A DNA stretch of 64,000 nt from Streptomyces sp. NBC_01454 (GTDB lineage Bacteria > Actinomycetota > Actinomycetes > Streptomycetales > Streptomycetaceae), in assembly GCF_036227565.1 (NCBI RefSeq), contig NZ_CP109460.1:2356001-2420000 (forward strand), read 5' to 3'. Of this stretch, positions 1 through 64,000 are shown in pieces. A program made the position numbers and the translations under genes. Each line of letters opens with the position of its first letter. Position 1 is the stretch's first letter. The notes beneath the pieces were generated by a model. It did not search any database and had not been told where the DNA came from. It saw only the letters and a list, made by a program, of their open reading frames with translations.

Positions 1-57
1 GGGTTACCGGTCGGGGAGGGACAGAACCGTACGCGGACGGGGGTGCCGGGGGTCGCG

Positions 58-831
58 TTAGCCACGCTTGATCACCTTGTTGGTGAGAGTGCCGATGCCT
101 TCGATGGTGACGGCGACCTCGTCGCCGACGTTGAGGGGGCCGACCCCGGCCGGGGTGCCCGTGAGGATGACGTCGCCAGGGAGCAGGGTCATCGCCTCGG
201 TGATGTGGACGATGAGGTCCTCGACCGGGCGGACCATGTCGCTGGTGCGGCCGAGCTGGCGCTGTTCGCCGTTGACCGTGCACTGGACAGCGAGGCCGGC
301 GGCGATGTCCGCGGGGTCCAGCCCGGTCTCGACCCAGGGGCCGAGCGGGCAGGAGCCGTCGAAGCCCTTGGCCCGGGCCCACTGCTTCTCGCGCTGCTGG
401 ACATCACGCGCGGTGATGTCGTTGGCGCAGGTGTAGCCGAGGATGACGTCCTTGGCGCGCTCGCGGGGCACCTCGCGGCACATCCGGCCGATGACGACGG
501 CGAGCTCCGCCTCGTGGTGCACCTCCTGGGAGAAGGAGGGGTACCCGATGGGGTCGCCGGGGCCGATCACCGAGGTGGACGGCTTGAAGAAGGTGACCGG
601 GACGTCCGGGACGGCGTTGCCCAGCTCGGCGGCGTGCTCGGCGTAGTTGCGGCCGATGGCCACGACCTTGTTGGGCAGGACGGGCGGCAGCAGCCGGACC
701 TTGTCGAGGGGGACCTTTTGGCCCGAGCGCTCGAATTCGGCGAAGGGGTGTCCCTTGATGACGTCGAGTTCGTCGCCTTCGACGACGCCGAATCCGACGT
801 TGCCGTCGATGGAGAATCTGGCGATGCGCAC
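58..831 (-). CDS. Fumarylacetoacetate hydrolase (FAH) family protein
   Basis: A 257-residue member of the FAH superfamily, metal-dependent hydrolases, decarboxylases or isomerases acting on acylpyruvate-type substrates in the cytoplasm. The motif HHEAELAVVIG near residues 105-115 supplies the acidic metal ligands, ITARDVQ near 139-145 gives another Asp, and GDVILTGTPAGVGP near the C-terminus is the usual active-site loop. Length fits the single-domain bacterial form. I chose GTG at 831 because a GAGGGG sequence lies 12 bases upstream and the family normally begins VRIARFS; an in-frame GTG at 858 would add nine residues but has no good ribosome site. It reads away from the conservon and follows the microprotein on the same strand. 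The substrate cannot be told from sequence; the family assignment is secure. Confidence 0.9.
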   Translation of the reverse strand: MRIARFSIDGNVGFGVVEGDELDVIKGHPFAEFERSGQKVPLDKVRLLPPVLPNKVVAIGRNYAEHAAELGNAVPDVPVTFFKPSTSVIGPGDPIGYPSFSQEVHHEAELAVVIGRMCREVPRERAKDVILGYTCANDITARDVQQREKQWARAKGFDGSCPLGPWVETGLDPADIAAGLAVQCTVNGEQRQLGRTSDMVRPVEDLIVHITEAMTLLPGDVILTGTPAGVGPLNVGDEVAVTIEGIGTLTNKVIKRG

Positions 832-912
832 GGGTTGCCGCTGCCCCTCATTGATCACTGGCCGGAGTTGACACTCCAGGCTATCGCGGGGCCGCCGCCG
901 CTCCGCCGCCGC

Positions 913-1080
913 TTACGCCGACACGTCCTGAGCGGGTGCGTCCATCAGGATCGTCCGGCGGGGGTTGGCGGTCCGGGCCGGCAGTTCGACGCTGTGCTCC
1001 GCCGCCTCGGTGCCGAGCTCGCCGGCGTCCTCGAGGTGGACCAGGGTGGTGCGCCGCGGGTTGGCTATGTTGCGGAACAT
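913..1080 (-). CDS. 55-residue microprotein with a duplicated ANPRRT motif
   Basis: An uninterrupted 56-codon frame from ATG 1080 to TAA 913 encodes a small protein with no cysteine, no signal peptide and no membrane segment. The peptide ANPRRTTLV occurs near its N-terminus (residues 6-14) and ANPRRTILM recurs near its C-terminus (residues 38-46), separated by an acidic stretch. Codon choice shows strong third-position G/C, as in real genes here. The ribosome site is weak (GAAGACG). It lies 81 bases upstream of the FAH-family gene on the same strand and is divergent from the first conservon. I do not recognise its function. The internal repeat and codon bias argue for a real gene. Confidence 0.6.
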   Translation of the reverse strand: MFRNIANPRRTTLVHLEDAGELGTEAAEHSVELPARTANPRRTILMDAPAQDVSA

Positions 1081-1704
1081 CGTCGTCTTCACTGCTGTAT
1101 GCCTCGCGTCGTCAAGAGATCGGGAAATCTCGGGGAACTCGGGAAACCTGTCGTACTCACAGCTGCCTTGTCGCTTCAGGCACCTGTGTAAAGCGTCAGG
1201 CTATGCACGCTATTCCCGGCACCGTGCGCGAGAACTCAACGATCTTCCTGTGAGTTTGCTCACGAACTGTGCGACAAATGCCACATTCCCCTTGATCAAC
1301 AACCTTGGGCGAATCGGACAATGGCGGATTGAAGCGCACGTTCCGCGCCCGATCACCCCACCTGGGACAGCGGACGGGGACGGCCGACTCGCGGATAAAA
1401 GTCCGTTATCGACGGCCGAAACTTCTACAAGTCGTGACGCGCTCCGTACATTGCGTCACCCAAGTCACAGTGCATGGCTCCGCTCTTGTTGGAGATCCTG
1501 CACTGTGCTGGAATTCCACGGACCGCCGCACGTTTCAGCCGGCGCGCAGGGCGCAACGTAGCGCCGCGCGGTGGTGCCGCTCTCTCGGCCAGAGAGGGCA
1601 GCCCGCCGGTCACTCACGACCGCCATGGGGGACTCAGCGGTCCCCCATACGACTCGACACCGTCCCGCCGAGGCGGGACGCCTGGTCCAGAGGTTGCGAC
1701 GCTA
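1081..1704. other. 624-bp upstream region of the first conservon
   Basis: No convincing gene in this divergent intergenic region, which is less GC-rich than the flanking coding sequence. Two inverted repeats stand out: GTGAG-TTTG-CTCAC at 1250-1263, and perfect 7-bp arms GTGACGC/GCGTCAC at 1434-1459 with a 12-bp gap. Both are about 250-450 bp upstream of the cvnA1 start and could be regulator sites for the conservon or the microprotein. Confidence 0.4.
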
Positions 1705-4700
1705 GTGCAGGGACGTTTCAAGAGGGATGGCAGCGCTGCGGCGGACCCGGAGCTCCGCGGCGGGACCGATCGCGGCTCCTCGCCCCAGCGCGCCCAGAAC
1801 ACTGCTTCCGCCGGGGGCACCGTGCCCACCGACGGGCGCGGCCAGGCGCCGGGCGAAGACGCCGCGGACGGCGGGACGCCCAAGGCGTCCAAGGGGTCCG
1901 GTGGGCCCGGTTCGCGAATAGCGCTGCGCAACTGGCGCATCAGCACCCGTCTGGTCTCCCTGCTCGCGCTTCCCGTGGTCGCCGCGACCACGCTGGGCGG
2001 CATGCGCATCGCCACGTCGCTGGACAACATCGACCAGCTCGACAAGATGCAGCTGCTCACCGAGATGACCCGGCAGGCCACCGAGCTCGCCGACGCACTG
2101 CAGGTGGAGCGGGACAAGTCGGCCGGTCCGCTGGCCGGCAGCGGCAACACCAAGGACGACGCGAACGTCATCGCGCCCCGCCAGGAGACCGACCGCGCCA
2201 AGCTGAAGTTCAACCAGGCCACCGGCGACATCCAGGGCCAGGACGCCACGATGGCCGGTGTCCGGGCGACCGTCCTGGAGATCGGCCGGCAGCTCAACAC
2301 CCTCAACGAGATCCGCGCCAACGCCTACAAGGACGACAACAACACCGCGCGGACCGTCACCAGCTACAACCAGCTGATCAACTCGCTGCTGTCGCTCTCC
2401 CAGGACATGGCGCAGGCCACCAGCAACCCCGAGATGATCCGCAGTACCCGTGCGCTGGCGGCGTTCTCGTCGGCCAAGGAGTACGCGTCGATCCAGCGCG
2501 CGCTGGTCAGCGCCGGCCTCGCCCACGACGGCGGCCCGCAGCTGTCCTCCAACGACCGGCTGGCCGGCCGTAACGCGGAGGACAGCGAGAAGGCCGCCCG
2601 GGACCGCTTCTCGCAGATCTACAGCAACAACGCCGGCGCGCTCACCCGCGGCCTGGACGGCAACAACGACGAGATCAAGGCCGCGGTCGCCTTCGCGCAC
2701 CGCGCCTTCGCCAGCGGCTCCGGCATCCGCAGCCAGGACATCAGGTACCTCGACTGGTACGACTCCGACACCGTCAAGATCGACGAGATGTCGCGTATCG
2801 AGACCACGCTGCTGTCCGAGATGGAGCAGAAGGCCCGCGGGCTGCGCAACGAGGCCACCCAGTCCGCGATCATCAGCGGTGCGCTGATCCTGCTCGTCCT
2901 CGGCGTCTCGCTGGTCGGCGCGTTCGTCGTGGCGCGCTCCATGGTCCGCTCGCTGCGCCGGCTGCAGGACACCGCGCAGAAGGTCGCCCAGGAACGGCTG
3001 CCCGAGCTGGTCAAGCAGCTGTCCGAGTCCGACCCGCAGGACGTGGACACCTCCGTCCAGTCGGTCGGTGTGCACAGCCGGGACGAGATCGGCCGGGTGG
3101 CCGCGGCCTTCGACGACGTGCACCACGAGGCGGTCCGCCTCGCCTCCGAGCAGGCGCTGCTGCGGGGCAACGTCAACGCGATGTTCACCAACCTCTCGCG
3201 CCGTTCGCAGGGCCTGATCCAGCGTCAGCTCTCGCTGATCTCCGAACTGGAGTCCCGCGAGGCCGACCCGGACCAGCTGTCCTCGCTCTTCAAGCTCGAC
3301 CACCTCGCCACCCGTATGCGCCGTAACGGTGAGAACCTCCTGGTCCTCGCCGGTGAGGAGCCGGGCCGCCGGTGGACGCGGCCGGTGCCGCTGGTCGACG
3401 TCCTGCGTGCCGCCGCCTCCGAGGTGGAGCAGTACGAGCGGATCGAGCTCAACGCCGTCCCGCAGACCGAGGTCGCGGGCCGGGTCGTCAACGACCTCGT
3501 GCACCTGCTCGCCGAGCTGCTGGAGAACGCCACCTCGTTCTCCTCCCCCCAGACCAAGGTCAAGGTCACCGGCCACGCGCTGCCCGACGGGCGCGTCCTG
3601 GTCGAGATCCACGACACCGGTATCGGCCTGTCGCCCGAGGACCTCTCGGCGATCAACGAGCGGCTCGCCGCCCCGCCGACCGTGGACGTCTCGGTCTCCC
3701 GGCGGATGGGTCTGTTCGTGGTCGGCCGCCTGTCGCTGCGGCACGGCATCCGTATCCAGCTGCGGCCCTCCGACTCCGGCGGCACCACCGCGCTGGTCAT
3801 GCTGCCGGTCGATGTCGCCCAGGGCGGCAAGAAGCCGGCCCCGAGCAACGCCAAGGGCGGTGCCGGCGACCTCGGCGGCGGAGGCTCCAGCCGGCTCGCG
3901 GGGCTCCAGCCGCGCGGTCAGGTCGGTTCGGGTCCCTCGGCCGGCGGGCGCCCCGCGCTGCCCGGCCGCGGCGGTCCCGGCGGCGGTGCGCCGAACGCCT
4001 TCGGTGCCCCGGCGCCGTCCGGCCGTACGGCGCCTCCCGGCGCGACGTCTCCGGGCGCCCCGGTACCGGGCGACGCCCGCCCGGCCGGCCGCCCCGGTGC
4101 CGCGCGCCCCTCGCTGCCCACCCGCGGCCAGGAGAGCGGCCCGGCGTCCACCGTGGCCCCGCCCACCGGCGCCCCGCGCCGCGAGGAGCGTCCGCAGCTG
4201 CCGGCGCGCGGTGCCGCGGCCGAACTGCCCGGTGGCCCGTCCGCGGGCGGCAAGGGCGGCCAGCAGCAAGGCGGTCAGCAGCAGGGCGGTACGAGCTGGG
4301 GTGCGCGCCGTGAGCGCGGCGGGTCCGACGACTGGCCGCTGACGCCCGGCGAGGCCCAGGAGCGGCCGCGCGGCCACGAGGAGCCGGAGAGCACCGGCAG
4401 CTTCGAGCGGCCCGCGCCCGCCGGTGGGCCCGGTGACACTGCAGCCTTCGCCCGTCCCGACTTCAACGCGCCGCCGCCCGCGGCGGACGGCTCCCGCGGC
4501 GGGCGCGACCCGCAGGGTGCGCGTCCGGCCGGCCAGGGTGCGGGCAACGGACGTGGCGACACGGGGCAGTTCCCCCGGCCGGACCGCGAGACGGGCCGCC
4601 AGGAGACCGGTCAGTTCGAGACGGGTCAGTTCGAGACCGGTCCGTACGAGACGGGCGAGTACCGGCGTCCCGACAGCGACACGGGGCAGTACCCGCGTCC

Positions 4701-5403
4701 CGACGGCGACACCGGGCAGTACCCGCGCCCCGGCAGCGACAGCGGCGCGTACGACACCGGCCAGTACCGTCGTCCGGACGCCGACCGTGCCGCGTACACC
4801 GACGAGCCGCAGAGCACCGGGCAGTTCCCGGTGCAGCAGCCGCCGGACGCCGGTGCGCAGTCCGCCGACGTGCTCGGTGGGGCGGACGCCGGTCCCGGCG
4901 ACGGCCGTACGCCGATCTTCGACACCATCGAGTCCAACTGGTTCAACCACCCGGCCGCCGCCGCTGCCGGTGTGCCGCCCCAGGGCACCGAGCCCGAGGC
5001 CGACGCACTGCCGCGGCGGGGGGCCGCGCAGGACGGCGCCGCACGGGGCGGTTCGCAGGGCCCGGTGGGCGGTGCGGAGCGTACCCCGGCACCGTCCGAC
5101 GCCTCGCAGTGGCGCAGTTCGCCGAACGACGAGACGTGGCGGCAGGCGGAGCAGATCCGTCAGCCCGCCGCGGGCGGTATCACCACCTCCGGGCTGCCCC
5201 GCCGGGTCCCGCGCGCGAACCTCGTCGCGGGCACCGCACAGCAACAGGCCGACCAGAACGGGCCGCAGGTCTCGCGGTCGCCCAGCGAAGTCCGCGGGCG
5301 GCTGACGAATCTGCGCCGGGGTATCCAGCAAGGCCGGCAGGCCGGGACGTCGTCCACCGGCACCCACGGCATTGTCGATCCCACTCACCAGCAGGAGCGT
5401 TAG
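1705..5403 (+). CDS. cvnA1: Conservon sensor histidine-kinase-like protein CvnA1
   Basis: About 1232 residues. Order of domains: a disordered N-terminus; a membrane segment near residues 80-100; a nitrate/nitrite-sensing-type extracellular domain to about 385; a second membrane segment (ALILLVLGVSLVGAFVV); HAMP; a dimerisation helix containing LDHLATRMRRN; and a HATPase domain with N-box LAELLENATSF, G1 box DTGIGL and GLFVVGR near residues 600-700. A roughly 530-residue Pro/Gly/Gln-rich tail follows, ending in a conserved segment shared with the second conservon. GTG 1705 is chosen because AGAGG precedes it by about ten bases. In Streptomyces, CvnA proteins are membrane sensors that form a complex with CvnB, CvnC and CvnD, likened to eukaryotic G-protein-coupled signalling. 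CvnB starts immediately after the stop, so co-translation is likely. The cvn number is inferred from synteny; the ligand is unknown. Confidence 0.9.
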   Translation: MQGRFKRDGSAAADPELRGGTDRGSSPQRAQNTASAGGTVPTDGRGQAPGEDAADGGTPKASKGSGGPGSRIALRNWRISTRLVSLLALPVVAATTLGGMRIATSLDNIDQLDKMQLLTEMTRQATELADALQVERDKSAGPLAGSGNTKDDANVIAPRQETDRAKLKFNQATGDIQGQDATMAGVRATVLEIGRQLNTLNEIRANAYKDDNNTARTVTSYNQLINSLLSLSQDMAQATSNPEMIRSTRALAAFSSAKEYASIQRALVSAGLAHDGGPQLSSNDRLAGRNAEDSEKAARDRFSQIYSNNAGALTRGLDGNNDEIKAAVAFAHRAFASGSGIRSQDIRYLDWYDSDTVKIDEMSRIETTLLSEMEQKARGLRNEATQSAIISGALILLVLGVSLVGAFVVARSMVRSLRRLQDTAQKVAQERLPELVKQLSESDPQDVDTSVQSVGVHSRDEIGRVAAAFDDVHHEAVRLASEQALLRGNVNAMFTNLSRRSQGLIQRQLSLISELESREADPDQLSSLFKLDHLATRMRRNGENLLVLAGEEPGRRWTRPVPLVDVLRAAASEVEQYERIELNAVPQTEVAGRVVNDLVHLLAELLENATSFSSPQTKVKVTGHALPDGRVLVEIHDTGIGLSPEDLSAINERLAAPPTVDVSVSRRMGLFVVGRLSLRHGIRIQLRPSDSGGTTALVMLPVDVAQGGKKPAPSNAKGGAGDLGGGGSSRLAGLQPRGQVGSGPSAGGRPALPGRGGPGGGAPNAFGAPAPSGRTAPPGATSPGAPVPGDARPAGRPGAARPSLPTRGQESGPASTVAPPTGAPRREERPQLPARGAAAELPGGPSAGGKGGQQQGGQQQGGTSWGARRERGGSDDWPLTPGEAQERPRGHEEPESTGSFERPAPAGGPGDTAAFARPDFNAPPPAADGSRGGRDPQGARPAGQGAGNGRGDTGQFPRPDRETGRQETGQFETGQFETGPYETGEYRRPDSDTGQYPRPDGDTGQYPRPGSDSGAYDTGQYRRPDADRAAYTDEPQSTGQFPVQQPPDAGAQSADVLGGADAGPGDGRTPIFDTIESNWFNHPAAAAAGVPPQGTEPEADALPRRGAAQDGAARGGSQGPVGGAERTPAPSDASQWRSSPNDETWRQAEQIRQPAAGGITTSGLPRRVPRANLVAGTAQQQADQNGPQVSRSPSEVRGRLTNLRRGIQQGRQAGTSSTGTHGIVDPTHQQER
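4555..4840 (+). repeat. TGQ(F/Y)-RPD repeat region inside cvnA1
   Basis: Within the disordered tail the coding sequence repeats units such as DTGQFPRPD, ETGQFETGQF, DTGQYPRPDG and DTGQYRRPD. The units vary in length (about 5-9 residues) and alternate acidic, Thr-Gly-Gln-aromatic and Arg-Pro-Asp elements. The second conservon's CvnA lacks this repeat. Confidence 0.75.
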
Positions 5404-5826
5404 TTGAGTCCGATGAGCCAGGCGGCGCAGAATCTGAACTGGTTGATCACCAACTTCGTGGACAACACCCCCGGGGTGTCGCACACGGTGGTGGTCTCCG
5501 CGGACGGTCTCCTCCTCGCCATGTCCGAAGGCTTCCCCCGCGACCGTGCCGACCAACTGGCGGCGGTGGCCTCCGGCCTGACCTCGCTGACGGCCGGCGC
5601 GTCCCGCATCTTCGAGGGCGGGAGCGTCAACCAGACCGTGGTGGAGATGGAGCGCGGTTTCCTCTTCATCATGTCCGTCTCCGACGGATCGTCACTGGCC
5701 GTGCTCGCACACCCCGAGTGCGACATCGGCCTGGTCGGCTATGAGATGGCCCTGCTGGTCGACCGCGCGGGAACGGTGCTGACGCCCGACCTGCGCGCCG
5801 AACTCCAGGGCAGCCTGCTGCACTGA
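5404..5826 (+). CDS. cvnB1: Roadblock/LC7-domain protein CvnB1
   Basis: A 140-residue single-domain Roadblock/LC7 protein. Roadblock proteins dimerise and act as regulators or scaffolds of small GTPases; in conservons CvnB is the partner of the CvnD GTPase. The start is TTG 5404, directly after the cvnA1 stop, because AGGAG at 5393-5397 sits six bases upstream. ATG 5413 is also in frame but is too far from that site. The product is almost identical to CvnB2 (10418-10840), and long stretches of the two genes agree at nucleotide level. Confidence 0.9.
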   Translation: MSPMSQAAQNLNWLITNFVDNTPGVSHTVVVSADGLLLAMSEGFPRDRADQLAAVASGLTSLTAGASRIFEGGSVNQTVVEMERGFLFIMSVSDGSSLAVLAHPECDIGLVGYEMALLVDRAGTVLTPDLRAELQGSLLH

Positions 5827-5929
5827 GGCGCCCGCAGCGCCGACCGTCCAGCACCACCCCACCCATCCGTGCCGCCACCCCCCACCGGCCAAACCCGACG
5901 ACAGTCCCACTGTCCCGTCCGGAGGACCC

Positions 5930-6340
5930 ATGACCCCGCCACCTGCCACTTCCGGCCCGTACGGCGCATACAGCCAAGCGCCGTACGGGGACGAAGGTGA
6001 CCAGCCGCTGGTGCGCCCGTACGCCATGACCGGAGGCCGGACCCGGCCGCGCTACCAGCTCGCCATCGAGGCGCTGGTCAGCACGACCGCCGACCCCGCC
6101 CAGCTGCCCGGGCTGCTGCCCGAGCACCAGCGGATCTGTCATCTGTGCCGCGAGGTGAAGTCGGTCGCCGAGGTCTCCGCGCTGCTGCACATCCCGCTGG
6201 GTGTGGCGCGGATCCTGGTCGCGGACCTGGCGGAGGCCGGGATGGTGGCGATCCACCAGCCCGGTGGCAGCGGCGAGGCCGGCGGAACACCGGACGTGAC
6301 CTTGCTCGAGAGGGTGCTCAGTGGACTTCGCAAGCTCTGA
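5930..6340 (+). CDS. cvnC1: DUF742 protein CvnC1
   Basis: A 136-residue DUF742 protein. The core begins LVRPYAMTGGRTRPRYQL and is followed by a winged-helix-like region (HQRICHLCREVKSVAEVSALL, a typical DUF742 stretch) and a C-terminus ending LLERVLSGLRKL. DUF742 is the third component of conservons and is thought to bind the kinase/GTPase complex rather than to act as an enzyme. The short N-terminus before the core (about 25 residues) contrasts with about 95 residues in CvnC2. Its last 20 bases overlap the start of cvnD1, a sign of translational coupling. ATG 5930 follows a GGAGGACCC ribosome site. Confidence 0.9.
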   Translation: MTPPPATSGPYGAYSQAPYGDEGDQPLVRPYAMTGGRTRPRYQLAIEALVSTTADPAQLPGLLPEHQRICHLCREVKSVAEVSALLHIPLGVARILVADLAEAGMVAIHQPGGSGEAGGTPDVTLLERVLSGLRKL

Positions 6341-6914
6341 CGGCGCATCGGACGGGGGTGCGGCCCGCGCCACGACGTCCGCCAAGATCGTGGTGGCGGG
6401 CGGCTTCGGCGTGGGCAAGACCACGTTCGTCGGGGCCGTCTCGGAGATCAACCCGCTGCGCACCGAAGCCGTGATGACCTCCGCCTCGGCGGGCATCGAC
6501 GACCTCACGCACGCGCCGGACAAGACGACCACGACCGTGGCGATGGACTTCGGCCGGATCACCCTGGACCAGGACCTGATCCTGTACCTGTTCGGTACGC
6601 CGGGCCAGGACCGTTTCTGGTTCATGTGGGACGACCTGGTGCGCGGCGCGATCGGCGCGGTCGTGCTGGTCGACACCCGGCGGCTGGCCGACTGCTTCCC
6701 CGCGGTCGACTACTTCGAGAACAGCGGACTGCCGTTCGTCGTCGCCCTCAACGGCTTCGAGGGGTACCAGCCGTACACGCCCGACGAGGTGCGTGAGGCG
6801 CTGCAGATCGGTCCCGGGACCCCGATCATCACCACCGACGCCCGGACCCGCAGCGAGGCCAAGAGCGCCCTCATCACGCTCGTGGAGCACGCGCTGATGG
6901 CCCGCCTGCGCTAG
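6321..6914 (+). CDS. cvnD1: Ras-like GTPase CvnD1
   Basis: A 197-residue small GTP-binding protein. The P-loop GGFGVGKTT is at about residues 25-33. The G3 region reads LFGTPGQDRFW, so the Asp usual in DxxG is replaced. The G4 region is ALNGFEG rather than NKxD, as in prokaryotic MglA/CvnD-type GTPases. CvnD is the output GTPase of conservons, membrane-proximal through the CvnA complex. Translation starts at GTG 6321 inside the end of cvnC1. The first 130 residues are nearly identical to CvnD2. Confidence 0.92.
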   Translation: MDFASSDGASDGGAARATTSAKIVVAGGFGVGKTTFVGAVSEINPLRTEAVMTSASAGIDDLTHAPDKTTTTVAMDFGRITLDQDLILYLFGTPGQDRFWFMWDDLVRGAIGAVVLVDTRRLADCFPAVDYFENSGLPFVVALNGFEGYQPYTPDEVREALQIGPGTPIITTDARTRSEAKSALITLVEHALMARLR

Positions 6915-7317
6915 CTCGCCGGGACGGCCCGCCCGGCATCCGGCGCGGGCCGTACGGCAGTTGTCACGGCCCGGGGCGAGCCGCCCTGCCCCGGGCGGGT
7001 TCCCGGCATCCCCTTGTCGATCTGTGTCCTTCGACACGCCGACAATTTTGCTTCATAACGTTTCGACAGTGAATCACAGGGGTTTCGACACCCCGCGCGC
7101 ATGCCCGGCTTCGCTGCGCTCACATTCTTCTCGCATTTTGGCGCGGCTCGCCCTTAACGCCCCTTTTATCTAAGGCACTTCCGTGCCCGCTCCGCCTTTG
7201 CCCAGTGTTTGGAACGCACCGCCCTGACGTGCTGAAATTCGCTGAAACTCCGGAGTAGGAACGCCCAGAAGAAACGGCACAGCACATCAGTGCCGACGCC
7301 GAGAGGTTGTTGGTCGA
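6915..7317. other. 403-bp spacer between the two conservons
   Basis: No gene seen. The middle is clearly AT-richer than its surroundings. TTCGACA occurs three times in direct orientation at 7030-7036, 7062-7068 and 7084-7090. The region probably holds the promoter of the second conservon. No convincing terminator hairpin with a T-run was found for the first. Confidence 0.4.
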
Positions 7318-10300
7318 GTGAGGCGAAGCAAGGAGAGCCCCGAGCCGCAGGAACCGCGGCGGGGCAACTTCACCCCGCCACCCAGAGGTGGCGTACCGGC
7401 TTCCGACGCGCCCGAAAATACGGTCGCGAAGCCTCCGGTCAGTGGTGGGAAGTACTCCCCGCGCAACTGGCGCGTGGCAACCCGTCTGAACGCCATTCTG
7501 CTGATCCCGGTGCTGCTCGCCCTGGTATTCGGTGGCCTGCGGGTGAACAGTTCGTTCGCCACCTGGCAGGAAGCACAGGACGCGGAGAACACCGCGAAGC
7601 TCGTACGTGCCGCGCTTTCCTACAGCACCGCCATGAACGACGAGCGGGACCGCACCGCGGCGCCGCTGTTGAAGGGCAAGAAGGACGACCCGGCCGTGCA
7701 GCAGGCGCGGGACGCCACCGACGCCGCCGCCGCCAAGTTCCACGAGGCCGCCAAGGCCATGCCGGACAAGCCCGGCCTCAAGCGCCGGCTCACCTCCTTC
7801 GAGAAGGTCGAGCCCAAGCTCCAGAAGCTGCGCCAGGTCGCGTACACCTCCAAGCTGCACGGTGTGCAGACCGAAGAGGGCTATGTCGAGGTCCAGCACC
7901 CGCTGATGGAGTTCGCCAACGAACTCGGCCTGGGCACCGGCAACATCACCTCCTACGGCCGTACCGTCTATGCCATCGCGCTGGCCAAGGCCGCCGAGTC
8001 GCTGGAACGGTCCATCGGCACCCACCTCCTGGTCGACCCGGCCACCCCGCAGGGCGGCAAGGAGCACAAGCTCCAGCTGACCGCCTTCGCGTCGTACCGC
8101 TACCTGGAGGGCATCGCCATCGGCGAGTTCACCTCCGGCGGCACGCCCGAAGACGTCGCCCGGCTGAACAAGGACGCCGCGGCGCTCAAGCAGACCACGC
8201 AGCACAAGATCGCCCAGGCGAAGGCGCAGGCCCAGGCCGCCGGCCGGCCGTTCCGCACCCCGCCGACGATCGACCAGATGTCGACGCTGATCGCCACCGG
8301 CGCGGCGCCGGAGTCACTGAGCACCCGCGGCATCACCTCCGACAGCTACTTCGCCGCGGCGACCGTCAAGTTCAGCATGTACCGGTCCATCGAGAAGGAC
8401 CTGTCGGACAAGGCCGTGAACGAGGCGGCGCAGATCTCCGACGACGCCCGCCAGTCGACCTTCGTCGACTCCGGCATCGTGCTGGCCGCGCTGATCATCG
8501 CCTTCGTCGTGGCGGGGCTGATGGCCCGCCGGATGAGCCGCAACATGCGCCAGCTGCGCACCGCCGCCTTCGGCATCGCCGAGCAGCGGCTGCCGATGCT
8601 GGTCGACCAGCTCTCCCGGACGGACCCGGGCCGGGTCGACACCCGTGTGACGCCCATCCCGATCGCCACCACCGACGAGATCGGCGAGGTCGCCCGGGCC
8701 TTCGACCAGGTCCACCGCGAGGCCGTCCGGCTCGCCGCCGAGCAGGCCCTGCTGCGGGGCAACGTCAACGCGATCTTCACCAACCTCTCCAGCCGCAACC
8801 AGGGCCTGATCGAGCGCCAGCTGGAGCTGATCACCGACCTCGAGAACAACGAGGCGGACCCGGACCAGCTGGAGAGCCTCTTCCGGCTCGACCACCTCGC
8901 CACCCGCATGCGGCGCAACGGCGAGAACCTCCTCATCCTCGCGGGCGAGGAGCCCGGCCGCCGCTGGAACCAGCCGGTGCCGCTGGTGGACGTCCTGCGG
9001 GCGGCGATCAGTGAGGTCGAGTCCTACGAGCGAATAGACCTCACCGGCGTCCCCGAGAGCGAGATCCACGGCACCGCCGTGACCGACCTCGTGCACCTGC
9101 TGTCCGAGCTGCTGGAGAACGCCACCACGTTCTCCTCCCCGCAGACCAAGGTGCGGGTGGCCGCGACCCGGCTGCCCGACGGCCGCGTGATGATCGAGAT
9201 CCACGACAAGGGCATCGGGCTCACCCCCGAGGACTTCGCGGACATCAACCACAAGCTGGCCAACCCGCCGAGCGTGGATGCCGCGATCTCCCAGCGCATG
9301 GGCCTGTTCGTGGTCGGCCGGCTGGCCGACCGGCACGGGATCCGGGTGCAGCTGCGCCCCTCCGGCGAGCAGGCGGGCACCACGTCCCTGGTCATGCTGC
9401 CCGAGGCGATCACCCACGGTGGTGGCGGCGAGGAGCGGTTCGACGACGACTTCACGGTCTCCCGGATCGTGCCCGAGCACCAGCAGGACACGTACGAGGG
9501 CCGGCAGCACACCGCCGCCGAGCTGGGCTTCGACGACAGCCGCTACGGCCGCCCGGACTCCGGGGACCTGGACATGGTGGGCCGCTCGCTGCTCCGCGAG
9601 GAGCGCCGGGCCGCGCTGGAGGCCCAGAGCTTCGATGAGCAGCCGGTCGGCGGTGACCGTCCGCTCTTCCGTGACGAGGTGCCGTCCGCCGAGAACTACC
9701 AGGACTTCCCCGGCCAGGCACAGAGCTACCCCGGCCAGGCATATGCGGAAGCCGATCAACCGCTCTACGACGACCGGGCCCCCGGCCACCAGGCGTTCGC
9801 CGAGCCCGGCTTCGCGGAGACCACCGGCCAGCAGCCATACGTCTCCCACGAGCCGGCCCAGCCGGGCGAGTGGAGCGAACGCCCTGCATTCGAGGGCTAC
9901 TTCGGGACCGAAGCGGAATCTGACCGGAATGCAACTGCCGCTCCCGCTGACGCCCCTGAGCGCGTACCATTCGAGCGTCCGGGCCCCACACCGAGCGACG
10001 CCCACCCGCTGACGGACGCCGGCCTTCCGCGCCGCGGAGGCCGCGACCAGCAGCCACCGCAGGTGCAGCAGCAGGGCAGCGCGCCGGAGACCGGCCAGGA
10101 CGGCAGGGACTGGCGCAGCTCCAACGACGAGCGCTGGGAGCGGGCGGAGCGGCTGCGCGAGCCGAAGGCGGGCGGAGTCACCTCCTCCGGCCTCCCCCGG
10201 CGGGTGCCCAAGGCCAACCTGGTCGAAGGTGCCGCGGAGCAGACCCCTCAGGGCGGCCCCCAGGTCTCCCGCGCCCCGGAGGACGTCCGCGGCAGGCTGA

Positions 10301-10416
10301 GTAACCTGCGCCGCGGTGTCCAGCAGGGACGCAACGTCGGCACGGACCCCTCCGGGGTCCCCCAGAATGACCAACAGGGCTACGGCCCCGGCAGCACCTA
10401 CGATCAGGAGCGTTAG
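7318..10416 (+). CDS. cvnA2: Conservon sensor histidine-kinase-like protein CvnA2
   Basis: 1032 residues with the same plan as CvnA1: a membrane segment near 57-77 (AILLIPVLLALVFGGL), an extracellular sensing domain to about 380, a second membrane segment (VLAALIIAFVVAGLM), HAMP, a helix with LDHLATRMRRN, and a HATPase domain with LSELLENATTF, DKGIGLTPED and GLFVVGRL. A shorter, acidic, Tyr/Pro-rich tail follows and ends in the same conserved C-terminal segment as CvnA1. GTG 7318 is preceded by GAGAGG at 7301-7306. The extracellular domains of CvnA1 and CvnA2 are much more divergent than the kinase cores, so the two systems probably sense different inputs. Confidence 0.9.
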   Translation: MRRSKESPEPQEPRRGNFTPPPRGGVPASDAPENTVAKPPVSGGKYSPRNWRVATRLNAILLIPVLLALVFGGLRVNSSFATWQEAQDAENTAKLVRAALSYSTAMNDERDRTAAPLLKGKKDDPAVQQARDATDAAAAKFHEAAKAMPDKPGLKRRLTSFEKVEPKLQKLRQVAYTSKLHGVQTEEGYVEVQHPLMEFANELGLGTGNITSYGRTVYAIALAKAAESLERSIGTHLLVDPATPQGGKEHKLQLTAFASYRYLEGIAIGEFTSGGTPEDVARLNKDAAALKQTTQHKIAQAKAQAQAAGRPFRTPPTIDQMSTLIATGAAPESLSTRGITSDSYFAAATVKFSMYRSIEKDLSDKAVNEAAQISDDARQSTFVDSGIVLAALIIAFVVAGLMARRMSRNMRQLRTAAFGIAEQRLPMLVDQLSRTDPGRVDTRVTPIPIATTDEIGEVARAFDQVHREAVRLAAEQALLRGNVNAIFTNLSSRNQGLIERQLELITDLENNEADPDQLESLFRLDHLATRMRRNGENLLILAGEEPGRRWNQPVPLVDVLRAAISEVESYERIDLTGVPESEIHGTAVTDLVHLLSELLENATTFSSPQTKVRVAATRLPDGRVMIEIHDKGIGLTPEDFADINHKLANPPSVDAAISQRMGLFVVGRLADRHGIRVQLRPSGEQAGTTSLVMLPEAITHGGGGEERFDDDFTVSRIVPEHQQDTYEGRQHTAAELGFDDSRYGRPDSGDLDMVGRSLLREERRAALEAQSFDEQPVGGDRPLFRDEVPSAENYQDFPGQAQSYPGQAYAEADQPLYDDRAPGHQAFAEPGFAETTGQQPYVSHEPAQPGEWSERPAFEGYFGTEAESDRNATAAPADAPERVPFERPGPTPSDAHPLTDAGLPRRGGRDQQPPQVQQQGSAPETGQDGRDWRSSNDERWERAERLREPKAGGVTSSGLPRRVPKANLVEGAAEQTPQGGPQVSRAPEDVRGRLSNLRRGVQQGRNVGTDPSGVPQNDQQGYGPGSTYDQER

Positions 10417-10417
10417 T

Positions 10418-10840
10418 GTGAGCCCGATGAGCCAGGCGGCGCAGAATCTGAACTGGTTGATCACCAACTTCGTGGACAACACCCCCGGGGTGTCCCACAC
10501 GGTCGTGGTCTCCGCGGACGGTCTCCTCCTCGCCATGTCCGAGGGCTTCCCTCGTGACAGAGCCGATCAGTTGGCGGCGGTGGCCTCCGGCCTCACCTCG
10601 CTGACCTCCGGCGCGTCCCGCATCTTCGAGGGCGGGAGCGTCAACCAGACCGTGGTGGAGATGGAGCGCGGTTTCCTCTTCATCATGTCCGTCTCCGACG
10701 GATCGTCACTGGCCGTGCTCGCACACCCCGAGTGCGACATCGGCCTGGTCGGCTACGAAATGGCCCTGCTGGTCGACCGCGCGGGCACGGTCCTGACGCC
10801 CGACCTGCGCGCAGAACTGCAGGGCAGCCTTCTCAACTAA
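10418..10840 (+). CDS. cvnB2: Roadblock/LC7-domain protein CvnB2
   Basis: A 140-residue Roadblock/LC7 protein differing from CvnB1 at only a few positions. GTG 10418 is taken as the start because AGGAG at 10406-10410 is seven bases upstream; it lies one base past the cvnA2 stop. A longer in-frame extension upstream overlaps cvnA2 and is not needed. As in other conservons it should bridge kinase and GTPase. Confidence 0.9.
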   Translation: MSPMSQAAQNLNWLITNFVDNTPGVSHTVVVSADGLLLAMSEGFPRDRADQLAAVASGLTSLTSGASRIFEGGSVNQTVVEMERGFLFIMSVSDGSSLAVLAHPECDIGLVGYEMALLVDRAGTVLTPDLRAELQGSLLN

Positions 10841-10924
10841 CAAACAGGCAGTGCGTTTCCCGCCACCGCGCCTTATGGTTCGGTGGCGCGACCGGCGTCA
10901 GACAGGCAAGTTGGAGGAGGAGAC

Positions 10925-11536
10925 GTGGCAACGCCCCCGAGCGGATACCCGTATGGTTCCGGACAGGAGTCCGGGCCTGTGGGCGAGACCCATCACAACC
11001 GCTTCAACTTCCCGTCTGCGCCGACCCAGCGGCCGCAGCGGCCCCAACCGCAGCAGCCGCAGCGATCCCAGCAGCAGCCCCGGCCGTACGACACCCAGCC
11101 GTACCAGCCGTCGGTGTACGACCAGCCGCAGGCACCGCGCATCCAGCCGGTGCAGCCGCAGCGGCGGGCTCCCGAGCCCGCCTCCACCGGCGCGAACAAC
11201 CCGCTCGTGCGCCCGTACGCCATGACCGGAGGCCGGACCCGGCCGCGCTACCAGCTCGCCATCGAGGCGCTGGTCAGCACGACCGCCGACCCCTCCAGGT
11301 TGCAGGGCCAGCTGCCGGAGCACCAACGCATCTGCCACCTCTGCCGCGAGATCAAGTCCGTTGCCGAGATCTCCGCGCTACTCTCCATCCCCCTCGGCGT
11401 CGCCCGGATCCTTGTCGCCGACCTGGCGGAGGCCGGACTCGTCGCCATTCATCAGCCCGGCGGGGACGAGACCGCCGGCGGACAGCCAGATGTGACACTG
11501 CTCGAAAGGGTGCTCAGTGGACTTCGCAAGCTCTAG
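10925..11536 (+). CDS. cvnC2: DUF742 protein CvnC2
   Basis: A 203-residue DUF742 protein. GTG 10925 follows a strong GGAGGAGGAG ribosome site, which excludes the upstream in-frame GTG at 10883. The first 90 or so residues are Pro/Gln-rich and look disordered. The DUF742 core (LVRPYAMTGGRTRPRYQL onward) is nearly identical to CvnC1 and ends LLERVLSGLRKL. The last 20 bases overlap cvnD2 exactly as in the first conservon. The extra Q/P-rich arm is the main difference between the two CvnC proteins. Confidence 0.9.
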   Translation: MATPPSGYPYGSGQESGPVGETHHNRFNFPSAPTQRPQRPQPQQPQRSQQQPRPYDTQPYQPSVYDQPQAPRIQPVQPQRRAPEPASTGANNPLVRPYAMTGGRTRPRYQLAIEALVSTTADPSRLQGQLPEHQRICHLCREIKSVAEISALLSIPLGVARILVADLAEAGLVAIHQPGGDETAGGQPDVTLLERVLSGLRKL

Positions 11537-12095
11537 CGGTGCAGCCCGCTCCACCACCTCCGCGAAAATCGTGGTGGCGGGCGGCTTCGGCGTGGGCAAG
11601 ACCACGTTCGTCGGGGCCGTCTCAGAGATCAACCCGCTGCGCACCGAAGCCGTGATGACCTCCGCCTCGGCGGGCATCGACGACCTCACGCACGCGCCGG
11701 ACAAGACGACCACGACCGTGGCGATGGACTTCGGCCGGATCACCCTGGACCAGGACCTGATCCTCTATCTCTTCGGTACGCCGGGCCAGGACCGTTTCTG
11801 GTTCATGTGGGACGACCTGGTCCGCGGCGCGATCGGCGCCGTGGTGCTGGTCGACACCCGGCGGCTGGCCGACTGCTTCCCCGCGGTCGACTACTTCGAG
11901 AACAGCGGACTGCCGTTCGTCATCGCCCTCAACGGCTTCGACGGCCACCAGCCGTACACGCCCGACGAGGTGCGTGAGGCGCTCCAGATCGGCCCGGACG
12001 CGCCGATCATCATCACCGACGCGCGGCATCGCAGCGAGGCCAAGAGCGCCCTCATCACGCTCGTGGAGCACGCGCTGATGGCCCGCCTGCGCTAG
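11517..12095 (+). CDS. cvnD2: Ras-like GTPase CvnD2
   Basis: A 192-residue small GTPase with P-loop GGFGVGKTT, G3 region GTPGQDRFW and G4 region ALNGFDG. Apart from a shorter N-terminus and scattered changes near the C-terminus it matches CvnD1, and the genes share long identical nucleotide runs. GTG 11517 overlaps the end of cvnC2. With such similar GTPases, cross-talk between the two conservons is plausible; this is inference. Confidence 0.92.
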   Translation: MDFASSSGAARSTTSAKIVVAGGFGVGKTTFVGAVSEINPLRTEAVMTSASAGIDDLTHAPDKTTTTVAMDFGRITLDQDLILYLFGTPGQDRFWFMWDDLVRGAIGAVVLVDTRRLADCFPAVDYFENSGLPFVIALNGFDGHQPYTPDEVREALQIGPDAPIIITDARHRSEAKSALITLVEHALMARLR

Positions 12096-12132
12096 CCGGC
12101 AGCCGGGCGCCCGTGCCCGCACGCCGTATGAC

Positions 12133-12168
12133 GAAAGGCCCCCACACCTGACCGGTGCGGGGGCCTTC
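12133..12168. terminator. Terminator after the second conservon
   Basis: A hairpin with arms AAGGCCCCCACACC and GGTGCGGGGGCCTT, with one mismatch and a short loop, lies 40 bases past the cvnD2 stop. It can serve both cvnD2 and the opposing DUF4360 gene. Confidence 0.7.
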
Positions 12169-12266
12169 GTCGTACCCGGCGTCCACGGGCGCCCGGTTGC
12201 CGGTGCCCGCCCGGCCGCGGGGCCCGCACACGGCTGCGTACGGGCCCTGCGGCCGGGGTGCGGGCC

Positions 12267-12923
12267 TCACTTGCGGGCGGGGCACTCCTTCCACGCGAAG
12301 TGGTAGACGGTGTTGATGCTGCCGTCGGTGGAGTCCATGGCCATGTAGCTGGTGGCCTTGGGGTCCGAGGACTTGGCGTCCACCCGCATCTCGGTGTTGA
12401 TGTTGAAGTAGCGCTCCTCGCCACAGGGCGCGTACACGAGCGCGTCGACATCGGTCTCGTCGGAGGTCTGCCAGTTGGAGTCGTAGGCGCCGACGAAGGT
12501 GTGGCTCTTACGGGCCGTCTGCTGCTGGCCCTGGAAGTAGTAGCCCGCCTGCTCCAGTCCCCTGGCGCCCCTGGCCAGGGAGGCGTAGCCGCGGTAGTCG
12601 GCCCGGGCGATCGCGTAGGTGAATCCCTGCGGGACGTGCACGTTCAGTGCGATCTGGCAGTTCTTGCGGGAGTCGGTCGGCTTGGTGCCGGCGCCCGCCT
12701 GGGCGAGGTATTCGCTGTACGTGACGGTGAAGGCGGTGTTGTCGGGGGCGATGGCGACGGCGGCGCTGCCGGGTCTGCAGCCCGATCCGTTGACCGTGGC
12801 GACGGTTATCGTGATCTTTCCGGTGGGCGGTTCGTCGCCGAACCCTGCTGCGGTGGTGGGGGATGCCGATCCGGCGAGGAGCAACGATGCCATTGCGGCA
12901 CCAGCACTGAGCCTGCTGAGCAT
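12267..12923 (-). CDS. Secreted DUF4360-family protein
   Basis: A 218-residue exported protein. ATG 12923 is preceded by GGAAGG and gives a clean Sec signal peptide (MLSRLSAGAAMASLLLAGSASPTTAA). The mature part has the features of DUF4360: an early NGSGC motif, a KNCQIAL motif and a late PCGEERYFNINT motif, so several cysteines could form disulphides. The fold is probably beta-rich; no catalytic residues are known and the function is unknown. It is monocistronic between the conservon terminator and a repeat-rich spacer. Confidence 0.85.
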   Translation of the reverse strand: MLSRLSAGAAMASLLLAGSASPTTAAGFGDEPPTGKITITVATVNGSGCRPGSAAVAIAPDNTAFTVTYSEYLAQAGAGTKPTDSRKNCQIALNVHVPQGFTYAIARADYRGYASLARGARGLEQAGYYFQGQQQTARKSHTFVGAYDSNWQTSDETDVDALVYAPCGEERYFNINTEMRVDAKSSDPKATSYMAMDSTDGSINTVYHFAWKECPARK

Positions 12924-13111
12924 GGGCTCTACCTTCCGGTCGTCCTGTGGCCCGCGGCGCGGAACATCAGGAGAGGAATGACGAGCGCATGCCAGCACGG
13001 GCCGGGCGCCTTGAACAGCTCTGCTCCCCAGGGTTGAGGCGAATCTACGCCTCATTCCGGCCGCGCCCTGTCAAACCGGAACACCCGGTCCGAAAAGCGA
13101 TGCGGCCCCTT

Positions 13112-13220
13112 ATCTCACACATCTCGCATATCCCGCATATCTCGCACATCCCGCGGATTCGGCGGCTGTTCAGCGGTATGGCGGCTGTTCGGCGGTATGG
13201 CGGTTGTTCGGCGGTATATG
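13112..13220. repeat. Two short tandem-repeat tracts in the DUF4360/accE spacer
   Basis: Positions 13112-13154 repeat a 9-base unit close to ATCTCGCAC/ATCCCGCAT five times. Positions 13161-13220 repeat a 19-base unit of the form GCGGTATGGCGGCTGTTCG about three times. The remaining 12924-13330 spacer holds no gene that I can support. Confidence 0.7.
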
Positions 13221-13254
13221 GCCTGAGGGGGCGGGCGTCCCGCGGGCACACACG

Positions 13255-13289
13255 CGACGGGCCCGCAGCACACTGCTGCGGGCCCGTCG
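13255..13289 (-). terminator. Terminator of accB-accE
   Basis: A near-perfect hairpin with arms CGACGGGCCCGCAGCA and TGCTGCGGGCCCGTCG and a three-base loop, about 40 bases beyond the accE stop. Confidence 0.75.
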
Positions 13290-13330
13290 TTCGTGCGGTG
13301 GCGCGTCGTTCGTGCGGTGACGCGCCGGTG

Positions 13331-13567
13331 TCAGCGCTGCCAGCTGGTCGCGCCGCGGAATCCGCTCTGGCGCTCCAGGCGGCGCCAGCGGGCGGCGGTG
13401 GCGCGCGGACCGGCCGGGGCGGCGTCCGCGGGCCGGTGGGCGGCGCGGGCGAGCAGGACGGCGGTCAGGGCGGCGAGCTCTTCCTCGCTGGCCAGTCCCT
13501 TCTCCACGCGGATGGGGTCGGTGCGCCGGGCCGTATTCATGGTGTTCACGGTGTTCGCGGTATTCAA
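13331..13567 (-). CDS. accE: Acyl-CoA carboxylase epsilon subunit
   Basis: A 78-residue small subunit typical of actinomycete acyl-CoA carboxylases; it stabilises and stimulates the alpha/beta complex. The recognisable core is IRVEKGLASEEELAALTAVL, with a C-terminal RWRRLERQ...WQR ending. The start is probably TTG 13567, which has GGAG six bases upstream; ATG 13540 is in frame but lacks a ribosome site. The N-terminus is an odd NT repeat (NTANTVNTMNT). It follows accB by 52 bases on the same strand, the arrangement known for accB-accE. Confidence 0.85.
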   Translation of the reverse strand: MNTANTVNTMNTARRTDPIRVEKGLASEEELAALTAVLLARAAHRPADAAPAGPRATAARWRRLERQSGFRGATSWQR

Positions 13568-13619
13568 GATGTTCTCCGTCGTCGCGGTGGCGTGGTGCCT
13601 GGTGCGGTTGCGGGGGTGG

Positions 13620-15203
13620 CTACTGGGGCGGGTTGCCGTGCTTACGGGCCGGCAGGTCCGCGTGCTTGGTGCGCAGCATGTCCAGGGCGCGGATGAGGGT
13701 GTGACGGGTTTCGGCGGGGTCGATGACGTCGTCGACCAGGCCGCGCTCGGCCGCGTAATAGGGGTGCATCAGCTCGGACTTGTACTCCTTGACCATGCGG
13801 GTGCGCATGGCGTCGGAGTCGTCCGCCTCGGCGATCTGCTTGCGGAAGATGACGTTGGCGGCGCCCTCGGCGCCCATCACCGCGATCTCGTTGGTGGGCC
13901 AGGCGTAGGTCAGGTCGGCGCCGATGGACTGCGAGTCCATGACGATGTAGGCGCCGCCGTAGGCCTTGCGCAGCACGAGGGAGATGCGCGGGACGGTGGC
14001 GTTGCAGTAGGCGTAGAGCAGCTTGGCGCCGTGCCGGATGATGCCGCCGTGCTCCTGGTCGACGCCGGGCAGGAAGCCGGGCACGTCGAGGAAGGTGACG
14101 ATCGGGATGTTGAAGGCGTCGCACATCTGGACGAAGCGGGCGGCCTTCTCGGACGCCTCGATGTCCAGCACACCGGCCAGCGACTGCGGCTGGTTGGCGA
14201 TGATGCCCACCACCCGGCCGTCGAGCCGGGTCAGCGCGCAGATGATGTTGGTCGCCCAGCGCTCGTGGACCTCCAGGAACTCGCCGTCGTCGACGATCTC
14301 CTCGATGACCTTGCGCATGTCGTACGGGCGGTTGCCGTCGGCCGGGACCAGGTCCAGCAGGGCGTCGCCGGAGCGGTCGGCGGGGTCCTCGCAGGGCACC
14401 GACGGCGGGTTCTCACGGTTGTTGGCCGGCAGCAGCGAGAGGAGGTAGCGGACCTCTTCCAGGCAGCTGACCTCGTCGTCGTAGGCGAAGTGGCACACGC
14501 CGGAGGTCTCGGCGTGGACATCGGCGCCGCCGAGGCCGTTCTGGGTGATCTCCTCGCCGGTCACCGCGCGCACCACATCGGGCCCGGTGATGAACATCTG
14601 CGAGGTCTCGCGGACCATGAACACGAAGTCGGTCAGCGCCGGGCTGTAGGCCGCGCCGCCCGCGCAGGGGCCGAGCATGACCGAGATCTGCGGGATGACG
14701 CCCGAGGCCTTGGTGTTGCGCTGGAAGATGCCGCCGTAGCCGGCGAGCGCGGAGACGCCCTCCTGGATACGGGCGCCGGCGCCGTCGTTCAGCGACACCA
14801 GGGGCGCGCCGGCCTGGATGGCCATGTCCATGATCTTGTGAATCTTGGTGGCGTGGGCCTCGCCCAGCGCGCCGCCGAAGATCCGGAAGTCGTGCGCGTA
14901 GGTGAACACGGTCCGGCCGTGCACGGTGCCCCAGCCGGTGATCACGCCGTCGGTGTACGGCTTCTTCGCCTCCAGGCCGAAGCCCGTCGCGCGGTGCCGC
15001 CGCAGCGGCTCGACCTCGTTGAACGAGCCCTCGTCCAGCAGCAGCTCGATCCGCTCGCGCGCCGTCAGCTTGCCCTTCGCACGCTGCGCTTCGGTCGCCC
15101 GCTCGCTGGGTCCCCGCCTGACCTGCTCGCGGATGGCGTGCAGCTCGGCGACGCGCCCGCGGGCGTCGTTGGTGCCGGCGGGCAGATCTTCGACTGTGGT
15201 CAT
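13620..15203 (-). CDS. accB: Acyl-CoA carboxylase beta subunit (carboxyltransferase)
   Basis: A 527-residue carboxyltransferase that moves the carboxyl group from biotin (carried on an AccA alpha subunit encoded elsewhere) to acetyl-CoA or propionyl-CoA, giving malonyl- or methylmalonyl-CoA for fatty acid and polyketide synthesis. Crotonase-like halves are evident: GAGARIQEGV with CAGGAAYSPAL in the N half, and GFLPGVDQEHGGIIRHGAKLL with the AYGGAY segment in the C half. Residue 420, the known specificity position, is Ile (GGAYIVM), as in the dual acetyl/propionyl enzyme AccB rather than the Asp of PccB. ATG 15203 gives the family's usual N-terminus. It is co-transcribed with accE. Confidence 0.93.
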   Translation of the reverse strand: MTTVEDLPAGTNDARGRVAELHAIREQVRRGPSERATEAQRAKGKLTARERIELLLDEGSFNEVEPLRRHRATGFGLEAKKPYTDGVITGWGTVHGRTVFTYAHDFRIFGGALGEAHATKIHKIMDMAIQAGAPLVSLNDGAGARIQEGVSALAGYGGIFQRNTKASGVIPQISVMLGPCAGGAAYSPALTDFVFMVRETSQMFITGPDVVRAVTGEEITQNGLGGADVHAETSGVCHFAYDDEVSCLEEVRYLLSLLPANNRENPPSVPCEDPADRSGDALLDLVPADGNRPYDMRKVIEEIVDDGEFLEVHERWATNIICALTRLDGRVVGIIANQPQSLAGVLDIEASEKAARFVQMCDAFNIPIVTFLDVPGFLPGVDQEHGGIIRHGAKLLYAYCNATVPRISLVLRKAYGGAYIVMDSQSIGADLTYAWPTNEIAVMGAEGAANVIFRKQIAEADDSDAMRTRMVKEYKSELMHPYYAAERGLVDDVIDPAETRHTLIRALDMLRTKHADLPARKHGNPPQ

Positions 15204-15282
15204 GTATCGACGGTACGTGTGCGAGGCGTCCCGCACCGATGTCGGTTTCGTACAACGTCGCACGCGATTTGGTGGGCAGGCA

Positions 15283-15301
15283 GTACAGAACCGCGCTGTA
15301 C
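15283..15301. promoter_or_regulatory. Inverted repeat upstream of accB
   Basis: Perfect 6-bp arms GTACAG/CTGTAC separated by seven bases, 80 bases upstream of the accB start. It is a candidate operator; accBE is known to be under a TetR-type malonyl-CoA supply regulator in Streptomyces, but I cannot show that this is its site. Confidence 0.35.
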
Positions 15302-15442
15302 GTGCCCCGCGCCCCGGCGCCCGTTCGGGTGGCGGGGCCGCACCCGGGTCTGTATGGGGCCGACAAATGTAGGGGTCTCACGAAACGGCGCGCGCCAGGG
15401 CCCGACCGGGGCCGCACGGCCGGCGGGGGCCGGCAGGGGGCG

Positions 15443-17896
15443 TCAGCGCAGGCGGACCGTGCAGGTGTGGGTGGCGCAGGCGGTGCCGGGGGTCAGGCGC
15501 AGCCGGAGGGTGGGTCCGGCGGCCAGCACCTCGATCGCCGGGTCGTGGCCGAGCACCGCGCGCACCGGCCGGGACCAGGTGATCTCCAGCGGGTCCCCGG
15601 AGCGCTCCGGGGCGGCCACGCACAGCCGCGCCGTCCGGCCGCCGCTTCCCGCCCGGCGCCCCGCACGGACCAGCACGCTCGCCGGGCCGCTGCTGGAGAG
15701 CGGCCCGGCGCTGCCCGCCCGCCAGAAGTTCGCGGCCGTGACGCCGAGCGGGCGGACGGCGACGGCCTGCCGGCCGGCGTCGTTGGCGAGCACCGTCAGC
15801 CAGTGCCGGTCGGCGGCGCGGGCGGCGAGGGTGCAGGGGGTGGCGCCCGGCATGAGGAGGTAGGCGTAGCGGGCGTCGGTGGGGTCGGTGCCGTGGTCGT
15901 GCCAGAGGGTGAGGTAGCGGCGGGTGAACGGGCGCGTGGAGGAGGTGGTGTTGATGTCGTGCCAGCAGCCGGTGCGGGCCTCGCGCCGCGTCGTCAGGGG
16001 GGAGCCGCCGGGGAAGACATAGCCGCCGTGGCCGGCGAGGTGGGCCCAGTGGACGCGGCGGAAGGAGCGGGTCTCGCCGAGTGTGCCGGGCTGGCGTACC
16101 CCGTCGACGGTGAGCGCGGCGGTGCCCCGCTCGCCCAGGCAGCGGTTGTCGACGATCGTCTCGACCGGCACCCCGTCGCAGGCGGTGATGCCGGCGCCCA
16201 GGCAGACGAGGCAGTCCGCGAGCGCGAACCAGGACTTCTTGGCGGTGAGGGTCGAGGCCAGGCCGCGCAGGTCCTGGCCGATCGCGGCGAATTCGCCGTC
16301 GGTGGTGCCGCCGACCCAGCGCGCGGCGGGCTTGGGCTCGCCCCAGCCGCCGCCCTCGTTGTCGGCCAGCCGCTTGGTGGACACGGTCGTGCCGGGGAGC
16401 CGGTAGGGGTCGACGGTGGGCCAGAAGGCGTCCGTGTACTGATCGCCCCCGAAGTCCGCGCCCCACCAGGAGAGCATGCCGGCGCCGGTGTGCCAGCCGC
16501 GCGGGTTCTCGCCGTTGCCGTTCTCGTAGTACGTGATGCGGTCGGAGGCCATGGCCAGACCGGCGGCCCAGCCGGGGCGGCGGTGGACGGCACGGTCCAT
16601 GGCGGGGAAGAGCCGGTGGCCGACGGGCTCGGGGGCGGCGGGCACCGGGCTGTCGGCGATCGTGTGGAGGCGGGCGAGGTCGGCGACCGTGTACTGCCGG
16701 TCGGTGAGGACCGGCAGCGTACGGTCGCGGGCGGTCCAGCCCTTGATCATGGCGTGCCAGCGGTCCCGCTCGGCGCTGCTCGCGGCCTCGGCGAGCAGCG
16801 CGACGGCGGCGATCAGCGCATGCCCGTGGTAGTGGTCGCTGCGCATGATCTGCCGTTCGTCGCCGCGCAGGTAACCGCGGCTGATGGCCCGCCCGTTGAC
16901 GCTGTCCATCATCAGTCCGTTGTGGAGCAGTGGGGCGTACGCCCGCTCGACGCTGTCGAAAGCGATCTGCCGTGCCGGGTCGGTGAGCTGCCAGGACGAG
17001 CCGCCGAGCAGGGTGAAGAGCCGCCCCAGGCCGTCCAGCAGGGCATAGCCGTAGGTGCCGGAGTAGGCGACCCAGGTGTGCTGGACGAAGGAGCCGTCGG
17101 CGTAGAGGCCGTCGCCCCGGGTGACGCAGGGGAAGACCGGGGAGAGCGCGTCGCGGGCCAGCGCGATTTTGTCGGGGGCGCGGCCGAGGATGCCGCGCAG
17201 GGCGACGACCCGGCACAGGTCGACGCGGTTGGCGCCGGTGCTGGTGCCGGAGTAGTCGCCGAGCGCGGCGTCGGGGACGAAGTGGTCGACGGCGGCGAGG
17301 CAGCGCTCGCGCAGGGCGCCGGGCACGCCGCCCGGCAGGTGCTCGTCGAGGATCGCGAGGGTGTCGAGGAGGAGCCGGGGGCTGCCGATCTGCCATTCCC
17401 ACCAGTTGCCGTAGCGGGTGGTGCCGGTGCGGTAGACGGTGGCTTCGAGGTGGCGCAGGCCGGTGAGCACGTCCTCGGCGAGGCCGGGGTCACCGGTGTG
17501 GCCGGTGCCGGGCTGGGCGTGGGCCTGGGCCATGGTGGCCAGCCGGCCGTAGCTCTGGGTGATGCCGGACGGCGGGTCGTAGGGGCAGTCCGGCCAGAGC
17601 GAGTCCGCGGCCGCGCGCATGGCCGCCCGGAAGGTGCCGGCGAGCGCGCCGGTCTCCTGGAGGGCCGCGGCGTACGGCGGGGCGGCGGGGTCGAAGCCGG
17701 TACCGAGGGTGAGGGCGCACCAGCGGGCACGGAGGGCGGTGAACTCGTCGCCGGCCACTCGGGCGGGCGCGGCCGGTGCGGGGAGGGCGTATGCGGCGCG
17801 GGCGGGGAGGCCGAGCAGGCCCGCGGCGGCGGCGAGGAATCCGCGGCGTGACCAGACGGACGGCGACCAGCGGGGCGTGGCGGGGGCAGGCGGCAC
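15443..17896 (-). CDS. Tat-exported polysaccharide lyase family 8 (hyaluronate/chondroitin/xanthan lyase type)
   Basis: An 817-residue secreted lyase. GTG 17896 is chosen because GGAGAGGACC lies just upstream. The N-terminus carries a twin-arginine signal (SRRGFLAAAAGLLGLPARAAYA). The alpha-toroid domain contains the catalytic pattern of family 8: Asn in YGNWWEWQIG, and His and Tyr in DGSFVQHTWVAYSGTYG. The NGENPRGWHTGAGML segment begins the beta-sandwich region. These enzymes cleave uronic acid-containing polysaccharides by beta-elimination outside the cell. The exact substrate cannot be assigned. It is divergent from the YceI gene and appears monocistronic. Confidence 0.88.
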   Translation of the reverse strand: MPPAPATPRWSPSVWSRRGFLAAAAGLLGLPARAAYALPAPAAPARVAGDEFTALRARWCALTLGTGFDPAAPPYAAALQETGALAGTFRAAMRAAADSLWPDCPYDPPSGITQSYGRLATMAQAHAQPGTGHTGDPGLAEDVLTGLRHLEATVYRTGTTRYGNWWEWQIGSPRLLLDTLAILDEHLPGGVPGALRERCLAAVDHFVPDAALGDYSGTSTGANRVDLCRVVALRGILGRAPDKIALARDALSPVFPCVTRGDGLYADGSFVQHTWVAYSGTYGYALLDGLGRLFTLLGGSSWQLTDPARQIAFDSVERAYAPLLHNGLMMDSVNGRAISRGYLRGDERQIMRSDHYHGHALIAAVALLAEAASSAERDRWHAMIKGWTARDRTLPVLTDRQYTVADLARLHTIADSPVPAAPEPVGHRLFPAMDRAVHRRPGWAAGLAMASDRITYYENGNGENPRGWHTGAGMLSWWGADFGGDQYTDAFWPTVDPYRLPGTTVSTKRLADNEGGGWGEPKPAARWVGGTTDGEFAAIGQDLRGLASTLTAKKSWFALADCLVCLGAGITACDGVPVETIVDNRCLGERGTAALTVDGVRQPGTLGETRSFRRVHWAHLAGHGGYVFPGGSPLTTRREARTGCWHDINTTSSTRPFTRRYLTLWHDHGTDPTDARYAYLLMPGATPCTLAARAADRHWLTVLANDAGRQAVAVRPLGVTAANFWRAGSAGPLSSSGPASVLVRAGRRAGSGGRTARLCVAAPERSGDPLEITWSRPVRAVLGHDPAIEVLAAGPTLRLRLTPGTACATHTCTVRLR

Positions 17897-18046
17897 GGTC
17901 GGTCCTCTCCATGGCGTCAACGGGGCGGTGGCGCTGCGCACTTGGGAGTTTCCGATGGTCTAGCACGGGCCGCCGCGGGGCGGCAATGGCCGCGCCGGGA
18001 CGCCGCGGGCCACCCGTCCGGCGGAGCCCGCCCACCCAGAGAGGTT

Positions 18047-18094
18047 GAATGTTGAACCGGATGCCGCTACGGTGAATCTCGTTGAAGCTTAAAC
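18047..18094. promoter_or_regulatory. Candidate operator region between lyase and YceI genes
   Basis: TTGAATGTTGAACC at 18045-18058 and the imperfect 14-bp palindrome GTTGAAGCTTAAAC at 18081-18094 lie 43-90 bases before the yceI start. Such TTGAA-rich pseudo-palindromes resemble MarR-family sites; no regulator gene is adjacent. Confidence 0.35.
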
Positions 18095-18137
18095 AATCTC
18101 GGTCCTGTGCCGGGACCACCGTCTTTGAGGAGGAGCC

Positions 18138-18785
18138 ATGGCTCTGTTCCACCGCAAGCGCACCGCCGACACCCCCGGCGCCGCAGCCACCACCGCCCCC
18201 GCCGCCACCGCTGCCGTCCTCGACGCGGACCCCGGGCTCGCCGCGCTGACCGGCGACTACGCCATCGACCCGGCGCACAGCAGCATCGGCTTCACCGTCC
18301 GGCATGCCATGGTCACCAATGTCCGCGGCGCGTTCGGCGACTACGAGGGCGCCCTGCGGCTCGACGGCACCGACCCGTCCCGCTCCACCGCCACCCTCGA
18401 CGTCAAGATCGCCAGCATCGACACCGGGATCGCGGACCGCGACGGCCATCTGCGCAGCGCCGACTTCTTCGACGCCGAGTCCTTCCCGCTGATGACCTTC
18501 CGCAGCACCGCCGCCGAGCGCGTGGGCGGCGACCGCTACCGCATCACCGGGGACCTCACCCTCCGGGACGTCACCAAGCCGCTCACCATCGACCTGGAGT
18601 TCCACGGCTCGGCCACCGATGTCTACGGCGCCGAGCGGGTCGGCTTCGAGGGCGGCGCCGAGATCCTGCGCTCCGACTGGGGCCTGACCTGGAACGCGGC
18701 GCTGGAGACCGGCGGAGTGATGGTCAGCGACAAGATCAAGGTCACCTTCGACATCTCCGCCGTCAAGGCCGCCCCGCAGTCCTGA
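18138..18785 (+). CDS. YceI family protein
   Basis: A 215-residue YceI protein, a lipocalin-like beta-barrel that binds polyisoprenoid or similar hydrophobic ligands. The core begins DYAIDPAHSSIGFTVRHAM and continues with the conserved HLRSADFFDAESFP and TLRDVTKPL segments. A roughly 30-residue Ala/Thr-rich N-terminal arm has no signal peptide, so a cytoplasmic location is expected. ATG 18138 is preceded by an excellent GAGGAGGAG site. It is followed at once by a strong terminator. The physiological role in Streptomyces is not established. Confidence 0.9.
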   Translation: MALFHRKRTADTPGAAATTAPAATAAVLDADPGLAALTGDYAIDPAHSSIGFTVRHAMVTNVRGAFGDYEGALRLDGTDPSRSTATLDVKIASIDTGIADRDGHLRSADFFDAESFPLMTFRSTAAERVGGDRYRITGDLTLRDVTKPLTIDLEFHGSATDVYGAERVGFEGGAEILRSDWGLTWNAALETGGVMVSDKIKVTFDISAVKAAPQS

Positions 18786-18808
18786 CCCGGCCGGCTCCCC
18801 CAAGACCG

Positions 18809-18850
18809 CGGCCCCGCACCGACCTCCCCCGAGGTCGGTGCGGGGCCGCA
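18809..18850 (+). terminator. Terminator after the YceI gene
   Basis: A perfect hairpin with 18-base arms (GCGGCCCCGCACCGACCT and its complement) around a six-base loop, 24 bases past the yceI stop. It separates this gene from the AIPR gene downstream. Confidence 0.8.
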
Positions 18851-19030
18851 AGCCCCTCAATCCTCGAACGCCCGTCAACTCCCGCCGAACGCACAGCCGG
18901 AGAGCGCCAAGAGCGCAACGGTGAAACCTCAGCACCAGGCTCTTCCGCCGGGATACATTTGCGCCCCTGGCCGGTTGCCCAACTGGCCAACCTACTCCCG
19001 TCCATGGAACCATCGAGGGGTGGAACTTGC

Positions 19031-20722
19031 ATGCGCACGCTGCGTGTTGGCCATATCAGGGACTCTCTCAAAGCCGATTACTCCGGTCTCATCGATCTCA
19101 CCGATTACGAGGGAAAGCCCGAAAAGCAATCAGCGCCAGCATTCCTGAGTCGGGCTCTCGCCGCGCGAGCGGTGCAGCGCTTCACCGGGTTCTCGGCAGA
19201 AGACTCAGCGAAGACAGTTGTTGACGGTTTCCACGACAACGGCATCGACGCTCTGGCCATCGACGAGGTAAATCGACGCCTGGTCTTGGTGCAGTCCAAG
19301 TGGGATGGCTCTGGCGACACCGGCCTGTCACAAGGCGATGCCCTCAAGGTGCGAAATGGGTGCAGCGACCTTTTCAACATGCGCTTCGATCGCTTCTCCC
19401 CCGCGCTCCAAGCGCGCCAGGAGGAGATCTCGGCGGCGTTGAGCGACCCCGCTATGACATTCATTGTCGTGATCGCTACGACTGGCCGCAGCGCCCTGCC
19501 AGCCGAGGCACAAGCAGTGTTCGATGACTTCCTGGACGAGGTCAACGAAAACGACCCTGTGGTTTCTCTTGAAGTTCTGGGACTGCGAGAATTTCACTCC
19601 ATGGTCGTCGAAGGGATTGCGGGCCCTAAAATCGAGATCACTGTTCCCATCGAACAATGGGGAACCGTCGATCTCCCCTATCAGGCATATTATGGCTTGG
19701 TTCAGGCCTCAGAGATCGCCTCCTGGTACGAAAGTCACGGCGATCGGCTGTTTGCCCAGAACCTGCGGAAATCCCTGGGCAGCACCGATGTCAACGAAGG
19801 TGTGACGAACACCCTGCTCAAACAGGGCCACAACTTCTGGTACTTCAACAACGGGATCACCGCGCTGTGCGAATCCGTCAAGAAGACCCCTCGCGGTGGA
19901 GCCACCCACGCATACGGCGATTTTTCCATCACAGGCGTGAGTGTCGTCAACGGTGCACAAACAGTGGCGAGCATCCACCGGGCATCACGGAAAGATGAAA
20001 CTGCGCTAGAGAATGCGCGAGTATGGGTGCGCTTCATTTCACTGGAAGGGTGTCCACCAGACTTCGCCGTCGACGTTACCAGAGCAACTAATACACAAAA
20101 CAGCGTGGAGAGCCGGGACTTTGTGGCCCTGGACCGACAGCAAGAGCGGCTGCGCCGCGATATGCTCCTGTCTCTCCGGAAGCAATACTCAGTCAAACGA
20201 GGCGAAAACGCTCCTGCAGAATCCGACGGATGCACAGTCGAAGATGCCGTGGTGGCGCTGGCTTGCGCGCACAACAATCCGTATTATTCCGTTCTAGCCA
20301 AAAGCTCTGTTGGCCGACTTTCAGAGAACACCGAACGCGCTCCATATATCAACCTGTTCAACGGTGGCACAACAGCGCATCGGGTATGGCGCTGCGTACA
20401 GGTGATGCGCGCGGTCGAGGGTGATCTCCTGGTACGGCGCGCCGGCTTGGTGGATCGCGAATTCGCGGTCGCCACCCACGGAAACCGAATCATCCTTCAG
20501 CTGGTCTTCAACCAACTGAATCTATCGAAAGTCAACGAACCTCATTACGATTGGGAGTCAGAGCTTGCCAAGGTGCACGAGATAACGGGGCATGTACTCG
20601 CTGCACTCATGACCGAAATCGAGTGGTCCTATCCCAACAACTATCTGGCCCCGCTCTTCAAGAACACGACTAAATGCCGGGATTTGGCCAATAGGGTAGA
20701 AGCCCGGCTCGCAGTCACATGA
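19031..20722 (+). CDS. AIPR-family (abortive infection phage resistance) protein
   Basis: A 563-residue stand-alone AIPR protein. The N-terminal region has DGFHDNGIDALAID...LVLVQSKW (residues about 65-95), the G-I-D...Q-x-K pattern of Mrr-like PD-(D/E)xK nuclease folds. The middle carries AIPR hallmarks: WYFNNGITAL, VNGAQTVASI and TRATNTQNSVESRD. Known AIPR proteins act in phage defence, often by abortive infection; the cleaved or bound target is generally unclear. ATG 19031 follows a GGTGG site; ATG 19004 is an in-frame alternative. The gene has visibly lower GC and more A/T-ending codons than all neighbours, and sits alone between two terminators, with no methyltransferase or integrase beside it. 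It is probably acquired. Confidence 0.85.
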   Translation: MRTLRVGHIRDSLKADYSGLIDLTDYEGKPEKQSAPAFLSRALAARAVQRFTGFSAEDSAKTVVDGFHDNGIDALAIDEVNRRLVLVQSKWDGSGDTGLSQGDALKVRNGCSDLFNMRFDRFSPALQARQEEISAALSDPAMTFIVVIATTGRSALPAEAQAVFDDFLDEVNENDPVVSLEVLGLREFHSMVVEGIAGPKIEITVPIEQWGTVDLPYQAYYGLVQASEIASWYESHGDRLFAQNLRKSLGSTDVNEGVTNTLLKQGHNFWYFNNGITALCESVKKTPRGGATHAYGDFSITGVSVVNGAQTVASIHRASRKDETALENARVWVRFISLEGCPPDFAVDVTRATNTQNSVESRDFVALDRQQERLRRDMLLSLRKQYSVKRGENAPAESDGCTVEDAVVALACAHNNPYYSVLAKSSVGRLSENTERAPYINLFNGGTTAHRVWRCVQVMRAVEGDLLVRRAGLVDREFAVATHGNRIILQLVFNQLNLSKVNEPHYDWESELAKVHEITGHVLAALMTEIEWSYPNNYLAPLFKNTTKCRDLANRVEARLAVT

Positions 20723-20734
20723 GCCGACGGCGTC

Positions 20735-20768
20735 CCGGGCACCGCACTCTCTTCGTCGCGGTGCCCGG
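20735..20768. terminator. Bidirectional terminator between AIPR gene and cimA
   Basis: Perfect 11-base arms CCGGGCACCGC/GCGGTGCCCGG with a 12-base loop, placed 12 bases after the AIPR stop and 24 bases after the cimA stop on the other strand. Confidence 0.75.
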
Positions 20769-20792
20769 CACACCAATCGTGAGGCGAACTGC

Positions 20793-22421
20793 TCAGTCCT
20801 GCGGCTCGACCCCGGCCCGCAGCAGCCCGTAGGCGTAGGCGTCGTCCAGTGCCTGCCAGGACGCGGCGATGACGTTCTCCGCGACGCCGACCGTGGACCA
20901 CTCGCCCTTGCCGTCGCCGGTGGAGACCAGGACGCGGGTGATGGAGCCGGTGCCCAGGGCGCCCTCCAGGATGCGGACCTTGTAGTCCACCAGCTCCATG
21001 TGGGCCAGTTCCGGATAGATCTGCTCCAGGCCCACCCGCAGCGCCCGGTCCAGGGCGTTGACCGGGCCGTTGCCCTCGGCGGTGGCGACGATCCGCTCGC
21101 CCTTGGCCCACAGCTTCACGGTCGCCTCGTTGGCGTGCGTCCCGTCGGGGCGGTCCTCGACGATCGCCCGCCAGGACTCGACGGTGAAGTAGCGCACCGG
21201 CCTGCCCCGGACCTCCTCGCGCAGCAGCAGCTCGAAGGACGCGTCGGCGGCCTCGTACGTGTAGCCCGCCAGCTCGCGCTCCTTGACCCGCCCGACGAGG
21301 CGGCCGACCAGCTCGCGGTCGCCGCTGAGATCGAAGCCCAGCTCCTTGCCCTTGAGCTCGATGGAAGCACGGCCGGCCATGTCGGAGACCAGCATCCGCA
21401 TGGTGTTGCCGACCAGGGCCGGATCGATGTGCTGGTAGAGGTCCGGGTCGACCTTGATGGCGGAGGCGTGCAGCCCGGCCTTGTGGGCGAAGGCCGAGAC
21501 GCCGACGTAGGGCTGGTGGGTGGAAGGGGTGAGGTTGACGACCTCGGCGATGGCGTGCGAGATCCGGGTGGTCTCGGCGAGCTTGCCCTCGGGCAGCACC
21601 CGGCGCCCGTACTTGAGCTCCAGGGCGGCGGCGACGGGGAAGAGATTGGAGTTGCCGACCCGCTCGCCGTAGCCGTTGGCGGTGCACTGCACGTGGGTGG
21701 CGCCCGCGTCCACCGCGGCCAGCGTGTTGGCGACCGCGCAGCCGGTGTCGTCCTGGGCGTGGATGCCCAGCCGGGCGCCGGTGTCCGCGAGGACGGTCCG
21801 CACGACCGCGGTGATCTGCGCCGGGAGCATCCCGCCGTTGGTGTCGCAGAGCACCACGACATCGGCGCCGGCCTCGCTCGCGGTCCGCACGACCTGCTTG
21901 GCGTAGACCGCGTCCAGCGCATAGCCGTCGAAGAAGTGCTCGCAGTCGAGGAAGACCCGGCGGCCCTGGGCCCGCAGATAGGCGACGGTGTCCCCGACCA
22001 TCGCGAGGTTCTCCTCGGGTGTGGTGCGCAGCGCCAGCTCCACGTGCCCGACATGGGACTTGGCGACCAGGGTGATCACCGGGGCCCCGGACTCCAGGAG
22101 CGCGGCGACCTGCGCGTCGTCCTCGACGCGCACGCCGGCCTTGCGGGTGGCGCCGAACGCGACCAGCTGGGCGTGCCGGAAGTCGATCTCCGCGCGGGCG
22201 CGCTGGAAGAACTCGGTGTCCCGGGGGTTGGCGCCGGGCCAGCCGCCCTCGATGAAGCCCACGCCGAAGTCGTCGAGGTGCCGGGCGATGGTCAGCTTGT
22301 CGGCGACGGTGAGGTTGATGCCCTCGCGCTGCGCGCCGTCGCGCAGCGTGGTGTCGAAGACGTGGAAGTCGTCGGACACCGCGGCGGCGGGGGTCGGGGA
22401 GGGTTCTGCTGCGTCCGTCAT
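20793..22421 (-). CDS. cimA: Citramalate synthase
   Basis: A 542-residue enzyme of the LeuA/homocitrate-synthase family that condenses pyruvate and acetyl-CoA to (R)-citramalate, the entry to threonine-independent isoleucine synthesis. The catalytic TIM barrel has DTTLRDGAQREGI, the metal-binding HAQDDTGCAVANT, and NGYGERVGN. The C-terminal third (after about 400) is the LeuA-type allosteric dimer domain. The motif order and length match actinomycete citramalate synthases (family TIGR00977) rather than canonical 2-isopropylmalate synthase. ATG 22421 has AGGAG ten bases upstream; upstream codons belong to a 5' leader with an attenuator. End-product control by isoleucine is expected from the family and supported here by the leader. 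Confidence 0.92.
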   Translation of the reverse strand: MTDAAEPSPTPAAAVSDDFHVFDTTLRDGAQREGINLTVADKLTIARHLDDFGVGFIEGGWPGANPRDTEFFQRARAEIDFRHAQLVAFGATRKAGVRVEDDAQVAALLESGAPVITLVAKSHVGHVELALRTTPEENLAMVGDTVAYLRAQGRRVFLDCEHFFDGYALDAVYAKQVVRTASEAGADVVVLCDTNGGMLPAQITAVVRTVLADTGARLGIHAQDDTGCAVANTLAAVDAGATHVQCTANGYGERVGNSNLFPVAAALELKYGRRVLPEGKLAETTRISHAIAEVVNLTPSTHQPYVGVSAFAHKAGLHASAIKVDPDLYQHIDPALVGNTMRMLVSDMAGRASIELKGKELGFDLSGDRELVGRLVGRVKERELAGYTYEAADASFELLLREEVRGRPVRYFTVESWRAIVEDRPDGTHANEATVKLWAKGERIVATAEGNGPVNALDRALRVGLEQIYPELAHMELVDYKVRILEGALGTGSITRVLVSTGDGKGEWSTVGVAENVIAASWQALDDAYAYGLLRAGVEPQD

Positions 22422-22526
22422 GCTCGTTTGGCTCCTGTCGGGATCTCGGTCTACCGGAATAACCGGTTCCACCGCCCCTCCATGCTCCCTCGCGCTCCGC
22501 CTCCGGTGACGTGTGGGCCGGAAACG

Positions 22527-22555
22527 AAAAGACCCCTCGCGGGTGCGAGAGGTCT
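22527..22555 (-). terminator. Attenuator terminator in the cimA leader
   Basis: Read on the minus strand, arms AGACCTCTCGC and GCGAGGGGTCT (one mismatch) with a four-base loop are followed by a TTTT run. It lies 54 bases downstream of the leader-peptide stop and about 105 bases before the cimA start, so it can only act on the cimA transcript. Confidence 0.7.
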
Positions 22556-22609
22556 GCGCGCGGGTCTGGGACGACGGTGGCCGCGCCGTACTCGGTTCGT
22601 ACGGGGCGG

Positions 22610-22645
22610 TCACTGCGGACCGGCGCGCCTGCTGCCAATAATCAT
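22610..22645 (-). CDS. Putative cimA leader peptide MIIGSRRAGPQ
   Basis: An 11-codon frame with two consecutive Ile codons (ATT ATT) directly after the start. It is flanked by a perfect 12-bp inverted repeat: plus-strand CACTGCGGACCG at 22611-22622, overlapping its last codons, and CGGTCCGCAGTG at 22660-22671 just upstream. An intrinsic terminator follows. The ribosome site is weak. Position, Ile codons, stem and terminator together suggest isoleucine-responsive attenuation of cimA. Confidence 0.55.
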   Translation of the reverse strand: MIIGSRRAGPQ

Positions 22646-22759
22646 GGCGAACGAGAGCACGGTCCGCAGTGTGCCACAACCCCGGGCGGCGTGGACGGCG
22701 GTCTCACCATGCGGGCGCACCGCCCATGCGGTCGGCCGTGCGCCCGGCCGGCCGCGCGC

Positions 22760-24088
22760 TCAGTCGGCGACGGGCGCCGGCCGCGGCGCCTTCGCGGCGG
22801 CCACGCTCCCCCCGGCCCCGACCTGGTGCAGATCGATGGTGCGGGTCTCGCGCATGCTGAGGTAGACGATCAGCGAGACGGCCGCGCAGCCGGCGACGTA
22901 CCAGTAGTAGCCGGACTCGTGACCGTCGCCCTTGAACCACAGGGCGACATACTCCGCGGTGCCGCCGAACAGCGCGTTGGCGATGGCGTAGGGCAGGGCC
23001 ACGCCCAGTGCGCGGATGCCGGTCGGGAACAGTTCGGCCTTCACGCAGGCGTTGATCGAGGTGTAGCCGGTGACCACGACCAGCGCGAGCAGCGAGAGCC
23101 CCAGGGCCGGCCAGAAGCTGCCGGCGTGCTTGAGCAGCGTCATGATCGGCACGGTCAGGAACGTCGAGCCGACCGCGAAGGTGATCAGCAGCGGGCGGCG
23201 GCCGATCCGGTCGGAGAGCTTGCCGGCCAGCGGCTGGAGGCACATGAAGAGGAACAGCGCGCAGAAGCTGACCAGCGAGGCGGTCGGCTTGTCCAGGCCG
23301 GCGCTGCCCGAGAGGTACTTGGTGAGATATGTCGTGTACGTGTAGTACGCGACCGTGCCGCCCATGGTGAGCGCGATGACCAGGAACGCCTCGCGCTTGT
23401 GGGCCAGCAGCGCCTTGAGGGTGCCGCGCGCCGGGTCGGCGTGGGCACCCTCGTCCGCGGCGTACACCTCGGTCTCCAGCATGTTGCGCCGCAGATAGAA
23501 GACGATGGCGGCGCCCAGCGCACCGATGATGAACGGGATCCGCCAGGCCCAGCTGTGCAGCGCGTCGTCGGACAGGGTCCGCTGGAGCACGATCAGCAGC
23601 CCGAGGCCCAGCAACTGTCCCGCGGTCATCGAGACGTACTGGAAGCTGGAGGCGAAGCCGCGCTGCCCGGGGGCGGACGCCTCGGTGAGGTAGGTGGCGC
23701 TGGCCGCGTACTCGCCGCCGACCGAGAGACCCTGCAGCATCCGGGCCAGGAGCAGGACGGCCACGCCGCCGTAGCCCGCGACGCCGTACGTGGGGGCCAC
23801 GGCGATCAGGATCGCCGAGACGGACATCAGCGTGACGGTCAGGGTCAGCGCGGCCTTGCGGCCCTTGCGGTCGCCGACCCGACCGAGCACCCAGCCGCCC
23901 ACCGGCCGCATGAAGAAGCCGACGGCGAAGATCCCCATGGTGTTCATGAGGTTCGCCGTGTCATTGCCCTTCGGGAAGAACGAATCGGCGAAGTAGACCG
24001 CGAAGCTGGCGTAGACGAACCAGTCGAACCACTCGACCATGTTGCCGGCCGAGCCCACCCAGATCTTTTTCCATTGCTCTCGTCCCAT
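22760..24088 (-). CDS. MFS transporter, metabolite:H+ symporter (MHS) family
   Basis: A 442-residue inner-membrane secondary transporter with about 12 membrane segments. The N-terminus WVGSAGNMVEWFDWFVYASF is the MHS signature shared with alpha-ketoglutarate, proline/betaine and citrate symporters. GRVGDRKGRKAAL is the cytoplasmic loop 2-3 motif, and GGEYAASATYLTE and SDRIGRRPLL follow in the usual places. ATG 24088 starts at this conserved N-terminus. The substrate is likely an organic acid or amino-acid-like solute. It lies 89 bases upstream of the cimA leader inverted repeat on the same strand, but cimA probably has its own promoter. No dedicated regulator is adjacent. Confidence 0.88.
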   Translation of the reverse strand: MGREQWKKIWVGSAGNMVEWFDWFVYASFAVYFADSFFPKGNDTANLMNTMGIFAVGFFMRPVGGWVLGRVGDRKGRKAALTLTVTLMSVSAILIAVAPTYGVAGYGGVAVLLLARMLQGLSVGGEYAASATYLTEASAPGQRGFASSFQYVSMTAGQLLGLGLLIVLQRTLSDDALHSWAWRIPFIIGALGAAIVFYLRRNMLETEVYAADEGAHADPARGTLKALLAHKREAFLVIALTMGGTVAYYTYTTYLTKYLSGSAGLDKPTASLVSFCALFLFMCLQPLAGKLSDRIGRRPLLITFAVGSTFLTVPIMTLLKHAGSFWPALGLSLLALVVVTGYTSINACVKAELFPTGIRALGVALPYAIANALFGGTAEYVALWFKGDGHESGYYWYVAGCAAVSLIVYLSMRETRTIDLHQVGAGGSVAAAKAPRPAPVAD

Positions 24089-24327
24089 AGCCGCTAAAGG
24101 TCGCGGACCGGGTGGCCCTCGGCAAGGGTCACGGTCGCAACGATCGCGCGTACTTGCGTGCGTTGCGGTCACGGGCGGGGGCTGCGGAGCGGGGCCGGTC
24201 CGGGACGCCGGCCGCGGCGGCACGCCCCACCCGTACCGCATAGGGTCACCGTCGAGGCTGCCCACGGCGCGCCACCGACCCGGTCGCCGGGTGAGGCCCG
24301 GGTCGTGCGAGAGAAGAGAGAAGCGAG

Positions 24328-24645
24328 ATGTCCGAACCGCAACCGCAAGCAGGGCAACGGCCGGTCCCCACCAGCGCCGAGGCGGCGCTGGAGATCGGGC
24401 GGGGGCACTTCCCCGCTGTCTGGCCGGACGGGGAGCAGCCGACGCTGCACGTCCACGAATTCGACCTCGGCTACCTGGTGTACCCGGTGTTCCCGCCCCG
24501 GACGGACCCCACCGCCTATCCGCGTGACCCGGGCGGCTCCCACATCGTGATCTCCAAGACGGACGGCGCGGTCAGCGCGCTGCCGAACTACCCGCCGGAG
24601 CAGGCCGTGGAGATGTACCGCCGCCACTTCCTGCCTGGGACGTAG
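24328..24645 (+). CDS. Small hypothetical protein (105 residues)
   Basis: A soluble, acidic 105-residue protein with a good GAGAAG ribosome site before ATG 24328 and normal codon bias. It reads MSEPQPQAGQRP at the start, then a compact domain with TLHVHEFDLGYLVY and HIVISKTDGAVSALPNYP and a C-terminus EMYRRHFLPGT. The ISKTDG...LPNYP portion loosely resembles YrhB/Imm35-like small folds, but I would not assign it. It is divergent from the transporter and convergent with the TetR gene. Confidence 0.7.
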   Translation: MSEPQPQAGQRPVPTSAEAALEIGRGHFPAVWPDGEQPTLHVHEFDLGYLVYPVFPPRTDPTAYPRDPGGSHIVISKTDGAVSALPNYPPEQAVEMYRRHFLPGT

Positions 24646-24659
24646 GGCCCGAACGGGCC

Positions 24660-24688
24660 CCGGGCGCCGCGGGTTCCGTGGCGCCCGG
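24660..24688. terminator. Convergent terminator between the small protein and TetR genes
   Basis: Perfect 9-base arms CCGGGCGCC/GGCGCCCGG around an 11-base loop, between the two facing stop codons (24645 and 24701). Confidence 0.6.
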
Positions 24689-24700
24689 CCCGACGGCCGG

Positions 24701-25318
24701 TCAGTCCCGGGGGACGGACAGCGATTCGTCGAAGAAGTCCCTGAGGTGGTCGCGTACGTCATCGCGGTCGGTGCCCGGGAGGCCGACGACGAGGTGGGTG
24801 CCGAAGCCGTCGAGAAGGGCGCGGGTGCGGGTGGCGAAGCGCTCGGCGTCGACGGGCCGGAACTCGCCCTTCGAGATGCCCTCGACGAGCAGCGCCACCA
24901 GGTCACGGTGCCAGGCGAGCTCCAGGTCGAGCTGGCGCTCACGGGTCTCGTCGTCGGCGTTCTGGGAGCGGTTCCACACCTCCAGCCACAGGGTCCAGCG
25001 CGGGTCGCGGTGGCCTTCGGGGAGGTAGAGGCCGACCAGGGCGTCGAGGCGTTCGCGGGCCGGGACGCGGCGGGCGAGGGCGGCCCGGCGCTCGGTGCCG
25101 AGCTGCTCCTCGCTCCACTGCAGGGTCTGCACCAGCAGCTCGTCCTTGGTGCCGAAGTAGTAGAGGATGTGGCCGCTGCTCATCCCCACCTCGCGGCCCA
25201 GCCCGGCCATGGTCAGCCGGTCCAGGCCCTCCGCGGCGATGGTCGCCATCGCCGCGGCCAGGACCTGTTCGCGCGGCTGGTTCAGCCGGCGCCGGGGACG
25301 GCGCGCGGGAGAGGGCAC
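24701..25318 (-). CDS. TetR-family regulator of the agmatine/urease-like cluster
   Basis: A 205-residue TetR repressor. The helix-turn-helix is at about residues 15-60 (LTMAGLGREVGMSSGHILYYF then GTKDELL). The C-terminal ligand domain is of the BetI-like type. GTG 25318 has GGAGG five bases upstream. It is the last gene of a minus-strand operon (ureAB-like, ureC-like, agmatine deiminase, tetR), 35 bases after the deiminase stop. Two related palindromes in the ureAB/permease divergent promoter are good candidates for its binding sites, making it autoregulatory through the operon promoter; this is inference. Confidence 0.88.
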   Translation of the reverse strand: MPSPARRPRRRLNQPREQVLAAAMATIAAEGLDRLTMAGLGREVGMSSGHILYYFGTKDELLVQTLQWSEEQLGTERRAALARRVPARERLDALVGLYLPEGHRDPRWTLWLEVWNRSQNADDETRERQLDLELAWHRDLVALLVEGISKGEFRPVDAERFATRTRALLDGFGTHLVVGLPGTDRDDVRDHLRDFFDESLSVPRD

Positions 25319-25353
25319 GGAGACCTCCGGGGTCGGCGGGGCGGGCCTGCGGC

Positions 25354-26394
25354 TCAGGCCCTGGGCTGCTGCTGGGTGATGCAGTGGATACCGCCACCCG
25401 CTGCGAAGATCGTACGGGCGTCCACGAGGGTCACCGTCCGGCCGGGGAAGAGCCGGCGGAAGAGCGCGGCCGCCTCCTCGTCGCGGGGGTCGTCGAAGCC
25501 GCACAGCACCACGCCATCGTTGCAGAGGTAGTGGTTGAGGTAGGAGTGGTCGACCGGCTCGCCGTCCTCCTCGATGACGGTCGGCGCCGGCACCTCGATG
25601 ACCTCCAGCCGCCGTCCCCGGGCGTCGGTCGAGGATCGCAGCAGCTTGGCGATCTCGGTGCAGATCGCGTGGTCGGGGTGGTCGGGGTCGGGCTGGGAGT
25701 GGACCAGGACGGTGCCGGGACGGGCGAAGGCGGCGACGAGGTCGACATGGCCGCGGGTGCCGAACCGCCCGTAGTCGGCGGTCAGTCCGCGCGGCAGCCA
25801 GATCGCCTTGGTGGTGCCCAGGTACGCGTGAATCTCGGCCTCGGCCTCCTCCTTCGTCCGGCCCGGGTTGCGGCCCGGGTCGAGCTGAACGGTCTCGGTG
25901 AGCAGGACGGTCCCCGCACCGTCGACGTGGAGGCCGCCGCCCTCGTTGACCAGCGAGCTGGCGTAGCGGCGGGCGCCGGCCAGCCCGCAGACCTGCCCGG
26001 CGATCTTCTCGTCGTGGTCCCAGCGGGCCCATTCCTGGGCGCCCCAGCCGTTGAACACCCAGTCGGTCGCGGCGAGTTGCCCCGTGCCGTCGGTGAGGAA
26101 GGTGGGGCCGATGTCGCGCATCCAGGCGTCGTTGAGGGGGCGTTCGACGAGCTCGATGTCCGCGCCGAGGAGTGCCCGGGCGCCCTCGGACTGTCCCGGG
26201 CCGGCGACGACGGTGACCGGCTCGAAGCGGCGCACGGCGCGGGCGACGGCGGCCCAGGCCCGCCGGGCCCGGGCCAGCCCCTCCCCGCCCTCCTCGCCGA
26301 AGGTGACGTTGGGGCCGGGCCAGGCCATCCAGGTGCGCTCGTGCGGGGCCCACTCGGGGGGCATCCGGAAACCGTCGGCGGAAGGGGTGTTCAT
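25354..26394 (-). CDS. Agmatine deiminase family protein
   Basis: A 346-residue member of the agmatine deiminase/peptidylarginine deiminase-like family, which hydrolyses agmatine to N-carbamoylputrescine and ammonia. Conserved segments are MPPEWAPHERTWMAWP at the N-terminus, DAWMRDIGPTF (substrate Asp), GHVDLVAAF (catalytic His) and the C-terminal GGGIHCITQQQPRA with the nucleophilic Cys near 338. ATG 26394 has GAGGAC five bases upstream. It follows the ureC-like gene by 85 bases that contain a 14-bp tandem repeat. Operon context suggests use of guanidino or urea-type compounds as nitrogen source. Confidence 0.88.
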   Translation of the reverse strand: MNTPSADGFRMPPEWAPHERTWMAWPGPNVTFGEEGGEGLARARRAWAAVARAVRRFEPVTVVAGPGQSEGARALLGADIELVERPLNDAWMRDIGPTFLTDGTGQLAATDWVFNGWGAQEWARWDHDEKIAGQVCGLAGARRYASSLVNEGGGLHVDGAGTVLLTETVQLDPGRNPGRTKEEAEAEIHAYLGTTKAIWLPRGLTADYGRFGTRGHVDLVAAFARPGTVLVHSQPDPDHPDHAICTEIAKLLRSSTDARGRRLEVIEVPAPTVIEEDGEPVDHSYLNHYLCNDGVVLCGFDDPRDEEAAALFRRLFPGRTVTLVDARTIFAAGGGIHCITQQQPRA

Positions 26395-26436
26395 GCGGGG
26401 TCCTCGGGGTCGGTAACGGGGTGACGGGCGGGCCGG

Positions 26437-26486
26437 TTCACAGGGACGTGTGCACGGGGACGTGTTCACAGGGACGTGTTCACAGG
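26437..26486. repeat. 14-bp tandem repeat overlapping the ureC-like 3' end
   Basis: The unit TTCACAGGGACGTG occurs three times in tandem (the second copy is TGCACGGGGACGTG), plus a partial fourth copy that contains the ureC-like stop codon at 26480-26482. Confidence 0.8.
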
Positions 26487-28192
26487 AAGTAGAGGCGGGA
26501 CAGCGAGACGGTGTCGGCCGGCTCCGAGCGCATCGGGTCGCCGTCGAGGGTGACCAGGCCGCTGCCCCCGTCGACCTGCACCTGACCGACCCGGGAGTTG
26601 TGGACGAGGTTGCCGGGGCCGATGCCGCGGGTGCCGCGGACGGCGACCCGGCGGCGGCGGGTGGGCATCCCGTCACCGCCCTGTTCGGCCGCGGCGCGGG
26701 CGACGAAGGCCACGGAGATCTCCGCCGGGGTCGCGCCGTACGCCCCGAACTGCGGCCCCAGCACCAGGGGTTCACAGGTGTCGGTGGCGGCGTTCGGGTC
26801 GCCGGTGACCCCGTAGGCGGGGAACCCTGACTTCAGCACCAGCTGCGGCTTGGCACCGAAGAACTGCGGCTTCCACAGCACGAGGTCGGCCATCTTGCCG
26901 ACCTCGATCGACCCGATCTCGTGCGCGAGACCGTGGGCGAGGGCGGGGTTGATGGTGAGCTTGGCGACGTAGCGCAGCACCCGCGCGTTGTCGTCGTGCG
27001 GGCCGTCCCCGGCCTCCCCGTTCCGGGGAAGAAGGGGCCCCAGCTCGGCCTTCATCTTGCCGGCCATCGCGAAGGTGCGCCGGACCGTCTCGCCCGCGCG
27101 GCCCATGCCCTGGGCGTCGGAGGAGGTGATGCCGATCGCCCCGAGGTCGTGCAGCACGTCCTCGGCGCCCATCGTGCCGGCCCGGATCCGGTCGCGGGCC
27201 ATGGCGGCGTCACCCGGCAGATCGGTCTTCAGGTCGTGGACCGAGACGATCATGCCGTAGTGCTCGGCGACCGCGTCCCGTCCGAAGGGCAGGGTGGGGT
27301 TGGTGGAGGAGCCGATGACGTTCGGGACGCCGGCCATCTTCAGGACGTTGGGGACGTGGCCGCCGCCGCAGCCCTCGATGTGGAAGGCGTGGATGGTGCG
27401 GCCGTCCAGGACGCGCAGGGTGTCCTCGACGGAGAGGCATTCGTTGAGGCCGTCGCTGTGCAGCGCGACCTGGACGTCATGGTCCTCGGCGACGCGCAGC
27501 GCGGTGTCCAGGGCGCGGGCGTGCGCCCCCATGTCCTCGTGCACCTTGAAGCCACAGGCACCGCCCTCGGCGAGCGCCTCGACCAGCGGGGCCTCCCCCG
27601 AGGAGGAACCGCGGCCCAGGAAGCCGATGTTGACCGGCCAGGCGTCGAAGGCGCCGAAGGCATGGCCCAGCGCCCAGGGCGAGTTGACGCCGACGCCCCA
27701 CACCGGGCCGAATTCCTGGCCGATGATCGTGGTCACGCCGGAGGCCAGGGAGGCCTCCATGACGCGCGGCGAGAGCAGATGGACATGGGTGTCGACGGCA
27801 CCCGCGGTAGCGATCATGCCCTCGCCGGAGACGATCGAGGTACCGGTGCCGACGACGACATCGACGCCGTCGAGGGTGTCGGGGTTGCCGGCCCGGCCGA
27901 TCGCGTGGATGCGGCCCTCGCGGATGCCGACGGACACCTTGCGGATGCCCTGCACCGCGTCGATGACCAGCACGTTGCTGATCACCACATCGCAGGTCTC
28001 GCGGACCGCGGCGGCCTTGAGGTGCAGCCCGTCGCGGGCGGTCTTGCCGAAGCCGGCCAGGAACTCGTCGCCGGGCTTCTGGGCGTCGGACTCGACCCGG
28101 ACGACCAGGCCCGAGTCGCCGAGGACGACCCGGTCACCGGCCCGCGGGCCGTGCACCGACGCGTACTCGTGGGGATCGATGCCGCCCGTCAT
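26480..28192 (-). CDS. ureC: Urease alpha subunit-like protein, divergent form
   Basis: 570 residues, matching urease alpha, the nickel amidohydrolase that splits urea to ammonia and carbamate. Metal and catalytic residues are kept: HVH in DTHVHLLSP, the carbamylated Lys in CGFKVHEDMG, His in ALHSDGLNE and in HIEGCGGGH, and Asp in SSDAQGMGR. The mobile flap differs from classical ureases: the usual C-H-H-L is V-H-D-L, so the flap Cys is Val while the general-acid His remains. The start ATG 28192 overlaps the upstream ureAB-like stop by four bases (ATGA). No ureD/E/F/G accessory genes occur in the window, so nickel loading would have to come from elsewhere, or the substrate may not be urea. 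Confidence 0.88.
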   Translation of the reverse strand: MTGGIDPHEYASVHGPRAGDRVVLGDSGLVVRVESDAQKPGDEFLAGFGKTARDGLHLKAAAVRETCDVVISNVLVIDAVQGIRKVSVGIREGRIHAIGRAGNPDTLDGVDVVVGTGTSIVSGEGMIATAGAVDTHVHLLSPRVMEASLASGVTTIIGQEFGPVWGVGVNSPWALGHAFGAFDAWPVNIGFLGRGSSSGEAPLVEALAEGGACGFKVHEDMGAHARALDTALRVAEDHDVQVALHSDGLNECLSVEDTLRVLDGRTIHAFHIEGCGGGHVPNVLKMAGVPNVIGSSTNPTLPFGRDAVAEHYGMIVSVHDLKTDLPGDAAMARDRIRAGTMGAEDVLHDLGAIGITSSDAQGMGRAGETVRRTFAMAGKMKAELGPLLPRNGEAGDGPHDDNARVLRYVAKLTINPALAHGLAHEIGSIEVGKMADLVLWKPQFFGAKPQLVLKSGFPAYGVTGDPNAATDTCEPLVLGPQFGAYGATPAEISVAFVARAAAEQGGDGMPTRRRRVAVRGTRGIGPGNLVHNSRVGQVQVDGGSGLVTLDGDPMRSEPADTVSLSRLYFL

Positions 28193-28893
28193 GCCCGCTC
28201 CTCCGCTCCCAGGTAGCCGCAGGCGGCGGCCCGCCGCAGCGCTTCCGTCTTCGCGCCCGGCGCGTCCAGCGGGCCGTCCACCAGGCCGGCGAAGCCGATC
28301 GCGATCCGGTCGCCGCCGATCGGGACCAGCCCGACCTCCTCGGCGCCGCCGGGGTCGAACCGCACCGACGAGCCGGCCGGGACGCACAGCCGCATGCCGT
28401 ACGCGGCCGCGCGGTCGAAGGCCAGCCGGGGGTTGACCTCGAAGAAGTGGAAGTGCGAGGTGACGCTGATGGGCACCGTCGCGGTGTTGCGCACGGTCAG
28501 CACCACCTCGGGCGCCGGCCCCCGGCCGGCCGGGCCGGGCAGCACCGCACCGGGCGCGGACGCCGCGTCGCCACGGCCGGACGCGGGCCCGGCCCCGATC
28601 GGGTCGCCGACCACCGCGAGCCGGGATCCGTCGTCGAAGACGGCTTCGACGTGCACCTCGGTGACGACCTCGGCCACGCCCGGCAGCACATCGTCCGGGC
28701 CGAGCACGCCGCGGGCGGCCTCGATGGCCTGCGCGAGGCGGCGCCCGTCCCGCGCCGCCTCGCAGACGGTGTCCGCGATCAGCGCGGTCGCCTCGGGCAC
28801 ATTCAGCCGCAGTCCGCGGGCCCGGCGGGTCCGGGCCAGTTCGGCCGCGCCGAAGAGCAGCAGCCGATCGCGTTCCGTCGGAGTCAACCGCAT
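28189..28893 (-). CDS. ureAB: Fused urease gamma-beta subunit-like protein
   Basis: 234 residues. Residues 1-100 match urease gamma (MRLTPTERDRLLLF, ARGLRLNVPEATALI, and EVHVEAVFDDGSRL). After an Ala/Gly/Pro linker, residues about 125-210 match urease beta (VRNTATVPISVTSHFHFFEVN, then LAFDRAAAYGMRL and GSSVRFDPG). Fused gamma-beta subunits are known in some ureases. ATG 28893 has GGAGG upstream. It is the first gene of the operon and is translationally coupled to the alpha-like gene. The diverged linker and partner suggest a second, specialised urease rather than the main housekeeping one. Confidence 0.88.
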   Translation of the reverse strand: MRLTPTERDRLLLFGAAELARTRRARGLRLNVPEATALIADTVCEAARDGRRLAQAIEAARGVLGPDDVLPGVAEVVTEVHVEAVFDDGSRLAVVGDPIGAGPASGRGDAASAPGAVLPGPAGRGPAPEVVLTVRNTATVPISVTSHFHFFEVNPRLAFDRAAAYGMRLCVPAGSSVRFDPGGAEEVGLVPIGGDRIAIGFAGLVDGPLDAPGAKTEALRRAAACGYLGAEERA

Positions 28894-28912
28894 CCCGTCA
28901 CACCTCCCGGTT

Positions 28913-28933
28913 GGTTAGAGCGCCACTCTAACC
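28913..28933. promoter_or_regulatory. Palindrome 1 in the ureAB/permease divergent promoter
   Basis: Perfect arms GGTTAGAG and CTCTAACC separated by CGCCA, 20 bases before the ureAB-like start. It shares the core TAGAGCGNCNCTCTA with palindrome 2; a likely TetR operator. Confidence 0.65.
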
Positions 28934-29014
28934 ATGAAATTCGCGCCGGGGAAAGCATTGACCGCGGGCAAGTGGGTGAGCGACATTGGGCGCTATTCCC
29001 GCGACGCGAGGCGC

Positions 29015-29029
29015 TAGAGCGACGCTCTA
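29015..29029. promoter_or_regulatory. Palindrome 2 in the ureAB/permease divergent promoter
   Basis: TAGAGCGACGCTCTA, a 15-bp palindrome of the same form as palindrome 1 (TAGAGCGCCACTCTA), 141 bases upstream of the permease start. The pairing suggests that one regulator controls both directions. Confidence 0.65.
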
Positions 29030-29169
29030 AATGACCTCGCCGCCCGCGGCGCCCGGTGCGCGCGGCACTGCCGTCCTGCGGACGCGGAGCACGGAGCACC
29101 GCGCCCACCGAACGGCGGCCACAGCGGCACCGCTCACCTACTGTTGTCCGGCCTCTCAGGGGAGCCCTC

Positions 29170-30624
29170 ATGCCGATCGAACAACGCGGAGTCGACACCG
29201 TCCCGGACGAGGAACGCACCAGCGGCCCCCGTGATCTCGTCTCGATCCTGCTCGGGTCGAACCTCGCCCTCGGTGTGGTGATCTTCGGCTGGCTCCCGGT
29301 CTCCTTCGGGCTCGGCTTCTGGCCCTCGGTGACGTCCCTGGTGGCCGGCACCGTCGCCGGCACCCTGCTGACCGCCCCGCTCGCCCTGGTCTCGCTGCGC
29401 AGCGCCACCAACCTGTCCACCAGCAGCGGCGCTCACTTCGGGGTGCGCGGCCGCCTCATCGGCTCGGTCATCGGTCTGCTGCTGTCGCTCGGCTACACCG
29501 CGCTGACGCTGTGGGTCGGCGGGGACGCGGTCGTCGGCGTGCTGCACCGGCTCGTCGGACTGCCGGCCGGCGGCGCGGCCTACGCCGTGGTCTACGCCCT
29601 GCTGGCCGGCGCCACCACCCTCGGCGCGGTCTACGGCTACCGGGTGCTGCTGCGGCTGAGCAAGGTGCTCGCCCTGGGCCTGACCGTGCTGCTGGCCGTC
29701 GGCATCGTCGCGTACGCCGGCACCTTCACCACCGCGCCGCCGCACGGCAGTTCGTACCTGCTGGGCGGCTTCTGGCAGACCTGGCTGCTGGCCGCCGTCT
29801 CCGCGGGACTGAGCGGCCCGATCGCGTTCATCACCCTGCTCGGGGACTACAGCCGCTATATCTCCCCGCGCCGGCACAGCAGCCGGAAGGTCTTCGGCGC
29901 CACCTGTCTGGGGCTGGTGGTGGGTCTGCTGGTGCCGCAGCTGTTCGGTACGTTCACCGCGCTCGCCGTGGGCGCGGGCACCGACTACGCGGGCCCGCTG
30001 GTGGCCGGCGCCCCCTTCTGGTACCTGGCGTTCCTGCTGCTCAACGCCTCGGCGGGCTCGGTCGGCAACGCCGGTCTGATGCTCTACAGCATGGGCCTGG
30101 ACCTGGACGCGATCCTGCCGCGCGCCACCCGCACCCGGGCCACCTCGGTCGTCGCCGTGGTCTCGACCGTGCTGGTCTACGCCGGTCACTTCCTGTGGGC
30201 CGCGCAGGACGCGATGACCTCGTTCGTGCTGCTGATGACGGCCGTCGGCACGCCCTGGGCGGTGATCACCGTGATCGGCTTCGTCCGCTGCCGCGGCGCC
30301 TACGACCCGGAGTCCCTCCAGGTCTACAACCGCGGCACCCGCGGCGGCGTGTACTGGTACCGGGCGGGCTGGCACGTCCGGGCCGGCGCCGCCTGGGCGC
30401 TGGGCTCGGTGGTCGGCGTGCTGGGCGTGGACACGCCGTTCTACCAGGGGCCGCTGCTGCCCCTGACCGGCGGCATCGACCTCAGCTTCCTGCTCGCGGC
30501 GGCCGTGGGCGGGCTCGCCTACCTGGCCCTCACCGCCCGCGAGCCGCGCCCGGCCACCGCGGCGGCCACCCGGGCGCCCGCCGCCCCGGCCGCCGCGGCG
30601 CACGCCCCCGCGGAGGCCGGCTGA
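29170..30624 (+). CDS. NCS1-family nucleobase/allantoin-type permease
   Basis: A 484-residue inner-membrane cation symporter of the NCS1 (CodB/cytosine permease-like) family with about 12 hydrophobic segments. Typical features are the N-terminal SILLGSNLALGVVIFGWLP segment, the SGAHFGVRG loop and FITLLGDYSRYISP in the middle. It probably imports a nitrogenous heterocycle or ureide for the divergent urease/deiminase operon. ATG 29170 follows GGGGAG. The C-terminus ends in an Ala/Pro-rich cytoplasmic tail. The substrate is not determinable by eye; the palindrome pair upstream ties it to the same regulator. Confidence 0.88.
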   Translation: MPIEQRGVDTVPDEERTSGPRDLVSILLGSNLALGVVIFGWLPVSFGLGFWPSVTSLVAGTVAGTLLTAPLALVSLRSATNLSTSSGAHFGVRGRLIGSVIGLLLSLGYTALTLWVGGDAVVGVLHRLVGLPAGGAAYAVVYALLAGATTLGAVYGYRVLLRLSKVLALGLTVLLAVGIVAYAGTFTTAPPHGSSYLLGGFWQTWLLAAVSAGLSGPIAFITLLGDYSRYISPRRHSSRKVFGATCLGLVVGLLVPQLFGTFTALAVGAGTDYAGPLVAGAPFWYLAFLLLNASAGSVGNAGLMLYSMGLDLDAILPRATRTRATSVVAVVSTVLVYAGHFLWAAQDAMTSFVLLMTAVGTPWAVITVIGFVRCRGAYDPESLQVYNRGTRGGVYWYRAGWHVRAGAAWALGSVVGVLGVDTPFYQGPLLPLTGGIDLSFLLAAAVGGLAYLALTAREPRPATAAATRAPAAPAAAAHAPAEAG

Positions 30625-30696
30625 GCGGGCCCAGCCGGGCAAAAGGCCGCAAACCCCCCGGCCCCGGAGGGGCGGGAGGCCGCGACCCGGTCCGGA

Positions 30697-31803
30697 TCAG
30701 CCCAGGGGGTGCATCCAGCCGTGCGTGTCCTTTGCGACGCCGCGCTGGATGTCCAGGAGCGCCTCGCGCAGCCTGAGGGTGACCTTGCCGGGCTCACCGT
30801 CGGACTGGGTCCACTCCCCGCCCGCGCTCTTGACCGTGCCGACCGGGGTGATCACCGCGGCGGTGCCGCAGGCGAAGACCTCGGTGAGGGTGCCGTTCTC
30901 GGTGTCGGCCTTCCACTGGCCGATGGAGATCCGGGCCTCTTCCGAGGCGTAGCCGAGATCGCAGGCGACGGACAGCAGCGAGTCACGGGTGATACCGGCG
31001 AGGAGGGAGCCGGTCAGCGTGGGCGTGACGATCTTGACGCTGCCCGCGGAGGCGTCCTCGTACACGAAGTACAGGTTCATCCCGCCGAGCTCCTCGACCC
31101 ACGTGTGCTCCACGGCGTCGAGGTAGGCGACCTGGTCACAGCCCTGGGCGGCGGCCTCGGCCTGCGCCAGCAGCGAGGCGGCGTAGTTGCCGCCGGTCTT
31201 GGCGTCACCCATACCGCCGGGGACGGCCCGCACCCGGTTCTCGGACAGCCAGATGGAGACCGGCTGGACGCCGCCGGGGAAGTAGGCACCGGCCGGCGAG
31301 GCGATCACCACGAAGAGGTACTCGTTGGCCGGCTTCACGCCGAGGCCGACCTCGGTCGCGATCATGAACGGGCGCAGGTAGAGCGACTCCTCGCCGCCGT
31401 GCGCGGGCACCCAGTCCTTGTCCTGCCCCACGAGCGCGTCGCACGCCTCGATGAAGGTCTCGACGGGCAGCTCCGGCATGGCCAGCCGGCGCGCGGAGGC
31501 CTGGAAGCGCCGGGCGTTGGCATCGGGGCGGAAGCTGGCGACGGAGCCGTCGGGCTGCCGGTAGGCCTTGAGGCCCTCGAAGATCTCCTGCGCGTAGTGC
31601 AGGACATTGGTCGCCGGGTCGAGCGAGAGCGGTCCGTAGGGCACGAGCTGGCCGTCGTGCCAGCCGCGGCCCTCGGTCCACTTGACCGTCACCATGTGGT
31701 CGGTGAAGTGGCGGCCGAAGCCGGGGGCGGCCAGGATCTGCTCCCGCTCCGCGTCGGACAGCGGATGCGAGGAGGGCTTGAGCTCGATCGTGGGCGTCGT
31801 CAT
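30697..31803 (-). CDS. ilvE: Branched-chain amino acid aminotransferase
   Basis: A 368-residue class IV PLP enzyme that transaminates the 2-oxo acids of Ile, Leu and Val. Features: [18 protein letters not shown], the PLP-site region [19 protein letters not shown] with its Lys, [11 protein letters not shown], and the phosphate-binding [12 protein letters not shown]. The start ATG 31803 has AAGGAC upstream. It lies apart from leuB on the same strand with a 357-base gap, so it is probably separately transcribed. Confidence 0.94.
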
Positions 31804-32160
31804 GAGTGCATGTCCTTCACTGCGTGTTCCGATACCGCTCGTCACCGGCCCAACCCTCCGGCCGGGGGGTGAGGGGGTCGGCCCCCACCATGCGGCACCG
31901 GTGCGGTTTGTACGGCCGCGCTCACGGCAGTTCTTGAACGTACCGGTCGTGCTGGGGACGTCCGAGTTCTCGCGGGCGGCGATGCCACGTCCGATTATCG
32001 CTCGTGGCCCCCGGCCGCCGGAACCGTGTGCGCGCTCCGGGTCCGATGGTCGCACCCCGCCGGGCCGCGGCGCGGAGCGGGTCACGACGTACAGCGCCGG
32101 ACCTGGACGTGTCCGTCCCGGCCCGGCGCTGTCGGCGGTGCGTGTGCGCTGCTGCGGGCC
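31804..32160. other. 357-bp spacer between leuB and ilvE
   Basis: No gene is supported. Perfect 10-base arms ACAGCGCCGG/CCGGCGCTGT at 32091-32132, with a 22-base loop, may end leuB transcription. I looked for an ilvE leader peptide rich in Ile, Leu or Val and found none. Confidence 0.4.
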
Positions 32161-33201
32161 TCAGCCCGCTACTCGCGCGGCGAGGGCGTCGCCGGTCTCC
32201 TCGGTGCTGCGCGGCGCGTCGCCGCGGGCCTGAAGATCGGCCACGACGGCCTCCTCGATGCGGGCGGCCTGCGGCGCGTAGCCGAGGTGGCGCAGCAGCA
32301 GGGCCACCGAGAGGACGGTCGCCGTCGGGTCGGCCTTGCCGGTGCCCGCGATGTCGGGGGCGGAGCCGTGCACCGGCTCGAACATCGAGGGGAACTCGCC
32401 GGTCGGGTTGATGTTCCCGGAGGCGGCCAGGCCGATACCGCCGGTGACGGCCGCGGCGAGGTCGGTGAGGATGTCGCCGAAGAGGTTGTCGGTGACGATC
32501 ACGTCGAACCGCTCGGGCTGGGTGACGAAGAAGATCGTCGCGGCGTCGACATGCAGGTAGTCCGTGGTGACCTCGGGGTACTCCCGGCCGACCTTGTCGA
32601 AGATGTTCTTCCACATGTGGCCCGCGTACACCAGCACGTTGTTCTTGTGCACCAGCGTCAGCTTCTTGCGGGGGCGGGCGTTGGCCCGCTCGTACGCGTC
32701 GCGGACCACGCGCTCCACGCCGTAGGCGGTGTTGAGGCTGACCTCGGTGGCGACCTCGGCGGGGGTGCCGGTGCGCAGCGAGCCGCCGTTGCCGGTGTAC
32801 GGGCCCTCGGTCCCCTCGCGCACCACCACGAAGTCGATGTCGGGGCGGCCGGCGAGCGGGGTGGAGGTGTTCGGGAAGAGCTTCGACGGGCGCAGGTTCA
32901 CGAAGTGGTCGAAGGCGAAGCGGAGCTTGAGCAGCAGCCCGCGCTCCAGCACACCGGAGGGCACGGACGGGTCACCGATCGCACCGAGCAGGATCGCGTC
33001 GTGCTGCTTGAGCGACTCCAGCTCCTCGTCCGGCAGGGTCTCACCGGTCGCATGCCATCGCCGGGCACCGAGGTCGTACTCCTTGGTTTCCAGCTTGACG
33101 TCCTGCGGGAGGACCGCGGTCAGGACCTTCAGGCCCTGGGCCACGACTTCCTGGCCGATACCGTCACCGGGGATCACTGCGAGGCGAATGCTGCGAGACA
33201 T
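32161..33201 (-). CDS. leuB: 3-isopropylmalate dehydrogenase
   Basis: A 346-residue NAD-dependent decarboxylating dehydrogenase of leucine synthesis. It has [10 protein letters not shown] at the N-terminus, the substrate loop [17 protein letters not shown], the catalytic Lys and Asp regions ([21 protein letters not shown]), and the NAD-site [17 protein letters not shown] 33201 matches the family start. Immediately upstream an imperfect inverted repeat CGTAACGTCCG...CGGACATACG (33238-33263) sits in the promoter region. It is followed by a long-arm hairpin at 32091-32132. Confidence 0.94.
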
Positions 33202-33379
33202 GCTGCGGACCCTACTCGTCCGTCCCATTGTTTGACACGTAACGTCCGCCATACGGACATACGAGCCGCCGGCCGACCGCCCGCGCCGTACCTCCACAGG
33301 TGACCCCCGGTCAGAACCCGTCTTCCCTCTGCACGCCGGCGAGGGCCCGCTCACGGTGAGCCGCCCCGCTTCGCGCAGG

Positions 33380-33408
33380 CAGGGGCGCCCGGGATCCGGG
33401 CGCCCCTG
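33380..33408 (-). terminator. Terminator after the microprotein pair
   Basis: Perfect 13-base arms CAGGGGCGCCCGG/CCGGGCGCCCCTG with a three-base loop, starting five bases beyond the 35-residue frame's stop. Confidence 0.7.
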
Positions 33409-33412
33409 AGGG

Positions 33413-33520
33413 TCAGGACAGGAAGAGCCAGCGGGCCACGGACAGCCGGATCCGCCAGCAGCAGCGGCACGGCACCGAGGCCGGCCTGGTCAGCACGGAC
33501 CCGCTTCGCACGCGCAGCAT
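33413..33520 (-). CDS. Possible 35-residue basic microprotein
   Basis: A frame of 35 codons begins with ATG one base after the stop of the 43-residue gene (TGAGATG arrangement) and ends just before a strong terminator. The product is basic and hydrophobic, with [10 protein letters not shown] in the middle and VARWLFLS at the end. Coupling and terminator position favour translation; the composition is not clearly protein-like. Low confidence. Confidence 0.3.
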
Positions 33521-33521
33521 C

Positions 33522-33653
33522 TCAGTGCCCGGTGGAGCCGCCGTTGTCCCGGCGGTCGAGGGCACGCTGCAGGGCGGCCGCCGCGTTCCTGCGGTCGGCT
33601 TCGCTGGTCGTCCGGACGGAGTGACGGGTCCTGCGGACAGCAGTCTCGGCCAT
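33522..33653 (-). CDS. Small conserved-looking 43-residue protein
   Basis: A 43-residue basic protein starting MAETAVRRTRHSVRTTSEAD and continuing into an Ala/Arg-rich helix (NAAAALQRALDRRDNGG). ATG 33653 has GGAG nine bases upstream and codon bias is normal. No membrane or signal segment. I do not know the function; the helix could bind nucleic acid or a partner protein. It sits 320 bases upstream of leuB on the same strand, with a terminator between, and is divergent from the Uma2 gene. Confidence 0.6.
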   Translation of the reverse strand: MAETAVRRTRHSVRTTSEADRRNAAAALQRALDRRDNGGSTGH

Positions 33654-34005
33654 GATGCACGTCTCCAATGCCAGAGCCCCGAGAAGAAATGGGATGCGTC
33701 GATCCAGAAGCGGCCGGAAAAGGCGGGGGCCTCGGCACGGCAGGGGTCACCTGCGCTTGCGCACCGGGCCGCATCCGCAATCGCTCGATGGAGCGCTACG
33801 TTCGGCTTCCTACAACGCTAGGACAGCTCGGCCGTGATGTCTGCACAATTACTTGGGCTTCCTACTATCTGAGACGGCGACCGTGTACTCGAATGAGTGA
33901 TCTACGGACATCCGCAGGTCGAGGGCGTGCCCGGCTTCCTAGCTTGGCGGTGTCGCTTGTGCCACGAGGACGAGCCCGCCCACACTTAGGAGGAGGTGCT
34001 GCACC
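33654..34005. other. Divergent promoter region of the Uma2 gene
   Basis: 352 bases with no supported gene, AT-richer in the middle. The nonamer GGCTTCCTA occurs three times in the same direction at 33804-33812, 33856-33864 and 33933-33941, which suggests repeated regulator or promoter elements ahead of the Uma2 gene. Confidence 0.4.
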
Positions 34006-34662
34006 ATGACCGCGCTCGCGCAGGAGGCGCCCGTGACCACGCCGGACATCACGACCCCGGAGACCACGACGCCCGGATCCGCACTCGACGAGGTCCTGTG
34101 GCAGGCATGGAAAGCCATGGAACTCCCCGAGGGCTTCCACGCCGAGATCATCGAGGGGTCCATCGAGGTGTCGCCCACCGGACGTTTTGCACACGGTCAG
34201 ATCGCCAACTGCTTGCGGGACAAGCTGGTGGTGTTCCTGGCAGAAAGTGAGTACGTGGCACGCCAGGACATGAATGTCGTCCACGATCGCAAGGTATGGA
34301 TCCCCGATTGCTTCGTCGTGCCGGAAGATCCCGAGGAGCATGTCACCGACGACGGTATCGGCATCAAAGCGTCCGCCGTGCAGATGATCGTCGAGGTGGT
34401 CTCTCCAGGCCACGACGGCCTTGAACGCGACCGTGAACGCAAGCGCCGTGCCTACGCCCGCGCCGGCATCCCGGTCTACGTTCTCGTCGACGACTACGAC
34501 GACCACGGCACCGTGAGCGTGCTCACCTCGCCCCGCCCCGACGACGGGGTCTACACCGACGCGCACTGTGTCGCGTACGGCACCGAAATCACCATCCCCG
34601 AAGGCCCCGCCAAGGGCTTCACCATCACCGAGTCCATCACCGGCCCGCCGCGCACCGCCTGA
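34006..34662 (+). CDS. Uma2-family PD-(D/E)xK protein (DUF820)
   Basis: A 218-residue Uma2 protein. The nuclease-like core contains the E of AEIIEGSIEVSP, PDCFVVPEDPE, IVEVVSPGHDGLERDRERK (E...D...K positions) and YARAGIPVYVLVDDYDD. Uma2 proteins are abundant in Streptomyces and cyanobacteria, have a restriction-endonuclease fold and no established role. ATG 34006 has an excellent AGGAGGAGG site. It is monocistronic and ends at a strong terminator facing pruA. Confidence 0.88.
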   Translation: MTALAQEAPVTTPDITTPETTTPGSALDEVLWQAWKAMELPEGFHAEIIEGSIEVSPTGRFAHGQIANCLRDKLVVFLAESEYVARQDMNVVHDRKVWIPDCFVVPEDPEEHVTDDGIGIKASAVQMIVEVVSPGHDGLERDRERKRRAYARAGIPVYVLVDDYDDHGTVSVLTSPRPDDGVYTDAHCVAYGTEITIPEGPAKGFTITESITGPPRTA

Positions 34663-34668
34663 CGCGAC

Positions 34669-34714
34669 GCCGACGGCCCGGCACCCCTGGGGAGAGGGGT
34701 GCCAGGCCGTCGGC
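34669..34714. terminator. Bidirectional terminator between Uma2 gene and pruA
   Basis: Long arms (GCCGACGGCC-GGCACCCC and complement, one mismatch) around an eight-base loop, seven bases after the Uma2 stop and 18 bases past the pruA stop. Confidence 0.8.
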
Positions 34715-34732
34715 GTGCGTGCCGCCCGTGGG

Positions 34733-36364
<1,632 letters not shown>

Positions 36365-36512
36365 AGCGGCCGTGTCTCCTTCGATTTCGCTCGTCGGTTG
36401 TCGTACGTCGTGGTGCGGCCGCGGCCGCGTCGGAGGGGCGACTGCGGGCGGCGCCGTCCGGGTGTGCACCCCGGGCTTCCAGCATCCACCCGCGCCGGCC
36501 TCCGTGGGGCTC

Positions 36513-37439
36513 TCAGCCGCGGGTCGCCAGCGACCTCAGGAAGAATCCGAGGTTCGCGGGGCGCTCGGCGAGCCGGCGCATGAAGTAGCCGTACCAGTCG
36601 GTGCCGTAGGGGATGTACACCCGCATACGGTGCCCCTCGGCGACCAGCCGCTGCTGCTCCGCCTCGCGGATGCCGTAGAGCATCTGGAATTCGTAGTCGG
36701 CGGGCTTGCGGCCGTTGCGGTGCGCCAGCTCCTGGCTGATGGCCACCATCCGCGGGTCGTGCGACCCGATCATGGGGTAGCCCTCCCCCGCCATCAGGAT
36801 CTTCAGACAGCGCACATACGCCCTGTCCACCTCCCGCTTGTCCTGGAAGGCGACGCTCGCGGGCTCCTTGTACGCGCCCTTGACCAGCCGTACCCGGGAG
36901 CCCTCCCCGGCGAGCGCACGGCAGTCGTCCTCGGTACGGAAGAGGTAGGACTGCAGCACCGCACCGGTCTGCGGGAACTGCTCGCGCAGATCGGCGAGGA
37001 TCGCCAGGGTGGAGTCGACCGTGGTGTGGTCCTCCATGTCGAGGGTCAGGGTCGTACCGGCCTCGGCGGCGGCCTCGACCACCGGCCGGACATTCTTCAG
37101 CGCCAGCTCGTGGCCGCCGGACAGCGCCTGCCCGAAAGCGGACAGCTTGACCGACATCTCGGCCTTGACGCCGAGTCCGTGCTCCTTGAGAGCCGCGGCC
37201 AGCTGGAGGTAGGCATCGCGGTTGCGCAGCGCCTCGGCCGGGTCGGTGATGTCCTCGCCCAGGTGGTCGAGGGTGACCTCCAGGCCCCGGGCGGCGAGCG
37301 ACCGCACGGCCGCCATCGACTCGTCCAGCCGCTCGCCGGCGACGAACCGGTCCACGACGGGGCGGGTGACCGGAGCGGCCGCGACGATGCGGCGGATGCT
37401 GTCGCTGCGCGCTGCGGCGAGAAGCACGGGACCCAGCAT
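36513..37439 (-). CDS. Proline dehydrogenase
   Basis: A 308-residue FAD enzyme that oxidises proline to pyrroline-5-carboxylate, probably at the membrane face. Conserved pieces are AEMSVKLSAFGQ, the FAD/substrate region RVRLVKGAYKEP, YEFQMLYGI, and the substrate-binding YFMRRLAERP at the C-terminus. ATG 37439 has GGAGG five bases upstream; an in-frame GTG four codons earlier overlaps that site and is less likely. It is divergent from the PucR regulator, with two GACAGYTGTC palindromes between. Confidence 0.93.
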   Translation of the reverse strand: MLGPVLLAAARSDSIRRIVAAAPVTRPVVDRFVAGERLDESMAAVRSLAARGLEVTLDHLGEDITDPAEALRNRDAYLQLAAALKEHGLGVKAEMSVKLSAFGQALSGGHELALKNVRPVVEAAAEAGTTLTLDMEDHTTVDSTLAILADLREQFPQTGAVLQSYLFRTEDDCRALAGEGSRVRLVKGAYKEPASVAFQDKREVDRAYVRCLKILMAGEGYPMIGSHDPRMVAISQELAHRNGRKPADYEFQMLYGIREAEQQRLVAEGHRMRVYIPYGTDWYGYFMRRLAERPANLGFFLRSLATRG

Positions 37440-37550
37440 GGGCACCTCCACGATTCAGGGGACACGTGCCGTGCGGACCCCGGACCGGGCGAACGCGTCG
37501 GCAAGATTGAGCCACCTGAAACTTAAGGATCGCGCCACTTCCCGGCCATC

Positions 37551-37560
37551 GACAGCTGTC
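37551..37560. promoter_or_regulatory. Palindrome GACAGCTGTC (copy 1)
   Basis: A perfect 10-bp palindrome 112 bases upstream of proline dehydrogenase in the divergent promoter; paired with copy 2. A candidate binding site for the adjacent PucR regulator. Confidence 0.5.
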
Positions 37561-37637
37561 ACGCCTTCGTGGTCGGGATCTCAGACAGATGTATGAGAAT
37601 GAGGGGAAGGAACCGATGCCAGCGATGACTGTGGTGT

Positions 37638-37647
37638 GACAGTTGTC
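37638..37647. promoter_or_regulatory. Palindrome GACAGTTGTC (copy 2)
   Basis: Matches copy 1 at nine of ten positions, 87 bases away. It lies 55 bases before the chosen start of the PucR gene and would be inside the coding region if the earlier GTG 37636 were used. Confidence 0.5.
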
Positions 37648-37701
37648 GAAGATGCCGGAGATGCCGGTGGGGTGGCACCAGGGAGAGGAGCCGGACGGCG
37701 G

Positions 37702-39063
37702 ATGCGGGGCGACTACCAGCAGCTCGTGGACGAAATCTCGGCGGCGCTCGGCGCCCCGGCGACGCTGGAGGACCGGGATTTCGGACTGATCGCGTTCGGG
37801 GCGCACGAGGGCGACGACGACGAGGTCATGGACCCGGTGCGCACCCGCTCGATCCTGCAGCGCCGTTCGTCGGCGGCGGTACGGGCCTGGTTCGAGGCCT
37901 TCGGGATCGCCCGCGCAAGGACGGCGCTGCGCATTCCGCCGGACCCGGCCGCCGGGGTCTTCCGGGGGCGGATCTGCCTGCCCGTACGCCATCGAGGCAT
38001 CGTGCACGGCTATGTCTGGCTGCTGGACGACGGGCATCTGACCGACCTCGAACTGGGCGGCCGGGGCGCGCCGCCCGACCCGCGGATCGCGCAGGCGATG
38101 GAGACCGCCTCCCGGATCGGCGCACTGCTGGCCGACGAGGCCCGCGCCGGGTCCGAACTCGGCGATCTGCTGCGGGAGTTGCTGGAGGCGCCGGCGGCCG
38201 GGCGGCCGGCCGCGGCGGCCGCCCTGCGCGAGGCGTTGCGCGAGGGCCTGCGCTACACCCCGGGCGCCCCGCTCACGCTGGTCGCGGTGCTGCCCTGGGA
38301 GACCTCGGACACCGACACCGCGCCGCTGCCGGGCCTGCCGGGCCTGCTCGCCGCGTGCGCCCTGCCCGCGGGCGGCGGCCCGGAAGGCGGCCCGGCCGGG
38401 GACGCGGCCAGGACCGGCGCCGAGCACGGCACGGGACCGGGCGGCCGCTCCGGGGCCGCGGACCGGCCACGGCCCGCGGCGGCCGTCCCCGCCCTGGCCG
38501 CGCTGGTACGGCTGCGCGCGGCCGGTGCGCTCTCCCCGGCCCATGCGGTGGCCGAGCAGCTGCTGCGCTCCCCGCGCGCGGGCGCGGGCCCGGCCGGGGC
38601 GTCGGCGGCGCGGGGCACCCCGGCGGCCGGCGGCGGGCAGCCCACGCCGCTCGGGCCGGGCGCCGCCGGAATCGGCGCCGGCACCGCCGAGTTGACCGCG
38701 CTCCCGGCCACCTGGCGGGAAGCGCTGGACGCGGCCCGCGCGGCCCGCGCCGAGCCCCGGCTGGGCCCGGTCACCCAGTGGGACGCGATCGGCGCGTACC
38801 GCATGCTGACCACGCTGCCGGACCCCGCACCCGACCCGGTCATCGGCCCGCTGCTGGCCCCCGCGCATGCCGAACTCGCCCGCACCGCCGAGGTGTTCCT
38901 CGACTGCGCGGGGCAGGCGAGCCGGACCGCACAGCTGCTGGGCATCCACCGCCAGACGCTCTACTACCGGCTGGGCCGCGTGGAGAAGCTCACCGGCCTC
39001 GACCTGGACGACGGGGAGCACCGGCTGCTGCTGCACATGGCACTCAAGGCGGCACGGCTGTGA
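37702..39063 (+). CDS. PucR-family transcriptional regulator of proline catabolism
   Basis: A 453-residue regulator. The N-terminal part (MRGDYQQLVDEISAALGAPATLED onward) is a sensory region with a GAF-like RICLPVRHRGIVHGYVWLL strand set. A long Ala/Gly/Pro-rich linker follows (about residues 220-340). The C-terminal PucR helix-turn-helix has QASRTAQLLGIHRQTLYYRLGRVEKLTGLDL. ATG 37702 is preferred, with AGGAG 11 bases upstream. It is divergent from proline dehydrogenase. In Streptomyces a PucR-type protein at this position is thought to activate proline utilisation; the role here is inferred from position. Confidence 0.87.
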   Translation: MRGDYQQLVDEISAALGAPATLEDRDFGLIAFGAHEGDDDEVMDPVRTRSILQRRSSAAVRAWFEAFGIARARTALRIPPDPAAGVFRGRICLPVRHRGIVHGYVWLLDDGHLTDLELGGRGAPPDPRIAQAMETASRIGALLADEARAGSELGDLLRELLEAPAAGRPAAAAALREALREGLRYTPGAPLTLVAVLPWETSDTDTAPLPGLPGLLAACALPAGGGPEGGPAGDAARTGAEHGTGPGGRSGAADRPRPAAAVPALAALVRLRAAGALSPAHAVAEQLLRSPRAGAGPAGASAARGTPAAGGGQPTPLGPGAAGIGAGTAELTALPATWREALDAARAARAEPRLGPVTQWDAIGAYRMLTTLPDPAPDPVIGPLLAPAHAELARTAEVFLDCAGQASRTAQLLGIHRQTLYYRLGRVEKLTGLDLDDGEHRLLLHMALKAARL

Positions 39064-39179
39064 GCGGGGCCGGCCCGATCGGCCGGCCCGCCGGTGCGGC
39101 TCGCCGGTGCGGCTCGCTTCGGCCGGTCAGGTGAGAGCGACGGCTGGGCCCGTCCCCCCGGGAGCCGCCGCGCCCCGGG

Positions 39180-39776
39180 TCACTCCGGCCCCGGCACCTC
39201 GCCCGCGGTGACCCGGCGCAGCGCGGTGGCGAGGTCCCGGCCGGTGGGCATCCGGTCCGGGGCGAGCAGCGACTGGACCATCAGGCCGGTGAGCAGGGCC
39301 CGGTAGAAGGAGCCGACGACGCGCGCCGTCTCGGCATCGACCTCCGCGTCCGGCACCCCTTCGAATGCCGCGACGAGCTCCTCGCCGCCCTCCGGGAGGA
39401 CCTCGCCGATGGCCTCCCGCAGCGCCGCATCGCGCGGCAGCAGCCCCAGCACCTCGACCTGTGCCGCGATGAACTGCGGTTGTGTGGCGATCCGTTGCAG
39501 GGCCCGGTCCCAGACGGCGGCGAAGCGGCCCAGCGGGTCCCCGTCCGGCGCCTGCTCGTCGCCGGCGGCCGGCATCCGGGCGAGGCCCGCGCCCCACTCC
39601 TCGGTGGTCGCGATGACCGCCTGGCGCATCAGGGCGTCCTTGGAGCCGTAGTGGTAGCCGATGGAGGCGAGGTTGGCGCCGGAGGCGGCCACGATGTCGC
39701 GGGCGGTGGTGCGCGCATAGCCCTTCTCCAGGAGGCAGCGTTTGGCGCCCTCCAGAAGGTCCTCACGGTGTCCCAT
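39180..39776 (-). CDS. TetR-family transcriptional regulator
   Basis: A 198-residue TetR protein. The DNA-binding domain (residues 1-50) contains YARTTARDIVAASGANLASIGYHYGSKDALM; the C-terminal ligand domain is hydrophobic and rich in Leu and Ala. ATG 39776. A 40-bp imperfect inverted repeat lies just upstream and probably is its own operator. No obvious target gene is beside it, since the PRC-barrel gene and the PucR gene have separate regulation signals. Ligand unknown. Confidence 0.88.
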   Translation of the reverse strand: MGHREDLLEGAKRCLLEKGYARTTARDIVAASGANLASIGYHYGSKDALMRQAVIATTEEWGAGLARMPAAGDEQAPDGDPLGRFAAVWDRALQRIATQPQFIAAQVEVLGLLPRDAALREAIGEVLPEGGEELVAAFEGVPDAEVDAETARVVGSFYRALLTGLMVQSLLAPDRMPTGRDLATALRRVTAGEVPGPE

Positions 39777-39796
39777 GAGGGGAGCCTATCGCCGCC

Positions 39797-39836
39797 TGTA
39801 CGCACGTACCGGACGGACGTATGAGACGTACGTACA
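39797..39836. promoter_or_regulatory. Inverted repeat upstream of the TetR gene
   Basis: Arms TGTACGCACGT and ACGTACGTACA (one mismatch) 18 bases apart, 20 bases before the start. ACGTACGT-rich palindromes are typical TetR sites, so autoregulation is likely. Confidence 0.5.
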
Positions 39837-39964
39837 TGACCGCGCCGGCCGCCTTTTCCCGTCCGCCGCCTTCCTCGACCGCACCGACGGGACGGTGTGC
39901 GGGCGGAGGCCGCATGCTCGACAGCGGCCTCCGCCGCTCCCCCGGTCCGGGGCACCCCACCCGG

Positions 39965-40654
39965 TTACCGGAGCCGGTCCGGCCCGGACCCCTCTCCCGG
40001 GTCCGTGCCGTGGTCGGTCTCGGGCTTCTGCTCCCTGCCGCGCAGGGCGTCCTCGTCGTCACGGCCGGAGGGCCTCGGCCCCGCGCGTGTCCCGGCGCCC
40101 GATCCGGCCAGCGGCCCGTCGACCAGCTTGTTGCGCTCGCCGCCCGCCCGGCCCGGGGAGCCGCCCTCCTCCCGGGGCCGGGCGGGCGGCTCGGCGTCCT
40201 TCACGCCGGCCGCGCCCGCGCCGGACGCCGTGCCCGCGCCGCCGCCCCGAGCGGGCCCGGGGCCGGACGCCTCCGTGCCCGCACCCGGCGTCTCCCCGGC
40301 GGCCTCCTCCGGATCCTCCGGACCGGAGACACCCGGCCGGGGCATCCCGTAGTGGCGATAGAGCTCGGTTTCCTCGGAGGGGTCGAGATGGCCGTCGACA
40401 TCGATCCGCGGTGCGGCCTTGATGGTGTGCTTGTCGTGCGGAACGTGCAGCTCGTCGCCGGTCCGGGTGGCCCCGGCGAGCGGGATGAAGGTCTCCTTCA
40501 TCCCGAACAGCCCGGTACGCACCGTGATCCACTCGGGGTCGTTGGTGGCGTCGTCCCGGTAGACCTGCTGGACCTTGCCCACCTTCACGCCGTCCGTATC
40601 GACCACCTGCAGACCGGTCAGGCTGTGCGGGGCGTCCCCCAGGGGTGCATTCAT
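39965..40654 (-). CDS. PRC-barrel domain protein with charged disordered tail
   Basis: 229 residues. The first 110 form a PRC-barrel domain (LTGLQVVDTDGVKVGKVQQVY, then WITVRTGLFGMKETFIPL and LHVPHDKHTIKAAPRID). The rest is Gly, Pro, Glu and Arg rich and low complexity. ATG 40654 has AAGGAGAG about nine bases upstream. PRC-barrel proteins in actinomycetes are often stress-related or membrane-surface proteins; no specific role is assigned. A terminator separates it from serA. Confidence 0.82.
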   Translation of the reverse strand: MNAPLGDAPHSLTGLQVVDTDGVKVGKVQQVYRDDATNDPEWITVRTGLFGMKETFIPLAGATRTGDELHVPHDKHTIKAAPRIDVDGHLDPSEETELYRHYGMPRPGVSGPEDPEEAAGETPGAGTEASGPGPARGGGAGTASGAGAAGVKDAEPPARPREEGGSPGRAGGERNKLVDGPLAGSGAGTRAGPRPSGRDDEDALRGREQKPETDHGTDPGEGSGPDRLR

Positions 40655-40900
40655 GGCGTCCGCTCTCCTTCCACACGCACCGGCTGGGGCACGCGCAGTA
40701 CCCATTGCGCGCCGCGCGCCTCCCGGCAGCGACTCGGCAAGAGACCCGCCGGCCCGGGGCTCCGGCGGCCCGACGGCGGCGCCTGCGGCCTCCACGACCT
40801 CCCCCTCCGATACGCCATTCGGGTGAATGGTGGACGCCTCGGAGATCGCCGGAGGCCGGGTCGCGCACCGCCGCCGCGGCCGTACGATGCCGGCACAGCG

Positions 40901-40938
40901 ACGGGCCCGGACTCCGCCGAAGCGGCATCCGGGCCCGT
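40901..40938 (-). terminator. Terminator of serA
   Basis: Arms ACGGGCCCGGA and TCCGGGCCCGT, perfect, with a 16-base loop that itself pairs, 20 bases past the serA stop. Confidence 0.75.
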
Positions 40939-40958
40939 TGAGCTGCGAAAACCTACGG

Positions 40959-42551
40959 TCAGTCGCCGAGGTTCACCGCGCGCACCGAGGTCGCGCCGAT
41001 CTCCTCGGCGATCTCGATGAGCACATTCGGCGGAATGGTGTCGTCGACGGTCAGCGCGACCAGCGCCTCGCCACCGACATCGGCCCGGGAGACCTGCATC
41101 CCGCCGATGTTGATGCCCGCCTCGCCCAGGATCCGGCCGACGGTGCCGACGACACCGGGGCGGTCGCTGTAGCGCAGGAAGGCCATGTGGTCGGCGAGCG
41201 ACAGATCGATGGAGTGCTCACCGACCGCGACGATCTTCTGGATGTTCTTGTGGCCGGACAGCGTGCCGGAGATCGACACCTCGTCGCCGCCCGCGAGGGT
41301 GCCGCGCACGGTCACCACATTGCGGTGCTCGGGCGACTCGCTGCTGGTCGTCAGCCGCACCTCCACGCCGCGCTCCTGCGCGAACAGCGGGGCGTTGACG
41401 TAGGACACCGTCTCGTCGACGACATCCTCGAACACGCCCTTGAGCGCGGAGAGTTCCAGCACCTTGACGTCGTGCTGGGTGATCTCGCCGTACACCTCGA
41501 CGTCCAGGCGCATCGCGACCTCGCCGGCCAGCGCGGTGAAGATCCGGCCCAGGCGCTCGGCCAGCGGCAGGCCCGGCTTGACGTCCTCGGCGATCACTCC
41601 GCCCTGGACGTTGACCGCGTCCGGGACCAGCTCGCCGGCCAGCGCGAGCCGCACCGACTTGGCGACCGAGATACCGGCCTTCTCCTGCGCCTCGCCCGTG
41701 GAGGCACCGAGGTGCGGGGTGGCGACGACCTGGTCGAACTCGAAGAGCGGCGAGTCGGTGCAGGGCTCGGTCGCGTAGACGTCCAGGCCCGCGCCGGCCA
41801 CCCGGCCCTCCTTGAGCGCGGTGGCCAGCGCCGCCTCGTCGACGATCCCGCCGCGCGCGGCGTTGACGATCCGGACCGACGGCTTGACCTTGTGCAGCGC
41901 CTCGTCGCCGATGAGACCGACGGTCTCGGGCGTCTTGGGGAGGTGCACGGTGATGAAGTCGGAGACCGCGAGCAGCTCGTCGAGGGTCAGCAGCTTGACG
42001 CCCATCTGCGCGGCGCGGGCCGGCTGGACGTAAGGGTCGTAGGCGACGACCTTCATGCCGAACGCCGACATCCGCTGGGCGACCAGGACGCCGATCCGGC
42101 CGAGGCCGACCACGCCGAGGGTCTTCTCGCTGAGCTCGACACCGGTGTACTTGCTGCGCTTCCACTCGCCGTTCTTCAGGGCGGTGTTGGCCTGCGGGAT
42201 GTTGCGGGCCGTGGCGACCAGCAGACCGCAGGCGAGCTCGGCGGCGGTGACGATGTTGGAGGTCGGGGCGTTCACGACCATCACGCCGGCCTTGGTGGCG
42301 GCGGAGACGTCGACGTTGTCCAGACCGACGCCGGCGCGGGCGACGACCCGCAGCTTCTTGGCGGCGGCGATGGCCTCGGCGTCGATCTTCGTCGCGCTGC
42401 GCACGAGGACGGCGTCGACATCGGCGATCGCGGGGAGCAGCTCGGCGCGGTCCGCGCCGTTGCAGTGCCGGATCTCGAAGTCCGGCCCGAGGGCGTCGAC
42501 GGTGGCGGGCGACAGCTCTTCGGCGATGAGTACGACAGGTTTCGAGCTCAC
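40959..42551 (-). CDS. serA: Phosphoglycerate dehydrogenase
   Basis: A 530-residue long-form enzyme that oxidises 3-phosphoglycerate, the first step of serine synthesis. NAD site GVVGLGRIGVLVAQRM is near 145-160; catalytic Arg in NAARGGIVDEAAL, Glu in LDVYATEP and His in ATPHLGAST. The C-terminal third holds the intervening allosteric domain and an ACT domain (SDRPGVVGTVGRILGEAGI), which binds serine for feedback inhibition. GTG 42551 has GAGGAC about ten bases upstream. It is downstream of ilvC on the same strand but beyond a strong terminator, so it has its own promoter in 42552-42766. Confidence 0.94.
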   Translation of the reverse strand: MSSKPVVLIAEELSPATVDALGPDFEIRHCNGADRAELLPAIADVDAVLVRSATKIDAEAIAAAKKLRVVARAGVGLDNVDVSAATKAGVMVVNAPTSNIVTAAELACGLLVATARNIPQANTALKNGEWKRSKYTGVELSEKTLGVVGLGRIGVLVAQRMSAFGMKVVAYDPYVQPARAAQMGVKLLTLDELLAVSDFITVHLPKTPETVGLIGDEALHKVKPSVRIVNAARGGIVDEAALATALKEGRVAGAGLDVYATEPCTDSPLFEFDQVVATPHLGASTGEAQEKAGISVAKSVRLALAGELVPDAVNVQGGVIAEDVKPGLPLAERLGRIFTALAGEVAMRLDVEVYGEITQHDVKVLELSALKGVFEDVVDETVSYVNAPLFAQERGVEVRLTTSSESPEHRNVVTVRGTLAGGDEVSISGTLSGHKNIQKIVAVGEHSIDLSLADHMAFLRYSDRPGVVGTVGRILGEAGINIGGMQVSRADVGGEALVALTVDDTIPPNVLIEIAEEIGATSVRAVNLGD

Positions 42552-42766
42552 GTGGTCTTCAGTCCTCACTAGTCCTTCGCGGACGGCCGTCCCGACGGCC
42601 GAAGGCGGTGAAGGGGGAAAGCCGCGTGGAAGACGCACGACGCTGTGAGCCTGACGCGCTTGTGCAATGCAGTGTAGTGGCGGTGCGGGGCGCGTCCTGT
42701 GCCGAAGCGAAAGGATCACCCGTGCGTGGTTCCGCGCGGCGGACGGGCGCCGCTGCGGGGCGCGGG

Positions 42767-42804
42767 GGTCAGGGGGCCGTCGGCCGGGCCGCGGCCCCCT
42801 GACC
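42767..42804 (-). terminator. Terminator of the ilvB-ilvN-ilvC operon
   Basis: Perfect 13-base arms GGTCAGGGGGCCG/CGGCCCCCTGACC with a 12-base loop, six bases past the ilvC stop. Confidence 0.8.
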
Positions 42805-42810
42805 GGTGGC

Positions 42811-44440
<1,630 letters not shown>

Positions 44441-44480
44441 GGTCTTCTCTCTTCTTCCGTGCGTCCGTGTCGTCCTGGGC

Positions 44481-46349
44481 TCAGTCGTCTTCGTTGTCGC
44501 CGAAGTCGGGACGCACGCCCCGGGCGGCCATGACCTCGTCGTTGGAGGTGCCGGCGGCGACCATCGGCCACACCTGGGCGTCCTCGTGCACGATGAAGTC
44601 GATCACGACCGGGCGGTCGTTGATGGCATTGGCCTTGGCGATCACCGCGTCGAGTTCGGCCGGGTCCTCACAGCGCATCGCGACACAGCCCATCGCCTCG
44701 GACAGTTTGACGAAGTCCGGGACGCGGGTGCCGCCGCTGGCCTTGCCCGCCGTCACGAGCCCGTTGGACTCGGGGCCGGAGTGCAGCACGGTGTTGGAGT
44801 ACCGCTGGTTGTAAAAGAGGGTCTGCCACTGGCGCACCATGCCCAGCGCGCCGTTGTTGATGATCGCGACCTTGATCGGGATGTTGTTCAGCGCGCAGGT
44901 GACCAGCTCCTGGTTGGTCATCTGGAAGCAGCCGTCGCCGTCGATCGCCCAGACGGTGCGGTCCGGCTGCCCGGCCTTGGCGCCCATGGCGGCGGGCACG
45001 GCGTAGCCCATCGTGCCGGCGCCGCCGGAGTTCAGCCAGGTCGAGGGCTTTTCGTAGTCGATGAAGTGGGCGGCCCACATCTGGTGCTGGCCGACGCCCG
45101 CGGCGTAGATGGTGTCGGCCGGGGCGAGCTTGCCGATCCGCTCGATGACCTGCTGCGGGGAGAGGGTGCCGTCGTCCGGCAGGTCGTAGCCCAGCGGGTA
45201 GGTGTCGCGCCAGCGGTTGAGGTCCTTCCACCAGGCGGTGTAATCACCCCGGTGGCCGGCGTCGTACTCGGCCTGGACGGCGACGATCAGATCGGCGATG
45301 ACCTCGCGGGCGTCACCGACGATCGGCACGTCCGCGACGCGGTTCTTGCCGATCTCCGCCGGGTCGATGTCCGCGTGCACGACCTTGGCGTACGGCGCGA
45401 AGGAGTCCAGCTTGCCGGTGACCCGGTCGTCGAAGCGGGCGCCGAGGGTGATCAGCAGGTCCGACTTCTGCAGCGCGGTGACGGCGGTGACCGCACCGTG
45501 CATCCCGGGCATCCCGACGTGCTGCGGGTGACTGTCGGGGAAGGAGCCCAGCGCCATCAGGGTGGTGGTGACGGGGGCGCCGGTCAGCTCCGCGAGCACC
45601 TTCAGCTCGGCGGTGGCGCCGGACTTCATCACGCCGCCGCCGACGTAGAGGACCGGGCGCTTGGACTCGACGATCAGCCGGGCGGCCTCGCGGATCTGCT
45701 TGGCGTGCGGCTTGGTCACCGGGCGGTAGCCGGGCAGCTCGGTGTGCGGCGGCCAGGCGAAGGTGGTCCGTGCCTGGAGGGCGTCCTTGGCGATGTCGAC
45801 CAGGACCGGGCCGGGCCGGCCGGTGGCCGCGATGTGGAACGCCTCGGCGATCGTCCGGGGGATCTCGGCGGGGTCGGTGACCAGGAAGTTGTGCTTGGTG
45901 ATCGGCATCGTGATGCCGCAGATGTCCGCCTCCTGGAAGGCGTCCGTACCGATCGCCTTGGACGCGACCTGGCCGGTGATCGCCACCAGCGGGACGGAGT
46001 CCATGTGGGCGTCGGCGATCGGGGTGACGAGGTTGGTGGCACCCGGGCCCGAGGTCGCCATGCACACGCCGACCTTGCCGGTGGCCTGCGCGTATCCCGT
46101 CGCGGCGTGACCGGCGCCCTGCTCGTGGCGCACCAGGACGTGCCGGACCTTCGAGGAGTCCATCATCGGGTCGTACGCAGGAAGGATCGCGCCGCCGGGA
46201 ATGCCGAACACGGTGTCGGCCCCGACCTCCTCGAGCGAACGGATCAGCGACTGCGCGCCCGTGACGTGCTCGACGGCGGGCTGCTGCGATCCGCCGGAGG
46301 TACGGGCCCGCGGCTGCGGATGGTGGGCCCCGGAGGCCTGCTCGGTCAT
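44481..46349 (-). CDS. ilvB: Acetolactate synthase large (catalytic) subunit
   Basis: A 622-residue TPP enzyme that condenses two pyruvates, or pyruvate and 2-oxobutyrate, in Ile/Val/Leu synthesis. The catalytic Glu is in [13 protein letters not shown], the FAD domain is in the middle, and the TPP/Mg site is [19 protein letters not shown]...[12 protein letters not shown] 46349 begins with a 30-residue poorly conserved arm. The gene lies behind a leader peptide and intrinsic terminator, so transcription is controlled by attenuation as well as by IlvN feedback. Confidence 0.95.
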
Positions 46350-46405
46350 CTGCGTCTCTTCTCGAAGCTGAGGGTTTTGACGGATTTGTGAGGTTGCTGT
46401 GCAAC

Positions 46406-46439
46406 AAAAAACCCCCCGTGCCAAGTGGCAAGCGAGGGG
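46406..46439 (-). terminator. Attenuator terminator in the ilvB leader
   Basis: On the minus strand, CCCCTCGCTTGCC/GGCACGGGGGG forms an imperfect hairpin followed by six T. It lies 44 bases downstream of the leader-peptide stop and 57 bases before the ilvB start. Confidence 0.8.
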
Positions 46440-46482
46440 AGCGCGTCGGTGCGGTTAGCCGGGTTTCGTCAGTGACCCGGCC

Positions 46483-46524
46483 TCAGCCGACGCGCTTTCC
46501 AAGTACGAGAATTCGGGTGCGCAT
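46483..46524 (-). CDS. ilvB leader peptide MRTRILVLGKRVG
   Basis: A 13-residue peptide with Ile-Leu-Val-Leu codons in a row, preceded by a good GGGAGG ribosome site. Its last codons (plus strand CCGACGCGC, 46487-46495) are complementary to GCGCGTCGG at 46441-46449, next to the terminator arm, and a further 7-bp stem GCCGGGT/ACCCGGC follows at 46458-46481. This is the branched-chain amino acid attenuator known upstream of ilvB in actinomycetes. Confidence 0.85.
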   Translation of the reverse strand: MRTRILVLGKRVG

Positions 46525-46557
46525 GGCACAGACCCTCCCCCCGCCGTACACCGGGTG

Positions 46558-49500
46558 TCAAGTGGGTGGGACGGAGGTCTCACTATTTGAGCGCAATGGC
46601 GGATGCACGATCGATTCCGGGCCCGCCGGACCGCCCTGACGTACGGGCAGGCCGCTGCCGGTGAGCACCACCGCCCGGCTCTGGACCGCGAGGTCCGGCA
46701 CCGGATAGTGGGCGTGCGTCAGGGACCGCCGCAGCCGGGGTTCGTCGAGCGGCCCTGAGAAGGCCGTCCCCATGCCGTGCGTACAGCCCATGGAGCGCAG
46801 GGCGAGCACCTGCTCGGGCAGATCGACGCCGTCCGCGACGGACTGCATGCCCAGGTCGCCGGCGATCCGCAGCAGCCCGGCGGTGATCTTGTGCAGCCGG
46901 GCGGACTCCACCACTCCGTCGACCAGCCCGCGGTCCAGCCGCAGGACGTCGACGGGGAGCCTGCGCAGCGCGCTGATGGCGGCGAATCCGCTGCCGAAGC
47001 CGTCCAGGGCGATCCGTACGCCGAGCCGGCGCAGCGCGACGAGCCGGCGCTCGAGGTCGTCCAGCGGAATGCGCGGATCGCTCTCGGACAGCTCCAGGAC
47101 GAGCGCGCGCGAGGGCAGGCCGTGCCGGGTGAGGAGCGACTCCACGCCCTTGGGGGACAGCGCCTGGTCCAGCAGCCGGCGGGCCGGGAGGCGGACCGCG
47201 ACCGGGACCGGATAGCCGGCGCAATGACGGGCCGCGGCCTGCTCGACGGCCGCCTCCAGCTGCCAGCGGTCCAGCTCCGCCGCGCGGTCGCCGTCCTCGG
47301 TGAAGCGGCCGCGGTCGCCGACCCGCAGGAACTCCGCGGGGGTGAAGAGGATGCCCTGGGCGGAGCGCCAGCGGGCGTGCGCCGCGACCGCGGTGACCCG
47401 CCCGCCGGCCAGCTCGACCACCGGCTGGTGCAGCAGGGAGAAGGCGCCGTCGTGCAGGGCCGTACGGAGCTTGGTGGCGAGCTCGGCACGGTGAGCCACC
47501 TCGGTCTGCATCTGCGGGGCGTACAGCTCCACCCGGCCCTTGCCGGCCTGCTTGGCGCGGTACATCGCGAGGTCCGCGTTGCGCAGCAGGCCCGCGGGGC
47601 TAACGCCCGGCTCGGCGAAGGCCACCCCGATGCTGGCCGCCACCCGCACCTCACGGCCGTCGATGCGGTACGGATCGGAGAGCCGGATGCGCAGCCGGTC
47701 GGCGATCTCGTGGATCCGGAATTCGCGGGCGGCGGGGTCGCGGGTGCCGTCGCCGGTGATCAGCGCGGCGAACTCGTCGCCGCCCAGCCGGGCCGCTATG
47801 TCCCCGGCGCGCACCGAATCACCGAGCCGGCGGGCGGCCTGGATCAGCAGCTCGTCGCCGGCCTGGTGGCCGATGGTGTCGTTGACCTGCTTGAAGCCGT
47901 CGAGGTCGATGTAGAGCACGGCGGTGTCGTGGTCGCTGGCACGGCGGCCGGTGACGGCCTGGGTGACGCGTTCGGTGAACAGGGCGCGGTTGGGCAGGTC
48001 GGTGAGCGCGTCGTGCGAGGCGTTGTGCTGGAGCTGGGCCTGCAGCCGGACGCGTTCGGTGACATCGCGGGAGTTGAAGATCAGGCCGCCGTGGTGGCGG
48101 TTGACCGTGGACTCGACGTTCAGCCAGCCGTCGCCGCCGGAGCGCTGCTCGCCGGCGCGGAAGCGGCACTCGATCCGGGTGGTGGGTTCGTCCTCGGGGG
48201 TGGCGGCGAGGAATCTGCGGACCTCGTGCACCACCCGGCCCAGGTCCTCGGGGTGGATCAGCGAGGCGAGTTCGGAGCCGACCAGCTCCTCGGCGTCGCG
48301 CCCGTAGACACCGGAGGCGGCCGGGCTGACGTAGTGGAGCACACCGGTGGGGGCGGCGATCATGATGACGTCGCTGGAGCCCTGCACCAGGGAGCGGAAG
48401 TGGTTCTCCTTCTGCGCCAACTCCTGGGTGAGGGTGATGTTGTCGAGCAGCATGATGCCCTGGCGGACGACCAGCGCGAGGACGACCGTGCAGCCGGTGA
48501 ACAGCACCACGCGGTCGATGCGCCGGCCGTCCAGGACGTTGGTGAGGATGCCCAGCGTGCAGACGGCGGCGGCGAGATACGGGGTCAGTGCGGCCAGCGA
48601 GCCGGCGATGGGACGGCTGCCGTGCGAGGGGGCCCGGCGCGCGGCGGGCCTGGCCTCCTGCTGGGTGCACTCGTCGCCCGCGCGGCGGGCGACCCATGGT
48701 GCGTACGCGAGGAGTATGGAGCCGGCGAACCATCCGGCGTCCAGGATCTGGCCGGAGCGGTAGTGCTCGCGCAGCAGCGGGGAGCTGAACAGGGCGTCGC
48801 ACAGCACCGTCAGCGCCAGGGCCGCGACCGCGGTGTTGATCGCCGAGCGGTGCACCGAGGAGCGCCGGAAGTGCAGCACGAGCACCATGCTCACCAGCAC
48901 GATGTCCAGCAGCGGATAGGCCAGCGACAGTGCGCTCTGGGCCACGCTGCGGCCCTGGAAGTGGGCGGTGTGGGCGAGCGCGAGGCTCCATGAGAGGGTG
49001 ACCAGCGACCCGGCGATCAGCCAGGAGTCGAGCCCCAGGCAGACCCAACCGGCCCTGTTCACCGGCCTCTTGGCGAGCACCAGCAGACCGACGATCGCCG
49101 GTGGCGCGAACAGCAGGAAGCAGAAGTCGGCCAGGGAGGGGCTGGGTACCGTGGTCCCCTCGATGACCTCGTACCAGCCCCATACGCCGTTGCCGAGGCC
49201 GGCCATCCCGGAGGAGGCGGCGAACAGCATCCAGGCGGGGCGGAAGCGGGTGCGGCGCTTGCGGGCGTACAGGCCGCAGGAGACGGCCGCCAGCAGTGCC
49301 GCGAAGCTGAGGCCGAAGTCCCCCATGAAGGCCGCGACTTCGGGCGACCCCCAGCCGAAGGCGGCGCCGACGGCATAGCCGCCGCAGACCACGGCGAGGA
49401 CGACCTGCGGCACCGCGCTCGGCGGATTGCCGGCCGGTGCCGGCGGCCGGGAGAGCATCGCCCCCGGGGCGCTCACCGGATTCTCCTGCTCACCCGCACC

Positions 49501-49632
49501 GGGCGCCGTCGCGAGCGGCGCTCCTGGGGGCCTTGCAGTATCCCCGCGGGCGCTCGTGGATCGCGCTTCTCGCGCATCGTCCATCGGTCGTACATCGCCC
49601 GTCGCCCCCCTCGAGTCCCGGATCCTTCGCAT
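46558..49632 (-). CDS. Membrane PAS-GGDEF-degenerate EAL protein
   Basis: About 1024 residues. The N-terminal 380 residues contain roughly eight to ten membrane segments, then a PAS domain (HFRSLVQGSSDVIMIAAPTG, about 400-520), a GGDEF domain with an intact RLGGDEFAALI motif (about 615) and an intact inhibitory RAGD motif nine residues before it. The C-terminal EAL-like domain has lost its signatures: the EAL position reads AVAAHARW and the DDFG position reads LDGFGSGF. So it should be an active diguanylate cyclase with product inhibition and an inactive phosphodiesterase domain. ATG 49632 has GGGAAGGA upstream; ATG 49698 is an alternative. Cyclic di-GMP controls development in Streptomyces through BldD. 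Confidence 0.88.
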   Translation of the reverse strand: MRRIRDSRGATGDVRPMDDAREARSTSARGDTARPPGAPLATAPGAGEQENPVSAPGAMLSRPPAPAGNPPSAVPQVVLAVVCGGYAVGAAFGWGSPEVAAFMGDFGLSFAALLAAVSCGLYARKRRTRFRPAWMLFAASSGMAGLGNGVWGWYEVIEGTTVPSPSLADFCFLLFAPPAIVGLLVLAKRPVNRAGWVCLGLDSWLIAGSLVTLSWSLALAHTAHFQGRSVAQSALSLAYPLLDIVLVSMVLVLHFRRSSVHRSAINTAVAALALTVLCDALFSSPLLREHYRSGQILDAGWFAGSILLAYAPWVARRAGDECTQQEARPAARRAPSHGSRPIAGSLAALTPYLAAAVCTLGILTNVLDGRRIDRVVLFTGCTVVLALVVRQGIMLLDNITLTQELAQKENHFRSLVQGSSDVIMIAAPTGVLHYVSPAASGVYGRDAEELVGSELASLIHPEDLGRVVHEVRRFLAATPEDEPTTRIECRFRAGEQRSGGDGWLNVESTVNRHHGGLIFNSRDVTERVRLQAQLQHNASHDALTDLPNRALFTERVTQAVTGRRASDHDTAVLYIDLDGFKQVNDTIGHQAGDELLIQAARRLGDSVRAGDIAARLGGDEFAALITGDGTRDPAAREFRIHEIADRLRIRLSDPYRIDGREVRVAASIGVAFAEPGVSPAGLLRNADLAMYRAKQAGKGRVELYAPQMQTEVAHRAELATKLRTALHDGAFSLLHQPVVELAGGRVTAVAAHARWRSAQGILFTPAEFLRVGDRGRFTEDGDRAAELDRWQLEAAVEQAAARHCAGYPVPVAVRLPARRLLDQALSPKGVESLLTRHGLPSRALVLELSESDPRIPLDDLERRLVALRRLGVRIALDGFGSGFAAISALRRLPVDVLRLDRGLVDGVVESARLHKITAGLLRIAGDLGMQSVADGVDLPEQVLALRSMGCTHGMGTAFSGPLDEPRLRRSLTHAHYPVPDLAVQSRAVVLTGSGLPVRQGGPAGPESIVHPPLRSNSETSVPPT

Positions 49633-49782
49633 CGCGCCGTGTCCTTCCCGGCGTCGTCCCCGCTCGGACGATACACCAGTTCCGTCACTCAGGGACATAG
49701 CGTCTCTACGGAGCGTGACTGGGGGCGGAATTGCGAATACTCCCCGCAGTCTTACGGACTCGTAGCGCTACTCGCGACCGCT

Positions 49783-50745
49783 TCAGCCGGCGGTGGCGAC
49801 CACGTTCCGCAGGGGCTCGCCGGCCGCGAAAAGCGTCAACTGATCCCTCAGCAGCCGCTTCGCACGGGGCAGAAAGGCAGAGCTGGGGCCGCCGACGTGT
49901 GGAGTGATGAGCACGCCGGGAGCGTGCCACAGCGGATGCCCGGCGGGCAGGGGTTCCGGATCGGTGACATCGAGCGCCGCGCGCAGGCGCCCGGACTGGA
50001 GTTCGGCGAGCAGTGCCGCGGTGTCGACAATGCCGCCGCGCGCGATGTTCACCAGCAGTGCGCCGTCCTTCATCCGCGCCAGGAAATCGCGTCCGACCAG
50101 GCCACGCGTCGCTTCGGTGAGCGGGGCCGCCAGCACGACGACGTCCGCGTCGGGCAGGAGGGCGGACAGGTCGGAGAGTGGATGCACGGGGCCGCGCACA
50201 GTGTCACGCGCGGTGCGTGCGATGCGCACCACCCGCGCACATTCAAAAGGTGTGAGCCGGTCTTCGATGGCACTGCCGATCGAACCATAGCCCACAATGA
50301 GGACCGATTTGTCGGCAAGCGCGGGCCGGAGGTCCGGCCGCCACTCCCCCGCGTCCTGGCCCCGTACGAAGTCGGGAACGCCGCGCAGCGCGGCGAGGAT
50401 CAGCGTCAGCGTCAGCTCCGCGGTGCTGGCGTCGTGCAGCCCGCGGGCGTTGCACAGCCGGGCACCCGACGGCATCCGGGACAGCCCCGGCAGCATGTGC
50501 TCGATACCGGCCGTGAGGGCCTGCACCACCCGCACCCGGCTCATCCGGGACAGCGGGCGCAGGCTCACCTCCGGGTCCTTCATATAGGGGACCGCGTAGA
50601 AGACGCACCGCTCCGGGTCGGCCGGGTAGTCGGGGCCGGCGTCCCAGTGGACGTAGCGGAGGCCGCCGGGGAGCCCCTCGATCTCGTCGGGCGGGATCGG
50701 GAGCCATACGTCATGCGCCTCGGTGCGCCGGTCTGCGGTTGCCAT
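49783..50745 (-). CDS. D-isomer-specific 2-hydroxyacid dehydrogenase family protein
   Basis: A 320-residue NAD(P)-dependent dehydrogenase of the same superfamily as SerA. NAD site SVLIVGYGSIGSAIEDRL; catalytic Arg in NIARGGIVDT, Glu in DVTDPEPLPAGHP, and His in ITPHVGGPSS. It lacks any ACT domain. ATG 50745. It lies between the GGDEF gene and a divergent aldo/keto reductase. The substrate, perhaps glyoxylate, hydroxypyruvate or another 2-oxo acid, cannot be fixed. Confidence 0.9.
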   Translation of the reverse strand: MATADRRTEAHDVWLPIPPDEIEGLPGGLRYVHWDAGPDYPADPERCVFYAVPYMKDPEVSLRPLSRMSRVRVVQALTAGIEHMLPGLSRMPSGARLCNARGLHDASTAELTLTLILAALRGVPDFVRGQDAGEWRPDLRPALADKSVLIVGYGSIGSAIEDRLTPFECARVVRIARTARDTVRGPVHPLSDLSALLPDADVVVLAAPLTEATRGLVGRDFLARMKDGALLVNIARGGIVDTAALLAELQSGRLRAALDVTDPEPLPAGHPLWHAPGVLITPHVGGPSSAFLPRAKRLLRDQLTLFAAGEPLRNVVATAG

Positions 50746-50833
50746 GACCGCAGGCTATGCGAAGAGATGTTCTGCTCAGACGTTAGTTTGGTCTGGCCCT
50801 TGAGCGGGGGCGAGGGGATGGAGGCACAACCAG

Positions 50834-51874
50834 GTGGAGCGCAGGACAATCGGTGCGGCGGCCCTCGAAGTGGGCGCCATCGGACTCGGCTGTATGCCGA
50901 TGAGCTGGGGGTACACCGAGTCGCAGCGCAGCTTGGACAGCTCGCTGCGGGCCGTGCACACCGCGCTGGACCGGGGGTGCAGCCTGCTCGACACCGCCGA
51001 CATGTACGGCCCGTTCCTCAATGAGCTGCTGGTGGGGCGGGTGCTCAAGGAGCGGCGGGCGGAGGCGTTCGTCTCGACCAAGTGCGGTCTGCTGGTGGGC
51101 GAGCAGCACATCGTCGCCAACGGGCGGCCCGGCTACGTCCGGCGTGCCTGTGACGCCTCGCTGCGGCGGCTGCAGACCGACCGGATCGATCTCTACCAGC
51201 TCCACCGGGCCGATCCCGAGGTGCCCATCGAGGAGACCTGGGGGGCGATGGCGGAGCTGGTGGCGGCCGGGAAGGTGCGGTCGCTGGGGCTGTGTGCGGT
51301 GGGCGCGCGGGCGACGCGGCCGGCTCGCGCGGGCCGTACGGAGCGGCGGCCGGCCGGCGGCGGGCCGCGGCGGCGCTCCCGGATGCACGACGGCACGCTG
51401 GCCCAACTGGAGCGGATCCAGCAGGTGTTCCCCGTGAGCAGCGTGCAGGCCGAGCTGTCGGTGTGGTCGCCGGAGGCGCTGGAGGAGCTGCTGCCGTGGT
51501 GCGCGTCGCGGGGCGTGGGCTTCCTGGCCGCGATGCCGCTGGGCAACGGCTATCTGACCGGCACCCTCACCCCGGGGCAGGGCTTCGAGCCGGAGGACAT
51601 AAGGGCCCGTCACCCGCGCTTCACCGCCGAGATGATGGCCGCGAACCAGCCGGTGGTGGTCGGGCTGCGCCGGGTCGGCGCGCGGCACGGCGCGACGCCG
51701 GGGCAGGTGGCACTGGCCTGGGCGCTGGCGCAGGGCCGGCACGTCGTCCCGGTGCCCGGCACGAAGAAGGAACGCTGGGCCGCGCAGAACGCCGAGGCGG
51801 CGCAGCTGACGCTCACCCGCGAGGACCTGGCGGAGATCGCCGCGCTGCCGCCGGCGCGCGGGTCCTGGTACTAG
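50834..51874 (+). CDS. Aldo/keto reductase with Arg/Gly-rich insertion
   Basis: A 346-residue NADPH-dependent (alpha/beta)8-barrel reductase. Catalytic tetrad regions are DTADMYG (Asp and Tyr), VSTKCG (Lys) and YQLHRAD (His). The cofactor-end PVPGTKKERWAAQNAEAA is present. An unusual roughly 30-residue Arg/Gly/Pro-rich stretch (RATRPARAGRTERRPAGGGP onward, near residues 157-185) interrupts the barrel between strands, where homologues have a short loop with VSN. GTG 50834. Divergent from the 2-hydroxyacid dehydrogenase. Likely functional but the insertion is odd. Confidence 0.85.
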   Translation: MERRTIGAAALEVGAIGLGCMPMSWGYTESQRSLDSSLRAVHTALDRGCSLLDTADMYGPFLNELLVGRVLKERRAEAFVSTKCGLLVGEQHIVANGRPGYVRRACDASLRRLQTDRIDLYQLHRADPEVPIEETWGAMAELVAAGKVRSLGLCAVGARATRPARAGRTERRPAGGGPRRRSRMHDGTLAQLERIQQVFPVSSVQAELSVWSPEALEELLPWCASRGVGFLAAMPLGNGYLTGTLTPGQGFEPEDIRARHPRFTAEMMAANQPVVVGLRRVGARHGATPGQVALAWALAQGRHVVPVPGTKKERWAAQNAEAAQLTLTREDLAEIAALPPARGSWY

Positions 51875-52104
51875 GGCCCGCACAGTCCCGTCGTCCGCCC
51901 GGAGCCGGGCGGGATGTTGCGGACACGCCCCGGGGGCCCGGTTCCGCCGGATGCCTCCGGACGCGTGTGCGCGCCGCGGGGGCGCGGTCCGGCCGTCCGC
52001 GGGATCATGGCCGGTGGGAGTGGCTCCGCAACGGCCGGGGCACGGGCGTCGGGCGGTGCGATGTGGTGGGGTGGTGCCCGCCCCGCCGACGAGAGGACCC
52101 TGCC

Positions 52105-53277
52105 GTGCAACGCCGTACCCACACCGCCGTGTTGGCCACCGCTTCACTGCTCCTGGCAGCGGGCTGCTCCTCCGGTGGCACAGCGCCCCGGGGCGGCGGG
52201 GCCTCCGCAGGCCCGGCGCACAGCGGCGCCGCCTCGCCGGGCGCCACCCCGTCGTCCGCCGCGCCGCCCGCCAAGGGCTCGGTGAAGGTGACCGCCACCC
52301 TGGTGAAGGGGCTGAAGTCGCCCTGGGGCGTGGCGGTGCTGCCGGGCGGGGACCTGCTGGTCTCCTCCCGTGACACCGGGAAGATCGTCCGGGTCTCGGC
52401 GAAGAACGGGAAGATCACCGAGCTGGGGTCGGTTCCGGGCGTGGACCCGGGCGGCGAGGGCGGTCTGCTGGGGATCGCGGTGTCCCCGTCGTTCGGCACC
52501 GACCATCTGGTGTACGCCTACTTCACCACCGCGTCCGACAACCGCATCGCCCGCATGGTCTACGACGACAAGCGCCCGCCGGGCAATCAGCTGGGCGCAC
52601 CCGACACGATCTTCAAGGGCATCCCCAAGGGCGAGATCCACAACGGCGGCCGGATCGCCTTCGGCCCGGACCGGATGCTCTACGCCGGCACCGGCGAGAC
52701 CGGCGACACGGGGCTCGCCCAGGACAAGAAGTCCCCGGCCGGCAAGATCCTGCGGATGACGCCGGACGGTGAGCCGGCGCACGGCAACCCCGAGGCGGAC
52801 TCGGTGGTGTACGACTACGGCCACCGCAATGTGCAGGGGCTGGCCTGGGACGGCGACAAGCGGCTGTGGGCCTCGGAGTTCGGCCAGAACACCTGGGACG
52901 AGCTCAACCTCATCGAGCCGGGCAGGAACTACGGCTGGCCCGAGGCCGAGGGCAAGGCCAGCGGCAAGGCGGCGGGTTCGGGGTTCGTGAACCCGGTCGA
53001 GGAGTGGCGGACCGCGGATGCCTCGCCCAGCGGCATCGCCTACGCCAAGGGCTCGATCTGGATGGCCTCGCTGCGCGGCGAACGGCTGTGGCGGATCCCG
53101 CTGAACGGGACCGAGCCGGTGGCGGCCCCGCAGGCCTTTCTCCGAGGCACCTACGGACGACTGCGGACGGTCGTGGCGGCCGGCGACGGCACCTTGTGGC
53201 TGGTCACCAGCAACACGGACGGCCGGGGCACGCCGCGCAAGGGCGATGACCGAATCCTCCGCCTCACGGTGAGCTGA
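52105..53277 (+). CDS. PQQ-type sugar dehydrogenase-like lipoprotein
   Basis: A 390-residue exported protein. GTG 52105 follows GAGAGG and gives a lipoprotein signal with lipobox LAAGC, so it is anchored to the outer face of the membrane. The mature part is a six-bladed beta-propeller of the glucose/sorbosone dehydrogenase family: VKGLKSPWGVAVLPGGDLLVS, EGGLLGIAVSP, IHNGGRIAFGPD and YGHRNVQGLAWD. Members oxidise aldose sugars with PQQ; the Streptomyces cofactor supply is uncertain. An Ala/Ser/Pro linker separates lipobox and domain. Confidence 0.87.
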   Translation: MQRRTHTAVLATASLLLAAGCSSGGTAPRGGGASAGPAHSGAASPGATPSSAAPPAKGSVKVTATLVKGLKSPWGVAVLPGGDLLVSSRDTGKIVRVSAKNGKITELGSVPGVDPGGEGGLLGIAVSPSFGTDHLVYAYFTTASDNRIARMVYDDKRPPGNQLGAPDTIFKGIPKGEIHNGGRIAFGPDRMLYAGTGETGDTGLAQDKKSPAGKILRMTPDGEPAHGNPEADSVVYDYGHRNVQGLAWDGDKRLWASEFGQNTWDELNLIEPGRNYGWPEAEGKASGKAAGSGFVNPVEEWRTADASPSGIAYAKGSIWMASLRGERLWRIPLNGTEPVAAPQAFLRGTYGRLRTVVAAGDGTLWLVTSNTDGRGTPRKGDDRILRLTVS

Positions 53278-53363
53278 TCCGGCTGATCCCCTTTTCGGGT
53301 GGCCTGCCTACACTCGGGTACGGGGGGACGGGTGTACGTCACACCGCAGAGGGGACAGGCACC

Positions 53364-53618
53364 ATGTTCAATGTCGTGGAAGAGCTGTTCGCGCCGGGCC
53401 GTCAGCACACCGAGGACGAGCGGCAGAAGATGACGCTGGTCGTCGATGACGTGGGGGACGCCGACCCCTCGAAGGGGCCGATCGACCTCTCCTCGGGGAC
53501 CGTGGTCGTCAAGGCGCCGCAACAGCAGCAGGACACGGCGGACCAGGGCCAGGCGGGGCCCGTCCGGGCTGACCCGCAGGACTCCCGCCCCGGCCGCGCG
53601 CTCCCGCCGCCCGGGTGA
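53364..53618 (+). CDS. Small DUF6191-type protein
   Basis: An 84-residue protein with MFNVVEELFAPGRQHTEDER at the start and DVGDADPSKGPIDLSSGTVV in the middle, features I associate with the DUF6191 family of small actinomycete proteins of unknown function. The C-terminal third is Gln/Pro-rich and disordered. GGGGAC upstream of ATG. The stop codon is four bases from the stop of the convergent LuxR-type gene. Confidence 0.75.
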   Translation: MFNVVEELFAPGRQHTEDERQKMTLVVDDVGDADPSKGPIDLSSGTVVVKAPQQQQDTADQGQAGPVRADPQDSRPGRALPPPG

Positions 53619-53622
53619 GGCG

Positions 53623-56600
53623 TCACGCACCCCGGACGGACACCCCCGGCACCGGTTCGCCGAAGAGACGCAGGCGGTGGGCCACCGCCCCCGCCTCGCC
53701 GCGGCCGGAGACGCCCAGCTTGGCGAGGATGTGAGAGACATGGACGCTGGCGGTCTTCGGCGAGATGAACAGGGCGTCGGCTATCTGGCGGTTGCTGCGC
53801 CCGTCGGCGACCAGGCTGAGCACCTCGCGTTCGCGCGGGGTCAGCCCGAGTGCGGCGGCGGGGGCGGGCTCCTCGGCCTTGCCACGGCCGCCGCCATCGC
53901 CGTCGCCCTTGCCGCCGCCACCGGCGCCGTCGGCCGGTATCAGGCCCGGCAGGGGAACGCGGGCCCGCTGGGCGAGCAGTGCGATCTCCTCGGCCAGCGG
54001 ACGGGCGCCCATCGTGACCGCGGCGGTGTGCGCCTGGGCCAGCACGAGGACGGCGGCCTCGCGCGGGGTGCGGCCCTGCAGCCCGGCGCCGGCCCGCTCA
54101 CCGGCCTGGAGCAGTGATTCGGCCCAGCGGTAGCAGGCCCGGGCGAGCTCGTGCGGGCGCTCCAGCGGTTCGAAGGCGGCGACCGCGTCGGCCCAGGCGT
54201 CCGGGCTCTCGCGGCCCTCGGCGCGGCGGAGTTCGGCGTCCACCGCGAGGCCGTACGCCACCGAGACCGGCAGGAGCCGGGGCAGCCGCTTGGCGGCCTG
54301 CCGGACGCGGTCGAGGAAGGCGGCCCGTCCCGGCCCCGCGGCCGGCAGACCCCGGGCGTCCGACTCCACGGCGGCGGCCGACCACAGCAGCGGCCAGGCG
54401 TAGCGCTGGGTGCCGGGCGGGAACCCGTCGCCCAGGGCCCGTTCGGCGAGGGACCGGGCGTCGAGGAGGCGGCCCTGGCGGGCGGCGATCCGCAGGGCGT
54501 GCCGGGCCATGGGGAGGGTGTGCTGGGGCTGGGGGTCGTGGGTTCCGTAGTGCTCGCGGGTGACGGCGAGTTCCCGTTCGGCCTCGGCGAGGTCGCCGCG
54601 GTCCAGGGCGAGGTGGGTGAGGCGGTTCGCGGCCAGCGCGAGCGACCGGGGGCTCTGGGCGAAGCGGCGCGCGTCCGCGGCGGCCCGGCCCGCCTCCTGC
54701 CAGCGGCCCAGCGACTGGAGCGATTCGGCGCGGTTGCCCAGCACCCAGCTGGTGCGGTCCTTGAGGCCGTAGCGGGTGGCGAGTTCGACGCCCTGTTCGG
54801 TGACCTCGACGGCCTCGCGGGAGCGGCCGATGCTCTCCAGGACGGACGGGAGATTGACGTGGCCCCGCCCGACGATGCTGAAGTAGCCGCGGTCGACGGC
54901 GCGCTCCAGGGCCGAGCGGAGCTCCGCGAGGCCCGCCTCGACGTCCCCGGCGTCCACCCGCAGGCTCCCCAGCGTCACCAGGGAGTTGAGCTCGGCCTCT
55001 TCGTCGCCCACCAACAGGGCGAGCTCCACGGCGCGTTCGGCGGTCGTGAAGGTGCCGGGGCCCGGTTCGTGCAGCATCGCCCAGCTGGCGACGGACGCCA
55101 TCACGGCGGCGTGCACGGGGGACGGCGGCAGGCCGCGGACCAGCTCCTGGGCGGTGCCCAGGTCCTCCCAGCCGTCGCCGCGGCCGGTGCCCTGGCACAG
55201 CCGCGAGCGCTGCATCAGGAACCACGCCGTGCGCAGGGGGTCACTCTCGCCGCGCAGGGCCCGCAGGGCGCGCTTGGTGATCGTGAAGGCCCGCTCGGCG
55301 TCGCCGGACAGGCGGGCGGCCACCGCGATCTCGGCGAGCAGATCGAGGAAGCGCAGGGCGTCGTCGTTGCAGCCGCAGGCCGGGTAGGCCTCGGTGTAGT
55401 CGACGGGGCGGACCCCGTGGCGGACCTCCGGGGGCGCGTCGTCCCACAGCTCCAGGGCGCGGTCCAGCAGCCGCAGCTGCTCGGCGTAGGCGTGGCGGCG
55501 GCGGGCCTGGACCGAGGCGGCGAGGACGGCGGGCAGCGCCTTGGCGGCGTCATGGGCCTTGTACCAGTAACTGGCCAGGCGGGCGGCGCAGAGGTCGGCG
55601 CGGACCAGCGCGGGGTTGGCCTCCAGGGCCTGGGCGTAGCGGCGGTTGAGGCGAGTGCGTTCCCCGGGGAGCAGATCGTCGACGACGGCCTCGCGGGCGA
55701 GGGCGTGCCGGAAGCGGTAGCCCTTGCCGTCCTGGGTGGGCACCAGGGTGTTGCTGCCGACGGCGGCCCGCAGCGCCGCGATGAGGTCGTCCTCGGGCAT
55801 CTGGCAGACGGCGGAGAGGAGTTCGTGTTCGACGGTGGAGCCGCCCTCGGCGGCCGTGCGCACCACCCGCTGGGCGTCCTCGGGGAGCGCCTCGACGCGC
55901 ACCAGCAGCAGATCGCGCAGCGGGTCGCTCAGGCCGTGCAGACAGCCGTCGGCGAGGCCACGGGCCAGTTCCTCGACGAAGAAGGCATTGCCCTCGGAGC
56001 GCTTGAAGACCCGGTCGACGGTGTCCTCCTCGGGAGCGCTGCCGTTGATCCCGGCGATCTGGGAGCGGACCTCGTCGCGGGTGAAGCGGGCCAGCTCGAT
56101 GCGCTGGACCGTGCGCATCCGGTCGATCTCGGCGAGGAAGGGGCGCAGCGGGTGGCGGCGGTGGATGTCGTCGGAGCGGTAGGTCGCCACCAGCAGGACG
56201 TTGGCGTCGTGCAGGGCCCGCAGGAGGTAGGCGAGCAGTTCGCGGGTGGAGCGGTCGGCCCAGTGGAGGTCCTCGACGACGAGGACGAGGGTGCGGTGGG
56301 CGGCGAGCCGCTCCAGGAGGCGCGCGGTCAGCTCGAAGAGGCGGGCGCGGCCGATCTCCTCGTCGTGCACCCCGCCGGGCGTTTCCCCCAATTCGGGCAG
56401 GATCCGGGCGAGTTCGCCCTCCTGGCCGGCGACGGCGGCGGCCAGTTCGTCGCGCAGATGCCAGTTGAGGGTGTGCAGGATCGCGGAGAACGGGGCGAAG
56501 GGCAGGCCCTCGGAGCCGATCTCGATGCAGCCGCCGAGCGCGACGAGCGCGCCCTGGCCGCGGGCGGCCTCGCAGAACTCCTCGATGAGGCGGGTCTTGC

Positions 56601-56745
56601 CGACGCCGGCCTCCCCGCCGATCAGCACGGCCTGCGGCTCGCCGGTCGCCGCGATGCGGGCGAGCGCGGCGCCGAGCGCGGTGAGTTCGGCCGCGCGGCC
56701 GACGAACACGGGACTGACGGACCTGGTCTCCACGCCGCTGAGCAT
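53623..56745 (-). CDS. LAL-type LuxR regulator with ATPase domain
   Basis: About 1040 residues. Walker A GGEAGVGKT lies near residues 40-48 and Walker B LVLVVEDLHWAD near 145-156, in a STAND-type ATPase module. A long helical TPR-like region runs to about 940, then a Gly-rich linker, then a GerE/LuxR helix-turn-helix (LTPREREVLSLVADGRSNRQ, then ALFISPKTASVHVSHILAKL) at the C-terminus. LAL proteins are ATP-dependent activators often controlling secondary metabolism or sugar use. ATG 56745 is preferred over 56871, but neither has a strong ribosome site. No biosynthetic cluster is adjacent, so the target is unknown. Confidence 0.9.
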   Translation of the reverse strand: MLSGVETRSVSPVFVGRAAELTALGAALARIAATGEPQAVLIGGEAGVGKTRLIEEFCEAARGQGALVALGGCIEIGSEGLPFAPFSAILHTLNWHLRDELAAAVAGQEGELARILPELGETPGGVHDEEIGRARLFELTARLLERLAAHRTLVLVVEDLHWADRSTRELLAYLLRALHDANVLLVATYRSDDIHRRHPLRPFLAEIDRMRTVQRIELARFTRDEVRSQIAGINGSAPEEDTVDRVFKRSEGNAFFVEELARGLADGCLHGLSDPLRDLLLVRVEALPEDAQRVVRTAAEGGSTVEHELLSAVCQMPEDDLIAALRAAVGSNTLVPTQDGKGYRFRHALAREAVVDDLLPGERTRLNRRYAQALEANPALVRADLCAARLASYWYKAHDAAKALPAVLAASVQARRRHAYAEQLRLLDRALELWDDAPPEVRHGVRPVDYTEAYPACGCNDDALRFLDLLAEIAVAARLSGDAERAFTITKRALRALRGESDPLRTAWFLMQRSRLCQGTGRGDGWEDLGTAQELVRGLPPSPVHAAVMASVASWAMLHEPGPGTFTTAERAVELALLVGDEEAELNSLVTLGSLRVDAGDVEAGLAELRSALERAVDRGYFSIVGRGHVNLPSVLESIGRSREAVEVTEQGVELATRYGLKDRTSWVLGNRAESLQSLGRWQEAGRAAADARRFAQSPRSLALAANRLTHLALDRGDLAEAERELAVTREHYGTHDPQPQHTLPMARHALRIAARQGRLLDARSLAERALGDGFPPGTQRYAWPLLWSAAAVESDARGLPAAGPGRAAFLDRVRQAAKRLPRLLPVSVAYGLAVDAELRRAEGRESPDAWADAVAAFEPLERPHELARACYRWAESLLQAGERAGAGLQGRTPREAAVLVLAQAHTAAVTMGARPLAEEIALLAQRARVPLPGLIPADGAGGGGKGDGDGGGRGKAEEPAPAAALGLTPREREVLSLVADGRSNRQIADALFISPKTASVHVSHILAKLGVSGRGEAGAVAHRLRLFGEPVPGVSVRGA

Positions 56746-56884
56746 CGCACAGGGGTCTGACAGTCCGGCAGTGGATTTCGGCAGCCGGAACGCCCGGCCC
56801 GGTGCGGGGAGCACCAGGGGCCGGGCGGGCGGTGTGCGGTCCGGCGGCGTGGCCGGCGCGGTGGGTGTCACGGGCGGCGCCCGG

Positions 56885-57070
56885 TCAGGCGGTGGCGCGG
56901 CGGACCCGCGCCCACCGGCCCCGTGCCCTCACCCGCCGTTCCGGTTCATCGCCCCCGGGGTGGGCGGCGGCGCCGCGGCCGGCGATCGCCTCACGCGCCA
57001 GACGCTCCCGGTCGGCCGCGCGGCGCAGCTCTTCGTGACGGATGCGGATCTCCAGCTCGGAGTGGAACAC
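56885..57070 (-). CDS. Small basic helical protein (61 residues)
   Basis: GTG 57070 follows AGGGAG. The protein begins VFHSELEIRIRHEELRRAAD and continues as one charged helix, then an Arg-rich tail. Similar short proteins with LE-x-RI-x-x-EEL are common in Streptomyces; function unknown. It lies 139 bases upstream of the LAL regulator on the same strand. Confidence 0.7.
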   Translation of the reverse strand: MFHSELEIRIRHEELRRAADRERLAREAIAGRGAAAHPGGDEPERRVRARGRWARVRRATA

Positions 57071-57283
57071 GGTGTCTCCCTGACGACGGTGAGGTGGTGT
57101 GGTGCTGCCTCGACGGCTTGTCGATGTGCTCAAGCCTCGTCGCCAAGGGGGGTCCGCCACATCGGGAAGGTTCCCGATGTGCACGCCGCCATGGTCCTTA
57201 GAATCCGGCGCCGGGAGGCGGGGGGATGCCTAGGGAGGGCGGGTGTGTGCCCTAGGTATCCCGGGAAGCGATGGCGGAGCGTG

Positions 57284-59958
57284 TCAGTGAGGGCACGGCG
57301 CGCCCTGCTTTCCGGGCTCCGCCGACGGGCCGTAAGCCCCGCACACGACCACCGTTCTGGGCCCCTCAGGCGCCTGCTTGAGGATCACCAGGGTCTTGTG
57401 CTGCGGAGGTTCGTTGCTGTCCGCGGAGAAGTCCACGAAGCCCGTGGCGCCGTCGAATCTCTCGCCGCTCTTCAACCCGGTCACGAGGGCGTCCCGGTCC
57501 ACAAAAGCGCCCGCATGCGCGTCGTCCGCCGCCATGGACAGCGCGTGGAACGCGTCGTAGGCGACCGCGGACTGGCCGTCCTGCAGCCAAGGGTCCTTGG
57601 GGTACGTGCGGTGGTAGCCGTTGATGAAGTCCTGCGTCTTCTCGCTGACGTGCGGGTCTCCCTCGGGCAGGCGGTGCGCGGAGTGGTACAGCCGTAGCCA
57701 GGTCTTGTTGTGGTACTCCCCCGTCAGCGCCACATTCGTCAGCTCGTTGCCGCCGAGCACGGTGAGACGGTTCTCGCCGCAGGTCCCCTTGGCGTCCCAT
57801 GCGTTGGCGAAGGCCGTGAAGTCCCGTGCGCGCGAGGTCCAGTACACGACGGTGGCCGGGTTTTTCTGCAGGGCCGTGCACACCTGGCCGGCCAGCCGGT
57901 CCGGCGAGCTCGCCTTCTGGGTGCCCGGGGGCGTATCGACCAGTGAGGAGCCCTGGGCGAAGTTGATGACGTCCTCGTCCCCCTTGAAGGAATCCCGGAA
58001 CTTGTCGGCGAGGCTCTTGCTGTAGAGGTCGCCGGAATTCTGCACGATCACGGCCTGTTCGGCGGGAACACATGCCGCGGGTGCCTCGGGCTTCCCGTGT
58101 CCGCGACGATGTTGGCCTGCGAGGCGAAGTCGGCCGCGATCCGCGCCTCCTGGCTGTTTTCCGGGGCGAGGGGCCAGAACGTCTCGCTCCGCTGCATCTC
58201 GTCCGCCGTCGCGGTCGTGCCGATCGTCGGCATCCGGATGTCCGCCCTGCCCAGCCGTTCCACCGCGTCCCGTGTCTGCGTCGTGCTCTGTGCGAAGCCG
58301 AGGACGCCGACGACCTTCGCGTAGTCCTTGCCGTGGTCCTCCTGCCCGACTTCCTTGACGAGGTCGTCCACGGCGGCGACCACGTCGCGGTAGCCGGGAC
58401 CGGCCGACCGTACGTCCACCCGCAGCGGCACCCGGGTGTCGTCCGAACGGGCGTCGTCGTTCAGCCGCTTCTGCCACATGGCGATGCCGCGCATTTCGGG
58501 GATGGTCCCGTCGAAGATGGTGTCCTGCACGTCCGCCGGCGGGCTCGGCACGAAGAGCACGACGGTCCGCACCGCCCGTACCCCTCCGCCCGCCGGTTCT
58601 GGGTCGTGATCCGGTTCTGCGCGTCGGCACGCCACTGCGTCGGCTTGATCTCGATCCGCTGCTTCTGTCCGGCCGCCGCGACCGGATCGTCCCCGCCGGC
58701 GCACCGGGTGTTCCGCGGCCGCTCCCAGAGGCTGGGGGCGGTCGTGCCGGCCGCCATGGCCGCGGCCAGCACCGCGATCTCCAGGGCGGTCACGGCGCGC
58801 CAGCCCATCCTGAACTTCCGCGGCTGCACCGGGGGGATCTGCAGCCCCGGCCGCCCGAAGGGCTCCTCCTCCAGGGGCACCACGACGGGCCGCGGGTTGC
58901 CGGAGTGGAGCAGGGTGCTCGCGCGGCGGAGATTGGTGCGTTCGACGCCCAGCTCCGCCTGCAGCGCACCGGAGGGCCTGCCGACCGCGATGACGAGCGG
59001 GCCCGGCCCCTCAAGACCGGACTGCAGGGTGTGGAACGCGCGCAGGAAGCGCTCCGCCGCATCGGCCCCCGGGGCTCCCGCCGGCGGGATTTCCACCAGC
59101 AGCACCGGGCGGGACACCCGTCGGCGGCGCTTGGGCAGCACGGGACCCACGGCAGGCTTGTGCAGATCCTCCAGCAGGGCGCGCAGCAAGAGGAGTTCGA
59201 GGGCGGCGAGGCCCTCCTTGTGCCGGGGGTGGCCGGGTTCCAGATGCAGCCGGGGGGACTGACGGGCCCCCACCTGGTCGAGGAGTTCGAACACCGGCGC
59301 TCCGCCGGCGGTCGCATTGAGATGGCGGCCGAGCCAGCCGCTCCGCTTGGATCTCACGAGCCGTCGGTTCTGCCGCCGCGCCCAGACCCATCGGGGCAGT
59401 GTGCGGGTCAGCGAGTGCCACACGAGCCCCACGAAGAAGCCGCGCACGCCGCCGATCGGTGCGGTGTCCGTGCCGCCCATGTGCCACAGGAGGCCGGGCA
59501 GCCCACCCCGTTCGGCGCGCCGGCGGTAGACGTGGTCGCGTAACTTCCGCGCCCCGAGGCCGCCGCTGCCCGGGCGGCTCTCCTGTATGTGGCCGACGAC
59601 GTCCGCCATCAGCCAGAAGTGGGGGAACCGGTCCGGTGCCGAGTTCCGGGGCACGTCGAAGCCGAGCCCGGCGCCCGCCTGCATGCTCAGGAGAGGCACG
59701 TCGTCCTCGGCGTGCAGCACGACATGGGGGACCCGCTTGTGCTCGGGGCCCAGGGCCCAGCGCAGCGCCTCCAGGACCCGGCGGGTGCGGGCGCTCGTAC
59801 GGTCCGCAGGCGGGCTGAGGATGAGCAGCGGCGGTTTGTTCTCCAGGAGGTCCCGCCGGGCGGGGTTCACGGCGGTGCGGTACTCCCGGATGAAGTAGTC
59901 CGCACCGGCGTCGTCGGGGAAGGACGGGGGGGTCGACGGAGTTGTTCGCGGGTCTCAC
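57284..59958 (-). pseudogene. Membrane-anchored ABC-type substrate-binding-domain protein, three frameshifts
   Basis: One roughly 890-codon gene broken in three places. From GTG 59958 the reading is VRPANNSVDPP, then a run of seven C on the coding strand shifts frame; removing one C restores FPDDAGADYFIREYRTAVNP. The second frame runs to about 58585 and includes a large cytoplasmic region without a visible P-loop and one membrane segment (VTALEIAVLAAAMAAGTTAP). It then passes to a third frame near 58570-58590 (VVLFVPSPPADVQDTIFDGT), and at about 58098 to a fourth stretch (AVIVQNSGDLYSKSL) ending at 57284. The C-terminal 400 residues are a branched-chain amino acid/ligand-binding protein domain outside the cell. 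Each break is a one-base change in a G/C run, so either recent decay or sequence error. Confidence 0.8.
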
Positions 59959-60135
59959 CTCCCGGTCAACCAGCTACCTACACAGGGTAGTTACCCATGC
60001 TAGATCGGTGAGGTGTGCGCCACAATCGGCTTGTGGATAACGGCGACGCCGTCTGCGGCCGCCGCCGGTCGCCGTGCCCGCCGCCGCGCACCGCCCCGGT
60101 GCGCCGGACCGCCGGCCCCCGCCCCCAGGAACGGC

Positions 60136-60166
60136 GAAGACCCACCGGCAGAACCGGTGGGTCTTC
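60136..60166 (-). terminator. Terminator of the small membrane protein gene
   Basis: Perfect 13-base arms GAAGACCCACCGG/CCGGTGGGTCTTC with a five-base loop, 28 bases past the stop at 60194. Confidence 0.75.
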
Positions 60167-60193
60167 CGTCGGCGGCCCGTTGGCCATGGCTCC

Positions 60194-60856
60194 TTACGGG
60201 GCCGCGGGGCCGCCGCCGGCTCCGGCGCCCTTCGGGACGACGGGCATGTTCGCGAACAGGTCGAGGTACATGCCGGCGGAGATCAGGATCCCGAGGACGC
60301 CGAGCGCCAGCCCGCCCCAGGCGACGGCCCGCACCCAGGTGGCGCGGCGGCCGGTGAGCACCACCACGGCGGCGATCACGGCGAGCAGCGCGAAAACGCC
60401 GTTGACCAGCGCGGTGGTGTGCCAGGGGGTGCCGTAGACGGCGGCGATCTGGTCCCTGGTCTTGCCGGTCTGGAGGTTGATCTGGCCCATCAGGGTCTGC
60501 CGCTCGGCCATCAGCGTGCCCAGCCAGGTGCCGGTCACGGAGGCGAGGCCGAGCCCCGCGGCGACCACGGCGCCGGCGCCGGCGGCGACCGCGCCGGTGG
60601 CCCGTGCGGGCGCGGCCTTCCCGTCCACCCCGCCGTCAGCCTCCTCCTCGTCCCGCTCGCTGTCCTCGTCCTGCTCGGCGAGGGCCGCGTTGTCATCGGG
60701 CTGTTCGTCCGCCTTGGCGGCGGCCTTGGCAGCCGCTTCCGCCTCGGTGGTCTCCGGGATCGCAGCAGTGTCCGTCGCCGCGTCGGTCTCCGTGGCGGTC
60801 TGCGCCGGCACGGTCGTCTCGTCGGTTCGCTTTTCGGTCGTCCTGGTCGTTCCCAT
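60194..60856 (-). CDS. Hypothetical membrane protein with acidic N-terminus
   Basis: 220 residues. The first 85 are a Thr/Ala/Glu/Asp-rich disordered arm. Three hydrophobic segments follow: AVAAGAGAVVAAGLGLAS, ALVNGVFALLAVIAAVVVLT and VAWGGLALGVLGILISAGM. Between the first two is a conserved-looking loop with ERQTLMGQINLQTGKTRDQI. No family recognised. ATG 60856 has no clear ribosome site. It lies downstream of the MMPL gene on the same strand, 116 bases away, and may be co-transcribed. Confidence 0.75.
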   Translation of the reverse strand: MGTTRTTEKRTDETTVPAQTATETDAATDTAAIPETTEAEAAAKAAAKADEQPDDNAALAEQDEDSERDEEEADGGVDGKAAPARATGAVAAGAGAVVAAGLGLASVTGTWLGTLMAERQTLMGQINLQTGKTRDQIAAVYGTPWHTTALVNGVFALLAVIAAVVVLTGRRATWVRAVAWGGLALGVLGILISAGMYLDLFANMPVVPKGAGAGGGPAAP

Positions 60857-60972
60857 GGGCGCGACCGTAGGTGCCGTGTCTGAGAGTCGGATGAGAACGG
60901 CTCCGGCAGGCGGCTGACGGGCGGCGGCGCGCCGTGCGGACCGTCCGCCCCGGGGCGGACGGCAGCCCTGAT

Positions 60973-63234
60973 TCAGGCTTCCACCAGCGGCTTCTCGCCG
61001 TCCCGCGGGCCGCCCTGCGGGTGCACGGCGGCCGGCCGCTCCGGCGGCGGCTCGATGCTGATCCGGGGCAGCCACCGGCCGAGCCAGGACGGCAGCCACC
61101 AGTTCGCGCCGCCCAGCATGTGCATCAGGGCGGGCACCAGCAGCGTACGGAGCACGAAGGCGTCCAGGGCGACGGCGGAGGCCAGGCCGATGCCGAACAT
61201 GGCGATGGTCCGGTCGCCGCTGAGGATGAAGGCCGCGAAGACCGCGATCATGATGACCGCCGCCGAGTTGATCACCCGGCTGGTCTCGGTGAGGCCGACC
61301 CGTACCGCCCGCCGGTTGTCGCCCGTCAGCTGCCACTCCTCGTACATCCGGGAGACCAGGAACACCTGGTAGTCCATGGACAGCCCGAAGAGCACCGACA
61401 CCATGATGACCGGCAGGAACGGTTCGATCGGCCCGGCGCTGCCCAGCCCCAGCAGCTCGCTGCCCCAGCCCCACTGGAAGACCGCGACGACGATCCCGAA
61501 GGACGAGGCGACCGCGGCGATGTTCATCAGCGCCGCCTTCAGCGGGACGCCGATGCTGCGGAAGGCGAACAGCAGCAGGACCGAGCCCAGGGCGATGACC
61601 ATGCCGATGAACAGCGGCAGCTTGCCGACGATGATGCCGGCGAAGTCGTCGTAACTGGCGGTGATGCCACCGACCCGCACCTGGAGCGTGGTCCCGCGCC
61701 CGGCCTCGGGCAGCACCTCGCCGCGCAGATGGGCCACCAGGTCGGAGGTCTGCCTCGACTGCGGTGAGCTGTCCGGTACGACGGTGATCACGCCGGTGCC
61801 GCGGCCGCCGTTGAACTCGGGGCCGCTGACCTGGGCGACGCCGGGCACCTCCCGCAGCCGGTGCGGCAGCTTGTCGAAGACGATCCGGTCCTTGGCGCCG
61901 TCCAGGGTGCCGACGAGCGTCAGCGGCCCGTTGAACCCGGGCCCGAAGCCGCTGCCCCCGTGCGCGCCCGGCTCACCGCCCGCCAGCAGGTCGTACGCCT
62001 TGCGGGTGGTGGAGGTGGCCGGATTGTTGCCCTGGTCGGAGGTGCCCAGATGCAGACCGAAGGCCGGCAGCGCCAGGACCAGCATGACGACGGCCGCGGT
62101 CAGGCCCAGCAGCTTGGGGTGCCGTTCGACGAAGCCGGACCAGCGGGCGGCGATGCCGGTGGTCCGCTCGCGACGCGGTCCGTGCGCGGCCAGCTGCCGG
62201 CGCTCGCGGCGGCTCAGCGCCCGCATCCCGATCAGCCCGAGCAGCGCCGGCAGCAGCGTGACGGAGGCGGCCACGGTCAGCACGACGGTGAGCGAGGCGG
62301 CGAGGGCGACGCCGTTGAGGAAGCTCAGCCGCAGGATCAGCATGCCCAGCAGCGCGATGCAGACCGTGGCCCCGGCGAAGACGACGGCGCGCCCGGCCGA
62401 GGCGGCGGCGCGGGTGGCGGCCTCGTCGACGGACAGGCCCGCCCGCAGGCCCTTGCGGTGCCGGGTGACGATGAAGAGCGCGTAGTCGATGCCGACGCCG
62501 AGGCCGATCAGCATCCCGAGCATCGGGGCGAAGTCGGCGACGGTCATCGCGTGGCTGAGCAGCGAGATGCCGGCCGAGGCGGTGCCGACGGCGGCCACCG
62601 CGGTGAGGATCGGCAGGAAGGTCGCGGCGAGCGACCCGAAGGCGAGGAAGAGCACCACCGCCGCGGCGCACAGCCCGATGATTTCCGGCAGCTGGGCGCG
62701 CGGCGCCTCGGTCAGCGCGATCCCGGCGCCGCCCAGTTCGACCTGCAGGCCGTCGCCGGACGCGCGCTGCGCGGTGTCGACGACCTTGCGGACCTGGCCG
62801 GCGTCCAGCTCGTCGGTGGGCCGGTCGAAGACCACGGAAGCATAGGCGGTGCGCCCGTCCTGGCTGATCTGCCGCCCGCCCGTCCCGTGGGAGGTGCCCT
62901 CCGCGGGCCGGTCGTAGGGGCTGCGCACCTCGGAGACGCCGGGCAGGCCGGCGACCTTCTCCAGCGTGTGCGTCATCGTCTTGGTGACCGCGCCGGACCG
63001 CACCGTCCCGGCGTCCGTGTGCCACACGATGGTGTCGCTGTCACCGGAGCGCCCGGGGAACGCCTTGGCCAGCAGGGCGGAGGCCTGGCTGGATTCGGTC
63101 CCGGGCACCTCGTAGTTGTTGGAGTACGCGGAGCCCGTCACCCCGGCGGCGACGGCGACCCCCGCGAACGCGGCGAGCCAGAGCAGGAGCACCACGATGC
63201 GGCGCCTGAGACACCACCGAGCCAGAGCGGTCAC
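60973..63234 (-). CDS. MMPL-family RND transporter
   Basis: A 753-residue inner-membrane exporter with the MMPL plan: an N-terminal membrane helix (VVLLLWLAAFAGVAVAAGV), a large extracellular domain, five helices with GVGIDYALFIVTRHRKG, a second helix and extracellular domain, then five more helices with FGLSMDYQVFLVSRMYEEW. The paired Asp-Tyr motifs are the proton-relay sites. Such proteins export lipids or hydrophobic compounds. GTG 63234 is selected because it begins the first helix and has GAGG nearby. The C-terminus ends in a short Pro-rich tail. Confidence 0.9.
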   Translation of the reverse strand: MTALARWCLRRRIVVLLLWLAAFAGVAVAAGVTGSAYSNNYEVPGTESSQASALLAKAFPGRSGDSDTIVWHTDAGTVRSGAVTKTMTHTLEKVAGLPGVSEVRSPYDRPAEGTSHGTGGRQISQDGRTAYASVVFDRPTDELDAGQVRKVVDTAQRASGDGLQVELGGAGIALTEAPRAQLPEIIGLCAAAVVLFLAFGSLAATFLPILTAVAAVGTASAGISLLSHAMTVADFAPMLGMLIGLGVGIDYALFIVTRHRKGLRAGLSVDEAATRAAASAGRAVVFAGATVCIALLGMLILRLSFLNGVALAASLTVVLTVAASVTLLPALLGLIGMRALSRRERRQLAAHGPRRERTTGIAARWSGFVERHPKLLGLTAAVVMLVLALPAFGLHLGTSDQGNNPATSTTRKAYDLLAGGEPGAHGGSGFGPGFNGPLTLVGTLDGAKDRIVFDKLPHRLREVPGVAQVSGPEFNGGRGTGVITVVPDSSPQSRQTSDLVAHLRGEVLPEAGRGTTLQVRVGGITASYDDFAGIIVGKLPLFIGMVIALGSVLLLFAFRSIGVPLKAALMNIAAVASSFGIVVAVFQWGWGSELLGLGSAGPIEPFLPVIMVSVLFGLSMDYQVFLVSRMYEEWQLTGDNRRAVRVGLTETSRVINSAAVIMIAVFAAFILSGDRTIAMFGIGLASAVALDAFVLRTLLVPALMHMLGGANWWLPSWLGRWLPRISIEPPPERPAAVHPQGGPRDGEKPLVEA

Positions 63235-63602
63235 GGACCTCGTCTGCTTCCCGGGTCGTGCGTCGATATCTCCCGAGGACGGGTGGTGCCGAGCGCGGAT
63301 GAACGATGAAGAATCAACAGTGAAGGAGCAACGGTGAACGGTGCGAGGCGACAGCGGCCTGCCGCGCGCCTCCGGAGAGGGCGCGTCCCACCTGTTTCGG
63401 ACCTGTTCAGAGCAGGGTCGCAGCCCGAAAAGATCCTTTGACCGCTTTGTGGACTTCCCCACAGAAGGGGAAAGCGGGAACTCTTCGCCGCATCCCGGGA
63501 AGGCCGGGCACCCGCTCGCCCCGCACGGCCCCTCTTCCCCCTCTTCCCCCTCTTCCCCCTCTTCCCCCTCTTCCCCCTCTTCCCCCTCTCCACCGCCCGC
63601 CC
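63235..63602. other. 368-bp spacer upstream of the MMPL gene
   Basis: No gene is supported. It contains the MMPL promoter region, an AT-richer tract at 63425-63475, and the 9-bp tandem repeat described separately. Confidence 0.4.
63531..63593. repeat. 9-bp tandem repeat (CCTCTTCCC), seven copies
   Basis: Seven exact consecutive copies of a 9-base pyrimidine unit, the last differing at its end, ten bases past the stop of the phospholipase gene. One strand is pure pyrimidine throughout. Confidence 0.9.
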
Positions 63603-64000
63603 TCAGCCCGTGACCGACTCCTCCCCGTTCTCCACGTGCCCCATCAGCCGCCGGTGGAAGGACGCGTCCTCGGCGACCGTCAGGCCGAGGTCGTACCAGC
63701 CGTGCGCGTCCCGGGTGTCATACGCGACGGTGCGGACGGCACCGGCCTTCACCGTCACGGTGCGCGGGGCCGCGTCCGCGTACGCCAGCGGTCCGAGGGT
63801 GAGGGTCAGATCGGCGCGGCCGGGGTTGGTCACGGTCAGATGCAGGGTGCGCCGCGCGGCGTCGATCCGGGTGGCGATGCCGACGGCCGCGGCCGCGCCC
63901 CGCGCCGTCCCGGCGAACTCCCGCCGGAAGCCGTTCGGCCCGGTCACCGTGAAGCGGTAGGTACCCCCCTTTACCGGGACATCCCACTCACCCGCTCCGT
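63603..64000 (-). CDS. Phospholipase C (phosphocholine-specific type), C-terminal end only
   Basis: The gene runs off the window; about 132 codons of the 3' end are present. The segment GTYRFTVTGPNGFRREFAGT, followed by a beta-sandwich with TVTNPGRADLTLTLGPLAY and the end SFHRRLMGHVENGEESVTG, matches the C-terminal domain of actinomycete non-haemolytic phospholipase C proteins, which are usually Tat-exported and about 690 residues. The catalytic domain lies beyond the window. Assignment rests on the tail only. Confidence 0.8.
   Translation of the reverse strand, partial: GAGEWDVPVKGGTYRFTVTGPNGFRREFAGTARGAAAAVGIATRIDAARRTLHLTVTNPGRADLTLTLGPLAYADAAPRTVTVKAGAVRTVAYDTRDAHGWYDLGLTVAEDASFHRRLMGHVENGEESVTG

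Follow-up and report, generated by a model that had tools for sequence, protein, structure and literature searches.

Comparative analysis of a putative isoleucine-responsive leader attenuator upstream of cimA in Streptomyces and other families of the class

The cimA locus, its promoter and its leader reading frame

The window analysed here, a stretch of 64,000 nt from Streptomyces sp. NBC_01454, carries on its minus strand the citramalate synthase gene cimA (20793..22421), assigned by TIGR00977 (608.9 bits, cut-off 450). All features of its upstream region described below lie on the same strand and comprise a conserved box, an extended -10 element, a short leader ORF with isoleucine codons, a hairpin (hairpin A) and an intrinsic terminator. 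For comparison, upstream regions were taken from the best 80 of 590 candidates, a named set biased by this choice toward close relatives, and from samples of the genus (150 genomes), the family (101) and the class (148), in which upstream DNA was taken for part of the sampled genomes and some was fetched by place. In total, 236 upstream regions could be placed relative to cimA and five could not (L222, L223, L225, L241 and L245, unplaceable by tblastn). Within Streptomyces, the sequence that begins with the Ile codons and extends to the terminator varies hardly at all except in its middle part.

The extended -10 element TGG-CACACT (22668..22676) lies 7 nt before a 16-codon leader ORF with a GTG start, MLSFAMIIGSRRAGPQ (22610..22660). 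A pattern demanding a -10-like hexamer (TGN plus xAxxxT), a spacing of 4-9 nt, an ATG or GTG, an Ile within the first ten residues and a T-run matched 214 of the 236 regions; the 22 unmatched ones include L150, L154, L229 and L231, which show the element by eye, and one of the matches, MGVLSVRDIVRVSTSETVS, looks misassigned. Among the 214 leaders the start codon was GTG in 195 and ATG in 19, and it followed the -10 element at 6 nt in 193 and at 7 nt in 17, giving 210 of 214 at 6-7 nt where 4-9 nt were allowed. Because of this close and constant spacing behind an extended -10 element, the leader was judged most likely to be leaderless, with the ORF starting at GTG 22660 and the same base as the putative +1. 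For S. lividans, a mean distance of 6.3 nt from -10 to start and 17% leaderless transcripts are reported in the accessible part of PMC8079986.

In a second count, which made no use of the promoter, 196 of 199 Streptomycetaceae proved to carry an in-frame ATG or GTG that precedes the first Ile by 5-7 codons, the three misses being wrongly anchored; in 172 of these 196 it stands at six codons, as in this genome. The original prediction had let the leader begin at the ATG directly before the Ile codons (22643-22645). In a set of 196 Streptomycetaceae this codon is ATG in 123 and another codon in 73 (ACG 24, CTG 18, CTC 14, others), and it was abandoned as the leader start in favour of the conserved one five codons upstream (22660). 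Of the Met-Ile-Ile motif for which conservation had been suggested as a check, the first isoleucine was retained (214/214, with Ile demanded by the pattern) and the methionine was not consistently kept. In other families the ORF often has only eight codons, as in L159 (GTG GCA CAG GCC CTG ATT ATT GGA TAG).

Upstream of the promoter lies the conserved box GCATNNTGAGAC (22701..22712), which we regard as a possible activator site. Its core GAGA[C/T] was found between -75 and -25 in 185 of 196 Streptomycetaceae, compared with 6.6% in shuffles, and the T preceding it falls at -45 to -47 from the leader start in 182 of 196; outside Streptomycetaceae the core was present in 5 of 18 regions. A TGAGAC box stands upstream of both the cimA promoter and the ilvB promoter of this window (46576-46586, minus strand). 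NdgR was considered as the protein binding the box and set aside, the NdgR motif given in the accessible part of PMC4340878 being of the GTCCACC type and unlike the box.

The region also holds a 12-bp inverted repeat (22611-22622 and 22660-22671), which had been described as enclosing the leader start and had been suggested possibly to hide it. The repeat is present and perfect in this genome. Of 196 Streptomycetaceae, 10 without the right-arm motif were dropped before scoring, and at least 10 of the 12 pairs were kept in only four of the remaining 186, namely this genome (L001), L086, L087 and L088; the repeat was accordingly rejected as a conserved stem and is, as far as these genomes tell, lineage-specific. 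Its left arm (22660..22671) overlaps the conserved -10 element and spacer and ends on the putative +1, so that almost none of it would be transcribed; apart from the first base of the predicted transcript, what lies there is DNA of promoter and spacer, with no conserved RNA arm. The ATG enclosed by the repeat is likewise not the conserved start. A stem that hides the leader start is hardly credible on these grounds, perfect as the repeat is in this genome.

Conserved hairpins, their spread and sister leaders

The putative regulatory Ile codons, ATT ATT, are codons 7 and 8 of the leader ORF (22637..22642). In the 214 leaders the first Ile codon, for which the pattern demands Ile, is ATT in 205 and ATC in 9, and the codon after it is ATT in 161, ATC in 37, ATG in 11 and another in 5, with a non-Ile codon in 16. 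ATT is a wobble-read codon, and among the 1486 Ile codons of 80 cimA genes it occurs only 4 times. Such a rare, wobble-read codon would suit a sensor; it is also possible that ATTATT is kept by a constraint at the nucleotide level instead. The tail of the peptide is read in different frames in different genomes (SRRAGPQ, SSAPVRSDR, GRARRSAVTAP), whereas the DNA encoding it is conserved, as expected if this region acts as RNA.

This RNA is predicted to form hairpin A, with its 5′ arm GCGCGCCGGTC at 22618..22628, beginning 14 nt after the first base of the first Ile codon, and its 3′ arm GACCCGCGCGC at 22556..22566, both marked by covariation. The inner part between them (22567..22617) contains extra stems in Streptomycetaceae, with compensated changes. 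Directly abutting hairpin A is the intrinsic terminator AGACCTCTCGC-ACCC-GCGAGGGGTCT with its T-run (22527..22555), which is the only terminator-like site in 22300-23200 (shuffle mean 0.2) and recurs in relatives, bearing out its original prediction. The fold of 22500-22720 is better than those of 200 out of 200 shuffles (z -4.0).

Covariation was assessed in 24 sequences outside Streptomycetaceae, in which 93% of the cells were paired and 12 of 21 pairs, amounting to 44 cells, had changed on both sides. None of 500 shuffles reached the values of four of five measures, 39 of the 500 did so for the count of further pair types, and sliding the partner columns by 1-3 positions lowered pairing to 39-55%. 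Compensated changes were also seen in 13 of 32 predicted pairs among 34 Streptomycetaceae. When the 236 regions were parsed, six gave no candidate and eight more were dropped, and some of the 222 remaining rows are mis-anchored (L147, L157 and L239 in the loop table). The linker between hairpin A and the terminator, on which these rows were not filtered, is absent in 205 rows, a single nucleotide in 13 and longer in 4; a set of 48 representatives was restricted to linkers of at most 2 nt, which biases its linker counts. Hairpin A begins 11-14 nt after the first base of the first Ile codon in 197 of the 222 rows and 10-14 nt after it among the 48 representatives. Taken together, the conserved RNA, as read from these alignments, is a pair of abutting hairpins, A and the terminator. 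The sequence itself is as first described (ATG-ATT-ATT...TGA, the repeat, the terminator and cimA downstream), except that the abutting hairpin A had not been recognized.

A covariance model, R1, was trained on the 24 sequences outside Streptomycetaceae and detected the element in 81 of the 81 loci given and in 60 of 60 further Streptomycetaceae, in a run that excluded L086-L146 and 16 of L148-L165. In other families it matched 12 of 20 sampled loci (L226-L245), of which 11 were training sequences; R1 gave no match at the other eight cimA loci (L230, L232 and L236-L241) or at L160. Among the five loci not placed by tblastn, the element was recovered in L222, L223, L225 and L245, with no R1 match in L241. 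In a scan of the phylum, 66 of 246 genomes had a match with an E value of at most 0.001, a level at which some chance matches are expected. The isoleucine leader peptide and terminator first noted in front of this one cimA also precede the gene, in the same order, across Streptomycetaceae and in a large number of further families of the class, and the comparison supports well that the putative attenuator is spread far wider than the reading of a single sequence could show.

R1 also found leaders of other genes. The leader MRTRILVLGKRVG of ilvB in this window (46406-46524, minus strand; peptide 46483-46524, terminator 46406-46439) gave a match at 46406-46506 with E 1.3e-5; its peptide is identical to the published IlvL, and the gene behind it encodes the acetolactate synthase large subunit. 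The leuS leader MRAVRLLLSGPR of the same genome (L248, 1501-1588), which is near the published LeuL2, was matched with E 0.0014. In the folds of both leaders a hairpin sits directly against the terminator, and both genes were confirmed; further matches in this genome, at E of at least 0.16, were treated as chance. For three of the matches outside the class, the gene following was identified by HMM, as ilvD (L279), ilvB (L275) and leuB (L269). The leaders of cimA, ilvB and leuS accordingly have one RNA architecture in which the codons follow the gene, and this change of codons with the gene is the strongest indirect argument for the peptide as the sensor. In two genomes outside the class (L273 and L277), the same two hairpins accompany a leader that carries valine codons, and the ORF behind it, judged by eye, resembles a cysteine hydrolase or isochorismatase, which is no obvious branched-chain gene.

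A leader that binds a protein or small molecule, as a T-box or riboswitch does, and in which the ORF is incidental would agree with the very high sequence conservation in Streptomyces. We consider it very improbable, given that the codons change with the gene, that the rare ATT is kept, and that no Rfam family matched the window at E up to 1 or eight loci at gathering scores.

Read-through into cimA and the proposed switch

In Streptomyces about 105 nt separate the T-run from cimA (22527 to 22421), which would leave space for a promoter of cimA's own further down, with the terminator merely closing a small leader gene or sRNA. The candidate cimA start, however, follows the T-run by only 12-17 nt in L154, L229, L234 and L244, where cimA must be reached by read-through because there is no room for a second promoter, and all the loci found have kept the cassette together in front of cimA. 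On account of these four loci, the idea that cimA has its own promoter and that the small gene before it is unrelated was rejected; in our view it is very unlikely.

It is very likely that an attenuator as such operates at cimA, and we hold with good confidence that it is an isoleucine-responsive, ribosome-mediated transcription attenuator, whatever its inner mechanism. The promoter, the leader start, the Ile codons, both hairpins and their abutment are features that comparison supports, whereas isoleucine sensing and the direction of the response are suggested by the function of the gene and by the sister leaders. How the ribosome would act on the terminator is the more tentative part, and the geometry of the leader is what leads us to propose that an intact hairpin A might hinder it.

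In the sequence of events that we favour, RNA polymerase would begin at the G of GTG 22660, yielding a leaderless mRNA on which the ribosome starts at the 5′ end. A ribosome usually covers about 12 nt past the first base of its A-site codon; combined with the offset of hairpin A, this footprint means that a ribosome waiting at the first Ile codon would stop with its front about at the foot of A, and that one at the stop codon would cover the 5′ arm of A, in eight-codon and sixteen-codon leaders alike. With ample Ile-tRNA, the ribosome would reach the stop codon and open the 5′ arm of A, the terminator would fold and cimA would be off. With scarce Ile-tRNA, the ribosome would wait at Ile and A would stay intact; at the mouth of the RNA exit channel of the polymerase, it could then hinder closure of the terminator stem and allow read-through into cimA. 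The sense of this putative response would be the right one for a biosynthetic gene.

An antiterminator sharing bases with the terminator was sought by scoring the terminator arms against upstream segments, and the mean z values ranged from -0.42 to +0.71 in the 48 representatives (44 for loops), with positive controls at -3.5 for A5′:A3′ and -4.7 for T5′:T3′. The upstream 30-60 nt gave +0.51 against the terminator 5′ arm over 184 sequences. In the same test, the E. coli leaders (L283-L286) gave -1.5 for trp, -5.0 for thr, -0.4 for his and -2.1 for leu, and the value for his means that the test can miss a real case. In classical attenuation of this kind, at least in Streptomycetaceae, GGTC in A5′ would pair with the GACC opening the terminator 5′ arm, or GACCC in A3′ with GGGTC in the terminator 3′ arm. 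This genome does possess the order GGTC-GACC-GACC-GGTC, and z is below -1.65 in 29% of the 48 representatives for A5′ with the terminator 5′ arm and in 25% for A3′ with the terminator 3′ arm. The means of the two pairings, however, are only -0.39 and -0.42, the score of the upstream segment against the terminator 5′ arm does not approach those of E. coli trp, thr and leu, and by inspection the repeat is absent in L159, L226, L229 and others outside Streptomycetaceae. Shared-base switching thus appears unlikely, with no conserved antiterminator across families and a weak candidate in Streptomycetaceae alone.

Two particular pairings were also rejected. A mini-hairpin GCGcAG:CUCGC, joining the 3′ arm of A to the terminator 5′ arm, appears in constrained folds that leave the foot of A free, and inspection of L159, L227 and L233 revealed that it is not kept there. 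The loop of A paired with the terminator 3′ arm, in the style of ilvB-II, had a mean z of 0.12 (25 rows, a few of them misparsed) and of 0.05 (n = 44).

The terminator persisted in constrained folds of nine sequences at all ribosome positions examined, so a switch is not predicted by equilibrium folding alone. Hairpin A could conversely be a pause or helper hairpin that favours termination, with a ribosome stalled at Ile disturbing its foot and thereby lowering termination. On the footprint given above, a ribosome positioned on the second Ile codon would extend over at most about 5 nt of A, and clusters of adjacent hairpins have been proposed to support termination (accessible part of PMC8355165). 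A ribosome at the stop codon, however, would disturb A more than one stalled at Ile, which gives the wrong sense unless release is fast, and a helper role of A seems to us rather improbable.

Hindrance of the terminator by an intact hairpin A would amount to antitermination by abutment, in which the two hairpins need share no bases and the proximal one might sterically block the terminator. We offer this as a conjecture, and it is with the same reserve that we would extend it to cimA, ilvB and leuS and, in other classes, to ilvD and leuB. If true, it would constitute a switch logic unlike that of competing secondary structures, and its shortest cimA forms would comprise an eight-codon ORF and about 75-80 nt from start codon to T-run. 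These short forms could find use in engineered strains as sensors of isoleucine.

Comparison with known leader attenuators

CimA provides the entry to isoleucine via citramalate, and with this element the step would gain a concrete control switch common to Streptomyces and other families of the class. No description of a cimA attenuator was found in the open-licence literature, supplements aside. The accessible part of the S. lividans study lists eight leader peptides, among which cimA is absent (PMC8079986), and Seliverstov et al. 2005, as far as its accessible text goes, describe no conserved structures for other amino-acid pathways (PMC1262725).

In trp-type attenuation of E. coli, the position of the ribosome on regulatory codons decides between termination and read-through, as it would at cimA. 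The cimA leader has an ORF with codons for the amino acid of the pathway and an intrinsic terminator between this ORF and the gene; it differs in that no conserved shared-base antiterminator was found, in its probably leaderless start and in its shortest ORFs of eight codons. Control of isoleucine-linked genes at the RNA level is also known from the T-box leaders of actinobacterial ileS (accessible part of PMC1262725), and no T-box or other Rfam match was obtained in the window or at the eight loci scanned. The ilvB-II motif of Corynebacterium, as described in the accessible part of PMC10272879, shares with cimA a branched-chain uORF, a hairpin (P1) and a terminator (P2). Its antiterminator is proposed there to arise when the P1 loop pairs with the right shoulder of P2, whereas the corresponding complementarity at cimA is not above that of shuffles.

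The closest likeness is to IlvL (ilvBHC) and LeuL2 (leuS) of Streptomyces, in which a short branched-chain leader peptide is likewise followed by a terminator and which are reported to be leaderless in S. lividans (accessible parts of PMC8079986 and PMC1262725). The ilvB and leuS leaders of this genome match the cimA RNA model, with the hairpin directly against the terminator as at cimA. The cimA leader in turn has a probably leaderless peptide, as judged from promoter spacing, branched-chain codons and a hairpin A abutting the terminator; it differs in its target gene and in having Ile codons only at the regulatory position. Its assignment as an actinobacterial branched-chain leader attenuator is well supported by comparison, with a proposed and possibly unusual switching step. 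For S. coelicolor ilvB, changes of candidate leader codons left regulation unaffected according to the accessible part of PMC1262725, and this leader is reportedly unlike a classical attenuator. An architecture without a shared-base antiterminator would predict such behaviour, and the ilvB puzzle thereby becomes testable.
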